A stretch of DNA of 64,000 nucleotides from Lentisphaerota bacterium (GTDB lineage Bacteria > Verrucomicrobiota > Lentisphaeria > Victivallales > Victivallaceae). Shown piece after piece: positions 1 to 64,000 of the stretch (position 1 is its first letter; each line of letters starts with the position of its first letter). The position numbers and the translations under genes are program-made. The notes beneath the pieces are model-generated. The model saw only the letters and a program-made list of their open reading frames with translations. It was not told the origin of the DNA and ran no database searches. The stretch lies in assembly GCA_015061625.1 (NCBI GenBank), contig SUWG01000001.1, positions 1 through 64,000 of the forward strand. The letters run 5' to 3'.

Positions 1-31
1 CAAAAGGACCTTTTTTGATGGATCTGGGCAT
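1..31 (-). CDS. rpsS: Ribosomal protein S19, N-terminal fragment
   Basis: Only the first ten codons lie in the window; they translate to [10 protein letters not shown], the characteristic start of small-subunit protein S19, which binds the 16S rRNA head with S13. The ATG overlaps the rplB stop in a TAATG arrangement, so translation is probably coupled. The place after rplB is the canonical S10-operon order. The gene is cut by the window edge. Confidence 0.85.
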   Translation of the reverse strand, partial: MPRSIKKGPF

Positions 32-858
32 TACTTCTTCCTCCGTTCAACGATGAATTTCTTTGAACCTTTTTTCGGGTTGCGGGTGCGTTTGCCTTTG
101 GCAAGTTTGCCCCACGGTGAGACGGGATGTCCACCACCGGACTCACGACCTTCACCACCACCCATCGGGTGATCGACCGGGTTCTGGGCAACACCGCGGA
201 CGTGCGGACGGAAACCCTGATAACGTTTTTTACCGGCTTTACCGAGTTTGGTATTCATCAGATCAAGATTACCGATCTGACCGATCATCGCGCGGCAGTT
301 GACGTGCAGCATACGAACTTCGCCGGAGGGCAGTTTGACCTGGGCGTAGAGTTCTTCTTTACCGCGGAGAGTGGCAACCTGTCCGGCGGAGCGGACGAGT
401 TTGGCACCGGCTCCGGGCTGCATTTCAATACAGCAGATCTCGATACCGACGGGGATATCTTTCAGCTTCAACCAGTTGCCCGGTTTCAATTCAGCTTTGG
501 GGCCATTCATGACCACATCGCCGACTTTCAAACCGACCGGGGCGAGGATGTAAGCTTTTTCACCGTCAGCATAGCTGATCAGAGCGATATTGGCGGTACG
601 GTTGGGATCGTACTCAATGGTAACGACCTTGGCCGCAATGCCTTCTTTGTTACGGTTGAAGTCAACCATACGATAGCAGCGTTTGTTGCCGGCACCACGG
701 AAACGGGTAGTGATCCGTCCCTGATTGTTACGGCCGCCACTGGATTTTTTACCCTTCAGCAAACCCTTGAACGGCGCGACTTTGCTCAAACCGCTATTGT
801 CGATGACCGACATATTGCGCCGTGAGGGAGTCGTCGGATTGTAACTTTTGATAGCCAT
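31..858 (-). CDS. rplB: 50S ribosomal protein L2
   Basis: This 275-residue protein has the usual L2 length and is needed for subunit association and the peptidyl-transferase centre of 23S rRNA. The N-terminal [15 protein letters not shown] start and the C-terminal segment with [13 protein letters not shown] (the conserved loop with the functionally important His) are clear. It sits 14 bases after rplW and overlaps the start of rpsS, within the S10 operon. No oddities seen. Confidence 0.98.
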
Positions 859-872
859 TGTCTTAAACTCCC

Positions 873-1154
873 TTAAATGATCTCAATACTGCCTTCGGCG
901 AGAGTGACCACCGCGCGTTTCCAATCAGCACGGCGACCCATTTTCATGGTGCGGCCAGCACGTTTGGCTTTGCCCTGGTAGTTCATCACATTCACTTTGG
1001 CAACTTTAACTTTGAAAAGTTCTTCCACCGCTTTGGCGATCTCAATACGACCGGCAGACGGATGAACTCTGAAAGTATACTTTTTGTCCTGAATCAGCGC
1101 ATTGCACTTTTCAGTGACGACCGGCGCGATGATGACATCATAAGCACTATTCAT
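873..1154 (-). CDS. rplW: 50S ribosomal protein L23
   Basis: This 93-residue protein matches L23, which lines the exit of the ribosomal tunnel and docks trigger factor and SRP. The N-terminal [10 protein letters not shown] segment and the [16 protein letters not shown] loop are typical. It lies between rplD (13 bases) and rplB (14 bases) in the S10 operon, so it is surely co-transcribed. Length and position leave little doubt. Confidence 0.96.
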
Positions 1155-1167
1155 CTGTCAATTCTCC

Positions 1168-1806
1168 TTACGCCATACGTCCGATGAAAGCATCGAGTGC
1201 ATCCTTGCAGAAAACCAGTTTCTTGAAGCGGAGCAACTCATACACGTTGACCGTTGCGGCACGGCGGACAACCAGATTCGGAATGTTGCCGGTAGCGCAA
1301 ATCGACGCTTCGTCGAACTCAGTCATGCTCAACATGATGGTATCATCCTGAATTTTCAGGTTTTTCAGCACGGCAAACGCACTGCGGGTCTTGTGATCCG
1401 GCAAAGCGAATTTGTCAAGCACCATCACATCACCCTCTTCGATACGCTCGGCCAGCGCACGCTTCAGAGCCAGAGCCAGAACTTTTTTGTTCATCTTCTT
1501 GGCATAGCTGCGGGGCTGGGGTCCGAAAATCGTACCGCCGCCGACCCACACGGGTGAACGGTTGGAACCGGCACGGGCACCGCCACGGCCTTTCTGACGC
1601 CAGGGTTTGGCACCGCCACCACGAACCAGTCCGCGGGTTTTAGTACAGGCGGAACCGGAACGGGCTCCCGCCAGATAAGCGACCACGGCATCATGAACTG
1701 CCTGGGCACCTTTATTCAACTCGATCACGCTGGAAAGACTTTCCGGCACGGCGTACTCACCGATCCGGGCACCGCTGCAATCGAGGATATCCAAAGTTTT
1801 AACCAT
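1168..1806 (-). CDS. rplD: 50S ribosomal protein L4
   Basis: This 212-residue L4 helps assemble 23S rRNA and reaches into the exit tunnel. The tunnel loop is evident around residues 60-100, with the Gly/Arg-rich GGGAKPWRQKGRGGARAG and SPVWVGGG. In enterobacteria L4 also represses its own operon by binding the S10 leader; whether that applies here is unknown, but the hairpins between rpsJ and rplC are a candidate site. It lies 15 bases after rplC. Confidence 0.97.
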   Translation of the reverse strand: MVKTLDILDCSGARIGEYAVPESLSSVIELNKGAQAVHDAVVAYLAGARSGSACTKTRGLVRGGGAKPWRQKGRGGARAGSNRSPVWVGGGTIFGPQPRSYAKKMNKKVLALALKRALAERIEEGDVMVLDKFALPDHKTRSAFAVLKNLKIQDDTIMLSMTEFDEASICATGNIPNLVVRRAATVNVYELLRFKKLVFCKDALDAFIGRMA

Positions 1807-1821
1807 TTGTATTTCCTCCTC

Positions 1822-2457
1822 TTACTTCGCGGCTTTTTTCAGCGCGCTTTTGACGGTGATGATACCGCCATTGCATCCGGGAACTGCACCTTTGACCAAG
1901 AGGCAGTTATCTTCAGCCATGACACGCACGATCTGAAGATTCTGCACGGTACGACGGTCATTACCGAAGTGACCGGGCATCTTTTTGCCTTTGGCAACAC
2001 GACCGGGGAATTCGCAGCATCCGATCGAACCCGGACGGCGTTCCCAGTCACCACCGTGGCTGGCACGACCGCCACCGAAATTCCAGCGTTTGACGCAGCC
2101 CTGGAATCCACGGCCTTTGGTAGTACCGATCACGTCGAGGTACTCTCCGGCGGCAAAAATATCCGCCTTCAATTCAGCACCGACTTCAGCTTCCGCGCCG
2201 CGGATCTCGCGGAGCAACGCAGGAAGCACGTCACCGGTGACACCGGCTTTGGCCAAATGACCCTTGCGGGCTTTGGTCACGTTCTTTGCTTTGCGACTGC
2301 CGAAACCCAGCTGGATGGCTGAGTAGCCGTCGCGCTCGACCGTCTTGACACCAGTCACGACGCAGGGACCGGCCTGGATCACCGTCACCGGGATCAGTAC
2401 GCCCTTCTCGTCATAGACCTGGGTCATGCCGAGCTTTTTACCGATTAAACCTTTCAT
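1822..2457 (-). CDS. rplC: 50S ribosomal protein L3
   Basis: L3 is an early-assembly 23S rRNA-binding protein near the peptidyl-transferase centre. I place the start at MKGLIGKKLGMTQVYDEKG, at 2457, because AAAGGAGAAAG lies just upstream; a longer frame to 2505 adds an atypical N-terminus that runs into the hairpin region. From this start the protein is 211 residues, a normal length. The conserved region around GASHGGDWERRPGSIG (central, the Gln-methylation neighbourhood in E. coli) is present. First gene after the structured 120-base gap following rpsJ. Confidence 0.96.
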   Translation of the reverse strand: MKGLIGKKLGMTQVYDEKGVLIPVTVIQAGPCVVTGVKTVERDGYSAIQLGFGSRKAKNVTKARKGHLAKAGVTGDVLPALLREIRGAEAEVGAELKADIFAAGEYLDVIGTTKGRGFQGCVKRWNFGGGRASHGGDWERRPGSIGCCEFPGRVAKGKKMPGHFGNDRRTVQNLQIVRVMAEDNCLLVKGAVPGCNGGIITVKSALKKAAK

Positions 2458-2497
2458 TTCTTTCTCCTTTTCATTGATAGAGAAACTTACGATACAC

Positions 2498-2552
2498 GCT
2501 CCCAATCGGCCGGGAGCGGCGGTATCTCAAACCGCCGGGCCACCCGCCCGGC
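2498..2552 (-). promoter_or_regulatory. Cluster of GC-rich hairpins between rpsJ and rplC
   Basis: Three perfect inverted repeats are packed in the rplC leader. Plus-strand arms are GCTCCC/GGGAGC (2498-2503 and 2512-2517), CGGCGGT/ACCGCCG (2517-2523 and 2531-2537) and GCCGGGC/GCCCGGC (2534-2540 and 2546-2552). The second and third share four bases, so in full length they are mutually exclusive. No U-run follows, so this is not a simple terminator. An r-protein autoregulatory leader or an RNA processing site is inferred. Confidence 0.5.
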
Positions 2553-2577
2553 GATCCCGGAACATCCGATCGTCTGA

Positions 2578-2901
2578 TCAGAAGCCCGTTTTGATAGTAA
2601 TGTCCACGCCGGCGGGCAGGTTGAGTTTTTTCAACTCATCCACCGTGCGGCCATTCGGATTGACGATATCCAGCATCCGTTTGTGGGTGCGGATCTCGAA
2701 CTGCTCCATTGACTTTTTGTCAACGTGAGGTGAACGGTTGACCGTCCAGCGTTCGATACGGGTCGGAAGCGGAACCGGACCGGCAACCATAACACCGGTA
2801 CGTTTCGCGGCATCCAGAATCTCATTGACGGACTGATCCAGAATCCGGTGCTCGTAAGCCTGCAGACGGATGCGGATACGTTGAGTTTTCGCCGTTGCCA
2901 T
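2578..2901 (-). CDS. rpsJ: 30S ribosomal protein S10 (NusE)
   Basis: S10 is part of the 30S head and, as NusE, of antitermination complexes with NusB and NusG. The 107 residues include [16 protein letters not shown] at the start and the [20 protein letters not shown] loop in the middle, both diagnostic. It starts only 2 bases after fusA, so the str and S10 operons are fused here with no room for a promoter. A structured 120-base gap separates it from rplC. Confidence 0.97.
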
Positions 2902-2903
2902 TT

Positions 2904-5009
2904 TTATTTTTTCTCCACGATTTTATCTTGAATTTGTTTCGGAACTTTCTCAAAGTGCGCCGGCTCCATCGAGTAAGTCGCACGACCGCGGGAGAGCGAA
3001 CGGATCGCAGTTGCGTAACCGAAAAGCTCTGACAACGGCACATTGGCCTGCACACGGGTAAAGCTGTTTTCACCGGCATTGATTTCGACGATCGCACCGC
3101 GGCGGCTGGTCAAGTCACCGATAAGATCGCCCATGTTTTCATCCGGAGTGGTCAATTCGACCTTCATGATCGGCTCAAGCATTTCGATACCGGCCTTTTT
3201 GGCGGCATCTTTGAACGCCATGGATCCGGCAACCTTAAACGCCATTTCCGAGGAGTCGACCGGGTGGTAACTGCCGTCGATGATCTCAACTTTGAAGTCG
3301 ATCACCGGATAACCGGCCAACACACCGCTGGCAGCCGCTTCGCGGATACCGTTTTCGATCGGTTTGATGTACTCTTTGGGGATGTTACCGCCGACAACTT
3401 TGTTCTCGATGGTGATACCGGCACCACGCTCCTGCGGGATCAGGTTGATGATACAGTGACCATACTGACCGCGACCGCCGGACTGACGGACAAATTTGGT
3501 GTCGGAGTTGCTGGGCTTGCAAAGTGCTTCGCGGTACGCAACCTGCGGGGCACCGGTGTTGGCCTCAACTTTGAACTCGCGGATCAAACGGTCAAGAATG
3601 ATTTCCAAGTGCAGCTCACCCATACCGGAGATGATCGTCTGACCGGTCTCTTCGTTACTGTTGATGCGGAAGGTCGGGTCCTCATCGGAAAGGGCGATCA
3701 AACCTTTGGTTAGTTTGTCACGGTCACCGGAGGATTTCGGCTCAACGGCGATGGAGATAACCGGTTCGGGGAAGCTCATGGATTCCAGCACGATCGGATC
3801 GGATTCGATACAGATCGTATCACCGGTGGTCACATTGCGCAGACCCACCGCAGCAGCGATATCGCCGGAGTAGATCTCGTCACGCTCCTCACGGCTGTTG
3901 GCGTGCATCTGCAACAGACGGCCGAGACGCTCTTTCTTACCGGTACGCGGGTTCAACACGGTCATACCCTGTTTCGCCACACCGGAATATATACGGAAGT
4001 AGTAAAGTTTACCGACAAACGGGTCACTCATGATCTTGAAGACCAGAGCGGCAAACGGCTGCATATCGCCGACGTGACGGGTCAATTCATTGCCGGTGGC
4101 CGGATCGGAACCGGTGATGTCCCAGATATCGACCGGGCTGGGCAGATAATCGACGACCGCATCCAGCAACGGCTGGACACCACGGCATTTGAACGCACTG
4201 GCAGCGGCAACCGGAACGGCTTTCGCTTTCAGCGTGGCACGGCGCAGAGCGGCACGGAGCATATCGACTTCCGGAGTTTCGCCTTCCAGGAAGAGTTCCA
4301 TGATCTCATCGTCAACTTCAGCCAGACGCTCGACGTTATTCTCGAAAGTGGAATCACGGTAGGCCTGCAATTCAGCGGGAACTTCACCCTCGGTAATGGT
4401 AAGACCCTGATCGTTGGGATCAAAGTAGTAAGCCTTGTTGGCAAAAACGTCGATCACGCCTTTGAATTCGCTCTCGCGGCCGATCGGCAGTGTCACCGGA
4501 ATCGGGTTGGCTCCGAGTTTGGTCTGGATCTCTTTCACCGCGCCGTCAAAGTCGGCACCGGTACGGTCCATCTTATTGATCAAAGCAACGATCGGCACAT
4601 GGTATTTCTGCGCCTGACGCCACACGGTTTCGGTCTGCGGCTGAACTTTACCAACCGAACAGAAAACTGCGACCGCACCGTCAAGCACACGCAATGAACG
4701 CTCCACCTCGGCGGTGAAGTCCACGTGTCCCGGAGTGTCAATGATGTTGATACGGTGATTTTTCCAGAAACAGGTGGTCGCCGCACTGGTAATGGTGATA
4801 CCGCGCTCACGCTCCTGCTCCATCCAGTCCATCGTGGCAGTACCTTCGTGGGTATCACCGATCTTGTAGTTTTTACCGCAGTAGAAAAGAATACGCTCGG
4901 TAAGTGTGGTCTTACCGGCATCAATGTGCGCCATGATACCGATATTACGGACATTGCGCAAACTTACCTGACGGCCCGGAGACTCCTGAAATTGTTTTTC
5001 TTCGCTCAT
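2904..5009 (-). CDS. fusA: Elongation factor G
   Basis: This 701-residue GTPase drives translocation on the ribosome and, with RRF, recycling. The P-loop AHIDAGKT is at residues 27-34, followed by DTPGH and NKMD motifs and the usual domains II-V to the C-terminus, at normal EF-G length. It is in the order rpsL-rpsG-fusA, followed directly by rpsJ. No tuf follows fusA; the only tuf in the window is upstream of secE. Confidence 0.98.
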
Positions 5010-5030
5010 AATAAACTTTCCCGATTCAAA

Positions 5031-5501
5031 TTACCAGCGGTAATGGGCAAAGGCTTTGTTCGCCTGTGCCATTTTGTAGGTATCTTCTTTTTTCTTGATC
5101 GAAGAACCGGTGTTGTTGAAAGCATCAAGCAATTCGCCGGCCAGAGATTCGGTCATGGATTTGCCCTTGCGGCCGCGGGAATAGGTCACGATCCAGCGCA
5201 TGGCCAATGCAACCTGACGCTCCGGATCGACTTCGACCGGAACCTGATAGGTGGCACCGCCGACGCGACGGCTCTTGACTTCCAGTTTGGGTTTGACATT
5301 TTCCAGAGCCTGGGTAAACACATCGATAGCCGGCATATCGGCTTTCTTGCTCTGGATCAGGTCGAGGGCATCATAAACGATGCCTTCGGCAGTGGCTTTT
5401 TTGCCGCGGGTCATGATCGTATTGATCAGACGGGCGATCAAAGTGCTGTTGTACTTCACATCGGGAGTAAGCTCCCGTTTGACGACACTACGTCTTCTCA
5501 T
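5031..5501 (-). CDS. rpsG: 30S ribosomal protein S7
   Basis: This 156-residue protein nucleates 3'-domain 16S rRNA assembly and lies in the 30S head near the E site. The N-terminal [14 protein letters not shown] and the central [11 protein letters not shown] segment are diagnostic. It sits 19 bases after rpsL and 21 before fusA, the universal str-operon order. In E. coli S7 represses this operon through the rpsL-rpsG gap; the gap here looks too short for that structure. Confidence 0.97.
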
Positions 5502-5520
5502 GGCTTCTTATTCTCCCAAA

Positions 5521-5928
5521 TTACTTTTTCTTTTTGCCGGTAGCAGCTTCCTGACCCGGTTTCGGACGTTTGGCACCGTATTTGGAGCGGCCCTGACGGC
5601 GTTTTTCAACACCGAGGCTGTCCAGTGAACCGCGCACGATGTGGTAACGGACACCCGGCAGGTCGCGCACACGGCCGCCTTTGACCAGAACCACGGAGTG
5701 CTCCTGAAGGTTGTGCCCCTCACCGCCGATGTAGGCGGTGACTTCCTGACCGTTGGTCAGACGAACACGGGCGATTTTACGCAACGCCGAGTTCGGCTTT
5801 TTCGGGGTACGCGTCGTGACCTGAAGGCAGACACCGCGGCGCTGCGGGCAGGCACTCAACGCTTTTGATTTGCTTTTCTTCTCTTTTTCTTCGCGTCCGA
5901 GACGCACCAGCTGATTGATTGTCGGCAT
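5521..5928 (-). CDS. rpsL: 30S ribosomal protein S12
   Basis: S12 sits at the decoding centre and is the classical streptomycin-resistance target. The [11 protein letters not shown] motif at residues 41-51 carries the lysine that is mutated in resistant strains; here it is the sensitive, wild-type form. At 135 residues it is a little longer than E. coli S12, mainly through a Lys-rich C-terminal tail. It is the first gene behind a well-formed promoter at 5961-5989 and starts the rpsL-rpsG-fusA-S10 transcription unit. Confidence 0.97.
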
Positions 5929-5960
5929 GGTAGTTTCCTGATTTTTTACTCTTATTATCT

Positions 5961-5989
5961 ATAGTACACCCAATTACACAATGCATCAA
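5961..5989 (-). promoter_or_regulatory. Sigma70-type promoter for rpsL operon
   Basis: Read on the minus strand: TTGATG (5984-5989), a 17-base spacer, then TACTAT (5961-5966), with the rpsL start about 33 bases further on. It gives the str/S10 genes a start independent of rpoBC. Based on the sequence match only. Confidence 0.6.
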
Positions 5990-6002
5990 AGACTTATAAA
6001 AT

Positions 6003-6018
6003 AACACCAAAACGTGTT
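6003..6018 (-). terminator. Possible weak terminator after rpoC
   Basis: A 5-base-pair inverted repeat (AACAC/GTGTT, loop of 6) lies between rpoC and the rpsL promoter, flanked by A- and T-runs that could lengthen the stem. On the minus strand a T-rich stretch follows. The stem is weak, so readthrough from rpoC is likely. Confidence 0.3.
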
Positions 6019-6056
6019 TTTTTCAAATCTTTTCCTGAAATTTTTCGTGAAAAACC

Positions 6057-9000
6057 TCAGATTTCCTCGTTAAAGCCCTCCAAATCGTCATCGACGATGA
6101 GTTCTTTGGCTTCATCGGGGAGCATGTCCTCATCCTCTGAATCGGCATCACGCCACTCGGCGGCGATATCCTCGTAGGACCTTTCGGCTTCCTGCGCGGG
6201 CAGTTCCGGTTCGATCTCGGTGCCGAGATATTTGAGCCGGATCGACTGCATTTTCGCCGTACCCGTTCCCGCCGGGATCAGGTGTCCGGTGATGACGTTT
6301 TCTTTGAAACCGACCAGATTATCCACCTTACCGGCGACGGCAGCCTCGGTCAGGATACGGGTGGTATCCTGGAAGCTGGCGGCCGAAATGAAACTTCCGG
6401 TTTCCAATGCCGCCTTGGTGATACCCAGCAGCACCGGTTCAGCTTCCGCCGGACGTTCTCCGCGTGCGATGGTTTCGCGGTTGATCCGGTTGAATTCCAC
6501 CCGATCCGGCTGTTCGCCGACCAGGTATTCAGTATCGCCCGGATCGGTGATCCGGACTTTCTGCATCATCTGACGGATGATGATTTCAACGTGTTTGTCG
6601 TTGATTTCCACACCTTGCGCACGGTACACCAACTGGATCTCATCGACCAGGTGACGCTGCAATTCGTGGATACCGCAGACCTCAAGCAGAGCATGGGGTA
6701 CGATAGACCCTTCGGTCAACTTCTGACCTTTGTGGACGTAGTCGCCTTTGCTCACTACCAGATGTTTATACAGCGGAATCGCATTGTGTTCCTCGACCCG
6801 GCCGGAATTCGGATCACGGATCTCGATCTGACGTTTGCCGCGAACCAGTTTGTCAACGGTAACAAAACCGTCGATCTTGGCGATCTCGGCCACATCTTTG
6901 GGAATGCGCGCTTCAAACAACTCGGCAATACGCGGCAAACCGCCGGTAATATCTTTGTTTTTCGCCGACTGGCGCGGCACACGGGCGACCACCATACCCG
7001 GAACAACTTTCGCTCCGTTTTTGGTCATCAACACCGCACCGGCCGGAAGCGGATAACTGGAAAGCAGATTGTTGTTTTCATCCAGCACCGTGATCTGCGG
7101 ATGCAGGTCGTCACGGTGTTCCATAACCGTACCCTGGTCACCGGAACCGGAACCGCGTTTCTGTTTCTGGATCGTTACACCATCGACCAGGTCGGTAAGT
7201 GAAACCACACCGCTTTCTTCAATAATAATAGGCACATGGTCAGGCTCCCAGCGGACGAATACTTCATTGGCCTTGACTTCATCGCCGTCAACTTTGTCCA
7301 GCATTGAACCGGGTTCCAGATCGTAACGCTCCAACTCGGCTTCGATGACCGCATCGGTACCGAAGTCGTAAGCCTTCTGAACCATTCCCAGAATGGCCGC
7401 TTCCGCATCACGTTTGGCGCGTTCACGTTCCTCGAATTCAGCCGCTTTGACCGGATCATAGACGATCACACAACCATTCTTGTTGACCACCACGGTCTGA
7501 CCTTTCTGGTTGACGACCGTACGGACATTCAACAATTTGATCTTACCGTCGTGACGGGCGGAAATGACCGGCTGTTTGTACGCCGCTGAAGCAGTACCGC
7601 CGATGTGGAAGGTACGCATCGTCAACTGCGTACCCGGCTCACCGATGGACTGGGCAGCAATGATACCCAGCGCATCACCCGGACGGGCCTCACGGTCGCT
7701 GGCCAGGTTTCTTCCGTAACATTTAACGCACAGACCACGATGGGTTTCGCAAGTCAGAGCAGAACGGATCAAAACTTTGAGAATACCGCGCTTTTCGATC
7801 AAATCGGCAATTTCCGGAGTGAATTCTTCACCGGCGGCAATAATCAGACGTTTGTCGTTATACGCCGGGTCACGGATGTCCTGCGCACTGTAACGGCCGA
7901 TCAGACGGTCGCGCAACGGCAGCATCACTTCATCACCCTCGGTAATGGCACTCGTCCAGACACCTTTGGTGGTGCCGCAATCTTCCTCACGGCAGATAAC
8001 ATCCTGCGCCACATCGACCAGACGGCGGGTCATGTAACCGGAGTCCGCCGTTTTCAACGCGGTATCTGCCAGACCTTTACGGGCACCGTGGGTGGAAATG
8101 AAGTATTCCAGCACCGACAGACCTTCACGGAAGTTGGAGATGATCGGCCGCTCGATGATGTCGCCATTCGGTTTGGCCATCAAACCACGCATACCGGCGA
8201 GCTGACGGATCTGCTCTTTACTGCCTCGCGCACCGGAATCCATCATGGCGTAGACCGGGTTGATCTCGCCGCGGCGGCTGGCTTCTTCCAAATGTTTGAA
8301 AAGTTCCGCAGCCACAGTATCGTTGGTCTGCGTCCAGATATCGATGACCTTTTTGTGACGCTCACCGTCGGTCAGCATACCATCGGTATACTGCTGCATG
8401 ACTTCACCGATCTGATTGCGGGCGTTCTCGATAAGATCGGCTTTGGTGGCCGGAACTTTCAAGTCGGCAATGGAGATGGAAAGACCGGCCAGCGTGGAGT
8501 GACGGTAACCCAGATCTTTCAGATCATCCAGCAATTTGATGGTAGCCTGATGGCCGACGACCTGATAGGAGTCGCGGATCAGACGGCCCAGATCTTTTTT
8601 CTTGGCGATCTGATTGTAGAAGCCCAGACGGGAATCCCAGATCTCGTTGAAAAGACAACGGCCGGGGGTGGTCAGAATGAATTTGGCTTCCTTGTCGCCG
8701 TAAAGCGTATCTTTGCCGCGGTCGGGGTTCGGGATGCGGACAGCATCATGGATGCCGATGAAGCCGGACTGCATGGCAAAGAGAACTTCAAAATAGTCAC
8801 GGTACAGTTTCGCACTCTTGCTCTGGGGTTCCAGAGTAAGGTAGTAACTGCCCAGCGTAATATCCTGCGTGGGGGAAACGATCGGCTTACCGTTGGCAGG
8901 TGAGAAGATGTTGTTCGGTGAAAGCATCAACAACTTGGTTTCCATCTGCGCTTCGTTGGATAACGGCACATGGACAGCCATCTGGTCACCGTCGAAGTCA

Positions 9001-10388
9001 GCGTTATACGCCGTACAGACCAACGGGTGCAGACGCAAAGCCGAACCCTCGATCAATACCGGGTCGAATGCCTGAATACTCAAACGGTGCAGTGTCGGCG
9101 CACGGTTGAGCATGACGGGGTGTCCTTTGCTCACTTCATCCAGGATATCCCAGACCACGGATTCACCGCGCTCGATCATGCGTTTCGCACCGCGGACGGT
9201 GTGGGCATAACCGCGGCCTTTGAGGTGGCGGATGATGAATGGTTCAAAAAGGATCATCGCCATCTTTTTGGGCAGACCGCACTGGTGGATCTTCAATTCC
9301 GGCCCGACCACGATCACGGAACGGCCGGAGTAGTCAACACGTTTACCCAAAAGGTTCTGACGGAAGCGGCCCTGTTTACCTTTGAGCATATCCGACAAAC
9401 TCTTGAGTGCGCGGTTTCCGGCACCGGTGACGACCCGGCCGTGACGGCCGTTATCCAGCAGGGAATCGACCGCTTCCTGAAGCATACGTTTCTCATTGCG
9501 GATGATCACTTCCGGAGTGTGGATCTGCAACAGGTTTTTCAACCGGTTGTTGCGGTTGATGACCCGGCGGTAGAGATCGTTGAGGTCACTGGTGGCGAAA
9601 CGGCCGCCTTCCAGCGGAACCAGCGGACGCAGATCCGGCGGAATGACCGGCAATACAGACATGATCATATATTCCGGACGGGAATTGGATTCCAGGAATC
9701 CTTCCACCAGACGCAGACGTTTGGCCAGTTTTTTACGGGTGGCTTTGTTGTTGGTGCTTTCCAGACGGACTTCCAACTCGCCCTTGAGTTCTTCAAGGTT
9801 GATATCCTCCAGCAACGCTTTGATCGCCGGGGCACCCATATCCGCAATAAAGGAGTCGCCGTAGTTTTCGCGCGCCTCACGATACTGGATCTCATTCATG
9901 ACCTGACCTTTGGTCAACTCGATGGCGTCGCCCGGTTCGATAACGACATAGCGTTCATAATAGAGGACGTCTTCAAGTTCCTTGCTGGTCATTTCCAGCA
10001 TCAGACCGATACGGCAGGGCATACACTTGAAAAACCAGATGTGGGAAACCGGCACGGCCAATTCGATATGACCCATGCGTTCACGGCGGACATTGGCCAT
10101 GGTGATCTCCACGCCGCAACGGTCGCAGATGATACCTTTGTGCTTGACCCGTTTGTATTTTCCGCAGTTACATTCCCAGTCTTTGGTCGGCCCGAAAATG
10201 CGTTCGCAGAAAAGACCGCCCTTCTCCGGTTTCAGTGACCGGTAATTGATGGTTTCCGGGTTTTTGACCTCCCCGTGTGACCAACTCCGGATGACATCCG
10301 GAGAGGCGACATTGATGGAGATCGCTCCGAACGAAGTTGAGGGGTCCTGCCCCAACAGCTCCCGATAAGCAAAAGTATTGTCAATCAA
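6057..10388 (-). CDS. rpoC: RNA polymerase beta' subunit
   Basis: This 1,443-residue beta' subunit supplies the catalytic magnesium site of RNA polymerase. The N-terminal zinc ribbon has Cys73, Cys75, Cys88 and Cys91, and the catalytic NADFDGD motif is at residues 462-468. The second zinc-binding segment ([13 protein letters not shown]) lies in the C-terminal half. The tail is acidic, rich in Glu and Asp. It starts 27 bases after rpoB. No frameshift is visible despite long antisense open frames. Confidence 0.99.
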
Positions 10389-10415
10389 GGTAAATTCCTC
10401 CCTCGAATATTGTTA

Positions 10416-13400
10416 TTACCGATCATCGCCACCGCGAACGGTGCGAATATCCAAACCGAGACTCTGCATCTCTTTCAGCAACACGTTGAAAGATTCCGGA
10501 CGGCCGGCAGTCAAAACGTTCTGACCTTTGACGATCAATTCGTAGATCCGTGAACGGCCTTTGGTATCATCCGACTTGACCGTGAGCATTTCCTGCAGGT
10601 TGTAGGCGGCTCCGTAAGCTTCCAGAGCCCACACTTCCATCTCACCGAAACGCTGACCGCCGTGCTGGGCTTTACCGCCCAACGGCTGCTGGGTGACCAA
10701 TGAGTAAGGTCCGACCGCGCGGGCGTGGATCTTATTGGCAACCAGGTGGTCAAGTTTGAGCATATAGATCTGACCGACCATGACCCGCTGATCGAAACGG
10801 TCACCGGTACGGCCGTCATAAACGTCGGCTTTACCATCGTAAACGTAGGAACCATCAGCCTGTTTCTTGAAGCCCCAGTGATAGTTTCTGCCGTTTTCTT
10901 CGGCGAAACGCTCGTTGCCTTTTTCCATCAGATCGATGATATCCTGCTCGCAGGCACCGTCGAATACCGGAGTGGCAACTTTGATGCCGAGCATCTTGGC
11001 CGCCCAGCCGAGGTGAGTTTCCAACACCTGACCGATATTCATACGGCTCGGCACGCCGAGCGGGTTGAGGATGATATCCACCGGAGTACCGTCTTCGAGG
11101 AAGGGCATATCCTCGACCGGCACGATACGCGAAACGATACCTTTGTTACCGTGACGGCCGGCCATCTTGTCACCGACCTGCAGTTTGCGTTTGCAGGCGA
11201 CATAGACTTTGACCCGTTTGATGGTACCCTGTTCGGATTCGCCGAAATTCTCATCATCCAGTGAACGCAGACGGGCTTCGTTATCCTCAAAACGTTCTTT
11301 GAAACTGTCAATGATCGCACTGATGGCACCCTTGACTTCGCAATCTTCCATCTGCCAGGTGTCGTGATGGTTGGCAAGTTTCAAAATCGGACTGCGGGTG
11401 ATCTTGCGGTTGGCAGGCACGAGAACTTTCTGTTCCTCGGAAGCACCGTCAACGATCTGCACCGGCAGTTTCACGCCGAGCAGCAATTCGGAAAGACGCT
11501 CGGTGAGGTCGGCGATAAGTTCGTTGTGGGTTTCCCGGTACTCGTTGCGGATCTGTTTTTCCTGCGTCTTTTTCTCGGTCTTGGTCATGCCGGCTTTGGC
11601 GGGCTGATCCTTGACATATTCGGCACGGATATCCATAACGATACCGCCTTTGCCGCTGGAAACCGTCAAGCTGGAATCTTTGACATCAGCAGATTTTTCA
11701 CCGAAGATCGCCCGGAGCAGACGTTCTTCCGGAGCAAGTTCGGTTTCGCTTTTCGGCGTGATCTTACCGACGAGGATATCGCCGGGTTTGACTTCAGCAC
11801 CCTCGATAACGATACCGCGGCTGTCGAGGTTGCGCAGAGCATCTTCACCGACATTCGGGATATCTCTGGTGATCTCTTCCGGACCGAGTTTCGTATCGCG
11901 GCTGGTGATTTCAAATTCGTCAACGTGGATACTGGTGTAAACGTCTTCTTTGACCAGACGTTCACTGACGATGATAGCGTCCTCAAAGTTGTATCCGCAC
12001 CACGGCATGAATGCCACCAGCACGTTGCGGCCAAGAGCCAGTTCACCGCCGCTGGTCGCCGCACCGTCAGCCAGCAGATCGCCTTTTTTCACCGCCTGAC
12101 CGCGACGGACTCTGGGACGCTGGTTGATACAGGTTCCGGCGTTACTGCGCAGATACTTATAAAGACGGTAGGTGCGGCCGGGAACCTCTTCGGTCGGCAA
12201 TTCGCCATCGGGAGTGACCACGATGCGCTCGCTGTTGACTTCAGCGACGACACCATCTTCACGGGCGACGATCACCGCACGGGAGTCACGGGCGATGCGC
12301 TCTTCCAGACCGGTTCCGACGTAAGGTGAATCCGGCATGAGCAGCGGCACGGCCTGACGTTGCATATTTGATCCCATCAAGGCACGGTTGGCGTCGTCGT
12401 GTTCGAGGAAGGGAATGATACCGGCGGCGGCACTGACCAGCTGCTTCGGAGAAACGTCCATATAATCAATGGTTTCTCTGGGATGCTCGGCAGATTCACC
12501 GGCCTTACGGCACATGACCATATCACGGACAAAGCAGTTGTTTTCATCGAGCAGAGCATTGGCCTGGGCGATGACGAATTGTTCCTCTTTGTCGGCGGTC
12601 AGATAATCGATGGTGTCAGTGACCTGACCATTGACCACTTTGCGGTACGGGGTTTCGAGGAAACCGTATTCGTTGATGACCGCATAAAGTGCCATTGAGC
12701 TGATCAAACCGATATTCGGACCTTCCGGAGTTTCAATCGGACAGATACGGCCGTAGTGGCTGGAGTGAACGTCGCGCACCTCAAATCCGGCACGGTCACG
12801 GCTCAAACCGCCGGGACCCAACGCGGAGAAACGGCGTTTGTTGGTCAATTCGCTCAACGGGTTGTTCTGATCCATGAACTGGGAAAGCTGACTGCGGGCG
12901 AAAAAGTCACGGATAACACCGGCAAAAGTTTTGGGATTGATCAACTTGGCAGGTGAGATATTCGGTTCTTCAAAGGTCATGCGTTCACGGATGAGACGCT
13001 CGGTGCGGAGCAAACCGGCACGGCACTGATTCTGCAGCAATTCGCCGACGGTACGCACACGGCGCGCGCCGAGGTGGTCGATGTCATCGACCGGTCCGTT
13101 GGTGTGGTGCAGTTCGATCAGCATCTTGGTTGCGGCGATCAGGTCGCGCGGATCCAGGGTGCGGAAATCAGCGGGGATATCCAGTTTGAGTCTTTCATTG
13201 AGTTTGTAACGGCCGACCATGCCCAGATCGTAACGGCGGTTGTCGAAGAACAGCCGTTTGATCAGCAGACGGGCATTGCTGAAGTTGATCGGGTCGCCCG
13301 GACGCATACGCTGGTAGATCGCCTTGAGAGCTTCTTCCTCGTTACGGGCGGGGTCTTTGCGCATGGTGGCAAAAATGTAGTCTTCTTTGGGCGGCACGAC

Positions 13401-14225
13401 AGCCAGTTCCACCGATTCGATACCGCAGGCGTGCATATCGGCCAACGCTTTTTCGTTGAGCTGGAGCAACTCGCCGACGATCACTTCCTCGGCCTCATTG
13501 GTCACGGAATCGACCGTGTAGTATTTGGAAAGATCTTTCTCTTTGAGCAAAGTGGAAACCGACATCTTTTTCAGGGGGTAGAACTCCTTGAGGATGTCAT
13601 GGTTGGTCGGATAACCGATCGCGCGGAAGAAAGTCGTGATATAGAATTTCCGGCGGCGGCGGCGACGGTCGAGATAGATCTGGATCAGACCGCTCTGGTC
13701 AAACTGCACATCCATCCAGCTTCCGCGATCGGGAATGACCCGGTAACTGTAAAGCATTCTGCCGGAAGTGTGACGGTTTTTCTCAAAGCAGATGCCGGGA
13801 CTGCGGTGCAACTGACTGATGATGACACGCTCGGCACCGTTGATGATAAAAGTACCCTGTTCGGTCATGATGGGGATATCGCCCATAAAGACTCTTTCGG
13901 GGATCTCCAGATCTTTGACCTTGAGCAGGAAGTTGACATAAAGCGGAGCATCATAGATCTTACCGTCTTTGATGCAGTCGATCACATCACTTTTCTGCGG
14001 GGGACATTCACCGATTTCGTAGGAAACGAATTCCAGTGACATATTCTTGTCGAAACTTTCGATGGGGAAAATATCCATGAAAATTTCCTGAAGTCCCTGC
14101 CGTTTACGCTCGGCAGGCGGCACGAACCGCTGCAGGAAATTGTCGTAGGAATCGACCTGCAACCCGATAAGGTCAGGCATTTCCAGGACATTGCGCAGCT
14201 GTCCGAAACTTTTGCGTTCCGCCAT
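10416..14225 (-). CDS. rpoB: RNA polymerase beta subunit
   Basis: The beta subunit forms the other half of the active cleft and is the rifampicin target. Typical blocks are visible: the [20 protein letters not shown] stretch (rif region), the GYNFEDAI segment and the MAGRHGNKG block. I choose the ATG at 14225 rather than a GTG three codons earlier, because AAAAGGTG lies at normal spacing before it. This gives 1,269 residues. The gene follows an unusually long, structured gap after rplL. Confidence 0.99.
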
Positions 14226-14285
14226 TACATTCACCTTTTTTTATGTTGGTTGAAAAAATATTCAAAAAATATTCAAAAAAATTCC

Positions 14286-14329
14286 GATCAAATGGAACTT
14301 TGCAGTTCCCCTGACCGCAAAATTTGATC
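14286..14329 (-). promoter_or_regulatory. Nested stem-loop in the rpoB leader
   Basis: An outer inverted repeat GATCAAAT (14286-14293) / ATTTGATC (14322-14329) encloses a perfect 6-base-pair hairpin GGAACT/AGTTCC with a 4-base loop (14294-14309). On the minus strand GGAATTTTTTT follows, which resembles an attenuator. It ends about 60 bases before the rpoB start. Confidence 0.5.
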
Positions 14330-14399
14330 ATCAAAACACAAAACGACCGATCCCACGCTTTTCCCCGGTGGAAAAGTGAAATCGGAAAACCTGCCGCTT

Positions 14400-14610
14400 C
14401 CGGTAAAAAACCACACCGTCAGTCGGACTTCTGCCCCGGAAAGCCGGTAAAAAACCATGCCGGATATCCGGAAATATGCGGCGCAAAGGCTCACTTGACA
14501 ATTCACATTCCCCTGCGCTTCTCCCCGTCGGAACCGGCAAAAGACCACACCGGCGACAGGAAATCGGAAACTTTTTTCTGCAATTATACGCACAAGATAA
14601 AAAACCACAT
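14400..14610 (-). repeat. Four copies of a GTGTGGTTTTTTACCGG-like motif
   Basis: On the minus strand the motif GTGTGGTTTTTTACCGG occurs, with small changes, at about 14400-14416, 14444-14461, 14534-14550 and (shorter) 14595-14610. Spacings are 44, 90 and about 62 bases. The copies are all in the same orientation and only in this gap as far as I can see. Function is unknown. Confidence 0.55.
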
Positions 14611-14650
14611 CCTGAACATATCAAAAATCCGTGTGCAGAACACGAAATCG

Positions 14651-14679
14651 CGGCGGACGGGGTTTTTACCCCGCCGCCG
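14651..14679 (-). terminator. Strong hairpin after rplL (attenuator or processing site)
   Basis: A 12-base-pair GC-rich stem (plus-strand arms CGGCGG-A-CGGGGT and ACCCCGCCGCCG, one bulged A, TTTT loop) lies 22 bases after the rplL stop. There is no real U-run behind it on the minus strand, so partial termination or RNase III cleavage, as known between rplL and rpoB in E. coli, is more likely than full termination. Confidence 0.5.
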
Positions 14680-14700
14680 TGAATAAATCCAGTAAATAAA

Positions 14701-15090
14701 TTACTTGATTTCGATCTTGGCACCGGCTTCTTCGAGCGTGGCTTTGATCTTTTCGGCTTCGTCTTTGGCGATAGCTTCTTTGATGGTTTTCGGCGCGCCT
14801 TCGACCAGGTCTTTGGCTTCTTTCAGGCCGAGACCGGTGATGCCGCGGATCTCTTTGATCACGCCGATTTTCTTCGCAGCGTCAAAGCCGGCGAGGATAA
14901 CATCAAACTCGGTTTTTTCTTCAGCCGGAGCAGCGGCGGCGGCAGCAGCCGGAGCAGCAGCAACAGCGACCGGAGCAGCAGCGCTCACGCCCAGACGCTC
15001 TTCGAGGGTTTTGACCAGTTTGGAAAGCTCCAGGACGGTCATGTTCTCAATGTAGGAAACGAATTCTTCCATTTTGTTTTCTTCGGACAT
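14701..15090 (-). CDS. rplL: 50S ribosomal protein L7/L12
   Basis: This 129-residue protein forms the multimeric stalk that recruits translation GTPases. It has the N-terminal dimerisation part, an Ala-rich hinge around residues 38-56, and the C-terminal domain with [18 protein letters not shown] and [15 protein letters not shown]. It is 21 bases after rplJ and followed by a strong hairpin, consistent with its need for higher output than rpoB. Confidence 0.98.
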
Positions 15091-15111
15091 CTTAAATGCC
15101 TCCCATACTTA

Positions 15112-15639
15112 TTAATTGTTCGCGTTCTCAAGTTTGTCTTTATAGGCGTTGACCACGTTTACGATGCTCGCTGCTTTGGCATTGAGAACCGTGACGAGGT
15201 TGCGGGCCGGCGCCTGAAGGACACCGAGCAGCATAGCCTGGAGTACCGGTTTGGCCGGCAGATCAGCCAGCGCACCGACTTCTGCGGAGGACAGCACCGC
15301 GCCATCCATATATCCGCCTTTGGCCTTGACCTGTTCCTGCTTTTTGCCGAATTCGACCAGCAGTTTGGCCACAGCACTGCAGTCACCACAGCCATAGACC
15401 ATGGCAGTACTGGCAGTGAGGTCGATCGCCTCAAGTCCTTCCAGCTCAAGCTGGTCGGCGGCTTTTTTGATCAAAGTATTTTTCTGGACTTTGCAATTCG
15501 CATTGGCAGCAGCCAACTGGTTGCGCAATTCAGAAAAGCTCTTGACCGTAAGACCGGCGTAAGAGACGAAATAGACATAATCGGAATTCTTGACCGCATC
15601 AACGATCGAATTTACCAAATACTGTTTCTCGATTCTCAT
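15112..15639 (-). CDS. rplJ: 50S ribosomal protein L10
   Basis: L10 anchors L7/L12 dimers to the ribosome. The 175-residue sequence has the SDYVYFVSYAGLTVKSFSELR block and the VQKNTLIKKA stretch seen in L10, and a C-terminal helix for L12 binding. Its start overlaps the rplA stop by 4 bases, so the classical L10 leader RNA cannot lie directly upstream; autoregulation, if any, must work elsewhere. Confidence 0.95.
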   Translation of the reverse strand: MRIEKQYLVNSIVDAVKNSDYVYFVSYAGLTVKSFSELRNQLAAANANCKVQKNTLIKKAADQLELEGLEAIDLTASTAMVYGCGDCSAVAKLLVEFGKKQEQVKAKGGYMDGAVLSSAEVGALADLPAKPVLQAMLLGVLQAPARNLVTVLNAKAASIVNVVNAYKDKLENANN

Positions 15640-16340
15640 TTCGCCGCCCTCACCAATTCCTTAAGGTTGATCTTGAGGCCGGGAGTCATCGTAGCGGAAA
15701 CCGAACAAGAGATGATATAAGTACCCTTGGCGGAAACCGGACGCGCTTTCTGGATCGCGTCACTCAACGCATCAAAGTTCTCTTTGAGCGCATCAGCTTC
15801 AAATGACAATTTGCCGATCGGCACATGGACGCAAGCACCACGATCCGCACGGAATTCAGCACGACCGGCTTTCGCCTCACGCACTGCAGCACCGACAGCA
15901 TCGGTGACCGTACCGGTTTTGGGGTTCGGCATCAAACCGCGGGGACCGAGCTGACGGCCCAGCGGACGAACCATTTTCATTGCATCCGGAGTGGCAATCA
16001 GGGTATCAAAATCCTGAAAACCATCTTTGATCTGCTGAACGAGATCTTCGTATCCGACGACATCAGCACCGGCTTCGCGGGCTTCCTCTGCCTGGGCACC
16101 TTCGCAAACCACCGCAACGCGGACGGTTTTACCGGTACCGCGGGGCATCGGGCAGACACCACGCACCGTCTGATCCGATTTACGCGGATCAATTCCGAGC
16201 TTAAAGGCCACTTCGACGGTCTGATCAAATTTCACTCCGGGCAGAGCCTTGAGCATTTTGATCGCCTCTTCGACGCTGTGGCGGATCTGAAGATCGCCAA
16301 GAGCCTCAAGCTGCTTTTTGTACAGTTTACTTCTACGCAT
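15636..16340 (-). CDS. rplA: 50S ribosomal protein L1
   Basis: This 234-residue L1 forms the mobile stalk at the E site and is a known translational repressor of the L11-L1 mRNA. Conserved parts include [21 protein letters not shown] and [15 protein letters not shown]. It overlaps rplK by 8 bases and rplJ by 4, showing tight coupling across rplK-rplA-rplJ. A normal complete gene. Confidence 0.98.
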
Positions 16341-16761
16341 CGACCACCTCGATTCCCATGCTGCGCGCGGTTCCTTCGATGATGCGCATCGCCGCTTCTT
16401 CGCTCCGGGCGTTCATGTCTTCCCGTTTGATCTGCACGATTTCACGGATCTGCTCACGGGTGATTTTACCCGCTTTTTCGCTGCCGGGCTTTTTAGCCGC
16501 AGATGCGACCCCTGCTGCCTTCTTGATCAGAACAGCCGCCGGGGGGGATTTGCAGATGAACGTGAACGAACGATCCTGATAGACCGTGATCACAACAGGA
16601 ATAACCGTACCGCTCTGAGCCTGAGTGGCGGCATTGAACTGCTTACAGAACTCCATGATGTTACAGCCCGCCGCACCGAGTGCCGGACCAATCGGGGGTG
16701 CCGGATTCGCTGCGCCAGCCGGGATCTGCAACCGGATCAAGCCTGTAATCTTCTTTGCCAT
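16333..16761 (-). CDS. rplK: 50S ribosomal protein L11
   Basis: L11 forms the base of the GTPase-associated centre and is needed for the RelA response. The 142-residue length and the [21 protein letters not shown]-terminal signature are standard, and the C-terminal RNA-binding domain is complete. It follows nusG after a 93-base gap that contains a small inverted repeat and then GGAAGTAATC before the ATG. Confidence 0.98.
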
Positions 16762-16781
16762 GATTACTTCCTTTTTACGAC

Positions 16782-16807
16782 ATCTGTCCGGTCAGGATTG
16801 ACAGGAT
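16782..16807 (-). promoter_or_regulatory. Small inverted repeat in the rplK leader
   Basis: Minus-strand arms ATCCTGTC and GACAGAT (one bulge, 11-base loop) lie about 20 bases before the rplK start. L1 or L11-operon leaders that mimic 23S rRNA are known in other bacteria, so this is a candidate site. The match to such leaders was not tested. Confidence 0.25.
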
Positions 16808-16854
16808 TCCTCCCGTGACGATGCCAACACTTTTTAATAAAGTTTCAAACCGGC

Positions 16855-17436
16855 TTAAACTGCCGGCTCGACCTGCCAAAACTCCAATTCTACCGGGGTG
16901 GAACGGCCGAAAATCAAAATGACGACCGTCAAACGGCCGCGGGTTTCGTCAATTGCCGTAACATTACCCTCATATCCCATAAATGCGCCATCCTTGATGC
17001 GGACGATATCCCCGATCTTGACCCCGATGACCAGCACCGGAGCGGCAGACTCTTCATTGAGAGCCGGATTCATATCGAGGAATTCCTGTTCAGTAAGCGG
17101 GGTCGGCCGGGTGGCATCACCCAAAAATCCCAGCACACCCTGAACACTGCGCACAAAATACCAAGCTTTTTCATCCACGATGCCGTCGGCATCGTACAAG
17201 TCCATACGCACCAGCACATAACCGGGGAAGAACTTTTTGGTGACCGTCACCGCCTTGCCGCGACGGATCTCTTTGACTTTATTTTCGGGGATCAACGCTT
17301 CGTAAACGCCAACCTGATCACCCATACGCAACTGCCGGTTGATGGTGTCGCGCACTTTGTTTTCGTGCCCGGAAAGCGTTTGGATCACAAACCACTGTCC
17401 GCGATCATCCTGCTGTTTTTCAACTGCTTCGTCCAT
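16855..17436 (-). CDS. nusG: Transcription elongation/antitermination factor NusG
   Basis: NusG binds RNA polymerase through its NGN domain and Rho or S10 through its KOW domain. The N-terminus has WFVIQTLSGHENKV and FPGYVLVRMDL (the NGN core); the C-terminal KOW motif is around IVRIKDGAFMGYEGNVTAID. I start at the ATG (17436), with GGTGA upstream, instead of a GTG three codons earlier; this gives 193 residues. It lies 37 bases after secE, the classic pair. Confidence 0.97.
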   Translation of the reverse strand: MDEAVEKQQDDRGQWFVIQTLSGHENKVRDTINRQLRMGDQVGVYEALIPENKVKEIRRGKAVTVTKKFFPGYVLVRMDLYDADGIVDEKAWYFVRSVQGVLGFLGDATRPTPLTEQEFLDMNPALNEESAAPVLVIGVKIGDIVRIKDGAFMGYEGNVTAIDETRGRLTVVILIFGRSTPVELEFWQVEPAV

Positions 17437-17473
17437 TGTATTCACCGGAACCTATCTCTGCGTAAAATAATTA

Positions 17474-17707
17474 TCAACCGCGAACCGTGACCAAACGGAT
17501 CAGCCACATCGCGATCTCATCAACTCCGGCAACAAAACAGGCAAGAATCACCATCGCCACGACCACCAACACCGTTGATTCAAGCAACTGGCGGCGGCTG
17601 GGCCACGAGCAACGACGCATTTCCGCAACCGTATCGGCACAAAAACGGCGAATCCGTCCGGTCACTGAATCAAAACCGGCTCCAAGACTTTTCTTGCTCT
17701 TTTCCAT
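17474..17707 (-). CDS. secE: Preprotein translocase subunit SecE
   Basis: SecE stabilises SecY in the inner-membrane translocon. The 77-residue protein is the short single-span type: a cytoplasmic amphipathic part with the MRRCSWPSRRQLLEST signature at residues 30-45, then one hydrophobic span of about 20 residues and a short tail. It sits between tRNA-Trp and nusG, which is the usual place in bacteria. Confidence 0.95.
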   Translation of the reverse strand: MEKSKKSLGAGFDSVTGRIRRFCADTVAEMRRCSWPSRRQLLESTVLVVVAMVILACFVAGVDEIAMWLIRLVTVRG

Positions 17708-17752
17708 ATATTTGACCTTGCTTTCTGTAAATGATTACCGAATCCGAAAAAC

Positions 17753-17829
17753 TGGCAGGAAAGGTGAGGCTCGAACTCACGACCTGCGGTTTTGGAGACC
17801 GCTGCTCTAGCCAACTGAGCTACTTTCCT
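17753..17829 (-). tRNA. tRNA-Trp (anticodon CCA)
   Basis: A full cloverleaf can be drawn: acceptor AGGAAAG/CTTTCCT, D arm GCTC/GAGC, anticodon stem GCGGT/ACCGC with loop CTCCAAA, T arm GTGAG/CTCAC with TTCGAGC. The discriminator is G and the 3' CCA is encoded (17753-17755). It lies between rpmG and secE in the same transcription unit, as in many bacteria. Confidence 0.97.
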
Positions 17830-17850
17830 GCACTCGAAAACTTCACCGCA

Positions 17851-18003
17851 TCAGCGCGTTTCTTTATGCACAGTGTGCTTGCGCTCGAAGGGGCAGTATT
17901 TCTTCTTTTCCAAGCGTTCCGGAGTGTTGCGCTTTTCTTTGGTCGTCGTATAGTTGCGACGTTTGCACTCAGTGCACTCCATAATTACCAGTTCACGAGC
18001 CAT
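17851..18003 (-). CDS. rpmG: 50S ribosomal protein L33
   Basis: This 50-residue protein is L33. The start is placed at [13 protein letters not shown], which is far better conserved than the 25 residues an upstream in-frame ATG would add. It has a zinc-type Cys pair (Cys10, Cys13) but only one Cys in the second half (Cys37, CPFERKH), so the ribbon is incomplete compared with four-Cys forms. [23 protein letters not shown] is recognisable throughout. Located between tuf and tRNA-Trp. Confidence 0.95.
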
Positions 18004-18045
18004 ATTAAGCACTCTACTTTTTGTTATTGGGTTTATTACGATATT

Positions 18046-18075
18046 ATCCCGGACCGTCATTCGGCGGTCCGGGAT
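18046..18075 (-). promoter_or_regulatory. 11-base-pair hairpin between tuf and rpmG
   Basis: A perfect inverted repeat ATCCCGGACCG (18046-18056) / CGGTCCGGGAT (18065-18075) with an 8-base loop lies 40 bases after the tuf stop. AATATCG, not a U-run, follows on the minus strand. It may lower downstream expression relative to tuf or mark a processing site. Confidence 0.5.
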
Positions 18076-18114
18076 CAATCCGCTGCTTACAGGGGATTAA
18101 CCCTCAAGCATTGA

Positions 18115-19314
18115 TTACTCGATAACTTCGGACACACGACCGGAAGCAACCGTACGGCCGCCTTCACGGATAGCGAAACGAAGTCCTTTTTCCATAGCGA
18201 TCGGAGCGATCAGCTCAACGCTGATGGAGGTGTTATCGCCGGGCATCACCATTTCAGTACCCTCGGCAAGGGTAATGGTACCGGTGACGTCAGTCGTACG
18301 GAAGTAGAACTGGGGACGATAGTTGTTGAAGAACGGAGTGTGACGGCCACCTTCCTCTTTGCTCAACACATAGATCTCACCTTTGAATTTGGTGTGCGGA
18401 GTGATTGAACCGGGTTTGGCCAAGACCTGACCGCGAACCACGTCTTCTTTTTTGGTGCCGCGGAGCAAGCAACCGACGTTGTCACCAGCCTGACCCTGAT
18501 CGAGGATCTTGCGGAACATTTCAACACCGGTGACGGTGGTTTTGGTGGTCGGTTTGATACCGACGATCTCAACTTCTTCACCAACTTTGATGACACCGGC
18601 TTCAACACGACCGGTAACCACGGTACCACGACCTTCAATGGAGAAGACGTCTTCGATCGGCATGATGAATGATTTATCGATGTCACGCTGCGGTTCCGGA
18701 ATGAAGCTGTCAACCGCTTCCATCAGTTCGTAGATCGGAGCGCAGGCGGGATCATCCGGATTGCCTTCAGCTTCGACGGCTTTCAGAGCGGAACCCTTGA
18801 TGATCGGGGTATCGTCGCCGGGGAAGTCGTATTTGCTGAGCAGTTCGCGGATTTCCATCTCGACGAGCTCGAGCAGTTCGGGGTCATCCAGCTGGTCGCA
18901 TTTATTCATGAAGACCACGATGGCGGGCACACCGACCTGACGGGCCAACAGAACGTGTTCATAGGTCTGCGCCATCGGACCATCGGTGGCGGCGATCACG
19001 AGAATGGCACCATCCATCTGGGCAGCACCGGTGATCATGTTTTTCACATAGTCAGCGTGTCCCGGGCAGTCAACGTGAGCATAGTGACGGTTGGCACTCT
19101 CGTACTCAACGTGGGAGGTGTTGATGGTGATTCCACGCGCCTTTTCCTCCGGGGCATTATCGATTTCATCATACTTACGGACTTCGCCACCGCCGAACTT
19201 GCTGTGCATGCACATGGTGATAGCAGCAGTCAGAGTGGTTTTACCATGGTCAACGTGGCCGATAGTACCGACGTTAACGTGCGGCTTTGTTCTCACAAAA
19301 TTTTCTTTAGCCAT
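18115..19314 (-). CDS. tuf: Elongation factor Tu
   Basis: EF-Tu delivers aminoacyl-tRNA to the ribosome. The 399-residue sequence has GHVDHGKT (residues 19-26), the [13 protein letters not shown] switch I region, DCPGH and NKCD motifs, and domains II and III to the usual end. It follows tRNA-Leu and tRNA-Thr and precedes rpmG and secE, like tufB of E. coli; this is the only tuf in the window. Confidence 0.99.
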
Positions 19315-19372
19315 TTTTTCCTCCTGACAGGTTTTTTTGGTTTCCTTGCAAGAATCTACTCTAAATAAAAAC

Positions 19373-19448
19373 TGGAGCCTACATCCGGACTTGAACCGGA
19401 GACCTCATCCTTACCAAGGATGTGCTCTACCGACTGAGCTATGTAGGC
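19373..19448 (-). tRNA. tRNA-Thr (anticodon GGT)
   Basis: Acceptor GCCTACA/TGTAGGC, anticodon stem CATCC/GGATG with loop TTGGTAA, and T loop TTCAAGT form a complete 76-base cloverleaf. The discriminator is U, and CCA is encoded (19373-19375). It lies 58 bases upstream of tuf and 14 bases after tRNA-Leu, so one transcript probably carries both tRNAs and tuf. Confidence 0.97.
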
Positions 19449-19462
19449 ACTCATTCAAAGAA

Positions 19463-19547
19463 TGGTACTCGAGGGGGGACTTGAACCCCCAAGGATCGCT
19501 CCATATGGACCTCAACCATACGCGTCTGCCAGTTCCGCCACCCGAGC
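19463..19547 (-). tRNA. tRNA-Leu (anticodon GAG)
   Basis: This 85-base class II tRNA has a long variable arm after the anticodon stem TATGG/CCATA with loop TTGAGGT. The acceptor is GCTCGGG/CTCGAGT, so its first pair is G-U. Discriminator A and encoded CCA are present (19463-19466). It is the first gene behind the promoter at 19592-19620. Confidence 0.95.
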
Positions 19548-19591
19548 ATTTGCACTCGTCGTTTTTCCGACGTGATATGCGAACAAATCCT

Positions 19592-19620
19592 AATATACTT
19601 ACTCTTTATGGATTTTTCAA
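19592..19620 (-). promoter_or_regulatory. Promoter of the tRNA-Leu/tRNA-Thr/tuf operon
   Basis: Minus strand: TTGAAA (19615-19620), 17-base spacer, TATATT (19592-19597). A small hairpin (CGTCG/CGACG, 19557-19572) lies between it and tRNA-Leu. This is probably the main start for the tuf-rpmG-secE-nusG unit. Confidence 0.7.
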
Positions 19621-19688
19621 ATGCTTTTTCAGATATTTTTGCATTTTTTTAAAGGTTTTTGCCTTTTTCCCCGCATTTCCCCGCTTTT

Positions 19689-20525
19689 TCACCCCAGCAA
19701 ACGCCGGACAAATTGCGGCATGGCAAACGCCGCTTCATGCACTTTTTCATTATAATATCTGAATTGCGCCGCTAATTCCGCCGGCGGCACTGCCGCCGGA
19801 ACAGTCAGCAATTTATCATCCGATGCCACACAGCACCCGATCATACCGGTCGGATAAGTCGGCACCGAAATCGCCGCATAACCGACATTTTTGAAATTGC
19901 TGCCCGCCGCCGTCACCAGTTCTCTGACCACATCCGGCAGCAGCCACGGCGATTCGGCCTGGGTGCCGACCACCCCGCCTGGGCGCAGTGCTTTTTTCAA
20001 ATCCGCATAAAACTGCGCACCGAAAAGCGGCGCACCAGGCCCGCCCGGATCGGTGGAATCCACAATGACCAGATCATAATATCCCGGCTTCTGCCGGATA
20101 AATTCACTGCCGTCGGCAATATGCACCGTCACCCGCGGATCATCGAAACCGCAGGACATTTCCGGCAAAAACTCTTTCGCCGCCCGGATAACTTCCGCAT
20201 CGATCTCACAAATATCCAGCACTTGCGGCTCCGGATGGCGGGATAATTCACGCAACACTCCGCCGTCACCGCCGCCGATGACCAGAATCCTTTCCGGATT
20301 GCCATGGGCATAATACGGCAGATGCGCCATCATTTCCTGATAGGCAAATTCATCGTAAGAGGTCAACTGGATAATACCGTCAAGCATCAGCAATTTACCG
20401 AGTTTGCGGGTCTCGTAAACTTCGATCTTCTGAAATTTGCTCCGGCGATCGCATAATTGCCGGGTCACTTCGATCGTCTGACCGTAACCATTGGCAGCTT
20501 CAGTTACCCATTTGCCTGACATCAT
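19689..20525 (-). CDS. speE: Spermidine synthase (polyamine aminopropyltransferase)
   Basis: The 278-residue enzyme transfers an aminopropyl group from decarboxylated S-adenosylmethionine to putrescine. The nucleotide-binding GGGDGG is at residues 84-89, the DICEIDAEV acidic stretch follows, and DSTDPGGPGAPLF carries the catalytic Asp region. Its ATG overlaps the stop of the PurF-like gene (ATGA), indicating translational coupling. No speD is visible in the window. A second in-frame ATG is directly adjacent, so the start may be one codon later. Confidence 0.93.
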   Translation of the reverse strand: MMSGKWVTEAANGYGQTIEVTRQLCDRRSKFQKIEVYETRKLGKLLMLDGIIQLTSYDEFAYQEMMAHLPYYAHGNPERILVIGGGDGGVLRELSRHPEPQVLDICEIDAEVIRAAKEFLPEMSCGFDDPRVTVHIADGSEFIRQKPGYYDLVIVDSTDPGGPGAPLFGAQFYADLKKALRPGGVVGTQAESPWLLPDVVRELVTAAGSNFKNVGYAAISVPTYPTGMIGCCVASDDKLLTVPAAVPPAELAAQFRYYNEKVHEAAFAMPQFVRRLLG

Positions 20526-21967
20526 TCAAACTCCGGGGCTTCGTTTTCCACATCACGGCCATTCCAGCAATAGGTGCAGACTCTTTCCTGCGGCAGACCG
20601 ATCGCCTTGACCAGATCTTCCAGTTTCTGAAATTTAAGTGACGTCAAATTGAGATCTTTGCGGATCTCCTCGACCATCTGCAAATACTTCGGGGATTCAA
20701 AGGTCAGATATTCTTTGAGTGCTTCGGCGGTGACATGGCCGCCTTCCAGACGGCTGATGGCACGGCGCGCCGCCAGATCCAATTCACTGCGGGAACGGGA
20801 GAAATTCAAAAAGCGGCAGCCGAATACCAGCGGCGGACAAGCTGAACGCATATGCACCTCTTTGGCTCCCCGGCGGTACAATCTGCCCACCGTATCGCGC
20901 AACTGCGTGCCGCGCACGATCGAATCATCACAGAAAAGCAACCGTTTATTGCGGATCTGATCTTCCACCGGAATAAGTTTCATGCGGGCGATCTTTTCCC
21001 GGATCTTCTGATCCTGCGGGGTGAAACTGCGCGGCCAGGTGGGAGTATATTTGACAAATGCCCGCTGATAGGGCTTGTGTGCCGCATTGGAATAACCGAC
21101 CGCATGGGCCACCCCGGAATCGGGAATGCCGCAAATAGAATCGATTTCCGGCAGGATGTCTTTGTCGTTTTCCGCCATGATCGCCCCGTTGCGGTAACGG
21201 GTGCTTTCAGTATTCACCCCCTCATAACAACTGGATGGATAACCGTAATAGACCCAGTAGAAACTGCAGATTTTGCACGTTCTGCCCGGAGGAGTAAGTT
21301 GTTTCACGCCGTCGGCAGTGATCTCCACGATCTCGCCGGGGCCCAGTTCCCGGAGCAATTCGTAATCCAGATTGGGGAATGCCGTAGTTTCCATCGTCAC
21401 AGCAAATGAACCGGGTTTGCGCCCGATGATCACCGGAGTCCGCCCGTAACGGTCGCGCGCGGCATAGATCCGGTCTTTGCGCAGAATAAGCATCGAACAC
21501 GATCCGTCGATCACCCGCTGGGCATATTCGATGCCCGCCGGCACCGTGTTGCCGCGGCTGATCAGCATGGCGACCACCTCGGTCGGGTTGGGTTCGCCGT
21601 CACCGGATTCGGAAAGGTGGGAACAGCCGGATGAAAATCCCTGTTCGATGATCTCATCGATATTGTTGATCTTCGCCACCGTGCTGATGGCAAATGTGCC
21701 GAGCTGGCTGGTGATGATCAACGGCTGATCCTCGGTGTCACTGATGACCCCGATGCCGCAACTGCCGGAAAATCCGCCGATCTCATCATCGAATTTGGAG
21801 CGGAACTGCGAATTGCTGATATCATGAATCCGGCGGTCGATACCGCCATCCTTGCGCGCCACAGCGATACCGCCGCGCCGGGTCCCCAGATGCGAATGAT
21901 AGTCGGTACCGAAATAAAGGTCACTTACACAATCCCCGCTGGAAACCACTCCGAAAAAACCACCCAT
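20522..21967 (-). CDS. PurF-family amidophosphoribosyltransferase lacking Cys nucleophile
   Basis: The 481-residue protein has the PurF layout: an N-terminal glutamine-amidotransferase-like domain (about 1-230) and a phosphoribosyltransferase domain with the PRPP loop LFCDDSIVRGTQLRD. PurF normally starts with Met-Cys and uses that Cys to hydrolyse glutamine; here the start is MGGFFGV, with Gly at that position. C-terminal Cys464 and Cys467 (VCTYC) and other cysteines match the iron-sulfur ligand pattern of Bacillus-type PurF. From memory, similar Gly-start proteins exist in Bacteroidetes. It may use ammonia or do another job; purine synthesis is not proven. It overlaps speE. Confidence 0.75.
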   Translation of the reverse strand: MGGFFGVVSSGDCVSDLYFGTDYHSHLGTRRGGIAVARKDGGIDRRIHDISNSQFRSKFDDEIGGFSGSCGIGVISDTEDQPLIITSQLGTFAISTVAKINNIDEIIEQGFSSGCSHLSESGDGEPNPTEVVAMLISRGNTVPAGIEYAQRVIDGSCSMLILRKDRIYAARDRYGRTPVIIGRKPGSFAVTMETTAFPNLDYELLRELGPGEIVEITADGVKQLTPPGRTCKICSFYWVYYGYPSSCYEGVNTESTRYRNGAIMAENDKDILPEIDSICGIPDSGVAHAVGYSNAAHKPYQRAFVKYTPTWPRSFTPQDQKIREKIARMKLIPVEDQIRNKRLLFCDDSIVRGTQLRDTVGRLYRRGAKEVHMRSACPPLVFGCRFLNFSRSRSELDLAARRAISRLEGGHVTAEALKEYLTFESPKYLQMVEEIRKDLNLTSLKFQKLEDLVKAIGLPQERVCTYCWNGRDVENEAPEFE

Positions 21968-22017
21968 ACTACAACTCCCGGTGCTTTATTACATATATAA
22001 AAGAACATCCATTGCAT

Positions 22018-22046
22018 AAAATAACTGTTCAATACGAATTTTTCAA
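22018..22046 (-). promoter_or_regulatory. Likely promoter of the PurF-like gene
   Basis: Minus strand: TTGAAA (22041-22046), 17-base spacer, TATTTT (22018-22023), about 50 bases before the start. The -10 matches the consensus at four of six positions. Confidence 0.45.
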
Positions 22047-22148
22047 GACCCCGGCGTAAAAATATTCCGATGATCCTCTGATTTATCTGCCCCAATTCGT
22101 TCTGAAATTTATTATAATTTGAATAATCATTCTATTTTACTGTCAGTT

Positions 22149-22181
22149 TTGTTCAAAATCAATCACTATTATTTTGAACAA
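22149..22181 (+). promoter_or_regulatory. Perfect 11-base inverted repeat upstream of the Sel1 gene
   Basis: TTGTTCAAAAT (22149-22159) and ATTTTGAACAA (22171-22181) are separated by 11 bases, so the half-sites are two helical turns apart. A perfect TATAAT (22113-22118, plus strand, no good -35) lies just upstream. It looks like a repressor or activator site for the Sel1 gene or the divergent purF. Confidence 0.45.
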
Positions 22182-22255
22182 TCAAAGGTCTTCTGACATT
22201 ACTATTTGAAGAAAGAATTTTTCGACACTGCAAACAACATGAAAGGTTTTTTATT

Positions 22256-23491
22256 ATGCAATATTCTCTGGCCAATTCCTCAAAACTGTCTGACAAAAAC
22301 TTTTCATTAAGTGTTACATCGTCAAGCACCACCCCTAAACCACCAGCTTCTGTTCCGAAACGTATCAAATCCGATCCGGATGAATCAAAATTCGACTTCC
22401 GCACCATACAGAAAAAGATAAATGATGGAGATCCGGCTGCTATATTTTTTCTCGGATTATGCTTCTATACCGGAGAGCAGGTTCCGCAAGATTATGCCAA
22501 AGCCGCTCTATATCTCGGTAAAGCCGCCGCATTGGGCAATGTCGATGCCATGGTAATATACGGACACTGCCTGCATTCAGGAAATGGCATTCAGAAAAAT
22601 GAAAAAGAAGCGGCAAAATGGTTCGCCGCAGCCGCAAAACAGGGTAATGCAGTGGCTCAATATGAACTGGGAATACTCTACCGGGATGGGGTCGGGGTTC
22701 CCCGGAACCACGCCGAATCAATCAAATGGCTTTCTTGCGCCGCCGGACAAGGCGATGAAACGGCCCAACTTGAGTTGGGAATGACCTATTTACGAGGAAA
22801 GGTAATTCCTAAAAATGAAAAAGAAGCGGCAAAATGGTTCGCCGCAGCCGCAAAACAGGGTAATGCAGAGGCTCAATATGAACTGGGAATATGCTATTTG
22901 CAAGGTGAAGGGGTGGCTAAAAACGAATCGGTCGCAACTCAATGGTTTGCCATTGCGGCGAAACAAGGCAATACAGATGCCCAAGTATCTTTGGGATGGT
23001 GCTATCAGGATGGAATCGGGGTCACAAAAAATCTTCAGGAGGCAGTAAAACTATTCTCTCGCGCAGCGGAACAGGGAGATGCAGACGCTCAATGTGAACT
23101 GGGGATGTGTTATTTCTCCGGCAATGGAATCGCAAAAAACTGGATAGAAGCAAAAAAATGGTTCAAAAAAGCTGCCGAACAGGGTGATGCAGAGGCTCTA
23201 TACCGTTACGCACGCGCCTGCCATTGGGGATATGGCGGCAAAGTTGATCTTAAAGAAGCCAAAAAGTGGTATCGTTCAGCCATTGCACAAGGTCATCAAC
23301 AAGCAGTACAGGATCTGCAATATCTCATAAACAGCAACAAACAAGCACGTTTAAGAGTACTTAAAAGCGTTTTTTGCATATTTTTACTTATCGGTTTAAT
23401 TATTGCGGCATTTGCCGTGCTTCCCACGGTATTGGCGATCATAATAACAATTGCTTTATTTTCCGCTATCAAATCCGCAAAAAACGAATGA
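22256..23491 (+). CDS. Sel1-repeat protein with C-terminal membrane anchor
   Basis: This 411-residue protein has a Ser/Thr/Pro-rich N-terminus (about 1-45), then about eight Sel1 repeats of 36 residues (about 55-350, with AAKWFAAAAKQGNAEAQYELG-like units), then two hydrophobic stretches (about 371-387 and 389-405) and a basic end. Sel1 repeats are alpha-alpha solenoids that bind proteins; the partner is unknown. The repeats would face the cytoplasm if the tail is inserted as a hairpin. It stands alone on the plus strand, is more A/T-rich than its neighbours, and has an internal duplication. Confidence 0.85.
   Translation: MQYSLANSSKLSDKNFSLSVTSSSTTPKPPASVPKRIKSDPDESKFDFRTIQKKINDGDPAAIFFLGLCFYTGEQVPQDYAKAALYLGKAAALGNVDAMVIYGHCLHSGNGIQKNEKEAAKWFAAAAKQGNAVAQYELGILYRDGVGVPRNHAESIKWLSCAAGQGDETAQLELGMTYLRGKVIPKNEKEAAKWFAAAAKQGNAEAQYELGICYLQGEGVAKNESVATQWFAIAAKQGNTDAQVSLGWCYQDGIGVTKNLQEAVKLFSRAAEQGDADAQCELGMCYFSGNGIAKNWIEAKKWFKKAAEQGDAEALYRYARACHWGYGGKVDLKEAKKWYRSAIAQGHQQAVQDLQYLINSNKQARLRVLKSVFCIFLLIGLIIAAFAVLPTVLAIIITIALFSAIKSAKNE
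22595..22891 (+). repeat. 81-base direct repeat inside the Sel1 gene
   Basis: Bases 22595-22675 and 22811-22891 are identical except for one base (GTG versus GAG). The offset of 216 bases equals 72 codons, exactly two Sel1 repeats. This indicates a recent in-frame duplication or gene conversion between repeats. Confidence 0.9.
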
Positions 23492-23528
23492 TGTACCATC
23501 AACTGCAAGCATATTACCGAACAGAGTT

Positions 23529-24737
23529 TCAGCAGTCAATCATCGCCAGCCGGGCAAATTCGTCGCCGCGCTCGGCGTAGTTTTTGAACATATCCATACT
23601 GGCGCACGCCGGAGAAAGCAATACCGTATCCCCCGGTTGTGCCAATGCTTTTGCCGTTGACATCACCAGCGCAAAATCACTGCCGCAATCCACACACGGA
23701 CACCGGTTTTCCAACACTTTGCCGATATCCCGGCGATCCGCACCGTAAAGCACCGCCGCCCGGAACCTTTCCGCCCGCTCCGCCAGCGGTGAAAAATCCA
23801 TCCCCTTGCCCAGACCGCCCAGCAATATCACCAGCTGCCCCGGCAATGAGTCGATCGCCGCCAGCACCGCCGCCGGATTCGTCCCCTTGGAATCATCCAC
23901 AAACGTCACGCCGTTACGCACGCCGACCACCTCCACCCGGTGTCTGCCCCGGCGGAAATCCAGCAATGCCCGCTTGAATTTTTCACTTCTGACCGTTTCC
24001 GGCGGCAGATAACGCAAACACAACTCCACCGCACACGCCGCATTCTCCGCATTATGGAAACCGGGCAGATCCCCGCCGCTCAAATCGCAGAATTTTTCCC
24101 CATCCAGAAACAATATTCCCGCCTGATATGTCACCCGGCGTGTCTTTTCCGGAAAACTCAAACCGTAAATGCGGTTTTCCGGCATGACATGAGTGAAAAT
24201 CTTTTCCTTGGTCGCACAATATTCCGCAAATCCTCCGGCATACCGGTCGATATGGTCACTCTGAAAATTCAATATCCCCGCGGCAAGCGGCGCAAATTCA
24301 CAGATCTTTTCCAACTGAAATGAACTTACTTCGATCACCGCAACTTCACAATCATCACCCGATGCCGCCAAATCGGATAACGGACGGCCGATATTGCCGC
24401 AAACTTCCGCTTTTACCGCACAACTCTGCAACAGATGACAGGTCAATTCCGTCGTGGTCGTCTTGCCATTGGTCCCGGTGATCGCCAGCAACGGCTTTTT
24501 CCAGAACCGGCAGCCGAATTCCATTTCACTGACGATCTCCCGGCCCGAAGCCAGAGCCATCTGATACAACGGGGATCTCGCCGGATGCAACCCCGGAGAG
24601 ACCACGATCAGATCCCCGTCAGGCAAAACTGCACTGTCGCCATCATTGACAACAGTGCAGCCGATATGGTTGACGGCACACAGTTTTGCCGCCGCTTTGC
24701 CGGAAACTCCGGCTCCGAGGATGGTCACGTTTTTCAC
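23529..24737 (-). CDS. murD: UDP-N-acetylmuramoylalanine--D-glutamate ligase
   Basis: MurD adds D-glutamate to UDP-MurNAc-L-Ala in the cytoplasm. The 402-residue protein has an N-terminal Rossmann-like domain, the ATP loop GTNGKTT (residues 88-94), NFQSDHIDRYAGG in the middle, and the C-terminal DDSKGTNPAAVLAAI block. It is about 35 residues shorter than E. coli MurD, but all main blocks are present. It lies 19 bases after lysS and converges with the Sel1 gene. Confidence 0.95.
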   Translation of the reverse strand: MKNVTILGAGVSGKAAAKLCAVNHIGCTVVNDGDSAVLPDGDLIVVSPGLHPARSPLYQMALASGREIVSEMEFGCRFWKKPLLAITGTNGKTTTTELTCHLLQSCAVKAEVCGNIGRPLSDLAASGDDCEVAVIEVSSFQLEKICEFAPLAAGILNFQSDHIDRYAGGFAEYCATKEKIFTHVMPENRIYGLSFPEKTRRVTYQAGILFLDGEKFCDLSGGDLPGFHNAENAACAVELCLRYLPPETVRSEKFKRALLDFRRGRHRVEVVGVRNGVTFVDDSKGTNPAAVLAAIDSLPGQLVILLGGLGKGMDFSPLAERAERFRAAVLYGADRRDIGKVLENRCPCVDCGSDFALVMSTAKALAQPGDTVLLSPACASMDMFKNYAERGDEFARLAMIDC

Positions 24738-24756
24738 TTGACACCCCTGCGGAAAA

Positions 24757-26256
24757 TTATTTCAAACGTTTCATCTGCGGGAAAAGGATCACGTCACGGA
24801 TCGATTCCGCACCGGTCAACGCCATGATCAGACGGTCGATACCGACCCCCATACCACCGGCAGGCGGCATACCGTATTCCAATGCGGTGAGGAAGTCCTC
24901 ATCGACCTTGTTATCCAACTCATCACCCTCTTCTTTCGTCGCTTCAAACTGTTCCATGAACCGCTCACGCTGGATGATGGGGTTATTCAATTCGCTGTAA
25001 GCCGGAGCCAGTTCCATGCCGTTGACGCCCAATTCAAAAACATCGACCAGCGACGGATCATCGGCACAGGGATTGGCCAGCGGCAGCAGCTGCGCCGGCA
25101 GCCGGGTGACGAAAGTCGGCTGGATGTTGTTGGGCTCGACCAGTTTTTCATAAAGTTCATTGGTCACTTCCAGATCGCTCATGGATGCATTGACATCCAG
25201 ACCCAGTTTCTGACCGCGCTCAACTCTTTCCGCCGGGGTGATATCGAACCAGTCATCGCCGCCTTTTTCCTTGCACAATTCATGATAGGTCGCCCGGCGG
25301 AAAGGCGGAGTGAAGTCGATCACTTTGCCGTTGCCGTGGTCGATTTTCAGCGTGCCGCAAACTTTCATGGCGACGGTGGAGATCATGCTTTCGATCAACT
25401 CCATCATACCTTCGCAGTTGCTGTAAGCCTGATAGATCTCCAGCATGGTGAATTCCGGATTGTGACGGCGGTCAAGACCCTCGTTACGGAAAGAACGATT
25501 CAACTCAAAAACCCGCTCAAAGCCGCCGACCAGCAACCGTTTGAGGTAAAGTTCCGGAGCGATACGCATATACACGGTGCTGTTCAATGCGCCGTAGAAT
25601 GTCTCAAACGGCGTGGCGGATGCGCCGCCTGCCAACGGCTGGAGCATGGGCGTTTCCACTTCCATAAAGCCCCGGTCGGCAAGGAAGTTGCGCACTTCAC
25701 GGATGATCGCTGAACGTTTCCGGAAAACATCTTTGACCTCCGGATTGGCGATCAGATCCAGATAACGCTGGCGGTAACGCTGCTCCACATCGACCAGACC
25801 GTGGAATTTTTCCGGCAGCGGACGCATGGATTTGGAAAGCAAAGTCACCTCTTTGACCCGCAACGTCAATTCGCCGGTCTTGGTGACAAAAAGTGTACCT
25901 TTGACCCCGATGATATCACCGATATCCAGTTTGCGGCACAGAGCGAACATCTCTTCGGACATATCGCTTTTACCGGCGAACAACTGCAATCTGCCGGTGC
26001 TGTCACGCACATCAGCAAAAATGGATTTACCCATGCCGCGCTTGGCAGTCATGCGTCCGGCGATCACCGCCGCCGGGCCGGGCAATTCACTGCCTTCGGG
26101 GGGGAGTTCTTTAGTGCGGACGACTTCGATCAATTCAACTCCGGGAAATGCTCCGCCGAAAGGATTGATCCCGGCTTCCTGATAATCCCGGATCTTGGCG
26201 GCGCGTTGCTCAAACATATCCATTTGAGCGGCATTGTTTTCAACGTTTTCAGACAT
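24757..26256 (-). CDS. lysS: Lysyl-tRNA synthetase, class II
   Basis: This enzyme charges tRNA-Lys. The OB-fold anticodon domain (about 60-165) is followed by the class II core with the FRNEGLDRRHNPEFTMLE motif 2 and GGMGVGIDRLIM motif 3 near the C-terminus. I start at the ATG at 26256, preceded by AAGGTG at 6 bases, instead of a GTG three codons earlier; this gives 499 residues. A possible TGGCAT/TATATT promoter (26301-26329, minus) lies upstream. murD follows closely. Confidence 0.97.
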   Translation of the reverse strand: MSENVENNAAQMDMFEQRAAKIRDYQEAGINPFGGAFPGVELIEVVRTKELPPEGSELPGPAAVIAGRMTAKRGMGKSIFADVRDSTGRLQLFAGKSDMSEEMFALCRKLDIGDIIGVKGTLFVTKTGELTLRVKEVTLLSKSMRPLPEKFHGLVDVEQRYRQRYLDLIANPEVKDVFRKRSAIIREVRNFLADRGFMEVETPMLQPLAGGASATPFETFYGALNSTVYMRIAPELYLKRLLVGGFERVFELNRSFRNEGLDRRHNPEFTMLEIYQAYSNCEGMMELIESMISTVAMKVCGTLKIDHGNGKVIDFTPPFRRATYHELCKEKGGDDWFDITPAERVERGQKLGLDVNASMSDLEVTNELYEKLVEPNNIQPTFVTRLPAQLLPLANPCADDPSLVDVFELGVNGMELAPAYSELNNPIIQRERFMEQFEATKEEGDELDNKVDEDFLTALEYGMPPAGGMGVGIDRLIMALTGAESIRDVILFPQMKRLK

Positions 26257-26343
26257 AGTTGACACCTTGTATATGTATGGTTATAAAATATATTTTTTAT
26301 AATATAGCACACTTTGCGGCTAAATGCCACAAAATCTGCCGGT

Positions 26344-27549
26344 TCAGCATGGAAGTTTTCGGCAAAGTGCGGCAAATGCCCCGTCACAACCGCTTTCCGG
26401 CAGCCGGGTTTCCGCTTTGATGACCTGCAACTCTTCACCCGCGATCAATGCTCCGTTTTCCTCCGGATCGATCGAACAGGTGGATATCAATACCCATTTG
26501 CCCGGCTCCGTCAGCCGGATGACCTGCTGCAGAATATGCTTCTGCAACGCCATCACCTCGCTTAACGCCTTGCCGGAAAAACGCCATAACGCATCCGGAC
26601 GGCGGCGGAAAACTCCGCTGTTGGAACAGGGCAGATCGGCAATCACCAGATCAAAACTGCCGTTCAATTTTTCCGGCGGCGAAACCACCACTTTGGCATT
26701 CACTGCGTGACGGGCAAAATTTTCCGCCGTCAACTTCTGCCGTTTTTCCGAAATATCCGCCGCAATGATCTCCGCCGACTTATCCAGCAACTCCGCCGCC
26801 ATCAACGTCTTGCCGCCGGGGGCCGCACATATATCCAGCACCTTGCGGCACTCCGGCAATATCTCCTTTGCCAGCGAAATGGATAATGACGTGGCCGGAT
26901 CCTGTATGTAATATGCTCCGGATGCAAATTCCGGAGTATTCAGCACCACCCCCGGAACTCCGCAGGCAAAACGGAATGGTGCAAATGCCGGGATCTCCTT
27001 ACACTTCGGCGGCAATGCCGCCTGACCGCACAACCGGAAAGTAAATTGCGGCTTTTCCAGAAAAACTTGAGCAAACCGGTCGATCTCCACCGCAGAAAAA
27101 TGCTTTTGCCAATGCTTGAGCAACTCATCCGGAAATATATCCTCTGCCTTGACCGGCAGCGTGTAACCGTTACGCAATGAATTGCGCAAAACCGCATTGA
27201 CAAATTTATCCGCATGGTAACGCCGCGCCAGTTTGACCGCAACATTGACCACCGAATACGCTTCAACTGCGCTTTGATGGAAACATTGGGTCAGAGCCGT
27301 ATCCAGCAGCGCCGCCACTTCCGCTTCCGGCATTTTGCGGCACAACGGCCGCCATACCCCGCGGATGCTTTTCCGGTAACGGTAAAAAGAGGTAAGCAAA
27401 TGACTCAAGGTACGGCGGCACTCATCCGGCAGATGATCCAATGTATCATCCAGCGTGACTTTCCCGGCATCGATCGCCGTCATTGCCGCCACGGAAAGTT
27501 CCAGAACACTCTCCAGCATCCCCGGAACATTTGAGGTGCGTTTATTCAT
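26344..27549 (-). CDS. rsmB: 16S rRNA (cytosine-C5)-methyltransferase RsmB
   Basis: RsmB methylates C967 of 16S rRNA using S-adenosylmethionine. The 401-residue protein has an N-terminal NusB-like RNA-binding domain (about 1-130) and a Rossmann domain with LDICAAPGGKTLMAAELL. It has both cysteines of the family, in ADLPCSNSG and STCSIDPEEN. The start overlaps the hldD stop by 8 bases (ATGAATAA), so I use 27549 and not an upstream in-frame codon. Confidence 0.92.
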   Translation of the reverse strand: MNKRTSNVPGMLESVLELSVAAMTAIDAGKVTLDDTLDHLPDECRRTLSHLLTSFYRYRKSIRGVWRPLCRKMPEAEVAALLDTALTQCFHQSAVEAYSVVNVAVKLARRYHADKFVNAVLRNSLRNGYTLPVKAEDIFPDELLKHWQKHFSAVEIDRFAQVFLEKPQFTFRLCGQAALPPKCKEIPAFAPFRFACGVPGVVLNTPEFASGAYYIQDPATSLSISLAKEILPECRKVLDICAAPGGKTLMAAELLDKSAEIIAADISEKRQKLTAENFARHAVNAKVVVSPPEKLNGSFDLVIADLPCSNSGVFRRRPDALWRFSGKALSEVMALQKHILQQVIRLTEPGKWVLISTCSIDPEENGALIAGEELQVIKAETRLPESGCDGAFAALCRKLPC

Positions 27550-28525
27550 CACCGAGGTACATTCCGGTTTCCAGATAGTTGCAAAGATAATCCGCCACCG
27601 CCTCATCCAGTGTCATGCTGACACCGGTATAGCCCAGTTTACGCAATTTGTCGATTTTGGCGCAAGTATAATACTGGTAACGGTCACGCAGAGATTCGGG
27701 CATTTCGATATATTCGATATCCACCGGCTTATTCAGGGCGGTGAAAGCGGCTTTGACCAGGTGGTTCCAACTCTCTGCCAGACCGCTGCCGATATTATAC
27801 AATCCGGCGGCTTTGGAGTTGTTGAAAAGATATTCGACCATTTTGACCGCATCTTTCACATAAAGAAAATCGCGCAACTGCTCGCCATCGGCATACTCCG
27901 GCTTGTAAGAACGGAACAACTGCATTTTGCCCGATGCCGTGATCTGCTCCCAACTGCGCAAAACCACACTGCGCATATTCGCCTTGTGTCTTTCATTGGG
28001 CCCGTAGATGTTGGAAAATTTACACCCGACCAACTCCTTGAGCATCCCCCGGCGTTTCGCCCAGAGGTCAAAAAGCTGCTTGCTGTAACCATACATATTC
28101 AGCGGACGGAGATTTTCGATCGTCTCCTCATTGTCATCATAACCCTGCGAACCGTCACCGTAAGTGGCACAACTGGAAGCATAAACCATACGGATATGGC
28201 GGTCAACACAATATTGAGCCAATTCGGCAGTGTAACGGAAGTTGTTGTCGATCAGGTAAGAGGCGTCTCTTTCCGTCGTCGAGGAACACGCCCCCATGTG
28301 GATAACACCCTCAATATTTCTGCCGTTGAAAAATCCGGAATGCAGTTTGCTCCGGAAATCTTCCCGTTCCATATAATCATCGAACTTCAACGGAGCAAGA
28401 TTTTTCCATTTATCCGTCGTATTTCCCAGATGATCGACGATCAGAATATCGGTAATCCCCGCATGATTCAACTGCCAGACCATCGCACTGCCGATCAAAC
28501 CGGCACCACCGGTAACAATAAACAT
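27542..28525 (-). CDS. hldD: ADP-L-glycero-D-manno-heptose 6-epimerase
   Basis: HldD makes the heptose precursor of the lipopolysaccharide inner core. The 327-residue short-chain dehydrogenase-like enzyme has the NADP loop TGGAGLIGS near the start, SSCATYGDG with the catalytic Ser, and MYGYSKQ with the Tyr-x3-Lys pair. It lies 18 bases after lptD and overlaps rsmB. The context supports LPS with heptose in this organism. Confidence 0.95.
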   Translation of the reverse strand: MFIVTGGAGLIGSAMVWQLNHAGITDILIVDHLGNTTDKWKNLAPLKFDDYMEREDFRSKLHSGFFNGRNIEGVIHMGACSSTTERDASYLIDNNFRYTAELAQYCVDRHIRMVYASSCATYGDGSQGYDDNEETIENLRPLNMYGYSKQLFDLWAKRRGMLKELVGCKFSNIYGPNERHKANMRSVVLRSWEQITASGKMQLFRSYKPEYADGEQLRDFLYVKDAVKMVEYLFNNSKAAGLYNIGSGLAESWNHLVKAAFTALNKPVDIEYIEMPESLRDRYQYYTCAKIDKLRKLGYTGVSMTLDEAVADYLCNYLETGMYLGDE

Positions 28526-28543
28526 ACTCGCTGTTTCTCCACT

Positions 28544-31162
28544 TCAGAATTTCAAGTTGGTCACGATCGAATCCATCTGCTGCAAAACGGTACTCTGAAC
28601 ATTATTCATCGCATCATTCAAGCCGGTCAGATTGGCAGTGATCGAATATTCCACATCCCATTCCCATTCGCCATCCTCATATTCACGATCCAGACCGACC
28701 GTGGCGATCAACTGCCAGCAGTGGAATTTGCGCAACACCGCAAAACTCACCTCATCGATCGATCCTGCCGGTACATCATAGGTGAAGAGGAAGGAACCGA
28801 ATGTACGGTTATCCGGAGTCAGCGGCATATTTATCCGCAAATAGAAATCTTCGTCGGTTTCATCACTGTACTGCTCAAAATAACTCGCCGTATTGATCTG
28901 GGTCAGAGTCGATCCCATCGAATAACTGCTGCGCATCTCATACGGACGCGCATAGTTGTAACCGATCGTAAACTGCCAATTCGGTGCCGGAGTATAGGTC
29001 AGATTGATATCCCAGTAATTCAGCCAATCCAGAGCCAGACCGGTTTTTCCGGCATTGCGGCCGTGACGGATGGTGTCGGCTACTTCGCCGTCACCGCTGA
29101 TATCGATCAGAAATTCAGTATTCAGCGACAGGCCTTTGAAAATATTCCATGAAAGCAACGTGCCGATATTGCCCATCTGACTGATGCCATCGACCTTTTC
29201 CATGTGGATATCCCAATAATTTTCCATATAGAATAAGTCCCGCACACTGTTGCCGTCACGGGTCTGCAAACGGTTTATCACGCCCAGACGGAAGAAATTC
29301 TGCTTGGTGATCCGGTCAACATCATCGAAGAAATAGAGCCGTTTGCGATCCACCGTCGGTTTGGGAATAAAGGTGTAATTAACATAGGGCTGGATGATAT
29401 GACGCAAACCGTCAAGCCGGAAAAATTCACTGCGGATATCCTGCCAGGTGTTGTGCAGTTTGGTGGATAATTCAAAACCGAGTTCCACGGCGACCCGCAC
29501 TTTGGAACCGCCCCGGCTGTCGTAACTGCGGAAACGGTAACGGCCCAGATTCTGCGGTTCAGCCGCCATAAACATCGCCCGCAGATCATCATCACCGACC
29601 TTGGTCTTACTGCTGTCGGAATATGCCGTGATCCGGAATCCCGCCCGCGGTACCAGAGTGAAGAAATCCGTTGCGATCGGATAATAGAAAAAGTGGGTCG
29701 TATCCAGACGCAGAGCATCGTAATCACGCAGACGGTCATAACCTGACGGCGGCGGATCATCGAAATCGATCCATCTGCGCCGCAGATAACTTACATCGAA
29801 ATCACCCTGATAATAGATGCCGGTATTGAAAAGTTCCTGCCGCGGCACATCCAGACGCACTTCCGGCAGATGCTCGACCACGGTGTAAAAATCATTCACC
29901 CGGAAACGGGCATAGGCGGAAATGGAAAAGTGATCGAATTGCTGTTCCAGAGCGGCAAAGGTCGCCGGTTGGGGATCACGGTCATATTCACCCCGGAAGA
30001 AGTCCCGTTTGAAGTACGGGTCACTCTGGTAGTCGAACACCCCGCGGAAATCCAGTCGCGGCGTGATATGGGTCAGGTTGCTGATCCGGAAATCGTAACG
30101 CCAGTGCGGCACCTCCTGCCGGAAAAGATCGTAATCATCGGTTTCATAACGGTCGGTATCATAGATCGAATAGACGAAGAAATCCGTCCGGCTCTCCGGT
30201 GCATTCACGCGCCCCTCGATACCGTAACCGAAGCCGCGTTTTTCATACCAGTCGGCATGGATCTTGGCGGTGAAATAGGGCGTTTCCGTGAAAACCACCC
30301 GCCGGTAAAGGTTGATATAGTAACCCAGATCGCTGCTGTGACCGTATTGGAAACAGGCAAGGCCGGGATTTTCATCTTTGGGCTTGAAAAAGACCGGCAG
30401 CCACAGCACCGGCAGTCCGTAAACTTTGACCATGCCGTTGATCAGCAATATGGAGCGGTCACCCTGGTCGAAATCCGCATATTTCAATTCGTAAAACTGC
30501 GCTTCGTGGGGCGTCAACCGGATCTCACCGGCGGCAATGGAGTAGTGGGCATTATCCGATTCAAGAAATTCGCAGGAACTTACTTCCGCATCTTTCAGCG
30601 TGATGACCCCGTCGCTGGTGCGCACACCGGATGCCGCTTTGCAGACAAAAGTGGAATAACGGATCACCGGATTGATGAATTCAAAATAACTGGTGTTGAG
30701 GTTGCCGGTCACCCGGTCAGCGGAAATACGGTCGGTCTGAAATGCAAAAGAAACCGTGTAACTTCTCTCCCCCAGCACCGATACCGAGGTCGTAACTTCA
30801 CGGATCAGAACATTGGCTCTGCGCTCCATTTCCGCCAACGTTTCCAGCGATACCGAGCCGGAACCATTCTGCCAGCGGAAAATACGGATGTTGCCGATCG
30901 CCTCAAAATCATGACTTTCCATATTGATAATGATGCGGTCGGCATAGATTTCCAGAGTACCGGCAGGCAGATAAGCATTGCCCTCGATGATGATATTGTC
31001 GCCGACCACCCGCCATGAATCGGCATAGAGCCGTTTGAAGTCATCCGGCGTCATATCCCGCAAATCGCCCATCGCCGAGGCATAAACTTGCGGCACCGCA
31101 CAAATGATGGCGGCAAATATCAGCATGAGCAATCTTTTCACTCCGGAAAATCCTGCCATCAT
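28544..31162 (-). CDS. lptD: LPS-assembly outer-membrane protein LptD
   Basis: LptD is the beta-barrel that places lipopolysaccharide in the outer leaflet, with LptE. I start at MMAGFSGVKRLLM (31162), which begins a signal peptide ending near VYASA and has AAGGAGG upstream; the frame upstream of it is not supported. The 872-residue protein has an N-terminal OstA/LptA-like part (about 40-170) followed by a long alternating, aromatic-rich barrel ending in LKF. It lies one base after the acyltransferase stop. LptE is not visible. Confidence 0.88.
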   Translation of the reverse strand: MMAGFSGVKRLLMLIFAAIICAVPQVYASAMGDLRDMTPDDFKRLYADSWRVVGDNIIIEGNAYLPAGTLEIYADRIIINMESHDFEAIGNIRIFRWQNGSGSVSLETLAEMERRANVLIREVTTSVSVLGERSYTVSFAFQTDRISADRVTGNLNTSYFEFINPVIRYSTFVCKAASGVRTSDGVITLKDAEVSSCEFLESDNAHYSIAAGEIRLTPHEAQFYELKYADFDQGDRSILLINGMVKVYGLPVLWLPVFFKPKDENPGLACFQYGHSSDLGYYINLYRRVVFTETPYFTAKIHADWYEKRGFGYGIEGRVNAPESRTDFFVYSIYDTDRYETDDYDLFRQEVPHWRYDFRISNLTHITPRLDFRGVFDYQSDPYFKRDFFRGEYDRDPQPATFAALEQQFDHFSISAYARFRVNDFYTVVEHLPEVRLDVPRQELFNTGIYYQGDFDVSYLRRRWIDFDDPPPSGYDRLRDYDALRLDTTHFFYYPIATDFFTLVPRAGFRITAYSDSSKTKVGDDDLRAMFMAAEPQNLGRYRFRSYDSRGGSKVRVAVELGFELSTKLHNTWQDIRSEFFRLDGLRHIIQPYVNYTFIPKPTVDRKRLYFFDDVDRITKQNFFRLGVINRLQTRDGNSVRDLFYMENYWDIHMEKVDGISQMGNIGTLLSWNIFKGLSLNTEFLIDISGDGEVADTIRHGRNAGKTGLALDWLNYWDINLTYTPAPNWQFTIGYNYARPYEMRSSYSMGSTLTQINTASYFEQYSDETDEDFYLRINMPLTPDNRTFGSFLFTYDVPAGSIDEVSFAVLRKFHCWQLIATVGLDREYEDGEWEWDVEYSITANLTGLNDAMNNVQSTVLQQMDSIVTNLKF

Positions 31163-31163
31163 T

Positions 31164-31967
31164 TTACTTCTCCTCCTTTTTCCAACGTTCAAAGGCTGAA
31201 GCAATGAATTCTTCCACATACTGCTGCTGGGCGTTGCCGTTGCCCTCGATCGCCATGGGCGGACCGAATTCAAAATGCACATCCCGCTCCGGATGGATCG
31301 GCCCCAGATCACGGAGGATCCTGCCGTTTTCCAGAATGTCGGTTTTCAATGCCATCGGCACCACCGGCACCCCGGCGGATTTCGCCAGTTTGACCCCGAT
31401 GGAGTTGAATTGTTCCCGGTCGAAAACCCTCGTTCTGGTCGCTTGCGGAAACACGATCATCGACCGCCCCGCCTGCAACACCTTCTTGCCCTCGGTCAGC
31501 ACCGTTTTCAAATCCTCTCTGGGATTGGTGCGCGATACGCCGATGGCTTTCATCGAAGTCAGAATATCTTTGATATACGCCGTACGCAACAGCGACTCCT
31601 TGACCACAAAGGAGAAATCCACATACTCCCGGATGATGGCGTGCAAGGCGGCAGTTTCCAGCAAACTCATGTGGTTGCCGATGATCACCACCGGCCGACC
31701 GTCAAGATCACGCAGATGATTCAGCCCCCGCAAATGCAGTTTGGCTCCGCAATCCTCGACCAGCCGGATATTTTCATTGGAATAGTGTATCTGCATATCG
31801 CCGTCAAGTTTGCCCTTTGAAGCACAACGGCCGCTGCGCATGAAAGTACGGAAATTACGCCAGTAAAAGTACCAGCGGCTTTTGAACATCAGTTTGAAAC
31901 CCAATGCGACCTTGTGGTCGGCCGGTGTATCATAACTGTCAAGCCCCTTGAATAAATATTCGGACAT
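31164..31967 (-). CDS. PlsC/LpxL-like acyltransferase
   Basis: The 267-residue protein has the glycerolipid acyltransferase pattern: GNHMSLLE at residues 97-104 in place of the usual NHx4D, a central basic/hydrophobic part, FPQATRTR in place of FPEGTR, and a VPVVPMALK block. It may acylate a phospholipid or lipid A precursor at the inner membrane. Being first in the operon with lptD and hldD favours an envelope role. The Glu-for-Asp change in the catalytic motif is notable. Confidence 0.8.
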   Translation of the reverse strand: MSEYLFKGLDSYDTPADHKVALGFKLMFKSRWYFYWRNFRTFMRSGRCASKGKLDGDMQIHYSNENIRLVEDCGAKLHLRGLNHLRDLDGRPVVIIGNHMSLLETAALHAIIREYVDFSFVVKESLLRTAYIKDILTSMKAIGVSRTNPREDLKTVLTEGKKVLQAGRSMIVFPQATRTRVFDREQFNSIGVKLAKSAGVPVVPMALKTDILENGRILRDLGPIHPERDVHFEFGPPMAIEGNGNAQQQYVEEFIASAFERWKKEEK

Positions 31968-32048
31968 TAAAATTCCCCCGCCTGCGCTATGTTATTATTC
32001 GTCGATATCCCAACACTTGAGAAACTTGCACACTTTTCAGTAAAACAT

Positions 32049-32080
32049 AAAGGCATATCCTTATTGAAAACAATGCCTTT
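32049..32080 (-). promoter_or_regulatory. Inverted repeat at the start of the envelope operon mRNA
   Basis: AAAGGCAT (32049-32056) and ATGCCTTT (32073-32080) flank 16 bases. The upper arm begins about 5 bases after the -10 box of the promoter at 32085-32113, so the transcript would start with a hairpin, or the site is an operator over the start point. Confidence 0.45.
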
Positions 32081-32084
32081 ATTT

Positions 32085-32113
32085 AATATATCACCACAAT
32101 ATATATAATGCAA
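32085..32113 (-). promoter_or_regulatory. Promoter of the acyltransferase-lptD-hldD-rsmB operon
   Basis: Minus strand: TTGCAT (32108-32113), 17-base spacer, TATATT (32085-32090). The leader to the first start codon is about 110 bases. Confidence 0.6.
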
Positions 32114-32119
32114 GAACTT

Positions 32120-32156
32120 CACCGTTTTTGCCCTTCATCCCCGGACAAAAACGGTG
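32120..32156 (-). terminator. Terminator-like hairpin after valS
   Basis: CACCGTTTTTG (32120-32130) and CAAAAACGGTG (32146-32156) form an 11-base-pair stem, 30 bases after the valS stop. The U-run on the minus strand is poor (AAGTTCTTGC). It directly precedes the -35 of the next promoter, so it may insulate the two operons. Confidence 0.5.
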
Positions 32157-32186
32157 TTTATTCTCTTTTTCACCCGGCAGAACCGG

Positions 32187-34841
32187 TCACTTGGCCAGCA
32201 CCGCCAGCAATTTTTGCGTTTCTTCCGCTTTCTGTTCCAACTCGGCCAGTTTGCTTCTGGTATCGGCAACCACTTGCGCCGGAGCAGAATTGACAAACTT
32301 CTCATTGGCCAGACGCGCTTTGGTGCCGCCGATCCATTTTTCCAGATCCGCCATCTGTTTTTTCAACCGGGCGATCTCGGCATCGATGTCGATCAGATCC
32401 GCCAGCGGCAGAGTGATCACGCCGCAGGCGACCGTCTGACCGGCACCCGCACCGTTTGCCGCCGTATCAAAGGCTTCGCCGGAAATTTCGATTTCAGCGG
32501 CATTGAGCAAACTTTTCAGCGATGCCAATTCACCGGTCAAAAAGTCGCGCATTTCATCATTGGCGGCTTTGACGTGGAAGTTGAGTTTTTTACCATCCGG
32601 CAGATTGTAACTGCTGCGCAGGAAGCGACCGGCACGGATCAATTCAAATTTGGCATCGGTCAGCACCGCCTTTGCCGCATCGCTCCGGCCGCTGCCGACC
32701 GTCGGGAACTCCTCGTACATCAGGAATTTGCCCTCTTCGACAAAACCCATACGGTGCGCCAGTTCCTCGGTGATGAAAGGCATGAATGGATGCAGCAGTT
32801 TCAAAATCCGGAACAAAGCATAATCCAACACTGCCAGTGCGCGTTCTTTTTCCGCGCCGCCAGCCCGCATCGGAACTTTTTCGGCTTCCACGAACCAGTC
32901 GCAGAAATCGCTCCACACCAGATCATACAAAGCGTGGGCCGCCGCATGGAAATTGAATTTTTCCAATTCGCTCTCGATCGTTTCCGTAGCGGCATCCAGT
33001 TTGGCGAGCATCCAGTTTTCATCACTGGAAAGCTCTCCGGCAGGCAGACTCCGGCAATCCGCCGAACAATCGCCCTGCATCTGGCGGAAACGGCAGGCAT
33101 TCCACAACTTGTTGGCAAAGTTTCTGCCGATCTCGCATTTTTCATTGCTGTATTTGATGTCGATACCAAGCGGAGCGATGTAAACAATGGAAAAACGCAG
33201 CGCATCGGCACCGTATTCGCGAATGACATCCAGCGGGTCGGGGGAGTTGCCCAGACTCTTGGAAAGTTTTCTGCCCAGCTCGTCACGGATCAAACTGGTG
33301 AAGTAGACGTTGTTAAAAGGAATCTCTCCTTTGAATTCACAACCCGCCATAATCATACGCGCCACCCAGAAAAAGATGATATCCGGAGCGGTCACCAAAT
33401 CGTTGGTCGGGTAGAATTTCGCCATTTCCTCCTCACCCTCATTGGGCCAGCCCATGATGGAAAACGGCCACAGCCAACTGCTGAACCAGGTATCCAGCAC
33501 GTCCTCTTCCTGCCGCCAGTTGTCGCCCTGCGGAGCAGTTTCGCCGACGTAGACTTCACCTTTTTCATTGTACCATGCCGGAATGCGGTGGCCCCACCAC
33601 AACTGGCGGGAAATACACCAATCCTGAATATTCTCCATCCAGTGGAAATAGGTTTTCGTCCATCTTTCCGGATGGAATTTGATCTTACCGCTTTTCACCG
33701 CTTCGATCGCCGGTTTGGCAAGTTCGCCCATTTTGCAGAACCACTGGGCACTGACCAGTGTTTCGATCGGCACATTGCCGCGCTCGGAGTAACCGACGGC
33801 ATGGGTGATATCTTCGATCTTTTCCAGCAATCCGGCTTCTTCCATGCGCTTCACGCACAATTCACGGGCATCAAAGCGATCCATGCCGGCAAATTCCGCC
33901 GGACAGAGATCGTTGAGTGAACCATCCGGATTCATGATATTGATAACTTCCAGATTGCAGCGTTTGCCCACTTCAAAGTCGTTGGGGTCGTGGCCCGGAG
34001 TGATCTTCACACAGCCGGTTCCCTTGGTCGGGTCGGCGTGCTGATCGCCGACGATGGGGATCTCCCGGTCAGTCAGCGGCAGTTTGACCATCTTGCCGAT
34101 CAAATCTTTGAACCGGGGATCTTCCGGATGAACCGCCACGGCAGTATCACCGAACATCGTTTCCGGACGGGTGGTCGCCACGGTCAGGAAACCACTGCCA
34201 TCAGCCAGCGGATAGCGGAAATAATAGAATTTGCCCGCCACATCTTTGTAGATGACCTCCTCATCCGACAACGCACTTTTCGCCGCCGGACACCAGTTGA
34301 TCATCCGCTGACCGCGGTAAATATAACCTTTTTCATAAAGTTGGATAAAGACTTTGCGCACCGCCGCAGAAAGCCCCTCATCCATGGTGAAACGCTCTCT
34401 TTCCCAGTCGCAGGAACAACCCAGTGTACGCAACTGGCGGATGATCTTGCCGCCGAATTCCTCTTTCCACTGCCAGACCCGTTTGATGAATTCATCCCGG
34501 CCCAGTTCGTCACGGGTGACATTTTCAGTTTCCTTGAGATATTTGACCACGCGCGCTTCCGTGGCGATACCGGCATGGTCGGTGCCGGGGAACCAGCACA
34601 CTTCAAAACCTTTCATCCGCGCCCGGCGGCAGAGGATATCCTGCAACGTGTTGTTGAGGACATGGCCCAGCGTCAGAATACCCGTCACATTCGGCGGGGG
34701 AATGACGATGGAATATCCCGGCTTGCCGGACTTCGGATCGCCATGAAAGCAATTTGCCTTTTCCCATTCGGGAAACCATTTCTTTTCCACATCTGCCGAT
34801 TCATACGCTCTCGGCAACGGTTCCATTTTTGCCATTTTCAT
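32187..34841 (-). CDS. valS: Valyl-tRNA synthetase
   Basis: This class I enzyme charges and proofreads tRNA-Val. The 884-residue protein has the HIGH-type motif PPPNVTGILTLGHVLN (about residues 48-63), the CP1 editing domain, KLSKSLGNS as the KMSKS loop, the anticodon domain, and the C-terminal coiled-coil arm (DAEIARLKKQMADLEKW). It starts 18 bases after secA. ATGs at codons 1, 3 and 6 make the exact start uncertain by a few residues. Confidence 0.97.
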   Translation of the reverse strand: MKMAKMEPLPRAYESADVEKKWFPEWEKANCFHGDPKSGKPGYSIVIPPPNVTGILTLGHVLNNTLQDILCRRARMKGFEVCWFPGTDHAGIATEARVVKYLKETENVTRDELGRDEFIKRVWQWKEEFGGKIIRQLRTLGCSCDWERERFTMDEGLSAAVRKVFIQLYEKGYIYRGQRMINWCPAAKSALSDEEVIYKDVAGKFYYFRYPLADGSGFLTVATTRPETMFGDTAVAVHPEDPRFKDLIGKMVKLPLTDREIPIVGDQHADPTKGTGCVKITPGHDPNDFEVGKRCNLEVINIMNPDGSLNDLCPAEFAGMDRFDARELCVKRMEEAGLLEKIEDITHAVGYSERGNVPIETLVSAQWFCKMGELAKPAIEAVKSGKIKFHPERWTKTYFHWMENIQDWCISRQLWWGHRIPAWYNEKGEVYVGETAPQGDNWRQEEDVLDTWFSSWLWPFSIMGWPNEGEEEMAKFYPTNDLVTAPDIIFFWVARMIMAGCEFKGEIPFNNVYFTSLIRDELGRKLSKSLGNSPDPLDVIREYGADALRFSIVYIAPLGIDIKYSNEKCEIGRNFANKLWNACRFRQMQGDCSADCRSLPAGELSSDENWMLAKLDAATETIESELEKFNFHAAAHALYDLVWSDFCDWFVEAEKVPMRAGGAEKERALAVLDYALFRILKLLHPFMPFITEELAHRMGFVEEGKFLMYEEFPTVGSGRSDAAKAVLTDAKFELIRAGRFLRSSYNLPDGKKLNFHVKAANDEMRDFLTGELASLKSLLNAAEIEISGEAFDTAANGAGAGQTVACGVITLPLADLIDIDAEIARLKKQMADLEKWIGGTKARLANEKFVNSAPAQVVADTRSKLAELEQKAEETQKLLAVLAK

Positions 34842-34859
34842 TTATCTCCAAAAGATGAT

Positions 34860-37838
34860 TCACTGCTCATTACCGCAGCATTTTTTATATTTTTTTCCAC
34901 TGCCGCAGGGGCAGAGATCGTTACGGCCGACTTTGGGAGCCTCCCGGTGAAAGGTGATGTTGACCTCCTCTTTGGGGGCTTCCTGCGCCTCTTCATTCTT
35001 GCCGGGAACCGGCAGACCGAATTGTTCCATGGTCTGATGGCGCAACTCCAGCGGCATGGAAGCGAGAAATTCCTCCAGCGACATCCGGCGGCGGATGGTC
35101 AGACGGAAAAGGTTTTTCGCCACATTGGTAAAGACCTGATCCATCATGCTCTTGAATATGCCGAATGCCTCATTTTTATACTCGACCAGCGGATCTTTCT
35201 GGGCGTAGACCCGCAACGACATACTCGAACGCAACTGATCCATGGAGTAGAGATGCTCCTGCCACAGACGGTCGATCGCTTCCAATACAGTGTGCCGCTG
35301 CAAATATGCCAATTCCTCTTCTTCAGTATTGGCGTTGCGCTCCTGATAGGCACTTTCGATCTTTTCGATGATCTGCAGATTGAGCGCATTGAAGTCGGTA
35401 ACTTTGCCGTCGGAAATTCCGGCGGTGAAAAATTCCGCTTTGAAATCCAGCGGGAAAAGCACGTTGAGTTCCGCCGCCAGTTTATCCGCCTGAAATTTGC
35501 TGTCATTCTTGCCGTCACTGCTCACGGCAACTTTCATAACCAGTTCCTCGACCACCTGGTCGATGATGCCGAAAAGCACATCGTGCGGCTTGTCGGAAAG
35601 CAGCGCATCCCGGCGCAGAGCGTAAACGATCTCCCGCTGTTTATTCATCACATCGTCGAAATCCAGCGTGCGCTTACGGATGCCGAAGTGCTGCTGCTCC
35701 ACCCGTTTCTGGGCGGTTTCGATCGACTTATCCAGCCATGGATGCTGAAGTTCATCGCCCTCTTTCAAACCGAAACGGTCGAAAATCTTGATGATCCGGT
35801 CGCCGCCGAAAAGACGCATGAGGTCGTCTTCCAGAGAGACATAGAATTTGGAACTGCCCGGATCGCCCTGACGGGAACAGCGGCCGCGCAACTGGCGGTC
35901 GATGCGCCGGGAATCGTGACGGGAACTGCCGATGACGTGCAAACCGCCTTTTTCCGCCACACCTTCACCGAGTTTGATGTCGGTACCGCGGCCGGCCATG
36001 TTGGTCGCCACGGTGACTGCCCCGATCTGACCGGCACGGGCAACGATCTCGGCTTCGTGCTGGTGATTTTTGGCATTCAAGACGTTATGAGGTATCTTGC
36101 GCCCCTTGAGCATACGGGAAAGCGTTTCCGAATCGCCCACGGAGATCGTGCCGAGCAAAACCGGCTGACCTTTTTCGTGTCTTTCGATCACATCATCAAG
36201 GATCGCTTTGAATTTTTCCCGCTTGGTTTTGAAAATGGAGTCATTCTCATCTTTGCGGATACAGGGCCGGTTGGTGGGGATGACCGTGACATCCAGCTTG
36301 TAGATCTGGTGGAATTCCGAGGCTTCCGTTTCCGCCGTACCGGTCATACCGGCCAGTTTGCTGTACATACGGAAATAGTTCTGGATGGTGATGGTCGCCA
36401 TCGTCTGGGTCTCCTGCTCGATGGGGACATCTTCTTTGGCTTCCAGAGCCTGATGCAGACCATCGGAGAAACGGCGGCCGGGCATCAGACGGCCGGTATG
36501 CTCGTCAACGATCATAACCTTTTTATCCATAACGACATAATTCACATCTTTCTCAAAGAGGCAGTAAGCCTTGAGCAACTGTGAAAGGTCATGGAGTTTT
36601 TCGCTCTGCCGGGCGAATTCATCCTGAAATTTATTTTTCTTTTCCACCCGTGCTTCGGCGGAGAGCGTTTCATCGGTTTCGATTTTGTGCAATTCGCCCA
36701 GCAGATCCGGCACGATGAATTCTTCCGGCTTATCCGGACTGATGGCGTTACGGCCCTGTTCGGTAAGGTCGGCTTCGTGGGTCTTTTCATCGATGGTGAA
36801 GTAGAGGATGGACTGCACTTCCTGAAGCATTCCCCGGTTGTTGTCGCTGTGGACTTTGGAATCGAGTCTTTCGACTTCCCGCAGAATTTCGCCGTCTTCC
36901 AGAGTGTGCAGCAACTGGCGGTGGGTGGGCATACCGTATTTGACCTGAAGCAGTTTCAGACACGCCGCTTCTCTTTCCTCATCGGTGATGACCTCCTGCG
37001 CCAGCACATCTTTGGCCTCACGCACCAGACGGGAACAGAGCATATTCTGCTTGGTGTAAAGGGAAGCGACCAGCGGTTTCAACTGGGCAAACTGGTTGGT
37101 CGCCTGCGGCACCGGGCCGGAAATGATCAGCGGAGTTCTCGCTTCGTCGATCAGAATACTGTCGATCTCGTCCACGATGGCGAAATAGTGGTCACGCTGA
37201 ACGATCTGATCGGCTTCCGTTGCCATGCCCATATCCCGCAGATAGTCGAAACCGAATTCACTGTTGGTTCCGTAAGTGATATCACAGGCATACTGCTCTT
37301 TGCGGATACTGGGCGGCTGCATATTCTGCAGACAACCGACCGTCAGGCCGAGAAATTCATAGACCATGCCCATCCATTCGGAGTCGCGGCGGGCGAGGTA
37401 ATCGTTGACCGTGACCAACTGGCAGTTTTTGCCGGTCAGAGCATTGAGATAAAGCGGCATGGTCGCCACGAGAGTCTTACCTTCACCGGTGGCCATTTCC
37501 GCGATCGAACCGCGATGCAAAGCGATACCGCCCATGAGCTGAACGTCAAAAGGGATCATATTCCAGGTCTGCTCCTGACCGCAGACCTCACGGGTCCTGC
37601 CGCACATTCTGCGGCAGGCATTCTTGACCACGGCAAATGCTTCGCACATGATATCGTCAAGGGTCTCACCTTTAGCCAGACGCTCTTTGAATTCCGGAGT
37701 TTTGGCCTGCAGTTCCTCATCCGTAAGTTTCTGATACTCAACTTCGAGGGCATTGATCCGGGCGACCAGCGGTTTCATCCGCTTGACATCCCGTTGGCTT
37801 TTCGTGCCGAATATTGCTTTGATAAGCGCATTTATCAT
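34860..37838 (-). CDS. secA: Preprotein translocase ATPase SecA
   Basis: SecA drives export through SecYEG. The 992-residue protein has MATGEGKTL (Walker A), a DEIDSILIDEART block (Walker B), the preprotein cross-linking domain, the second helicase domain with NMAGRGTDI, and the C-terminal zinc tail NDLCPCGSGKKYKKCCG that binds SecB or phospholipid. Length is normal for Gram-negative SecA. It appears to form a two-gene operon with valS. Confidence 0.98.
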   Translation of the reverse strand: MINALIKAIFGTKSQRDVKRMKPLVARINALEVEYQKLTDEELQAKTPEFKERLAKGETLDDIMCEAFAVVKNACRRMCGRTREVCGQEQTWNMIPFDVQLMGGIALHRGSIAEMATGEGKTLVATMPLYLNALTGKNCQLVTVNDYLARRDSEWMGMVYEFLGLTVGCLQNMQPPSIRKEQYACDITYGTNSEFGFDYLRDMGMATEADQIVQRDHYFAIVDEIDSILIDEARTPLIISGPVPQATNQFAQLKPLVASLYTKQNMLCSRLVREAKDVLAQEVITDEEREAACLKLLQVKYGMPTHRQLLHTLEDGEILREVERLDSKVHSDNNRGMLQEVQSILYFTIDEKTHEADLTEQGRNAISPDKPEEFIVPDLLGELHKIETDETLSAEARVEKKNKFQDEFARQSEKLHDLSQLLKAYCLFEKDVNYVVMDKKVMIVDEHTGRLMPGRRFSDGLHQALEAKEDVPIEQETQTMATITIQNYFRMYSKLAGMTGTAETEASEFHQIYKLDVTVIPTNRPCIRKDENDSIFKTKREKFKAILDDVIERHEKGQPVLLGTISVGDSETLSRMLKGRKIPHNVLNAKNHQHEAEIVARAGQIGAVTVATNMAGRGTDIKLGEGVAEKGGLHVIGSSRHDSRRIDRQLRGRCSRQGDPGSSKFYVSLEDDLMRLFGGDRIIKIFDRFGLKEGDELQHPWLDKSIETAQKRVEQQHFGIRKRTLDFDDVMNKQREIVYALRRDALLSDKPHDVLFGIIDQVVEELVMKVAVSSDGKNDSKFQADKLAAELNVLFPLDFKAEFFTAGISDGKVTDFNALNLQIIEKIESAYQERNANTEEEELAYLQRHTVLEAIDRLWQEHLYSMDQLRSSMSLRVYAQKDPLVEYKNEAFGIFKSMMDQVFTNVAKNLFRLTIRRRMSLEEFLASMPLELRHQTMEQFGLPVPGKNEEAQEAPKEEVNITFHREAPKVGRNDLCPCGSGKKYKKCCGNEQ

Positions 37839-38210
37839 CGGAAATATCCTTCCTTTATTCTTTATATTTCAACATTTACAAAATTCTGAACCACTACAGT
37901 TCGACCTCTGCCGGATAATGAATTGCTACTTTCATTCTGCCTCGCCGCATCCGGAAATATCGACCGTTTTCACGCTGTTTTCAAGGCACCGGCCGGATCG
38001 GAGAAAACTTCCGGAGCCACCTTGCATCATCATAAAACATTGGTGTTCCCGATGCCGGAAATCTGACAGAAATCCTCTCCGGAAACCCCGTTTTATTCCA
38101 TTCTATAAGTGCGCCGAAGGGCGAAAGGATATTTTCAATGCCTTTCGCCCTGCCGCCGATCAAATTTTCCGCACCTGTTTAACCGCAGATGCCACGGTAT
38201 AATCTCAATC
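37839..38210. other. Intergenic region upstream of secA (372 bases)
   Basis: No convincing gene or clear promoter. The main structure is a perfect 11-base inverted repeat at 38118-38151 with no U-run on either side. A 60-codon open frame on the minus strand (37981-38163) crosses that palindrome and has no ribosome-binding site, so I do not annotate it. Confidence 0.5.
38118..38151. repeat. 11-base inverted repeat near secA
   Basis: AGGGCGAAAGG (38118-38128) and CCTTTCGCCCT (38141-38151) with a 12-base loop. It lies about 60 bases after the zinc-ribbon gene stop. It could be a weak transcript end or an interspersed palindromic element; other copies cannot be checked here. Confidence 0.5.
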
Positions 38211-38603
38211 TCAACGGAACATTTGCGGATTGGACGGCTCGACCCACAAGTGGAAGTCGATCTTGCGTCCGGAGATCTCCAGTGTGATCAGAGTATTGAG
38301 CCGGGTCAGCAACAGGGCGTAAGGTACGCGCACTTCGCCGCCGGCGACATTCACCGATACGACACTGTCTCCTAAAATATCCTCACATTCACGGATATCA
38401 GAGATCAGCTTCATCATCCGTGTCAGTTTGTCCCGCAGAACCGCATCCAGAGCGTAAGCCCGGTGACAGACCGGGCAGACCGCCTGAAATTCCGGGTCTG
38501 CGACGTTGATCAAATCAAATGCGACCACTCCCTCACAGTTGTCAGTCAGACAGTGAAAGTCCAGTTGTGCTTTGGGAGCGGCAGCGTTCTTTTCCGTACT
38601 CAT
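38211..38603 (-). CDS. Uncharacterised zinc-ribbon-like protein
   Basis: I do not recognise a family for this 130-residue protein. It has Cys18 and Cys23, then CPVC at about residues 43-46, suggesting a small zinc knuckle, followed by a helical part and a C-terminal stretch with beta-like alternation (KIDFHLWVEP). Its start overlaps the EIIA-like gene by 4 bases, so the two are translated together and may act together. Soluble, no signal peptide. Confidence 0.75.
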   Translation of the reverse strand: MSTEKNAAAPKAQLDFHCLTDNCEGVVAFDLINVADPEFQAVCPVCHRAYALDAVLRDKLTRMMKLISDIRECEDILGDSVVSVNVAGGEVRVPYALLLTRLNTLITLEISGRKIDFHLWVEPSNPQMFR

Positions 38604-39067
38604 TGGGGATCGGATTCCTGCTGGATGACCTTGAGCAATTCGACGGTGTTGCCGACAGTGCCGATGATCTGTTCAATAAGTTTCGGATTGCGCAACCGGC
38701 GGGAAATGCCGGAAAGCAGCTGCAGATAGGCTTCCTGATTTTCATCCGGAGCAATGGTGAATACGATCACCCGCACCGGCTGATCATCCAAACCCTGATA
38801 ATCGGTGATCGGATTTTCGCAAACGCCGACGATAACGTAGGGATGCAGAATATCATTCACCCGGATATGGGGCAGAGCAAGCATACCGCCCACGCCGGTA
38901 GTCATCATCTGTTCACGCTTCCACGCCAGGCGGAAGATCACATCGCGGCTCAATTTGGTCAAATCCGCCGCGCGGGAGATCAACTGATCCATGACCTCCA
39001 GTTTAGTTTTCCCCACAAGGGTCATCACTGAATCCTTGTCCACATACTGGGAAAAATCGTTCTTCAT
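38600..39067 (-). CDS. PTS EIIA (PtsN/fructose-type) domain protein
   Basis: The 155-residue protein is a single EIIA-2 domain. The phospho-accepting His is His67 in LALPHIR, matching the LPH motif of the family, and the VIVGVCENPITDYQGLDDQP stretch is typical. Without EIIB or EIIC nearby it is likely regulatory, like PtsN, rather than a sugar transporter. It has its own promoter at 39128-39156 and is coupled to the zinc-ribbon gene. Confidence 0.85.
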   Translation of the reverse strand: MKNDFSQYVDKDSVMTLVGKTKLEVMDQLISRAADLTKLSRDVIFRLAWKREQMMTTGVGGMLALPHIRVNDILHPYVIVGVCENPITDYQGLDDQPVRVIVFTIAPDENQEAYLQLLSGISRRLRNPKLIEQIIGTVGNTVELLKVIQQESDPQ

Positions 39068-39127
39068 AGTTCTTTCTCCGTATAACCCTGAATAGTTTTC
39101 TAAAAATTTTCACTCAGTGCAACTAAT

Positions 39128-39156
39128 AAAATATCGCAGGATAATATCTTTGTCAA
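39128..39156 (-). promoter_or_regulatory. Strong promoter of the EIIA-like gene
   Basis: Minus strand: TTGACA (39151-39156), 17-base spacer, TATTTT (39128-39133). The leader is about 55 bases long. The -35 is a perfect consensus. Confidence 0.65.
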
Positions 39157-39182
39157 CTGTTTTTTTATATTTTTTTATAAAA

Positions 39183-40250
39183 TCAACTCAAAAAATGTAA
39201 AAATCGCAGGGTTTTAAGCCCGTCGAACCACTCATGGAAGGCTCCGCACCTTGCACCGGGCCTTTCCGGCAGATTGGCCAGAATGCTTTTCCACGCCCCG
39301 GCAAAGCCCTCTTTCAGGAAAAATTCCGCTGCCACAGCGGGGATGCCGATCAGGAATTTTTCCACTGAAGACAACGTGTTTTCAGAAACATTATCCAAAA
39401 CCGTTTTCAACACGGCAAATGCCCCGTCGGGTATCTCTTTGAGTTCTTCGTTACGCAACAGTTTCGCCACCGCCGGGCCGGTGCCGAATGGCACTCTGGC
39501 CGATATCCGCGGCGACGGATGCACCAGTTTATCTGCCAGCGGATAAAGTTGTGACGTTTTGGCGACCGCCTGCAGAAAATAGAAATCCTCACCGGCCTGA
39601 CGCACTTTCATACCCCCCGCTTTCACATAAACATCCGCCCGCACCGCAAAGGCCGAGCCGACCGTGTGAAATGCATAAGGCGACCCCGCCCAACGCAATT
39701 TTTCCACATATCTATCCAGGTACGCTTCATAGCGGTCGATCGCCGCCTGATGCAGAGCATCTCCGGCCCGCTGATGGGAAAAACCGATGGATAATGCCCC
39801 GTGATAAAGGGTTTCCGGCAGAACTTTTTCAAAATAGTTCCTCTCAATAAGAGTGTCGGCATCCAGCGAAAATATCACCCGTTTTTCCAATTCTCCGGCA
39901 CTCAAAGTGCCGATAAAAGCATCCATCCCGGCTTTGCGTGCCGCACCCACGCCGCCGGTAAGTTCCGGCAGGTAGATCGGCACCACGCCGGGAAATACCC
40001 CGATGCGGATCAGATTATACAACTTTTCCGACTCGGTTTTATCCGCTCCCGGCGGATAATTTATCACGGCGATAACGGCGATCTTTTCCGGGGTGTGCTT
40101 ATACGCCTGACGGATGGCATGATCCGTGGCGGCAAAGGTGGATAGTTCATTATATACCGGAATGACCACCGCATGGCGGCACCTTTCCGGCCAATTCAAC
40201 GGCAGCGGCGGATTTTTCCGCAGATATTTGGCGAAATCAAATTCCCTCAT
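39183..40250 (-). CDS. Family 2 glycosyltransferase
   Basis: The 355-residue protein has the GT-A fold pattern: VVIPVYNEL near residue 30, GGVGAARKAGMDAF, the metal-binding SLDADT, and GEDFYFLQ as the catalytic-acid region. Substrates are unknown; it lacks clear membrane spans, so it is probably a cytoplasmic sugar transferase. Its start overlaps hydE by 4 bases, an odd partnership likely reflecting operon packing rather than function. Confidence 0.82.
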   Translation of the reverse strand: MREFDFAKYLRKNPPLPLNWPERCRHAVVIPVYNELSTFAATDHAIRQAYKHTPEKIAVIAVINYPPGADKTESEKLYNLIRIGVFPGVVPIYLPELTGGVGAARKAGMDAFIGTLSAGELEKRVIFSLDADTLIERNYFEKVLPETLYHGALSIGFSHQRAGDALHQAAIDRYEAYLDRYVEKLRWAGSPYAFHTVGSAFAVRADVYVKAGGMKVRQAGEDFYFLQAVAKTSQLYPLADKLVHPSPRISARVPFGTGPAVAKLLRNEELKEIPDGAFAVLKTVLDNVSENTLSSVEKFLIGIPAVAAEFFLKEGFAGAWKSILANLPERPGARCGAFHEWFDGLKTLRFLHFLS

Positions 40251-41341
40251 TTCCCGCTCCGGTTACGGTAATGCAACGGATCGCCGTGAAGATTGAAACA
40301 GGGGGTTTCCCCGATCGCCGCCAGTGACGCGATCAATTTTTCCCGGATCACTGCCGAATTTTCATCCAGTGACGGTTTGCCGTTATACAACTGGTAATCT
40401 TTGCGCCGGGAAACATCTCCCACATTGGGCATGATAACATTTGCCCCCGCCAGAATGCCCCGTTCCCGGCCGTTTTCCGGGTCGATCGCCTGCAATGCGG
40501 TCGTGGCAGCGATATTCACATCCCGCAACACCAGCCGGGTGACGGCGATCATCCGCAAGGCAGTTTCCAACCGCCGCTGTGCCATGCCCGGAGAATCCGG
40601 ATAACGCACCCCCAATGGCGTATCTGCCTGCGGCAGAAACGGCCCCATGCCGATCATATCCAGATCCATTTCCCGGAAAAAGGCGATATCCTTTGCCAGA
40701 TGCTCCGCCGTCTGACCGGGCAAACCGATCATCACTCCGGAACCGGTCTGGAAATCCGCCGCTTTGAGCCGTTCCAAAGCGGCTTTGCGTTCCTGATAAA
40801 GCACTCCTGCCGGGTGGATCGCCTGAAATATTTTTTCATCGGCACTTTCGATACGCAACAAATACCGCTTCGCCCCGGCTTTGCGCCAGCGCAAATACGT
40901 TTCCATACTCTCCTCACCGCAGGAAAGAGTCACGCCCAGATCATAAGGCAATTCCTTTATCCGGAACAATATTTCCTCGACCATATCCACAAATCCCGGA
41001 TCGCTTCTTTCTCCGCTCTGCAACACTACCGAACCGTAACCGAATTGCCCCGCCAGTGCCGCACTGCGGACTATCTCATCGATCTCCATCGTATAACGGG
41101 ATACCTTGCCATTGCTCCGGCGGATGCCGCAATAAAGACAATCTCTGGTGCAGATGTTGGAAAATTCGATCAGGCCGCGCAGATAAACTTTGCGGCCGCA
41201 AATTTCACTTTTCACCCGGTAAGCGGCATCAAAAAGTGCCTGCTGTGCCGCTTCATCCGGAGCATTGAGCAAAACGGCCATTTCGCCGGTTTCCAGAAAA
41301 TCTCCGGCCTCCGCTTTTTCCAATATACGGTAAAAATCCAT
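40247..41341 (-). CDS. hydE: [FeFe]-hydrogenase maturase HydE (radical SAM)
   Basis: HydE, with HydF and HydG, builds the H-cluster of [FeFe]-hydrogenase. The 364-residue protein has the radical SAM triad Cys64, Cys68, Cys71 (CTRDCLYC), followed by GIRRSNGK and the VVLQSGERSD and MIGLPGQT segments seen in HydE. BioB is a relative, but the second cluster and motif spacing fit HydE better. No hydrogenase, hydF or hydG is in the window. Implies an H2-evolving fermenter. Confidence 0.87.
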   Translation of the reverse strand: MDFYRILEKAEAGDFLETGEMAVLLNAPDEAAQQALFDAAYRVKSEICGRKVYLRGLIEFSNICTRDCLYCGIRRSNGKVSRYTMEIDEIVRSAALAGQFGYGSVVLQSGERSDPGFVDMVEEILFRIKELPYDLGVTLSCGEESMETYLRWRKAGAKRYLLRIESADEKIFQAIHPAGVLYQERKAALERLKAADFQTGSGVMIGLPGQTAEHLAKDIAFFREMDLDMIGMGPFLPQADTPLGVRYPDSPGMAQRRLETALRMIAVTRLVLRDVNIAATTALQAIDPENGRERGILAGANVIMPNVGDVSRRKDYQLYNGKPSLDENSAVIREKLIASLAAIGETPCFNLHGDPLHYRNRSGK

Positions 41342-41345
41342 TTTT

Positions 41346-42515
41346 TCAATCCTCTTTCACGTCGAATGCCCGGCGCAGACCGTCACCGGTAAAGTTGAAC
41401 GACATCACCGCAATAAACAGCATCACCCCCGGAAAAAAGGTCAAATGCCAATACGCCATCGGATTGTCAAACGCCTGACGCATCAGATTTCCCCAGCTGG
41501 CAGTCGGCGGCTGGACTCCGAACCCCAGAAAACTCAAGCCGCTTTCACTCAATATCGCTCCGGCCACGCCGAATGTGAAACTTATCAGCACCGTGCCGGA
41601 AATATTCGGCAGCAGATGTTTGAACATGATCTTCCACGACGGCACCCCGGAAACCACACAACTTTTGATGTACGGCAGAGAACTTTCTTTCAACACTTCG
41701 CCCCTGACCAGAAACGCCACCCCGATCCAGCCGGTACAGCCGATCACCATGATCACCAGCGGAATGGATTGACCGATCTTGTAATCCCCCAGCATCGACA
41801 TCAGGATCAACAGCAGTAAAAAGGTCGGAAAACATTGCATTACTTCCACCAGCCGCATCAGAAACAGATCAAGTTTGCCCCGGAAATATCCGGCACTCAT
41901 GCCGACCGCAATACCGATGACCATCGCCAGCAAAGCGGCAAGCAACCCCACGGCCAGCGACACCCGTGAACCGTAGATCAATCTCGATGCCAGATCCCTG
42001 CCGATATCATCACAACCTAAAATATGCTCTCTGCCCGGTGCTTCATAAGGCATTCCGGCGATCTCATCCGGCCCGTAAGGTATCGGGGCGAATAGGGCGA
42101 ACTTCTCTCCGGCGGCGATCTCCCGGTAATCTTTCTTATCCATCACCGGTTTACCGGCAAAGAATCCGGCGGCGATCACCACCGCCGAAATCAGCAGCAC
42201 CGCAAATTTCAGAACTTTTTTGCGGCACAACAGCACCCAGAACAACAGCACCGGCAGATAAAGCGCAAGAAAATTGAAAAGTTTTTCCACCATCACTTCA
42301 CTGCTTTCCGGCGCAAAAAATGAGCGCAGAAACGGCATACTCCACTGACCGTCATGCGAAATCATCAGCAACGGCCGCCCGTTGGCAATAAAGGGCGCAA
42401 ACACCGCCGGGATAAACAGTAAAATTATCCCCGTTACTCCGCACCACGCCACGGCACCGGAAGCAAAACGGCGCCACAGCGCATAGCGGAATGAGTTTTT
42501 GACCTCCATACCCAT
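41346..42515 (-). CDS. OppC/YejE-type ABC transporter permease
   Basis: The 389-residue inner-membrane protein has an N-terminal span, a long loop with two or three further spans, then the permease core with the EAA-type signature (LRGEVLKESSLPYIKSC...GVPSWKIMFKHLLPN). It belongs to the peptide/nickel transporter family, with the extra N-terminal region of YejE. I start at the ATG at 42515, 7 bases after GGAG. The partner OppB-type permease and ATPases are not adjacent. Confidence 0.82.
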   Translation of the reverse strand: MGMEVKNSFRYALWRRFASGAVAWCGVTGIILLFIPAVFAPFIANGRPLLMISHDGQWSMPFLRSFFAPESSEVMVEKLFNFLALYLPVLLFWVLLCRKKVLKFAVLLISAVVIAAGFFAGKPVMDKKDYREIAAGEKFALFAPIPYGPDEIAGMPYEAPGREHILGCDDIGRDLASRLIYGSRVSLAVGLLAALLAMVIGIAVGMSAGYFRGKLDLFLMRLVEVMQCFPTFLLLLILMSMLGDYKIGQSIPLVIMVIGCTGWIGVAFLVRGEVLKESSLPYIKSCVVSGVPSWKIMFKHLLPNISGTVLISFTFGVAGAILSESGLSFLGFGVQPPTASWGNLMRQAFDNPMAYWHLTFFPGVMLFIAVMSFNFTGDGLRRAFDVKED

Positions 42516-42517
42516 TT

Positions 42518-44350
42518 TCACTCTCCACTTTCCCGGCGGCTTCCGGATAATTCACCGAGCGACAGCGGCCGGAAAGCGGCTTTCGCCCGCGCTCTGGCCT
42601 CCACATCCACCGACAGATATTTCCACCGGGTGAAGCCGAAATCATGCGGCACACTGTTTTCCAGCCAACTGTAACGCAACACTCCGGAAACCGGAAAACC
42701 CTCATAGATCCAGACACATTTTTCATTCAGCAATCTGATCATCTGCAAATACAATTCGGTTCTTTCCGGAGAATCCTCCATGGTCAATGCCTGTTCATAA
42801 AGCCGGTCGAATTCCGCATCGGAAAAGCCGCAATAGTTGCAGCTGCCGATATTCCCGGAGTAAAACAACTGCAAAAAATTGGCGGCATCCGGATAATCCC
42901 CCACCCACGAATAGCGGAAAAGTTGAAATTGCCCCTGACGCAGTTTGGCAACAAAACGGGGGCGGGAATTGAGATGTGAAGTCACCCGGATACCGATAGT
43001 TGCCCAATCCGATACCGCCAGTTCCCCCATCTGCCGGTGACCGACCGTGGAACCGGCCTGATCGAAGTCGAATGTCAACGCTTCTCCGGTCGCCGGATCG
43101 ATGCCGCCGGGATAACCCGCCTCGGCCAGCAGACGGCGCACTTCCGCCCAATCCGGATGAGCCGCCGCCGGTGCCGGAATGAATCCCGCCACTCCCGGAG
43201 GAACCGGCCCTGCCGCCGGGATCAGCATCCCCGAAGCATGATCGATCCGCCGTTTTATATCGTAGGCCAGACGCAAAGCCTGACGCAACTTCAAATTATT
43301 CCCCAGCCGGGGATCACGGAAGTTGAAACCGATATAACGGATCTCAAATTCCGGGTGTTCTTCCAATACCACGCCCCGTTCCGCCAGTGCGGGCAGCAGC
43401 AGACCGCCGCCGGCCAGAGTTTCCTGATGATCCTTATCCAGTGCGCTGTAATCCAGATTGCCCTGTAAAAAGAGCATCCACCGGGTCATCGGCTGGCGGA
43501 TCTGACTGATCTCCACCCCGTCAAGCAGCGGCAGACGGCGGGTACGGTCAGCCGGATCGGCCGCCTGCGGAAAATACTCCTCACGGAAGTCGGGATTGCG
43601 CAGAAAACGCAAACGCAGATCGGGTATCCACTCCTGCAATACGAATGGGCCGCTGCCCGCCGGATTGCGGGCAAGATCCCCCCGGCCGGCATCCATCGCC
43701 GCCAGACGGGAAACCACCCCGGCATTGGGCATCGCCAGCAGATAGAGAAAAACCGGGTCGGGCCGTTCCAGAATCAAAGTGAAGCGTTTGGCACTGTGGA
43801 TGACTATCCCCGGAATATCCCGGTCATACATACTCATATCCTGTGCTTCAGCGTGTGCCGTGATCTCCCGGAATTCATCCAATCCGGCGATCCGGTCACG
43901 GTATATCCACCAGACCGGACTGTGGTTGCGGGCATCGGCAATGCGCAAAATGGAAAATTTCACATCGTAAGCCGTCACCTGCCTTGAAACTTCATCGGGA
44001 AAACAGCCGTCGGCGGCAAAGAGCAGATCGTCACGCAATTCAAAAGTGTAACTTCTGCCGTCCGCTGAAATTTCCGGCATCCGGACGATCATCGACGGCA
44101 CGATCCGGTATGGCCGGGCCAGATAATCATACTGCACCAGCGTATCGTAACACAATGCCGTCAGATCCCGGCTGGCCAGATCGTCGGCGTAAGCGGGATC
44201 AAGAGTTTTGACCGTTCCCCCGGCGGCACTGTATAAGATCCGGGCATTTTCCGGCCACGGAGAAACCTCCGTGCGGCGGCAATACAGCACGGGAAGGATC
44301 AGCAACAATGCAACTGCTGAAAGCAGGGGGAATATCAAACGTTTTTTCAT
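42518..44350 (-). CDS. Family 5 ABC-transporter solute-binding protein
   Basis: The 610-residue protein starts with a signal-like segment (MKKRLIF, hydrophobic to residue 23, Cys24); the lipobox VLYC is not ideal, so lipoprotein status is uncertain. TVKTLDPAYADD and the LRQALRLAYDIKRRIDHA stretch are typical of peptide-binding SBP_bac_5 proteins. It would pass peptides or glycosides to the adjacent permease. It overlaps rhaB by 4 bases, which suggests a rhamnose-linked substrate, though that is inference. Confidence 0.83.
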   Translation of the reverse strand: MKKRLIFPLLSAVALLLILPVLYCRRTEVSPWPENARILYSAAGGTVKTLDPAYADDLASRDLTALCYDTLVQYDYLARPYRIVPSMIVRMPEISADGRSYTFELRDDLLFAADGCFPDEVSRQVTAYDVKFSILRIADARNHSPVWWIYRDRIAGLDEFREITAHAEAQDMSMYDRDIPGIVIHSAKRFTLILERPDPVFLYLLAMPNAGVVSRLAAMDAGRGDLARNPAGSGPFVLQEWIPDLRLRFLRNPDFREEYFPQAADPADRTRRLPLLDGVEISQIRQPMTRWMLFLQGNLDYSALDKDHQETLAGGGLLLPALAERGVVLEEHPEFEIRYIGFNFRDPRLGNNLKLRQALRLAYDIKRRIDHASGMLIPAAGPVPPGVAGFIPAPAAAHPDWAEVRRLLAEAGYPGGIDPATGEALTFDFDQAGSTVGHRQMGELAVSDWATIGIRVTSHLNSRPRFVAKLRQGQFQLFRYSWVGDYPDAANFLQLFYSGNIGSCNYCGFSDAEFDRLYEQALTMEDSPERTELYLQMIRLLNEKCVWIYEGFPVSGVLRYSWLENSVPHDFGFTRWKYLSVDVEARARAKAAFRPLSLGELSGSRRESGE

Positions 44351-45825
44351 TTACCGGCAATCGCCGCAAATCTGGCCGCCTGTGCCGCATATCCGGCCGC
44401 CATGGCGGCATCCGGAACAAAGGTTTTCAATTCAAATGAAGCACGGATGACCTTGCGGACATCATCCAGCGAAGCCAATTCGCCCGCCGCCATCGCCTGC
44501 ACCAGAATATTGCCCGCCGCCGTCGCTTCGATCGGCCCGGCGACCACCTGACGATCCAGCGCACTGGCGGCCAATTCCATCAGAAAGCCGTCTTTCGTGC
44601 CGCCGCCGACCACATTCAGACAGGCATATTTGACATTGAGCAGTTTTTCCAGCAAGGCGATCTTGTTGGCAAAGTAAAGAGCCAGACTGTCATACACCGC
44701 CCGGACAACTTCCGCATCGGTGAAGTTTTCCCCCTGACCGGTACGTTTCAGAAATGCCCTTATATTCCCCGGCATATCACCCGGCGCGGCAAATTCGGCG
44801 CAGTTGGGGTTGATGAAATATTTGCAAGGCTCGCTCCGGCGTGCCATCTGTTCCATATCGTTGAATGAGAGATTCTTGCCCTCCTCATTCCACACCCGGC
44901 GCAACTCCTGGAAAAGCCATGATCCCATGATGTTGGTCAGGAAACGGATCTTGCCGCCGACTCCACCCTCATTGGTGATGGATTCTTTTTCACTTCCGGC
45001 GGTCATCAGCGGTTGATCGATTTCCGCACCGAGCAACGCCCAGGTACCGGCACTCAAATACGCCCACTGCCCCTCGACCGGAGCGGGGACTGCCGCCACC
45101 GCACTGGCCGTATCGTGGGAACCGCACTTGAAAATCGGGATCGGATCACAACCCAATTCGGCACAAAGTTCCGCAGAAAGCATACCCGACGGCGTACCGG
45201 CGGCAACGATTTCCGGGAACACCTCTTTGGGCAGCCCCAGTCTGGCGATCAGATCCCAATGCCACTGACGGGAAACCGGGTCGAGCAGATTGGTCGTGGA
45301 GCAGAAAGTATATTCCGCAGTGGCATCGCCGCCCAGCGACAGAGCCAATGCATCGGGGATCGGCAGGAAAAATGAGTTCTCAAAATCTTCCGGATGCTCC
45401 TCATAATGGGCGCAGAGCTGGTAGATGGTATTCAGCGTCATGCACTGGATGCCGGTCAGATTGTAAAGTTCCGCTTTGGAAATTTTCTGCCACACCTTTT
45501 CCGCCGCCGCCACGGTACGCAGATCCCGGTAGTTGTAGGGCAGACGGCGCATTTTTCCGGTATCTTTATCAAAGAAAACATAATCCACGCCCCAGGTGTC
45601 AATGGAAATACCATCCAGCTTGACTCCGGTGGCAAGCGCATTGCGCAGACCGGTTTTCAACTCGTTGCACAGCCGGGGATAATCCCAGTAAAATGAGCCG
45701 TCGATCTCCGTCGGCCCATTGGCGAAACGGTGAACTTCCTGCATGGTAAGTTTGCCGTTATCCACCGTACCGATGATCGCACGGCCGCTGGATGCTCCGA
45801 GATCAAAAGCGAGAAAATTTTTCAT
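44347..45825 (-). CDS. rhaB: Rhamnulokinase
   Basis: RhaB phosphorylates L-rhamnulose to L-rhamnulose 1-phosphate. The 492-residue FGGY-family kinase starts with FLAFDLGASSGRAIIG, has GISIDTWGVDYVFFD, and carries CGSHDTASAVAAVP and NVVGGGTKDGFLMELAA in the C-terminal domain. Isomerase and aldolase are not nearby. It leads the operon with the transporter genes, hydE and the glycosyltransferase. Confidence 0.92.
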   Translation of the reverse strand: MKNFLAFDLGASSGRAIIGTVDNGKLTMQEVHRFANGPTEIDGSFYWDYPRLCNELKTGLRNALATGVKLDGISIDTWGVDYVFFDKDTGKMRRLPYNYRDLRTVAAAEKVWQKISKAELYNLTGIQCMTLNTIYQLCAHYEEHPEDFENSFFLPIPDALALSLGGDATAEYTFCSTTNLLDPVSRQWHWDLIARLGLPKEVFPEIVAAGTPSGMLSAELCAELGCDPIPIFKCGSHDTASAVAAVPAPVEGQWAYLSAGTWALLGAEIDQPLMTAGSEKESITNEGGVGGKIRFLTNIMGSWLFQELRRVWNEEGKNLSFNDMEQMARRSEPCKYFINPNCAEFAAPGDMPGNIRAFLKRTGQGENFTDAEVVRAVYDSLALYFANKIALLEKLLNVKYACLNVVGGGTKDGFLMELAASALDRQVVAGPIEATAAGNILVQAMAAGELASLDDVRKVIRASFELKTFVPDAAMAAGYAAQAARFAAIAGK

Positions 45826-45883
45826 GATGATATTCCTTTCAGTAAATATTCTGTTGATTTGAAACCATGTTTAAGGTTTTGTT

Positions 45884-45901
45884 TGCAAATTCTGCTTTGC
45901 A
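45884..45901 (-). promoter_or_regulatory. Palindrome upstream of rhaB
   Basis: TGCAAA (45884-45889) and TTTGCA (45896-45901) with a 6-base spacer lie about 60 bases before the rhaB start. Its place suits an operator for a sugar-responsive regulator. No clear promoter was found near it. Confidence 0.3.
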
Positions 45902-45929
45902 TATAACTTAATCCGTCTGCCGGTTAAAT

Positions 45930-46703
45930 TCAAGTACGCTGCTGATGCTTCACCACCGCATCATAAGCGATATGCCCGCCGAAAATATCCAGAGCTGAAC
46001 CGATAGTGTAATCCACTTTGCCCTTTCCGGCATTTTCGATCAGGGCGATATCGTCAAATGAAGCGATTCCCCCGGCGTAGACACACTGCAATGGAGAAAA
46101 ACGGGCAAGGATATCCAGTAATTCTTCATCTATCCCGGAACATTTTCCTTCGACATCCACCGCATGAACCAGAAATTCCGCACAACTTTTTCCGAAACGC
46201 TCCAGCGTTTCGCCGTTGAGTTCCAGTGAGGTGAAATTTTTCCACCGGTCAGTGACCACCATATAACGGCCATCGGGGGTTTTGCGGCAGGAAAGATCCA
46301 GCACGATGTGTTCCTGCCCCACCGCCCGGATCAGTTTCCGCAGATTTTCTTCGTGAAATTCACCGCCGGAAAATACAAAACTGGTGACGATCACCTGACT
46401 TGCTCCGGCTTCCAGATAATGCGCCGCATTTTCCGCATTCACCCCGCCGCCGAGCTGCAGACCGCCCGGATAAGCCTGCAACGCCGATAACGCCGCTTCC
46501 TCATTGCCCGGCCCCAATTTGATCACATGGCCGCCGGTCAACGCATCACGCTTATACAATTCCGCATAATATGACGGACTTTTTTCCGAAACAAAATTCG
46601 TCCGCAGATCACGCTCACCGGCATCTGTATTCAATGAGCCGCCGACGATCTGTTTCACTTTGCCGTCATGCAGATCGATACACGGCCGGAAAAGGGCTTT
46701 CAT
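45930..46703 (-). CDS. hisA: HisA isomerase, eukaryotic type
   Basis: HisA converts ProFAR to PRFAR, the fourth step of histidine synthesis. The 257-residue TIM-barrel protein has FRPCIDLHDGKVKQIVGG at the start and QLGGGVNAENA in the middle, and matches the fungal HIS6-like branch (with TNFVSEKSPSYYAELYKRD) better than classical bacterial HisA. The ATG shares one base with the previous stop (TGATG). It is the last gene of the ricT-like operon and apart from other his genes. Confidence 0.88.
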   Translation of the reverse strand: MKALFRPCIDLHDGKVKQIVGGSLNTDAGERDLRTNFVSEKSPSYYAELYKRDALTGGHVIKLGPGNEEAALSALQAYPGGLQLGGGVNAENAAHYLEAGASQVIVTSFVFSGGEFHEENLRKLIRAVGQEHIVLDLSCRKTPDGRYMVVTDRWKNFTSLELNGETLERFGKSCAEFLVHAVDVEGKCSGIDEELLDILARFSPLQCVYAGGIASFDDIALIENAGKGKVDYTIGSALDIFGGHIAYDAVVKHQQRT

Positions 46704-47755
46704 CACTCGAAATCCTCCTCCATATCGGCAAAACTCAACTCCGCCGCCGGTCTGCCCATGTTTTTCAGGATCACCGAACCGGATGCCGCCGGAATGTCAC
46801 TATTGATCACCAGAGAGCCACCTTTGCGCGCCATGGCACTGCCGCCCCAGATATATTCGTCAAAAATCTCACCGAACATACCGTGAAGCACCTCTTTGCC
46901 CGGCCGGGAAACATGACTGCCGTCACTGCAAAACACCCCGCCGGATACCGTTACAGCCACGGAACTTCCGGCAGGCTGTTTGCGGATGAAACTGCGGAAA
47001 TCACGGTGCTTTGCCGCCGCGGCAAAACAACCGTCAAAAGTCACCATACTGCCGCCGGGAACCATTTCATTGCCGCCGGAAACCGCAAAAATGCTCTTGA
47101 AACGCCACGGTCTTTTTTCCACTTCCGTTTCTTCCGGAACAGTCAACACCTGCCGCCGCCAGACGATCGCACCATCCTGCACGGCGATCGTGTGATGCGC
47201 CCGGCCACCGGCATAAGTTGCGGCGCACAAATGCCGCCAGAAATCATCGCCGCTGTAAGCCTCCGCCGCCGAACCGTCGGCAAAAGTAACTTTCACCAGC
47301 ACCGGCAATATCCCGCCGTCATAAATCATCCCCTCTGCCGCAAATTCCCGGCAGGTATCTTCCCCGGCGAAAAGAATATCCACTTTGACCGCCTGACCGT
47401 GGAATGTGATATCTTCCAGCGTCAGATCACTGATCCTGCCGCCATTGTCTGCGGCGATATCATCGGTCAATTCCACGATATTGCCCGCCAGTTTCCAATG
47501 TCTTTTCACCCGGTATTCACAGCCGAAAGGGATCACATTTTCGCTGTCCATCGCCGCCGACAGAGCATCATTTGCCATGTGACGGCGCAACTTTTCCGCC
47601 AAACCCAGACTCTCATCGAATTTCCCGGTTCTGATGCGCCCGATACTCAAAACTTTTCTCTCTCCGGCAAAAAAGACGGCAGACTCCGCTCCGCCGGCGT
47701 AAACATCAAACCGGTTTGCCGCCGAAGCGACCTGTATTTGCGATTCAATTTTCAT
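46703..47755 (-). CDS. Conserved hypothetical protein
   Basis: I do not recognise this 350-residue protein. It has no signal peptide or membrane span. The sequence alternates beta-like stretches with many Gly and aromatic residues (for example the FGEIFDEYIWGGSAMARKGG stretch near the end) and looks like a beta-rich domain repeated or folded twice. It overlaps the metalloprotease-like gene by 11 bases and hisA by one, so it is part of a four-gene operon. Confidence 0.75.
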   Translation of the reverse strand: MKIESQIQVASAANRFDVYAGGAESAVFFAGERKVLSIGRIRTGKFDESLGLAEKLRRHMANDALSAAMDSENVIPFGCEYRVKRHWKLAGNIVELTDDIAADNGGRISDLTLEDITFHGQAVKVDILFAGEDTCREFAAEGMIYDGGILPVLVKVTFADGSAAEAYSGDDFWRHLCAATYAGGRAHHTIAVQDGAIVWRRQVLTVPEETEVEKRPWRFKSIFAVSGGNEMVPGGSMVTFDGCFAAAAKHRDFRSFIRKQPAGSSVAVTVSGGVFCSDGSHVSRPGKEVLHGMFGEIFDEYIWGGSAMARKGGSLVINSDIPAASGSVILKNMGRPAAELSFADMEEDFE

Positions 47756-48671
47756 CTTTCACTTCCATATTGTTTCCGGCATTTTCCGCCTTGAAAAAAC
47801 GTTCTCTGATAACCTGCCAGCGGTCATATCTGGCGGCCTTTTCATCCACCAGACTTCCGATATCTTCCGGTGCGCAGAAACTCAATTCCCGCATCTCACC
47901 GGGCAAAATCCGGAACAGCACCGCATCGACTTCTTTCACCCCGGCTTTCTGCAACGCCTTGCGCGCCTTGTTGACCACCCGCCTGGAGCAGTGATTGCGC
48001 CACAAAAGAAACAGCGGATAGACCCATGCCGCCAGCCAGAATATCCAACTGGGGAAATCATGTATCCACAACGCTTTCACGATCTCCGCCAGCGGCAGCA
48101 GCATCACCGGCAGCAGAAATCCCCACGCATCTTTGTCGGAAATAAAACAATTCCCCAGATAACGGCGCAACTTTGACGGCGAAGTCTGATAGGCGAAATA
48201 CTCTTCCAGCAGCGGTTCATTGAGGATGTGCCGCACCGAATGGCACAACTCATGCGCCAGAAGTTCCTCCCGGCAATAGTTGAGAAATTTGCGTTTTTTG
48301 CGGAATACGTTGCGCAGCAGAAACACCGCAAAATTTTCTTCCGGATCACCGATCAGACAGCCGCCCCAGAAAATACCGATCTGCCGGGTCAGGTAAAAAC
48401 CCGGCACATGAGAGACCGTAAAACCGTAAAGTTTCTGCGTGATCTCCGCCGCCTCACCGGATAACTCCGGCGAAATGCGTTCTTCTGCAGAAACCTCGAA
48501 CATATCGAAAACTTTTACTTTGCCCTCTTCCGCCAGTTTCACTTCAAAATCGGCATAGACCTTTTCCGTATCTCCGATGCGCTGTAAAAACTCCTCTGCA
48601 CTCTCACTGCCGGTCATAATGAAACCGGCGGCATCCAGAGCGACAAGTTTTTCCAGTTCTTCAGGGCTCAC
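47745..48671 (-). CDS. Membrane zincin-like protein (HExxH)
   Basis: This 308-residue protein has HELCH at residues 140-144 and a Glu pair at 156-157 (LLEEYFAY), which fits the zinc ligands and catalytic Glu of a gluzincin peptidase. Two hydrophobic spans follow (about 185-203 and 208-224), then a soluble tail. The active site would be cytoplasmic if the N-terminus is inside. The start is a GTG that overlaps the ricT-like stop (GTGA). Substrate unknown. Confidence 0.75.
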   Translation of the reverse strand: MSPEELEKLVALDAAGFIMTGSESAEEFLQRIGDTEKVYADFEVKLAEEGKVKVFDMFEVSAEERISPELSGEAAEITQKLYGFTVSHVPGFYLTRQIGIFWGGCLIGDPEENFAVFLLRNVFRKKRKFLNYCREELLAHELCHSVRHILNEPLLEEYFAYQTSPSKLRRYLGNCFISDKDAWGFLLPVMLLPLAEIVKALWIHDFPSWIFWLAAWVYPLFLLWRNHCSRRVVNKARKALQKAGVKEVDAVLFRILPGEMRELSFCAPEDIGSLVDEKAARYDRWQVIRERFFKAENAGNNMEVKDEN

Positions 48672-49594
48672 TTTTTCGCTCCGTGGGCATGATCGCCGCC
48701 GTTATGCGGTTTATTTTTGCGGTTCTTGTTTTCCCCCTGACGGTTGTTGTTTTTGCCGTTCTTTTCCTGTTCTCTGACGGGATTGTGCTTTTCCGGAGAA
48801 CAGACGGTGATATCCGACACATGGAAAACCGAAACATTGCCGTTTTCAAAGGTGACACTGACTTTGGAAGTCAGCAGATTACGGTCGGTTATCCGCCCTC
48901 TGCCCGATGGGGTTTCGCAGAATTCACCTTTGCGCGGCATACCTTTTTCCAGTTCCAGATAGCCCTCATGCTCATACTTCAGACAGCACTTCAAACGGCC
49001 GCACACTCCGGAAATGGTGCCGGGGGTGAGCAAAAGATCCTGCTCTTTGGCCATTTTGACATTGATCGAACTGAATTCCTTGAGGAAACGGCTGCAGCAC
49101 AACACCTGACCGCAAACGGCGATGCCGCCGTAAATACCGGTTTCATCCCGCACGCCGATCTGCCGCAGCTCGATACGCACATTGAGCGCGCGGGAAAGTT
49201 CCTTGACCAACTCCCGGAAGTCCACCCGGCCGTCAGCGCAGAATTGCACCGTAAGCAACTTGCGGTCAAGCGAATAATGGGCATTGACCGGATTCATTTC
49301 CAATGCGAGTTTTCCGATCCACTCCCGCACGACGGCCATATCGGCTTTGGCTTTGCGGCGGTTCTCATCGGCTTCGGCTAATTCCGCTTCGCCGGCGACC
49401 CGCAATATCTGCGGCAGATCTTCGATGCGGGATGTCATGCTCGGCGCGGATAATTCCGCACCGGCCGTACCCAATTCTTCATAGAAATCCCGCCGGAAAA
49501 CACATTGACCGCCCCGTTTCAAGGGCAGATCTTCTGCGCCGCGCACTTCAAAGGAAGCTCCGTTTTCAAGTTTTACTATCCAGACTTTTTCCAT
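48668..49594 (-). CDS. PSP1-domain protein, RicT (YaaT)-like
   Basis: The 308-residue protein has the PSP1 domain with CGQVLCCSRFL and CGRLKCCLKYE, the Cys motifs that hold iron-sulfur clusters in the Bacillus RicA-RicF-RicT complex, which promotes RNase Y-dependent mRNA processing. The C-terminal 40 residues are Lys/Asn/Glu-rich and low in complexity. RicA and RicF are not seen here. A promoter lies at 49642-49670 and the gene leads the operon to hisA. Confidence 0.88.
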   Translation of the reverse strand: MEKVWIVKLENGASFEVRGAEDLPLKRGGQCVFRRDFYEELGTAGAELSAPSMTSRIEDLPQILRVAGEAELAEADENRRKAKADMAVVREWIGKLALEMNPVNAHYSLDRKLLTVQFCADGRVDFRELVKELSRALNVRIELRQIGVRDETGIYGGIAVCGQVLCCSRFLKEFSSINVKMAKEQDLLLTPGTISGVCGRLKCCLKYEHEGYLELEKGMPRKGEFCETPSGRGRITDRNLLTSKVSVTFENGNVSVFHVSDITVCSPEKHNPVREQEKNGKNNNRQGENKNRKNKPHNGGDHAHGAKK

Positions 49595-49641
49595 ATTTTA
49601 CGATCCGTTAGAGTATATACATCCATATTGACTTATGGACA

Positions 49642-49670
49642 ATATAGCAGTTCTTGACACCATTTACAAG
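49642..49670 (-). promoter_or_regulatory. Promoter of the ricT-like operon
   Basis: Minus strand: TTGTAA (49665-49670), 17-base spacer, TATATT (49642-49647). It is divergent from the purA promoter. Overlapping inverted repeats (TCCATA/TATGGA and ATATTG/CAATAT, about 49622-49647) lie at the start point. Confidence 0.6.
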
Positions 49671-49731
49671 TAGAGATTTGCAATAACCCGCCTTATTCCG
49701 GAGGATTTCTCTGAAAATAAGGGCAGAGGAT

Positions 49732-49760
49732 TTGAAAAATCACCGGTTTGATGCTATCTT
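49732..49760 (+). promoter_or_regulatory. Promoter of purA
   Basis: TTGAAA (49732-49737), 17-base spacer, TATCTT (49755-49760), giving a leader of about 58 bases before the purA ATG. Sequence match only. Confidence 0.6.
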
Positions 49761-49824
49761 ATGGTTTAAGTGTTTATTTTTAACAACAAATGCTTCTCCG
49801 GGAGCAAAAACAGGAGTTTTTATC

Positions 49825-51099
49825 ATGCCGGTAGATATTCTGGTCGGAACCCAGTGGGGTGATGAGGGCAAAGGCAAGTTGATCGACGTCCTCACCCGTG
49901 ATGTGGATATGGTAGTGCGTTTTCAGGGCGGCAACAATGCCGGTCACACCGTGGAGATCGGTGACAAACGTTATGTTCTGCACCTCGTGCCGTCGGGCAT
50001 TTTCCGCCCGGAAGTCACTTGCGTCATCGGCAACGGTCTGGTGGTCGATCCGGTCGCGCTGGATGAAGAATTGCGCGGCATTGAGGAAAAGGGATTTTCC
50101 ACTGACAATGTCCAGTTGAGCAACCGCGCCCAGATGATCTTCATCTATCACCGGGTCGCTGACACCTTGAGCGAAAACAAAGCCAAACAGAAGATCGGTA
50201 CCACCGGCCGCGGCATCGGCCCGGCTTATATGGATAAGATGCGCCGTACCGGTATCCGGGCGATCGATCTCAAATTCCCGGAAAAACTCGCCGAACAATT
50301 CCGCAGTGAATGCGCCAGATACAACAAAATTTTCGCTGAATACGGCGTGCCGGAACTCGACGTCGAAAAAGAACTCACCAAAGTCCTCGAAGCCGCCAAA
50401 CGCCTCGCTCCGATGGTCTGCGACACCGTTTATTCCGTCAACCGTGCCGTCAAAGAAGGCAAAAATGTCCTCTTTGAAGGTGCCCAGGGCGCATTGCTCG
50501 ACATCGACCACGGCACTTATCCCTTTGTCACCAGCAGCAACACCACCAGCGGCGGTGCCTGTACCGGCGGCGGTGTGCCGCCGCAGAGCATCCGCGACGT
50601 CTGGGGCGTGATCAAAGCCTACACCACCAGAGTCGGTGAAGGGCCGTTCCCCACGGAATTATTTGATGCCACCGGCGAAAAACTGCGCCAGATCGGCCGG
50701 GAATTCGGTGCGACCACCGGCCGTCCCCGCCGTTGCGGCTGGTTCGATGCGGTCGCTTCCCGTTACGCCTGTATGGTCAACGGTATCAACAAACTTGCCG
50801 TCACCAAACTCGACTGTCTGGATGATCTTGATGAGATCGCCATCTGCGTGGCTTACAAAGTCAACGGCGTGCTGACCACCGAATTTCCCGCTTCAGTCGC
50901 CGAACTCGATGCCGCCGAACCGGTCTACGAATATATGCCCGGCTGGAAGTGCAGCACCAGCGAAGCCCGCAAGGCCGCCGATCTGCCGGAAAATGCCCGG
51001 AAATACCTCGCCCGCATGGCCGAATTGGTCGATTCCGAAGTGGCGATCATTTCCGTCGGCCCCCGCCGTGACCAGACTTTTGCCGCCGACGCGGAGTAA
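49825..51099 (+). CDS. purA: Adenylosuccinate synthetase
   Basis: PurA joins IMP and aspartate with GTP in AMP synthesis. The start is at MPVDILVGTQWGDEGKGK, where CAGGAG lies 8 bases upstream; the 31 codons before it in the same frame cover the promoter. From there the protein is 424 residues, the normal size. GNNAGHTV, GTTGRGIGPAY, GAQGALLDIDHGTYPFVTSS and the C-terminal GRPRRCGWFDAV all match. rodA follows within 3 bases. Confidence 0.97.
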   Translation: MPVDILVGTQWGDEGKGKLIDVLTRDVDMVVRFQGGNNAGHTVEIGDKRYVLHLVPSGIFRPEVTCVIGNGLVVDPVALDEELRGIEEKGFSTDNVQLSNRAQMIFIYHRVADTLSENKAKQKIGTTGRGIGPAYMDKMRRTGIRAIDLKFPEKLAEQFRSECARYNKIFAEYGVPELDVEKELTKVLEAAKRLAPMVCDTVYSVNRAVKEGKNVLFEGAQGALLDIDHGTYPFVTSSNTTSGGACTGGGVPPQSIRDVWGVIKAYTTRVGEGPFPTELFDATGEKLRQIGREFGATTGRPRRCGWFDAVASRYACMVNGINKLAVTKLDCLDDLDEIAICVAYKVNGVLTTEFPASVAELDAAEPVYEYMPGWKCSTSEARKAADLPENARKYLARMAELVDSEVAIISVGPRRDQTFAADAE

Positions 51100-51102
51100 G
51101 TC

Positions 51103-52263
51103 ATGCGCCAAAATGACCGGCAACTGCCGATAATGACCTATCTGCGGAGTCTGGACTATCTGCAGATAGGGTCCGTAGTGCTGTTGCTGGTCTTCGGTCT
51201 GATCTTCATCCGTTCGACCGGAATGCAGATCGATACGGAAGAAAGCCGGAGTTTTTTCTACAAACAACTTATCTGGATCATCACCGGTGCGGGGGTGTAT
51301 ACCTTTGTATCGGTGCTGGATTACCGCTCTTTTGTCTGCCGCGCTATGATGATCGGCGGCTATGTGCTGTCGCTGTTTATGCTGGTTGCGGTGCTGTTTC
51401 TGGGGGTGAAGGTATTCGGTGCAACCAGATGGCTGAATATTTTCGGTTTCCGTCTGCAGCCTTCCGAACCGGCCAAACTGATGATAATCGGCATGATGGC
51501 GGCGATCTTTTCCGCCCCCCGGCTGGCCAAAAACAAGCTGCTCTGTATCTTTCTGGCCGCGATCACCGTGGCGATCCCTTTTCTGCTGATCGCCATTGAA
51601 CCGGACTTGGGCAGTGCGCTGGTTCTGCTCCCGGTTTCCGGAGCCATGCTCTTTTGTTTCGGCATCAAGTGGCGGTATGTGCTGCTCGGGGTGATCGCCA
51701 TTGCCGCCGGAATCGCCTTTATCCTCTTTGACAGTTTCCGGGATGACCCGCTGGTTCTGCGCAACTATCAGCGTGACCGGATCAAAATTTTTCTCAATCC
51801 CGGTTCCGACCGGGGCAACCGGGGACACAACGCCTATCAGGCCAAACTCGCCGTCGGTGCCGGCGGTGCTTCCGGCACCGGTATCGGCAAGGGAACTCAA
51901 AATGAACTGGGGTTTCTGCCGCATACGGTTTCCAACAACGACTTCATCTTTTCGGTCATTGCCGAGGAGACCGGTTTTGCCGGAGTGACGCTGCTCTTGA
52001 GTCTCTATGGCATTTTGCTCTATACGATTTTGCGGACGGCATTTCTGGTATCATCTTACGGCAGATATATCGCCTGCGGGGTGGCGACATTGATCTTCTG
52101 CCATATTTTCATCAATATCGGCATGAGTATCGGCATTGCTCCGGTGACCGGATTGCCGCTGCCGCTGGTCAGTTACGGCGGATCATTCATCCTGACCGCC
52201 ATGACCACGCTGGGCATCGTACAGTCGATCTACCGCCACACCAGAATCGATGCGGATGAATAA
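51103..52263 (+). CDS. rodA: RodA peptidoglycan glycosyltransferase
   Basis: RodA polymerises glycan strands in the elongasome with PBP2. The 386-residue membrane protein has about ten spans; FGATRWLNIFGFRLQPSEPAK, IEPDLGSALV (with the catalytic Asp) and GLPLPLVSYGGS are the SEDS-family motifs. It is 3 bases after purA, with GGAG before the ATG. No mreBCD or mrdA is adjacent. It is the last host gene before the virus-like cassette and converges with the repressor gene. Confidence 0.95.
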   Translation: MRQNDRQLPIMTYLRSLDYLQIGSVVLLLVFGLIFIRSTGMQIDTEESRSFFYKQLIWIITGAGVYTFVSVLDYRSFVCRAMMIGGYVLSLFMLVAVLFLGVKVFGATRWLNIFGFRLQPSEPAKLMIIGMMAAIFSAPRLAKNKLLCIFLAAITVAIPFLLIAIEPDLGSALVLLPVSGAMLFCFGIKWRYVLLGVIAIAAGIAFILFDSFRDDPLVLRNYQRDRIKIFLNPGSDRGNRGHNAYQAKLAVGAGGASGTGIGKGTQNELGFLPHTVSNNDFIFSVIAEETGFAGVTLLLSLYGILLYTILRTAFLVSSYGRYIACGVATLIFCHIFINIGMSIGIAPVTGLPLPLVSYGGSFILTAMTTLGIVQSIYRHTRIDADE

Positions 52264-52298
52264 ATATCCGGCAACTTCAACTGATCGCTTTTTTCCGG

Positions 52299-53204
52299 TC
52301 ACATTTCGCTGATCTTTTTGACGACCACCCCGATCCATGCGACATCCTCTTTATCAAAGGGGATGATGCGCCCTTCGGGGTTGTCACTGGTCAGCAGCAT
52401 CTGGGCGGGTGACTGTTTGCGCAGACGTTTGCAGACCACCTTTTCCGGAATACTGCTCTGATCTCTGAAACGCACTACCACCACCTTGTTATCGGGGATG
52501 GCTTCCAGATTTTCCGCCGGTTCGACCAGAACGATGTCGTCATCAAGTATCCGGGGTTCCATGGATATACCGTGGACTTTGAATGCTCTGGTATCCCGGC
52601 GGGAATCCGCCGGTACCGGCACGGTAGGAGTGGTTTCCGGATCCCAATTCTGCATTACCACAGCATCGGATTCCAGTGATTCCAGATGGCTGGCGGCATT
52701 GGCCCATTCGACGACCGGCACCGGGCGCACGAGCATTGCCCCATCCCGGAAAAGTCCGCGGGGCGAAAGCATCGCCAATTCCCCGGCGGTCAGCGGGGAT
52801 TTTTCCGGAGAACACTCCAGAACATCGAAAACTGCCGAAAGCACATCCGGGAACCAATTCAATTCGCCGTTGAAAAGGCGGATGAAAGTTTGCGGTGAAT
52901 TATAACCGACTGCCCGGCAGAGATATTCGACCGAGTTTATGCCGCATTTTTCCATCGCCTGCCGGAGAAATTCCCGCAGTGGCAAACTGTTTTTGATCGT
53001 ACCGGCAACCGGCGGCGGCGGGGAAAATTCCAGAAAAGGCTGCAGTTTTTCCCAGCAGTCATCGGTGATGGTCTTGACCTTGCCGCTCAAATAACGGGAA
53101 ATGTTGGAAGCACTGACCTGACTTCTGGCGGCCAATTCCTTGGCATCTCCGGCCTGAATGACCGCCTGCCGCAAGGCTTGCAATACCCGGTCATCTATTC
53201 TCAT
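52299..53204 (-). CDS. Phage-type repressor, tandem HTH plus S24 peptidase domain
   Basis: The 301-residue protein has an N-terminal HTH (about 18-42, ELAARSQVSASNISRYLSGK), a second XRE-like helical region (about 74-135, with SVEYLCRAVGYNSPQTFIRL) and a C-terminal LexA/CI-type S24 domain. The catalytic Ser214 (HGISMEP) and Lys259 (VVCKRL) are present, but the expected Ala-Gly cleavage site is replaced by WANAAS around 168-172, so self-cleavage is uncertain. It probably binds the three palindromes upstream and represses the packaging operon and itself. AAGGAGGATATC precedes the ATG. Confidence 0.9.
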   Translation of the reverse strand: MRIDDRVLQALRQAVIQAGDAKELAARSQVSASNISRYLSGKVKTITDDCWEKLQPFLEFSPPPPVAGTIKNSLPLREFLRQAMEKCGINSVEYLCRAVGYNSPQTFIRLFNGELNWFPDVLSAVFDVLECSPEKSPLTAGELAMLSPRGLFRDGAMLVRPVPVVEWANAASHLESLESDAVVMQNWDPETTPTVPVPADSRRDTRAFKVHGISMEPRILDDDIVLVEPAENLEAIPDNKVVVVRFRDQSSIPEKVVCKRLRKQSPAQMLLTSDNPEGRIIPFDKEDVAWIGVVVKKISEM

Positions 53205-53260
53205 GATATCCTCCTTACATTTCCCGGACGCATCCGGAATTACAATTAGTCAACAATAAT

Positions 53261-53288
53261 AATATACACTGAAATTGCGTGCATGCAA
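53261..53288 (-). promoter_or_regulatory. Repressor promoter with -35 inside operator 1
   Basis: Minus strand: TTGCAT (53283-53288), 16-base spacer, TATATT (53261-53266), about 50 bases before the repressor ATG. The -35 is inside operator 1, which suggests autorepression. Confidence 0.6.
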
Positions 53289-53293
53289 GCAAT
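53274..53293. promoter_or_regulatory. Operator 1 (palindrome)
   Basis: ATTGCGTGCATGCAAGCAAT is a 20-base near-perfect palindrome with one mismatched pair. It shares ATTGC/GCAAT ends with the two other sites and overlaps the -35 of the repressor promoter. Confidence 0.7.
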
Positions 53294-53320
53294 TTTTTCA
53301 AAAAAAGTTGATTTTGCGAC

Positions 53321-53348
53321 TTGAAAATTGCATCAATGCAATTATATT
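53321..53348 (+). promoter_or_regulatory. Rightward promoter of the packaging operon
   Basis: TTGAAA (53321-53326) and TATATT (53343-53348) are separated by exactly 16 bases, and those 16 bases are operator 2. Repressor binding there would block RNA polymerase. The transcript would start near 53355. Confidence 0.7.
53327..53342. promoter_or_regulatory. Operator 2 (palindrome in promoter spacer)
   Basis: ATTGCATCAATGCAAT is a perfect 7-base inverted repeat around CA. It fills the entire spacer of the rightward promoter. Its centre is 51 bases from that of operator 1. Confidence 0.75.
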
Positions 53349-53397
53349 GGGATTCCGGCGGCTGCAAATGGGCGGGCGATATTTTTTACCCGCGTCG

Positions 53398-53413
53398 ATT
53401 GCACGGATGCAAT
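53398..53413. promoter_or_regulatory. Operator 3 (palindrome in leader)
   Basis: ATTGCACGGATGCAAT has the same ATTGCA/TGCAAT arms with a 4-base centre. It lies about 43 bases into the rightward transcript, 71 bases from the centre of operator 2, and could act as a roadblock or looping partner. Confidence 0.7.
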
Positions 53414-53450
53414 CAAAAAAATATCAAATTTTTTCAAAAAGGATGTAAAA

Positions 53451-53651
53451 GTGACAAATCATGTGAGAAAAATCGCAGATCCGTTGATTTCACCGGGCGG
53501 AAAAATCTATTCTGCCGGGGGAATAAAGCGGCTTTGGCGGGAAATTTTTCCGGAGAGTGTTGACAATCGGGCGCATTGTTGGAAAAAGTCAATGCGCAGG
53601 AGTGATCACCATGACTCAAAACAACAACCATCAAACCTTAAAGGAAAGTGA
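53451..53651 (+). CDS. Small protein, first ORF of the packaging operon (GTG start)
   Basis: A 66-residue open frame starts with GTG at 53451, 7 bases after AAAGGA. It encodes a basic protein (PLISPGGKIYSAGGIKRLW in the first half; His- and Lys-rich end). It overlaps the TerS-like gene by 41 bases. I do not recognise it. A longer frame exists upstream, but it would cross operator 3 and the promoter. Its small size and missing family make it less certain than its neighbours. Confidence 0.45.
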   Translation: MTNHVRKIADPLISPGGKIYSAGGIKRLWREIFPESVDNRAHCWKKSMRRSDHHDSKQQPSNLKGK

Positions 53652-53859
53652 CGATAAACTTCTGAAATTGGTCGAAGAAGCTCTGCTGCGCCGGGCAACC
53701 GGTTATGAAGACGCTTCCGGTAAAGCGGTGCCGCCGGATGTGCGGGCAGCTATGTACTGGCTGGAAAACCGCTGTCCGGAAAGGTGGAAAAAGAACCGTT
53801 CCCCGGTCAAAGATGATGATCCGCAACAGCTGCTTACCGATGATGAAACCGCACTTTAA
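53611..53859 (+). CDS. TerS-like small terminase protein (short)
   Basis: The 82-residue protein starts at ATG 53611 with AGGAG upstream. It has a helical part (SDDKLLKLVEEALLRRATGY) then PPDVRAAMYWLENRCPERWKK, which resembles the C-terminal PPDTTAAIFWLKNRRPEKW-type segment of phage small terminase subunits. No DNA-binding HTH domain is present, so it is either a minimal TerS or the remainder of one. TerS selects the DNA for packaging by TerL. It is followed 25 bases later by the portal-like gene. Confidence 0.65.
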   Translation: MTQNNNHQTLKESDDKLLKLVEEALLRRATGYEDASGKAVPPDVRAAMYWLENRCPERWKKNRSPVKDDDPQQLLTDDETAL

Positions 53860-53884
53860 CCCATTCAAGTCAAGGAAAATATCT

Positions 53885-55276
53885 GTGAAAAACTATATCT
53901 TTCACCGCAAAAATGCCGAATATACCGCCAATGAAAGGCGGTGGAAACGGGCCGCCGAAGCCTATTCCGGCGGCAGAGAGTATATCGAACAGGCTCTCAT
54001 CCGGCACGTTTCCGAAATCGATCTGGAATTCGCCGAACGCCGCCGGCGGGCATATTACTTCAATTATCCGCGCGCCATCGCCAGACGGATAACCCAGTAC
54101 GCCTTGAGCGTTGACCCCGTGCGCCGCAATGCCGATATCGAATTGGTCGAAGATTGGAGCCGAACCGGTCTGCGCACCAACGATGTCATGCGCCAGTTGT
54201 CAACTTTACTCAACGTTTACGGCCGGGCATGGCTGCTGGTGGATATGCCGATCTTTGACGGTACTCCCAGCAAACTGCAAGCCAGAAACGAGCGTCTGCG
54301 CCCCTATGCCAGAGCGATTTCACCGCTTCAGGTGGTCGATTGGGCCTACGGCGAAGACGGCAAACTGCTCTGGGCTTTGATCGCCGAGGAGGAGTGCGTA
54401 TGCCCGGATCCATTCACTCCGCCGGTGCGCTTGCGCCGCCGCCGGTTGTATGACCGTAATTGCTGGCGGCTGTTTGAGAATAATGCCGGGAATATACAGG
54501 AGATCGCTTCCGGAGTGAATCCGACCGGCTGTGTGCCGCTGATCGGCATTACGGAGCCGGATGGTTTCGGCTTATCCGCCAACCACTGGTTCGAGGATGT
54601 CGTGCGTATCAGCGAAGCGATCCTCAACAATGAATCCGAAGCGCAGATGAATACGGTCAAACAGATGTTCGGGATGCTGGTGGTTTCCGACTCATTTGCC
54701 CGCAGTGCCAGAAAACTTGCCGCCGATGAGCGGAAAAATGACAATTTCGCCGCCACCGTGGCCCGCAGTGCGGCGATCATTGAGTCGGTGGATGAAAAAG
54801 GCATCAGCCGCTTCATCAGTCCTTCCGGAGTGGCGACCGACACCATCCGGGAAGAGAACCGCTACTTGAAACAGGAGTTGTACGATGTGGTAGGCCTGGC
54901 AGTGCAGAGCAATTCCAAAGAAAGGCAGAGCGCGGAATCCAAAGAGTGGGATTTCCAGAATGTCGCCCAGTTTCTGGCAGTGCGCGCGGAACTGCTCGAA
55001 CAGACCGAGTTGGATGCGTGGAAGATCATGCGCCGCTACGATCTGGATTTGAGCGTGCCGGAGATCCATTACAACCGCCGTTTCGCCGTGGGCGATCTGG
55101 CCGCCGGTATCGCCGGATTGCTGCAGCTTTCGGAAATCCCCGGCGGCAGAGCCTACCGCAAAGCAGTGAGCCGCACCGCCGTCGAATTGCTCGGCAATAT
55201 CGGCCCGGTAAGTGCCGCTGAAAAAGAGAAAATCAACCGTGAAATAGATCAGGAGAGTAACCATGCTGACCAGTGA
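53885..55276 (+). CDS. Phage portal-like protein
   Basis: The 463-residue protein probably forms the dodecameric portal at a capsid vertex. The N-terminal EYIEQALIRHVSEIDLEFAE, YYFNYPRAIARRITQYALS and LLNVYGRAWLLVDMP segments resemble SPP1-type/DUF4055-like portals, and the central NHWFEDVVRISEAILNNESE helix and C-terminal half fit too. I choose the GTG at 53885, with AAGGA 8 bases upstream; an in-frame ATG at 53840 lacks such a site. It overlaps the next ORF by 14 bases. Assignment rests on pattern and context. Confidence 0.72.
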   Translation: MKNYIFHRKNAEYTANERRWKRAAEAYSGGREYIEQALIRHVSEIDLEFAERRRRAYYFNYPRAIARRITQYALSVDPVRRNADIELVEDWSRTGLRTNDVMRQLSTLLNVYGRAWLLVDMPIFDGTPSKLQARNERLRPYARAISPLQVVDWAYGEDGKLLWALIAEEECVCPDPFTPPVRLRRRRLYDRNCWRLFENNAGNIQEIASGVNPTGCVPLIGITEPDGFGLSANHWFEDVVRISEAILNNESEAQMNTVKQMFGMLVVSDSFARSARKLAADERKNDNFAATVARSAAIIESVDEKGISRFISPSGVATDTIREENRYLKQELYDVVGLAVQSNSKERQSAESKEWDFQNVAQFLAVRAELLEQTELDAWKIMRRYDLDLSVPEIHYNRRFAVGDLAAGIAGLLQLSEIPGGRAYRKAVSRTAVELLGNIGPVSAAEKEKINREIDQESNHADQ

Positions 55277-55694
55277 AAATGAGTCCCCCGCCGCAATGCC
55301 CGCAAATGTACCGGAAAAAACTCCGGCCGAGCAACTGGCGGAATTGGAAAATGAGTATGCCCTGCTCAATCAGAAGTATGAGGCACTTCAGAAACGCAAC
55401 ATTCTGGAAAAAGTCTGCTTTGAAAGCGGCTGTACCGACCCCGATTATTTGCAGTTCTGCGCTGAACGCCAAGGGGTGAACCTTGAAGATGCGGAAGCTC
55501 TGCGGCAATTTGCCGGTGAATTTTCCGCTTCGGCTCCGGGGTGTTTCCACGCCCGGATCATTCCGGGAAGCAGTGCCGGAATGGTCAAATCTGCCCCCTC
55601 CTCTGCCGGGACAGCGGAGGAGGTCCCAGCCGGTGACCGGATCGCTTTGATCGCATTATCCATCGATAATGCACCCGATGCGGTCGGCCGATAA
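55263..55694 (+). CDS. Coiled-coil protein, capsid scaffold candidate
   Basis: The 143-residue protein has an Ala/Pro-rich start, a coiled coil (about 18-47, QLAELENEYALLNQKYEALQ), and the DPDYLQFCAERQGVNLEDAE segment; the C-terminal third is low-complexity. Its place between portal and capsid genes is where phages encode the scaffold (or scaffold-protease). No protease motif is visible. AGGAG precedes the ATG, which lies within the end of the portal gene. Confidence 0.55.
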   Translation: MLTSENESPAAMPANVPEKTPAEQLAELENEYALLNQKYEALQKRNILEKVCFESGCTDPDYLQFCAERQGVNLEDAEALRQFAGEFSASAPGCFHARIIPGSSAGMVKSAPSSAGTAEEVPAGDRIALIALSIDNAPDAVGR

Positions 55695-55779
55695 CATAAA
55701 CTTCTGCTGAATAAAGCAGTAAATTTCCCCGGCAAATGACCGGCGGATACCATCTGTAAACCACAACAAGGAGAAAACT

Positions 55780-56937
55780 ATGCTTTACAACTACTCTTTC
55801 GCCAACCGCAAACGTGACCTTTCCGATGTGATGGCAACTGTCATCAAGGATGAGCCGCGTTTCATTTCCAACTTCAAAACCGCTCCGGATGCCGCATCTG
55901 CCAAACATGAATATCTGGAAGATCAGCTCACCGGCCGCGGAGTCAATGCCTCTGCCGCCGCCAGTGGTGTGCTGACCTTGAGCGCGGCCGATGCCGCCAA
56001 ACTCAAAGTCGGCACTTTGCTGGCTCTCAAAGATGATCCGGCCCTTTTCCGGGTGACGGCCGTGACCGGTGAAAATGCCACACTGGAATTGGCGGGCAAC
56101 AACGGTTCCGACCTGACTGCGGCGACCGATCTGCCCGCAGAAGGCGGCAAATTCCTCATCGTTTCGACCCCGATGGGCGAAGGAACTTCCAACGGCGACG
56201 GTGAAGAAAATTATCACCTTTCCACGGTGGAGTGGAATGCCACACAGATCTTCCGTAAAGAGATCGTGCTTTCCGGTACGGCTCTGTCGGTAAACCTCTA
56301 CGGCAATGCCGACAATCAGTTGAACCGCCAGACCGCTTTTGCCCTTGCCGACCTCGCCCGTGACCTCAACCGGGTGGCACTTTTCGGCCGCCGGGTGGAA
56401 GCGACGGTCAACACCAGAGGCGAAGCCGGAGGATTGTACTTTTTCGGTACGCAGTCCGGAGTGCCGGTGATCGATGCCGCCAAAAGCAAACTTGACAGTT
56501 TCCTGATCAACGATGCGGCGCAGGCGGTTCTCGGTGAGGGCGGTGATCCGATGCAGATCCTCTGCTCTCCCGGTCAGGCACGGGTCATTTCCAATGAATA
56601 CCGTGACCGCATTTCAATTCTGCGTTCCGATGACCGCCGCGGGGCATACGTCGCCGTGATCGTCAACGAGATCAACGGCAGAGGCATGACCATCATGGCC
56701 GATCCGGATATGCCCGACGGTGATGCGTGGGTGCTGGATACCGGCTGTTTCGCTCTGGCCAGTCTTTCCGGCAGAGCGATCACCGATATGGATGCCACTC
56801 CGGGTGGTTTCGACGGCATCCGCCGGGTGGCGATCGGCGAATTGACCTTTGAATTCAAAAATGTCAAACAGCGTTGCTGCCGCATCAAAAATCTGCTGGC
56901 CAGCAGCGAGGCGATCGCCGCATTGCGCAACGCATAA
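55780..56937 (+). CDS. Major capsid protein, DUF5309/SU10-type
   Basis: The 385-residue protein has features of the SU10-like HK97-fold capsid family: the N-terminal KRDLSDVMATVIKDEPRFIS, the STVEWNATQIFRKEIVLSGTA block around residues 145-165, and the LADLARDLNRVALFGRRVE helix, followed by a peripheral part with SPGQARVISNEYRDRISI. There is an inserted domain rich in Ala/Gly (about 55-120) that may be surface-exposed. AAGGAG lies 7 bases before the ATG. It is complete, with no frameshift. Confidence 0.82.
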   Translation: MLYNYSFANRKRDLSDVMATVIKDEPRFISNFKTAPDAASAKHEYLEDQLTGRGVNASAAASGVLTLSAADAAKLKVGTLLALKDDPALFRVTAVTGENATLELAGNNGSDLTAATDLPAEGGKFLIVSTPMGEGTSNGDGEENYHLSTVEWNATQIFRKEIVLSGTALSVNLYGNADNQLNRQTAFALADLARDLNRVALFGRRVEATVNTRGEAGGLYFFGTQSGVPVIDAAKSKLDSFLINDAAQAVLGEGGDPMQILCSPGQARVISNEYRDRISILRSDDRRGAYVAVIVNEINGRGMTIMADPDMPDGDAWVLDTGCFALASLSGRAITDMDATPGGFDGIRRVAIGELTFEFKNVKQRCCRIKNLLASSEAIAALRNA

Positions 56938-57012
56938 AAAATGCCAACGGCCTCTTTCCCCCCTGCAAAACGGGGGGAAAGAGCGACTTTCAATAATAAA
57001 GGAATATAAAAT

Positions 57013-57429
57013 ATGACGCTGGTTGAAACTGATGAATTTTTCCGGGAACACCCGCTGAAAGAAAGTTACTTCAAATACAGTGAAAATGAGCGTTCCGGGA
57101 TTCTGGCAGTGGCCGCCAGAGATATTCAGGCGGCGGTATCCGGGATCGAACCGGTCAACGGCGATGAAAAGAATTTTATTGATGCCGCCATTGCCGAACA
57201 GACCATCTTTCTGATGCTCAATCCGGAGTATCTGACCGGCAAATACACCCGTACTGCGGCAGTCGGTTCCGGGGAAAGTATGCTGCGTTTCAGCGATCAA
57301 CTTTCCCCGCTGGGCCAGCGGGCGGCGGCATTGATCGCCCCGTTGCTCAAACGGGGGGAAAATTTGAAAGAAAATACAACTGATGCAACAGATATTCTGC
57401 CGCCGACGGTATCTCTGATGCGCGGTTGA
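57013..57429 (+). CDS. Head-tail connector-like protein
   Basis: The 138-residue protein follows the capsid gene, a typical place for an adaptor that binds the portal ring. It is helical, with AAIAEQTIFLMLNPEYLTG and GQRAAALIAPLLK segments resembling the phage gp6/DnaT-like connector family. The identification is from size, order and helical pattern; sequence similarity is weak. AAAGGAATATAAAAT precedes the ATG. Confidence 0.5.
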   Translation: MTLVETDEFFREHPLKESYFKYSENERSGILAVAARDIQAAVSGIEPVNGDEKNFIDAAIAEQTIFLMLNPEYLTGKYTRTAAVGSGESMLRFSDQLSPLGQRAAALIAPLLKRGENLKENTTDATDILPPTVSLMRG

Positions 57430-57462
57430 AACGATATCAGACAACTTAATGGTGATGTACTT

Positions 57463-57999
57463 ATGAATGACCCTGATTGTTACGGCAAATTCCCCAACGG
57501 CAATACTCCGTGTGCCAAATGCGATTACTTTGATTCCTGCCGCTATTACGCGGCAACTGCCAAAGCAGTCAACTGCCGGGAAAGACACATGGCAAGTTTT
57601 GAAAGAGCCTCATTCCTGGTGCCGGAAATGCCCGATTTTGACCATATCCCCGGCGAAGAAAAAAGTACGGAAACGGAAAACATCGTGGAAGCATTGAGCA
57701 AATTTTTCCGTTATCTGATCGACCTTGATGAGTATACGCTGGCATTGATTTGTCAAACGGTTTCCGGCGATGAGAATCATCAACCGGTAACAGTCAACTC
57801 TTTGAGTTCTCTGTTGGGCTGTTCCCGGCAGGCGGTACACCGGAAAATGCTTTCCGTGATCGCCGCCCATCCGGAGTTGTCCGGCTTTTTCCGCCGGGTG
57901 ATAACCAAATTTGCCGCGGCGAAAAGTTTGACCTGGCGGAGAAAAAAAGATGGCGGTGAATCATGTTCAGTTACACCCCGATCCAGCGCAAAGCTTTGA
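57463..57999 (+). CDS. Cys-rich N-terminus and HTH protein
   Basis: The 178-residue protein has five Cys in its first 40 residues (6, 17, 20, 26, 38; CAKCDYFDSC), suggesting a zinc or iron-sulfur site, a linker, and an HTH-like segment (about 108-135, VNSLSSLLGCSRQAVHRKML). It could regulate the cassette or replace the DNA-binding domain missing from the TerS-like protein. It overlaps terL by 37 bases. No family is recognised with confidence. Confidence 0.65.
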   Translation: MNDPDCYGKFPNGNTPCAKCDYFDSCRYYAATAKAVNCRERHMASFERASFLVPEMPDFDHIPGEEKSTETENIVEALSKFFRYLIDLDEYTLALICQTVSGDENHQPVTVNSLSSLLGCSRQAVHRKMLSVIAAHPELSGFFRRVITKFAAAKSLTWRRKKDGGESCSVTPRSSAKL

Positions 58000-59216
58000 A
58001 GTTACTGGCTTCGGCTGCCAATCATGTGATGCTTTTCGGCGGTTCCCGGTCGGGAAAGAGTTTTGTATTATGCTGTGCGCTGGTGGCAAGAGCGTTGAAT
58101 TCTCCGGGCAGCCGTCATGCGGTGGTGCGCAAATATTGCAGTGATGCCCGCACCACGATCGGGCTGGATACCTTGCCCAAAGTGCTTAAAAGCCGTTTCG
58201 GCAACCGGGTGCGGTGGAAATTCAATAAGGCGGAAAATTTTTTCCGCTTTGCCAACTCCTCGGAAATCTGGCTGATCGGTCTGGATGACGGCGAAAGAGC
58301 GGATAAAATTCTGGGCAAGGAGTTTGCCACGATCTACTTCAATGAGTGTTCGGAATTGGAGTACGCCAGCGTGCAGACCGCCCTTACCCGGCTGGCACAA
58401 AATGCGCCGCCGCTGGTCAACCGGGCATATTACGACTGCAATCCGCCGGGCAAAAGTCACTGGTGTTACCGGGTTTTCGTTGAAAAATGCGACCCGGTGA
58501 GCCGGGAAAGATTCACCCATCCGGAAAATTATGCAACATTGCAGATGAATCCGGGTGACAACCGGCGCAATCTGCCCGCCGATTATATCGAAAACACCCT
58601 CGCCAATCTGCCTGCCCGCCAGAAAGAACGTTTTCTGAAAGGCGAATGGCTCGACGATGACGAGGGCGCATTGTGGAGTTATGCGATGATCGATCCATTC
58701 CGGGTGGATGAAGTGCCGGAATTGGAAAAGATCTTCATCGGTGTCGATCCGGCAGTTACTTCATCACCGGGGAGCGACTGCACCGGCATCGTGGCCGTCG
58801 GCAGAGATGCTGACGGCGGATTTTATGTGCTTGCCGACCGGAGCCTCCGGGCGACTCCGGCAGTCTGGGCGCATGAAGCGGTGGAGTTGTTCCGTCAGGT
58901 GAATGCCGATAAGATCGTGGTCGAAGTGAATAACGGCGGAGAGTTGCTGAAAACCCTTTTCGCCGGAGAAGATGAGAATATTCCGGTAAAGCCGGTGCGG
59001 GCATTCAAAGATAAATATACCCGTGCCGAACCGGTGGCGGCATTGTATGAAAAAGGGGTGATCCACCATGCCGGGATATTTCCGGAACTGGAAAGCCAGA
59101 TGTGTTCATTCAAAGCCGGCGGGAATCATCACTCCCCTGACCGGATGGATGCGCTGGTGTGGGCAGTGAGCGAATTGGCACTGCTGCCGACCGGGAACCG
59201 CTTCATTACCGCATAA
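57963..59216 (+). CDS. terL: Terminase large subunit
   Basis: TerL is the ATP-driven DNA packaging motor and nuclease. The 417-residue protein has a Walker A GGSRSGKS (residues 26-33), ATIYFNECSE as Walker B, and an RNase H-like nuclease domain with IGVDPAV, VVEVNNGG and SPDRMDALVWA carrying acidic metal ligands. All key motifs are intact, so it is likely functional. Unusually it comes last in the operon; most phages encode it before the portal. The ATG follows GGTGA within the end of the previous gene. Confidence 0.9.
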   Translation: MFSYTPIQRKALKLLASAANHVMLFGGSRSGKSFVLCCALVARALNSPGSRHAVVRKYCSDARTTIGLDTLPKVLKSRFGNRVRWKFNKAENFFRFANSSEIWLIGLDDGERADKILGKEFATIYFNECSELEYASVQTALTRLAQNAPPLVNRAYYDCNPPGKSHWCYRVFVEKCDPVSRERFTHPENYATLQMNPGDNRRNLPADYIENTLANLPARQKERFLKGEWLDDDEGALWSYAMIDPFRVDEVPELEKIFIGVDPAVTSSPGSDCTGIVAVGRDADGGFYVLADRSLRATPAVWAHEAVELFRQVNADKIVVEVNNGGELLKTLFAGEDENIPVKPVRAFKDKYTRAEPVAALYEKGVIHHAGIFPELESQMCSFKAGGNHHSPDRMDALVWAVSELALLPTGNRFITA

Positions 59217-59234
59217 GGATCACATTGAATAACA

Positions 59235-59290
59235 GTATCCATCGTTGCCGGATACCATTCCGGATGATGACGGATGCTGTTTTTTTATTT
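59235..59290 (+). terminator. Rho-independent terminator of the packaging operon
   Basis: A long imperfect stem (left arm from 59235, right arm to 59277, with several G-U pairs, one mismatch and one bulge) with an 8-base loop is followed by TGTTTTTTTATTTT. It begins 18 bases after the terL stop and closes the cassette. Confidence 0.75.
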
Positions 59291-59370
59291 TCTGCGCTTC
59301 ACACTCCGGTATACCATCGGTTAAAAAAATATTTTTCATGAAAAATGGGGCTGTATCCGTCTATAACAAC

Positions 59371-59399
59371 TTGACATCCCGGCCAATATGCCGTATATT
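59371..59399 (+). promoter_or_regulatory. Promoter of the zinc-ribbon/helicase operon
   Basis: TTGACA (59371-59376), 17-base spacer, TATATT (59394-59399). The next start codon is at 59436, preceded by AGGAGG. This is one of the best consensus promoters in the window. Confidence 0.75.
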
Positions 59400-59435
59400 C
59401 TTTCACAATCAATTTATCACAGCAGGAGGATGACC

Positions 59436-60146
59436 ATGACCGATCCCGATTTGGAAGCATTGTTGATTTTACAGGAAGCCGATCTGCGGCGCAAAGGTAT
59501 GGAAAAACGTTTGGAATTGCTCCCCAGAGAGATGGATGCCATCATCGCCAGACGGGATAAACTCAATGCCTCGACTGCCGCCGCCCAGGAACTTCTGAAA
59601 AAAGAGGAACTTGCCGTCAAAAAATGCGAGGCCGAAATTGCCCGCCTGACTGAAGAAAGTCAGAAGTTGCAGCAGCAATCCGCCCTGGTCAAGAAAAATA
59701 ATGAGTATCAGGCCATGCTGGGGCAGATCGCCGATAACAAACGCAAGATCGGTTCTCTGGAAGAAGAAGTGCTGGAAAAATTCGACAAGGTCGCCGAACT
59801 CAAGGAAAATGCCGAAAAAATCAAACGCGCCAACGCCCTTGAGCTGCGCAACGCCAGAGCCGAATTCGAGGAGTTGCTCGCCTTTTCCAAAACCGTCAAA
59901 GGCGAGATCGCCAAAGCCGTTGCCGACCGCCCGGCACTGACCGCCAATGTGCGTGACGAATTGCTTTCCACCTACAACCGTCTGCTCAAAGGCAAAGAGG
60001 GCACCGCACCTTTGACCAAACTGGATAACGGCTGTTGCGGCAACTGCCACATGAAAGTCACCATGCAGACCGCCAATGAGTTATCCAAAGGCAAAATCGA
60101 GCATTGCGACAACTGTCAGCATCTGCTCTATGCCGATCCGGAGTAA
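59436..60146 (+). CDS. Coiled-coil C4 zinc-ribbon protein
   Basis: The 236-residue protein has a long coiled coil (about 5-165) and a C-terminal zinc ribbon with CCGNC and CDNC pairs (CGNCHMKVTMQ ... HCDNCQHLLY), the zf-RING_7 type found in many bacteria and proposed to bind nucleic acids or proteins. I start at the second ATG (59436), 6 bases after AGGAGG, because the first ATG abuts the ribosome site. It leads the operon to the helicase. Confidence 0.87.
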   Translation: MTDPDLEALLILQEADLRRKGMEKRLELLPREMDAIIARRDKLNASTAAAQELLKKEELAVKKCEAEIARLTEESQKLQQQSALVKKNNEYQAMLGQIADNKRKIGSLEEEVLEKFDKVAELKENAEKIKRANALELRNARAEFEELLAFSKTVKGEIAKAVADRPALTANVRDELLSTYNRLLKGKEGTAPLTKLDNGCCGNCHMKVTMQTANELSKGKIEHCDNCQHLLYADPE

Positions 60147-60151
60147 ATTTC

Positions 60152-61360
60152 ATGAGGTCTTACGACTTTGCCGAATTGGTTTACCGGAAAGTTGAATCCG
60201 ATGAACTTGATTACAAATCCGCTATGTCATGGCGGACGATGACCCGGCAGGAAAAGGGTAAGATCGTCCGTCATCTGACCGCATTCGCCAATACCCGCGG
60301 CGGTTTTCTGGTCATCGGCGTATCCGAAGATGTTTCCGGAGTTCCCTCGCTCTACACCGGTGTAAGCGAGGAACAGGCCGGTTCATTCGATCCGACCCCG
60401 GTGGGGGATTTCATCAATGCCCATATCGAACCGGCATTGGATTACACCATCGAGCGGCCGCTGATCGACGGCAAACGTTATGTGATTTTTGTGGTGAAAC
60501 CGTTTAAGCAACTGCCGCACGTCTGTTCCCGCGGCGTGGAAAATGAGTTGCAGGAGGGGATATTCTACATCCGCACCGCCGAAGCATCGAGCCGTCCGGC
60601 CCGCCGGGCGCACGAAATGCAGGAACTTCTGCGCCGCTGTATGCGCAACGAAAGAGAACAGCTCGGCCGTATCCTGCGGGGCATCCTCTACGAGACCCGG
60701 CAGAGTGCCGCCGGAGAAAAGAGCCGTTTGAGCGACCAGATCCTGGATGCGGAGCGTTACTTCCGCCACCGGCGCAACCGCAACGGCATCTGTCTGAAAT
60801 TTGCCATGTACCCCGACCGCGCACTAAATTCAGCATCAACCCCTGCCGATCTGCATGAAGCGGTGAAAAAATCGGTATTCCCCTGCAGCAAACCGGAATT
60901 TTTAAGTCAGAATGCCGCTGCCGGCGGTCAGGCCGCCAATGGTTCGGTGCGTTTCTTATCGGTTGAACAACCTTTGATGTGGCAATTTTTCGACAATGGT
61001 TTATTCTGTTTTTTCCGGGATGTGGAAAGCAACCGGATAACGTTGGAAAATCTCGCCAGATTCTGCGCGGAAAGTACCCGTTTCGCCGGAAAACTGGCGC
61101 AAAATCTGAATTTAAGTGAAGAATTGCTCACCTTGAAAATATCCCTTTCACCCGCCGATGAAGCGGTCATCGAACCGGATTACCGCACCGGGGAAAAGGA
61201 AGTTGCCGCCGAGATCCGCCGCAGTGCCGCCGACCTGATCAGCGGTCAGGAGCAGCACGCCGCCCGGCTTCTGCGCCGTATCGGGGAACAATTTCAGTTG
61301 CCGGATAAGCAGTTGGATCATTTTCACAGTGCCATAAGCACCTTTCTGGAGTGCCGCTGA
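60152..61360 (+). CDS. AlbA_2 (Schlafen-type) domain protein
   Basis: The 402-residue protein has an N-terminal AlbA_2 domain (about 1-150) with ESDELDYKSAM, FANTRGGFLVIGVSED and a GIFYIR motif near 155, which in relatives is a putative nucleic-acid-binding or nuclease-like fold. The remainder is helical and not recognised. GGAG precedes the ATG. Its stop overlaps the helicase start (TGATG), suggesting joint function. It could be a regulator or part of a nucleic-acid stress or defence response. Confidence 0.8.
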   Translation: MRSYDFAELVYRKVESDELDYKSAMSWRTMTRQEKGKIVRHLTAFANTRGGFLVIGVSEDVSGVPSLYTGVSEEQAGSFDPTPVGDFINAHIEPALDYTIERPLIDGKRYVIFVVKPFKQLPHVCSRGVENELQEGIFYIRTAEASSRPARRAHEMQELLRRCMRNEREQLGRILRGILYETRQSAAGEKSRLSDQILDAERYFRHRRNRNGICLKFAMYPDRALNSASTPADLHEAVKKSVFPCSKPEFLSQNAAAGGQAANGSVRFLSVEQPLMWQFFDNGLFCFFRDVESNRITLENLARFCAESTRFAGKLAQNLNLSEELLTLKISLSPADEAVIEPDYRTGEKEVAAEIRRSAADLISGQEQHAARLLRRIGEQFQLPDKQLDHFHSAISTFLECR

Positions 61361-63411
61361 TGTTCATCGATGTTCCGGAAAATATGCCGGTGGATTTTTC
61401 CATGGATGAATTCGCCGTCGATTATGAATTGGGCAACAGTTGCGATATCGATCTGCAATCATTCTGCCGGGAGTTCTTTTCCCCCGGCGGCACGCTGGCG
61501 CAAAGTGCCGAGATCAACGGCATTCCCTGCGAGGAGCGTCCGCAACAACTGGCGATGGCGCTGGAGATCGCCGCTTCTCTGGAATCCGGTCAAAACTGCT
61601 GTATCGAAGCACCCACCGGAGTCGGTAAAAGTTTCGCTTATCTCATCCCCCTGATCTGTTACGCCGTCAACAGCCGCCGCCCGGCACTGATTTCCACGGA
61701 AACGATCAATTTACAGCACCAGTTGATCGAAAAAGATCTGCCGTTTCTCAAAGAATTGACCCAAATGGATTTCAAAGTCGCTCTCGCCAAAGGACGGAGC
61801 AACTACCTCTGCCGCCGCCGTCTGGCTCTGCTTTCCGGTGAGCAGAAAGATCTGCTGCTGCCAATGCCGCAAATGGTTCTGGAAACGGAAAAACTCATTT
61901 CCGATCTGGAAAACGGCAGAGATGACAGTTTCATCAACGGCGTGCGCGCCAACAACCGCATCTGGCATCTGGTCTGCTGTGAAAGCGGCAACTGCGCCGG
62001 GCCGAAGTGCGAATTTTACCGCAACTGCTACTATTTCAAAGCCCGCAGGAAGTGGGATGAAGCCGATATCGTCGTCGCCAATCATGCCTTGTTTCTCACC
62101 GATCTTGCCATCCGGCAGGAGAGCGGCAACGGCGGCACTTTACTGCCGGATTACGGGGCGGTGATGATCGATGAGGCGCACACTCTGGAAAACAGTGCCG
62201 CCATGCATCTGGGGTTGCATATTTCCCGCCATTCGATGTTGAGTACCGTCAACCGCCTCTATCACCCCGAAAGGGCCAAAGGTCTATTCATGCGGCCGGG
62301 GGCGGAAATGCTGGAGTTGCGCGGCAATGCCCAGCGCACCAGAGATGAAGTTTACGGATTTTTCACGCCTTACAATGATATTCTGAAAAATTCCGGTTCC
62401 AACTCGGTGCGGCTGGATGAGAAAACTCCCGATGCTTCGCCGGAAGTGCTGATGAAGTTATTCAATTCTCTGGCGGAAAGCATCGCGGCCATACAGGAAA
62501 ATGAGGATGACGAGAGTTTCCGCACTGAATTGCTCGCCAACGCTGACCGGTGCCGGGATTATGTCGATATGCTTGCCGCATTCACGGGGCGTTTGATGCC
62601 CGATGCGGTCTATTTCATTGAGGAGGATCAGGATTCAGTGACCTGCTGTGCCGCGCCGTTGAATGTGGCGGATTTATTGCGGAAATTGCTCTTCAACGGC
62701 GATCTGCCGGTGATGCTCTGCAGTGCCACGATGACCGTGGCGGGGAAATTCGATTACTTCACCGGCCGTATCGGTTTTGAGGGCGGCAAAGTATTGAAAC
62801 TGGATTCACCCTTTTCGCCGGATCAGGCGGCACTGGTGATAAAAAACGGTATGCCCGAACCGTCGTCGCCGGATTATCTGCCCAGTCTTGCCGCCGCCAT
62901 CCGGGAATTGGTTTTGGAAAATTCCGGAAATGCGTTTGTGCTTTTCACCAGTTATCAGAGCATGAAATATTGTGCGGAAGCGTTGCGTGACATTTTTGCG
63001 GTCAAAGGATTGACTTTACTGGTTCAGGGAGAGGGAATGACCAGAAGTGAGATGTTGCGGGTGTTTCAAACTGCTGATGATCCGGTACTTTTCGGCACGG
63101 ACAGTTTCTGGACCGGGGTGGATGTGCCGGGGGATAAACTCTCTCTGGTGATCATCACCCGGCTGCCCTTTGCCTCGATCGGTTCGCCGCTGACCTCGGC
63201 GAGAATGGAAAAACTTGATGCCGCCGGGATAAGTTCTTTTGCCCATTACTCCCTGCCGGAAGCGGTTTTGAAGTTCCGTCAGGGAGCGGGCCGTCTGATC
63301 CGCACCAAAAACGACCGCGGCACCGTGGCGGTGCTGGATTCCCGGATCGCCACCCGCCGTTACGGACGGGATTTCATCAACTCTCTGCCCTACCAAACCA
63401 GATTCATCTGA
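61360..63411 (+). CDS. DinG/XPD-family iron-sulfur DNA helicase
   Basis: The 683-residue superfamily 2 helicase has Walker A EAPTGVGKS (residues 83-91), the FeS cluster cysteines (NYLCRRR and a later C..NC..PKC..RNC run, GNCAGPKCEFYRNC), DEAH in VMIDEAHTLEN, and motif VI in FRQGAGRLIRTK. DinG-like enzymes unwind 5'-3' R-loops and damaged DNA. I start at the ATG sharing a base with the previous stop. Whether it is DinG proper or a YoaA-like paralogue is open. Confidence 0.9.
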   Translation: MFIDVPENMPVDFSMDEFAVDYELGNSCDIDLQSFCREFFSPGGTLAQSAEINGIPCEERPQQLAMALEIAASLESGQNCCIEAPTGVGKSFAYLIPLICYAVNSRRPALISTETINLQHQLIEKDLPFLKELTQMDFKVALAKGRSNYLCRRRLALLSGEQKDLLLPMPQMVLETEKLISDLENGRDDSFINGVRANNRIWHLVCCESGNCAGPKCEFYRNCYYFKARRKWDEADIVVANHALFLTDLAIRQESGNGGTLLPDYGAVMIDEAHTLENSAAMHLGLHISRHSMLSTVNRLYHPERAKGLFMRPGAEMLELRGNAQRTRDEVYGFFTPYNDILKNSGSNSVRLDEKTPDASPEVLMKLFNSLAESIAAIQENEDDESFRTELLANADRCRDYVDMLAAFTGRLMPDAVYFIEEDQDSVTCCAAPLNVADLLRKLLFNGDLPVMLCSATMTVAGKFDYFTGRIGFEGGKVLKLDSPFSPDQAALVIKNGMPEPSSPDYLPSLAAAIRELVLENSGNAFVLFTSYQSMKYCAEALRDIFAVKGLTLLVQGEGMTRSEMLRVFQTADDPVLFGTDSFWTGVDVPGDKLSLVIITRLPFASIGSPLTSARMEKLDAAGISSFAHYSLPEAVLKFRQGAGRLIRTKNDRGTVAVLDSRIATRRYGRDFINSLPYQTRFI

Positions 63412-63438
63412 CCGCACGGATTCTGATTTTTGCGCGTA

Positions 63439-63453
63439 ATTATTTGAAATAAT
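63439..63453. promoter_or_regulatory. Perfect palindrome over the -35 of the BspA-like gene
   Basis: ATTATTTGAAATAAT is symmetric around its central G and covers the -35 hexamer at 63444-63449. A second inverted repeat (ATCAC/GTGAT, about 63496-63510) lies in the leader. Both are candidate regulator sites. Confidence 0.4.
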
Positions 63454-63472
63454 GAGATAAAAGTGCTATATT
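63444..63472 (+). promoter_or_regulatory. Promoter of the BspA-like gene
   Basis: TTGAAA (63444-63449), 17-base spacer, TATATT (63467-63472), followed by a leader of about 58 bases and AAAGGAG before the start codon. Confidence 0.7.
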
Positions 63473-63536
63473 TTGTCAGAAATATCAAATAGTGAATCAC
63501 TAATGGTGATATCAACAACCATAGAAAGGAGTTTTT

Positions 63537-64000
63537 ATGTCGTTAAAATCATCGTACCATACGCCGAAAGTCAGAACTTTGGCCGCCGCTTTGCTGATCG
63601 CCGTGGCGGCAGTTGATACCGGATGGATTTCCGGCGGCAAATTCACCGCCCGTGCCGCCACGGTGGAAGAGGAAACTTTTGTAAAAGAGTGCAGCAAGGT
63701 GGAAGAGTGGATCAGGATAAATTATCCTGCCGGATCGGCTTCCTCACGTTTGCAGAATGCCCGGTTGCAGCAGATCATCAGATCACAGGATAGCGTTGCA
63801 CAGAAAATGGAAAAATTGCATCAGCAATTTCCGGAAGTTTTTGTGCCGCGCGGGGAACTGGAGTTGCAAAATGCCAAAAATCAGGGGATAACTTTCAGCG
63901 CAGACAATAAAACCTTGATCAACTGCCCGGAAGAGGTCGCTTCGGTAATTATTCCGTCATGCGTGACCACCATCGGGGAAAATGCATTTGCCGGATGTGA
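63537..64000 (+). CDS. BspA-like leucine-rich-repeat protein, N-terminal part
   Basis: The frame starts at ATG 63537, 6 bases after AAAGGAG, and runs off the window with 154 complete codons. A basic N-terminus and hydrophobic stretch (TLAAALLIAVAAV, about residues 14-27) form a signal peptide. A helical region follows, and the last residues (SVIIPSCVTTIGENAFAGC) are a BspA-type LRR_5 repeat. Such proteins are secreted or surface adhesins in Treponema, Bacteroides, Lentisphaerota and trichomonads. Full length cannot be seen. Confidence 0.82.
   Translation, partial: MSLKSSYHTPKVRTLAAALLIAVAAVDTGWISGGKFTARAATVEEETFVKECSKVEEWIRINYPAGSASSRLQNARLQQIIRSQDSVAQKMEKLHQQFPEVFVPRGELELQNAKNQGITFSADNKTLINCPEEVASVIIPSCVTTIGENAFAGC

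What the first reader, a model, noticed from the sequence alone, without database searches (positions are those of the whole stretch)
52299..59290. Head-and-packaging-only virus-like cassette with its own repressor and terminator
Seen: repressor, TerS-like, portal-like, scaffold candidate, SU10-type capsid, connector-like, Cys-rich HTH protein and intact TerL, with all frames open and a closing terminator. Absent: tail, lysis, replication and integrase genes. Known: capsid-forming phage-inducible islands (cf-PICI) carry capsid and packaging genes and borrow tails; gene-transfer agents also keep packaging functions. Inference: this is a satellite, a GTA-like relic or a domesticated prophage core, not a whole phage, in a group where such elements are barely described.
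Basis: partly seen in the sequence, partly recalled or inferred. Interest (0 to 1): 0.85.

Follow-up and report, generated by a model that had tools for sequence, protein, structure and literature searches.

The report
Dispersed gene-transfer-agent-like virus parts
A gut bacterium and most of its relatives seem to have turned an ancient virus into a lasting part of their own genome: the shell and DNA-packing genes sit here, tail genes sit elsewhere on the chromosome behind a shared control sequence, and the set may make particles that carry the cell's own DNA.

Summary
The cassette is real: S24 repressor, TerS, portal, scaffold candidate, SU10-type capsid, connector-like, Cys-HTH and TerL genes plus a terminator. 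It looks like the head locus of a vertically inherited, multi-locus, gene-transfer-agent-like element of Victivallaceae (Lentisphaerota), not a satellite or decaying prophage. MCP, TerL and portal occur in 64, 66 and 65 of 78 family genomes; 64 have all three, 12 none. In the window's genus they form one cassette; in other genera they mostly lie at separate loci. dN/dS is well below 1 and divergence follows purA. The 'missing' tail is partly present, unlinked: a tail-tube gene on C8 and a tail-tip/fibre operon on C35. TerS, tube and tail-tip loci share a 24-nt motif; they are its only sites with at most one mismatch. A repressor operator is conserved before TerS. TerS here lacks the N-terminal HTH, as in RcGTA. 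No tape measure was found; lysis genes were not sought. Particles and transfer are untested.

The parts
52299..53204 (-). REP: CI/LexA-type repressor, N-terminal HTH and C-terminal S24 peptidase with the GISMEP serine; divergent from the structural genes
   Evidence: Pfam Peptidase_S24 E 6e-15, phrog_4 E 1e-24; dN/dS 0.09-0.18 in three pairs; serine judged by eye; no PDB sequence relative at E 0.001
53274..53413 (+). Operator cluster: two perfect copies of ATTGCAYNNRTGCAAT (53327-53342, 53398-53413) and one with 2 mismatches (53274-53289)
   Evidence: at least one perfect core in 21 of 22 REP-TerS intergenics, and 36 of the 38 core matches in 1.7 Mb of mapped sequence lie there
53321..53348 (+). 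Promoter P1, TTGAAA-16-TATATT, with an operator filling the spacer
   Evidence: independent promoter scan; architecture found in 18 of 22 loci
53451..53651 (+). Short ORF (66 aa, GTG start, motif IADPLISPxGKIYSxxGIKRL), candidate early regulator, overlaps the start of TerS
   Evidence: strict motif found in 8 of 31 TerS-bearing loci; similar by eye in some others; function is inference
53559..53582 (+). Shared motif GTTGACAATCGGGCGCATTGTTGG, also in front of the tail-tube and tail-tip loci on other contigs
53611..53859 (+). TerS, 82 aa, without the N-terminal HTH-like part that related prophage TerS proteins have
   Evidence: phrog_309 E 5e-11; comparison of 31 TerS by eye
53885..55276 (+). 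Portal protein
   Evidence: phrog_145 E 6e-44; in 65 of 78 family genomes
55263..55694 (+). Scaffold candidate
   Evidence: position and conservation; no family hit
55780..56937 (+). Major capsid protein, SU10 type (HK97 fold, recalled)
   Evidence: PF17236 E 7e-46; in 64 of 78 family genomes
57013..57429 (+). Connector-like protein, mostly helical
   Evidence: AlphaFold model pLDDT 86.5; conserved next to MCP; no PDB sequence relative above chance; fold search not possible
57463..57999 (+). Cys-rich HTH protein upstream of and overlapping TerL; also present in related prophages
   Evidence: weak HTH_11 E 0.003; synteny
57963..59216 (+). TerL, ATPase and nuclease domains intact
   Evidence: PF17289, PF03237; Walker A GGSRSGK 50 of 50, D262 and E321 54 of 54, D396 53 of 54; solved terminase relative 5oea E 1e-6
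59226..59292 (+). Intrinsic terminator closing the cassette
   Evidence: RNA fold -29.2 kcal/mol, z -6.5

Best explanation
This is the head-and-packaging locus of a domesticated, multi-locus, GTA-like element that descends from a siphovirus and is inherited vertically in Victivallaceae. Model: REP binds operators in front of TerS, one of them inside promoter P1, and keeps the cassette off (shown: conserved operators and promoter; inferred: binding). When repression is lifted, P1 makes the short ORF and possibly more, and the shared motif drives three unlinked transcription units together: cassette, tail tube, and tail-tip/fibre operon (shown: motif at all three; inferred: co-expression and who reads it). 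Capsids assemble; TerL, with a TerS that lacks its HTH part, fills them with arbitrary host DNA by headful packaging (inferred); tails are added; particles carry host DNA to relatives (inferred). Because the loci are far apart, one particle could not move the whole set.
For: Presence: MCP 64, TerL 66, portal 65 of 78 family genomes; 64 all three, 12 none, 2 partial; among 44 non-genus genomes TerL and MCP are both/TerL only/MCP only/neither in 34/1/0/9, Fisher 1e-8 without correction for phylogeny. Dispersal: of 34 non-genus genomes compared at their best places, MCP-TerL lie within 15 kb in 0, MCP-portal in 3, portal-TerL in 2, plus portal-TerL in G278, which has no MCP; on one contig of G006 they lie at 0.57, 1.86 and 2.24 Mb. 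No stop inside any listed MCP or TerL match. dN/dS 0.06-0.33 for cassette, tube and tail-tip genes against G267. Distance correlation with purA: portal 0.92, MCP 0.88, scaffold 0.84, t277 0.78, tube 0.77, TerL 0.71, REP 0.56. Tail tube in 26 of 34 genus genomes including this one; t277 in 31 of 34, homologous to prophage tail proteins, E 4e-13 and 4e-14; a lectin-tipped 634-aa fibre and a DUF1353 protein are in the same operon. Shared motif: 3 genome sites at <=1 mismatch, all three being these loci; motifs at different loci are more alike within a genome than between genomes, 10.6 against 8.3 of 18, 0 of 5000 permutations.
Against: No particle, packaged DNA or transfer has been seen. No tape measure was found with a 3-row profile in this genome or in 31 of 34 of the genus; 15 of 78 family genomes had a hit, several in the known prophages. 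Tail terminator, completion and lysis genes were not searched for in G000. TerS keeps an HTH-like N terminus in other lineages of the genus. The tube was not found in 6 genus genomes that have the cassette, nor in 10 of the 18 other genera. The G000 tube hits no family. The motif was derived by looking at TerS and tube sites, so only the third site is a prediction; it is missing at tube, TerS and t277 of G031, at the tube of G261, and at the t277 loci examined outside the window's subclade. Part of it is a -35-like TTGACA. Many genomes are drafts, so 'different contigs' alone does not prove distance. Mantel permutations do not exclude occasional transfer. REP tracks purA least. Victivallis vadensis DSM 14823 seems to have only a C-terminal MCP fragment beside a recombinase-like gene.
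Confidence: 0.72

Rival explanations
1. Capsid-forming satellite (cf-PICI-like) that makes its own DNA-filled heads and takes tails from a helper phage.
For: Head and packaging genes with a repressor and no local tail genes; the cassette sits at several chromosomal sites and in either orientation beside rodA.
Against: No integrase or replication gene seen in the cassette and no flanking repeats; in 30 of 34 genus genomes and in step with purA; the genome carries its own unlinked tail genes with the shared motif; in other genera the same genes lie apart.
Confidence: 0.05
2. Ordinary decaying prophage remnant.
For: Homologous longer siphoprophages exist in the family: G028:C10, G275:C90, G135:C40.
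Against: Portal-MCP-TerL order kept in 30 of 30 genus genomes with an MCP; no stops in listed MCP and TerL matches; every dN/dS value computed is below 0.4; catalytic residues kept; conserved operators and shared motif.
Confidence: 0.05
3. Domesticated capsid with a cell function other than gene transfer: a DNA-storing or DNA-destroying compartment, a bactericidal particle, or superinfection defence.
For: Tape measure not found, so a normal long tail is unproven; in other genera a scaffold-MCP-connector unit stands alone; a lectin-tipped fibre would also suit a killing particle.
Against: Active-site-complete TerL and a portal are present wherever MCP is (64 of 64), which a pure nanocompartment or tailocin does not need; a tail tube is kept in most of the genus.
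Confidence: 0.15
4. The shared motif is only a generic strong promoter, so the three loci are not one system.
For: It contains the -35 consensus TTGACA; two further sites at 2 mismatches lie inside called genes.
Against: The 24-nt pattern has 3 sites at <=1 mismatch in the genome, all phage structural loci; 17 sites at <=3 mismatches against 3 for the reversed control; motif variants co-vary between loci within genomes.
Confidence: 0.15

Closest known systems
RcGTA and relatives (Alphaproteobacteria)
   Same: Prophage-derived head, packaging and tail genes, vertical inheritance, several unlinked loci, TerS without N-terminal HTH (PMC6854486 and PMC11841831, passages read)
   Different: RcGTA is held mainly in one large cluster (recalled). 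Here head/packaging, tail tube and tail tip are apart, and in other genera MCP, portal and TerL too. Different phage ancestor (SU10-type MCP, phrog_145 portal), CI/LexA-type repressor, different phylum
VSH-1 of Brachyspira
   Same: GTA with a divided genome (title seen in the reference list of PMC11841831; content recalled)
   Different: Not compared here; unrelated genes as far as recalled
PBSX-like defective prophages
   Same: GTA-like element packaging 13.4-kb host fragments (PMC12946183, passage read); TerL has a hit to the PBSX-family TerL model below its cut-off (60 of 105 bits)
   Different: PBSX is one contiguous locus (recalled)
cf-PICI satellites
   Same: Own capsid and packaging genes with a repressor (recalled)
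   Different: No integrase or replication gene seen; near genus-wide; tail genes in the same genome
Victivallaceae siphoprophages (G028:C10, G275:C90, G135:C40; IMG/VR 3300021136_000034)
   Same: Homologous portal, scaffold, connector and tail-tube genes, TerL and MCP in most, t277 where the tail region was in hand
   Different: Contiguous, with tape measure and further tail genes

Membership tests
Gene transfer agent | Structural and packaging genes derived from a phage | tested here: met
   homologous prophages
Gene transfer agent | Vertical inheritance and selection in a host clade | tested here: met
Gene transfer agent | Encoded by host loci that one particle could not move together | tested here: met
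   three contigs in this genome; by distance to contig ends tube and cassette are at least 52 kb apart, tube and tail-tip operon at least 38 kb; 0.17-1.7 Mb between TerL and MCP in G147 and G006; particle capacity not measured
Gene transfer agent | No self-replication or integration genes | tested here: inconclusive
   none seen in the cassette or window neighbours; unlinked genes not excluded
Gene transfer agent | GTA-type TerS without specific DNA-binding domain | tested here: inconclusive
   met in the window's subclade (about 73-84 aa), not in other genus lineages (125-159 aa, HTH-like N terminus by eye)
Gene transfer agent | Particles with random host DNA | not testable with these tools
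   needs induction and sequencing
Gene transfer agent | Transfer of host genes to recipients | not testable with these tools
   needs cultures
cf-PICI satellite | Integrase and own replication module | tested here: not met
   none among the cassette genes; no flanking repeats
cf-PICI satellite | Tails from a helper phage | tested here: inconclusive
   own unlinked tail genes found, full tail not shown
Complete temperate prophage | Contiguous integrase, replication, tail and lysis modules | tested here: not met
Encapsulin-like nanocompartment | Capsid protein with cargo, without packaging machinery | tested here: not met
   TerL and portal co-occur with MCP in 64 of 64 genomes

The most novel reading that the evidence does not exclude
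Victivallaceae carry an ancient, working, independently evolved gene transfer agent, to my knowledge the first in the PVC group. Its genes have scattered into single-gene and operon loci across the chromosome, held together by a repressor switch and a shared late-promoter motif that co-evolves across unlinked loci. It would be expressed in cultured members such as strain zth2, and might account for the unexplained hexagonal particles already photographed there.
Probability: 0.5. Interest if true: 0.88.

Novelty: new variant of a known kind. Interest (0 to 1): 0.8.

Why it matters
GTAs are known from few lineages, and PMC11841831 (passages read) says homology and synteny cannot yet be used to find them because they arose several times and are spread over several loci. 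This case supplies a family-wide set of scattered, co-maintained phage genes in a phylum where my paper searches found no GTA report, graded from clustered to dispersed, with sister prophages for comparison. It suggests a recognition rule, concerted presence and absence of unlinked packaging genes plus a shared promoter motif, that can be tried elsewhere. A cultured relative with a complete genome makes it testable.

Tried and rejected
Satellite and decay readings were tested and set aside (see rivals). Repressor operator as a genome-wide regulon: rejected; apart from the cassette only two 1-mismatch sites exist, both inside called genes. Two 2-mismatch sites of the shared motif, inside called genes, were taken as chance; most of the twelve 3-mismatch sites were not followed. 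The idea that the motif is really a coding peptide of the short ORF was dropped: read in that frame it meets stops at the tube of G260 and the t277 locus of G141 (by eye, sequences). Published phages WC36-2 and zth2-2 as the source: no significant match to cassette, tube or t277 proteins (best E 0.039, TerL). PDB profile searches for connector, portal and t277 gave nothing above chance (best E 0.14, 0.39, 0.46); for the tube the only two hits (E 0.16, not significant) are both tail tubes. The tube model is moderate (pLDDT 67.5, mostly beta). Cassette mobility: no flanking repeats; how it changes site and orientation is unexplained. Defence-library scan of REP, Cys-HTH and the Schlafen-like neighbour: none. 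At up to 2 mismatches the operator alone is not unusual in the window (3 found; 9 of 100 shuffles reach 3); its weight comes from conservation. Rows dropped before counts: I left out of the tail-tip set G150 (a GTTGAC match unlike the motif), G185, G019 and the G028 prophage; only genomes with both sequences in hand were used.
Full report
OBSERVATION. Searches confirm eight open genes at 52299-59216 between rodA and a zinc-ribbon-like gene (names of neighbours from my reading). REP (S24), TerS, portal, SU10-type MCP and TerL have significant family hits; scaffold, connector and Cys-HTH rest on position and conservation. A strong intrinsic terminator closes the unit. The window is contig C36 of G000, 2.7 Mb in 44 contigs, 91% complete.

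DISTRIBUTION. In 240 genomes drawn from the phylum the MCP was found in 33; outside the family only three matches, one at 49% identity and two weak. In the 78 held family genomes: MCP 64, TerL 66, portal 65. 64 have all three, 12 none; the two partial cases are G263 (TerL fragment only, 83% complete) and G278 (no MCP, 86% complete). A control gene, purA, was found in 74 of 78. Most genomes have one copy; second copies include prophages (G028, G135, G275) and a second pair in G259. No listed MCP or TerL match has an internal stop. Portal matches in G275:C58 (two), G197, G150, G132 and a G251 fragment show stops; in G197 and G150 my gene calls give open frames of 456-457 aa, so those are probably natural ends; G132 was not checked, and G275:C58 looks broken.

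ANATOMY ACROSS THE FAMILY. In the window's genus (34 genomes) the order REP-TerS-portal-scaffold-MCP-connector-CysHTH-TerL recurs in the fetched loci. All 30 genomes with an MCP keep portal-MCP-TerL together; G259, G262 and G265 are cut by contig ends. No REP was called beside the cassette in L040, L043, L060 and L131 (and earlier maps). Outside the genus, scaffold-MCP-connector, portal (in the loci read, often with a ~97-aa head-closure-like gene) and TerL (sometimes with TerS) are mostly separate: of 34 genomes compared, MCP and TerL lie within 15 kb in none, MCP and portal in G279, G147 and G028, portal and TerL in G275 and G276; G278, not in that set, has portal and TerL 5.5 kb apart. Most are drafts, so the firm cases are the long contigs: in G006 the three lie at 0.57, 1.86 and 2.24 Mb; in G147 MCP and portal are 11.5 kb apart, TerL 170 kb away, and two tube copies follow the connector. 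Independent named records repeat the picture: 59 loci, from Lentisphaerota/Victivallales records or unnamed uncultured bacteria, including Victivallis vadensis DSM 14823 and the complete genome of strain zth2. Where a source is named for genus MAGs it is ruminant or horse gut.

SISTER PROPHAGES. G028:C10, G275:C90, G135:C40 and an IMG/VR contig carry homologues contiguous with head-closure, tail completion, terminator, tube, chaperone and tape-measure genes (not every gene in each; several names from position). The nearest relative of TerL in the phage collection is 42% identical, in two Synechococcus phages.

THE TAIL IS ELSEWHERE. A profile of tube proteins finds a solitary 144-aa gene in G000 at C8:53123-53536 (E 2e-28), and one in 26 of 34 genus genomes, 24 of the 30 with an MCP. 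8 of 18 other genera also had a match, some in prophages; that of G251 shares an identical neighbouring ORF with G269 and may be contamination. The tube assignment rests on its place before chaperone and tape measure in prophages, weak phrog_885 'major tail protein' hits (E 0.0024 for a prophage copy, 0.025 for a zth2 copy, both below stronger hits to 'Ig domain' PHROGs), and a beta-rich model of a zth2 copy (pLDDT 67.5); the G000 copy itself hits no family. A search for the shared motif then led to C35, where a seven-gene operon (53, 277, 286, 308, 237, 634, 120 aa; L316) starts just after a motif copy. The 277-aa protein (t277) is homologous to the gene after the tape measure in two prophages (E 4e-13, 4e-14). 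The 634-aa protein ends in a Laminin_G_3 lectin domain (E 4e-13), and the 120-aa protein is DUF1353 (E 1e-18) / phrog_1158, labelled tail assembly chaperone. The 53-, 286-, 308- and 237-aa proteins have no significant hit. t277 is in 44 of 78 family genomes and 31 of 34 of the genus. In nine relatives it lies next to a 44-aa ORF that I read as rpmH (name recalled), so its site is fixed. By distance to contig ends the tube is at least 52 kb from the cassette and 38 kb from the tail-tip operon. No tape measure was found in G000.

CONTROL ELEMENTS. REP-TerS intergenics carry the palindrome core TTGCAYNNRTGCAA: 21 of 22 loci have at least one, 36 of the 38 matches in 1.7 Mb of mapped sequence are there, and in 18 of 22 an operator fills the spacer of a sigma-70-like promoter, found independently by the promoter scan at 53321-53348. 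The second element, about GTTGAC[AG]AT...G.GCAT...TGG, stands before TerS in 9 of 10 close relatives examined (this genome included) and before the tube in 10 of 12 (not G031, G261). Its GTTGAC start is also visible before TerS in several more distant genus members (L039, L041, L042, L048, L049, L129; by eye). Of 22 t277 loci examined, 12 have GTTGAC upstream; 11 resemble the motif, all in the 12 genomes that I take as the window's subclade, and G150 does not. In G000 the pattern has 1 site at 0, 2 at 1, 2 at 2 and 12 at 3 mismatches; the reversed control has 3 in all. A weight matrix from other genomes' TerS sites ranks TerS first, the tail-tip site second and the tube site fourth of 272,682 positions in the G000 stretches held. 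Motifs at different loci resemble each other more within genomes than between (10.6 against 8.3 of 18 positions; 0 of 5000 permutations), as expected if one trans-acting factor reads them. Which factor is unknown; the short ORF behind P1 and the Cys-HTH protein are candidates (inference).

SELECTION AND INHERITANCE. Nei-Gojobori dN/dS, G000 against G267: portal 0.06, MCP 0.08, REP 0.09, TerS 0.10, t277 0.11, TerL 0.12, tube 0.13, scaffold 0.27, t286 0.28, CysHTH 0.30, connector 0.33; purA 0.035, rodA 0.11. Against G197 and G260 cassette and tail genes gave 0.10-0.39; synonymous sites are near saturation for many, and one CysHTH value could not be computed. Distance correlations with purA were 0.56 (REP, n 16) to 0.92 (portal, n 22); of 2000 permutations 3 reached the observed value for REP, none for the others. 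I used the genomes for which both sequences were in hand (11-22), not all 34.

PACKAGING. TerL catalytic-type positions are kept (roles recalled). The window-subclade TerS (about 73-84 aa by gene call) lacks the N-terminal HTH-like part present in prophage TerS (152-155 aa) and in other genus lineages (125-159 aa). Sherlock et al. (PMC6854486, passages read) describe the same lack in RcGTA and propose it as a mark of GTA-type TerS. This suggests relaxed DNA choice in the window's lineage only.

LITERATURE. Searches 'gene transfer agent' with Lentisphaer (3 papers, off-topic by title), Victivall (0), Planctomycetes (26, 8 listed, none on PVC GTAs by title) and PVC superphylum (0) showed no report of a GTA here; the library lacks most subscription papers. 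An eLife paper (PMC11361711, section 8 and passages read) reports hexagonal particles, under 100 nm in WC36, from strains WC36 and zth2 with polysaccharide, and strong induction of a portal gene in WC36; the phage genomes it sequenced were reported to lie outside the host chromosomes and do not match the cassette. A link to the present genes is a conjecture.

VERDICT. Works like a GTA in design: likely (0.72). Is a GTA: not shown, since packaging of host DNA and transfer are untested and several tail functions are unaccounted for.

Noticed in passing
L068 (G009:C31; G009 taken as Victivallis vadensis DSM 14823 from the matching portal coordinate): Only a C-terminal MCP fragment was found, next to a gene that reads like a large serine recombinase; a mobile element may have inserted into the MCP gene of the type strain. 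The N-terminal part was not found.
   Followed up: partly
L039, L041, L042, L129, L044, L132 (REP homologues): The S24 serine position reads Q, E or M instead of S (by eye), so the repressor seems to have lost self-cleavage in some lineages; operators stay in all six of these loci.
   Followed up: partly
window 52263-59400 against L034, L125, L126, L127: The cassette lies beside rodA in several close relatives but in the opposite orientation to this genome; in others it sits at further shared sites. Mechanism of movement unknown, no flanking repeats.
   Followed up: partly
L103, L106-L109 (genus g2): A 483-503-aa protein family lies directly before TerL in these five loci; possible further component.
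   Followed up: no
L208 10348-10632: The solitary tube gene of this genome is followed at once by what reads like a tRNA gene.
   Followed up: no
window 60104-61360: Schlafen/AlbA_2-domain gene (Pfam E 8e-14) between the zinc-ribbon gene and a dinG-like helicase gene; no hit in the defence library.
   Followed up: partly
L053 11140-12059 (G147, strain zth2): Two diverged tail-tube copies in tandem behind the capsid genes; two more tube-like matches elsewhere in the same genome.
   Followed up: partly
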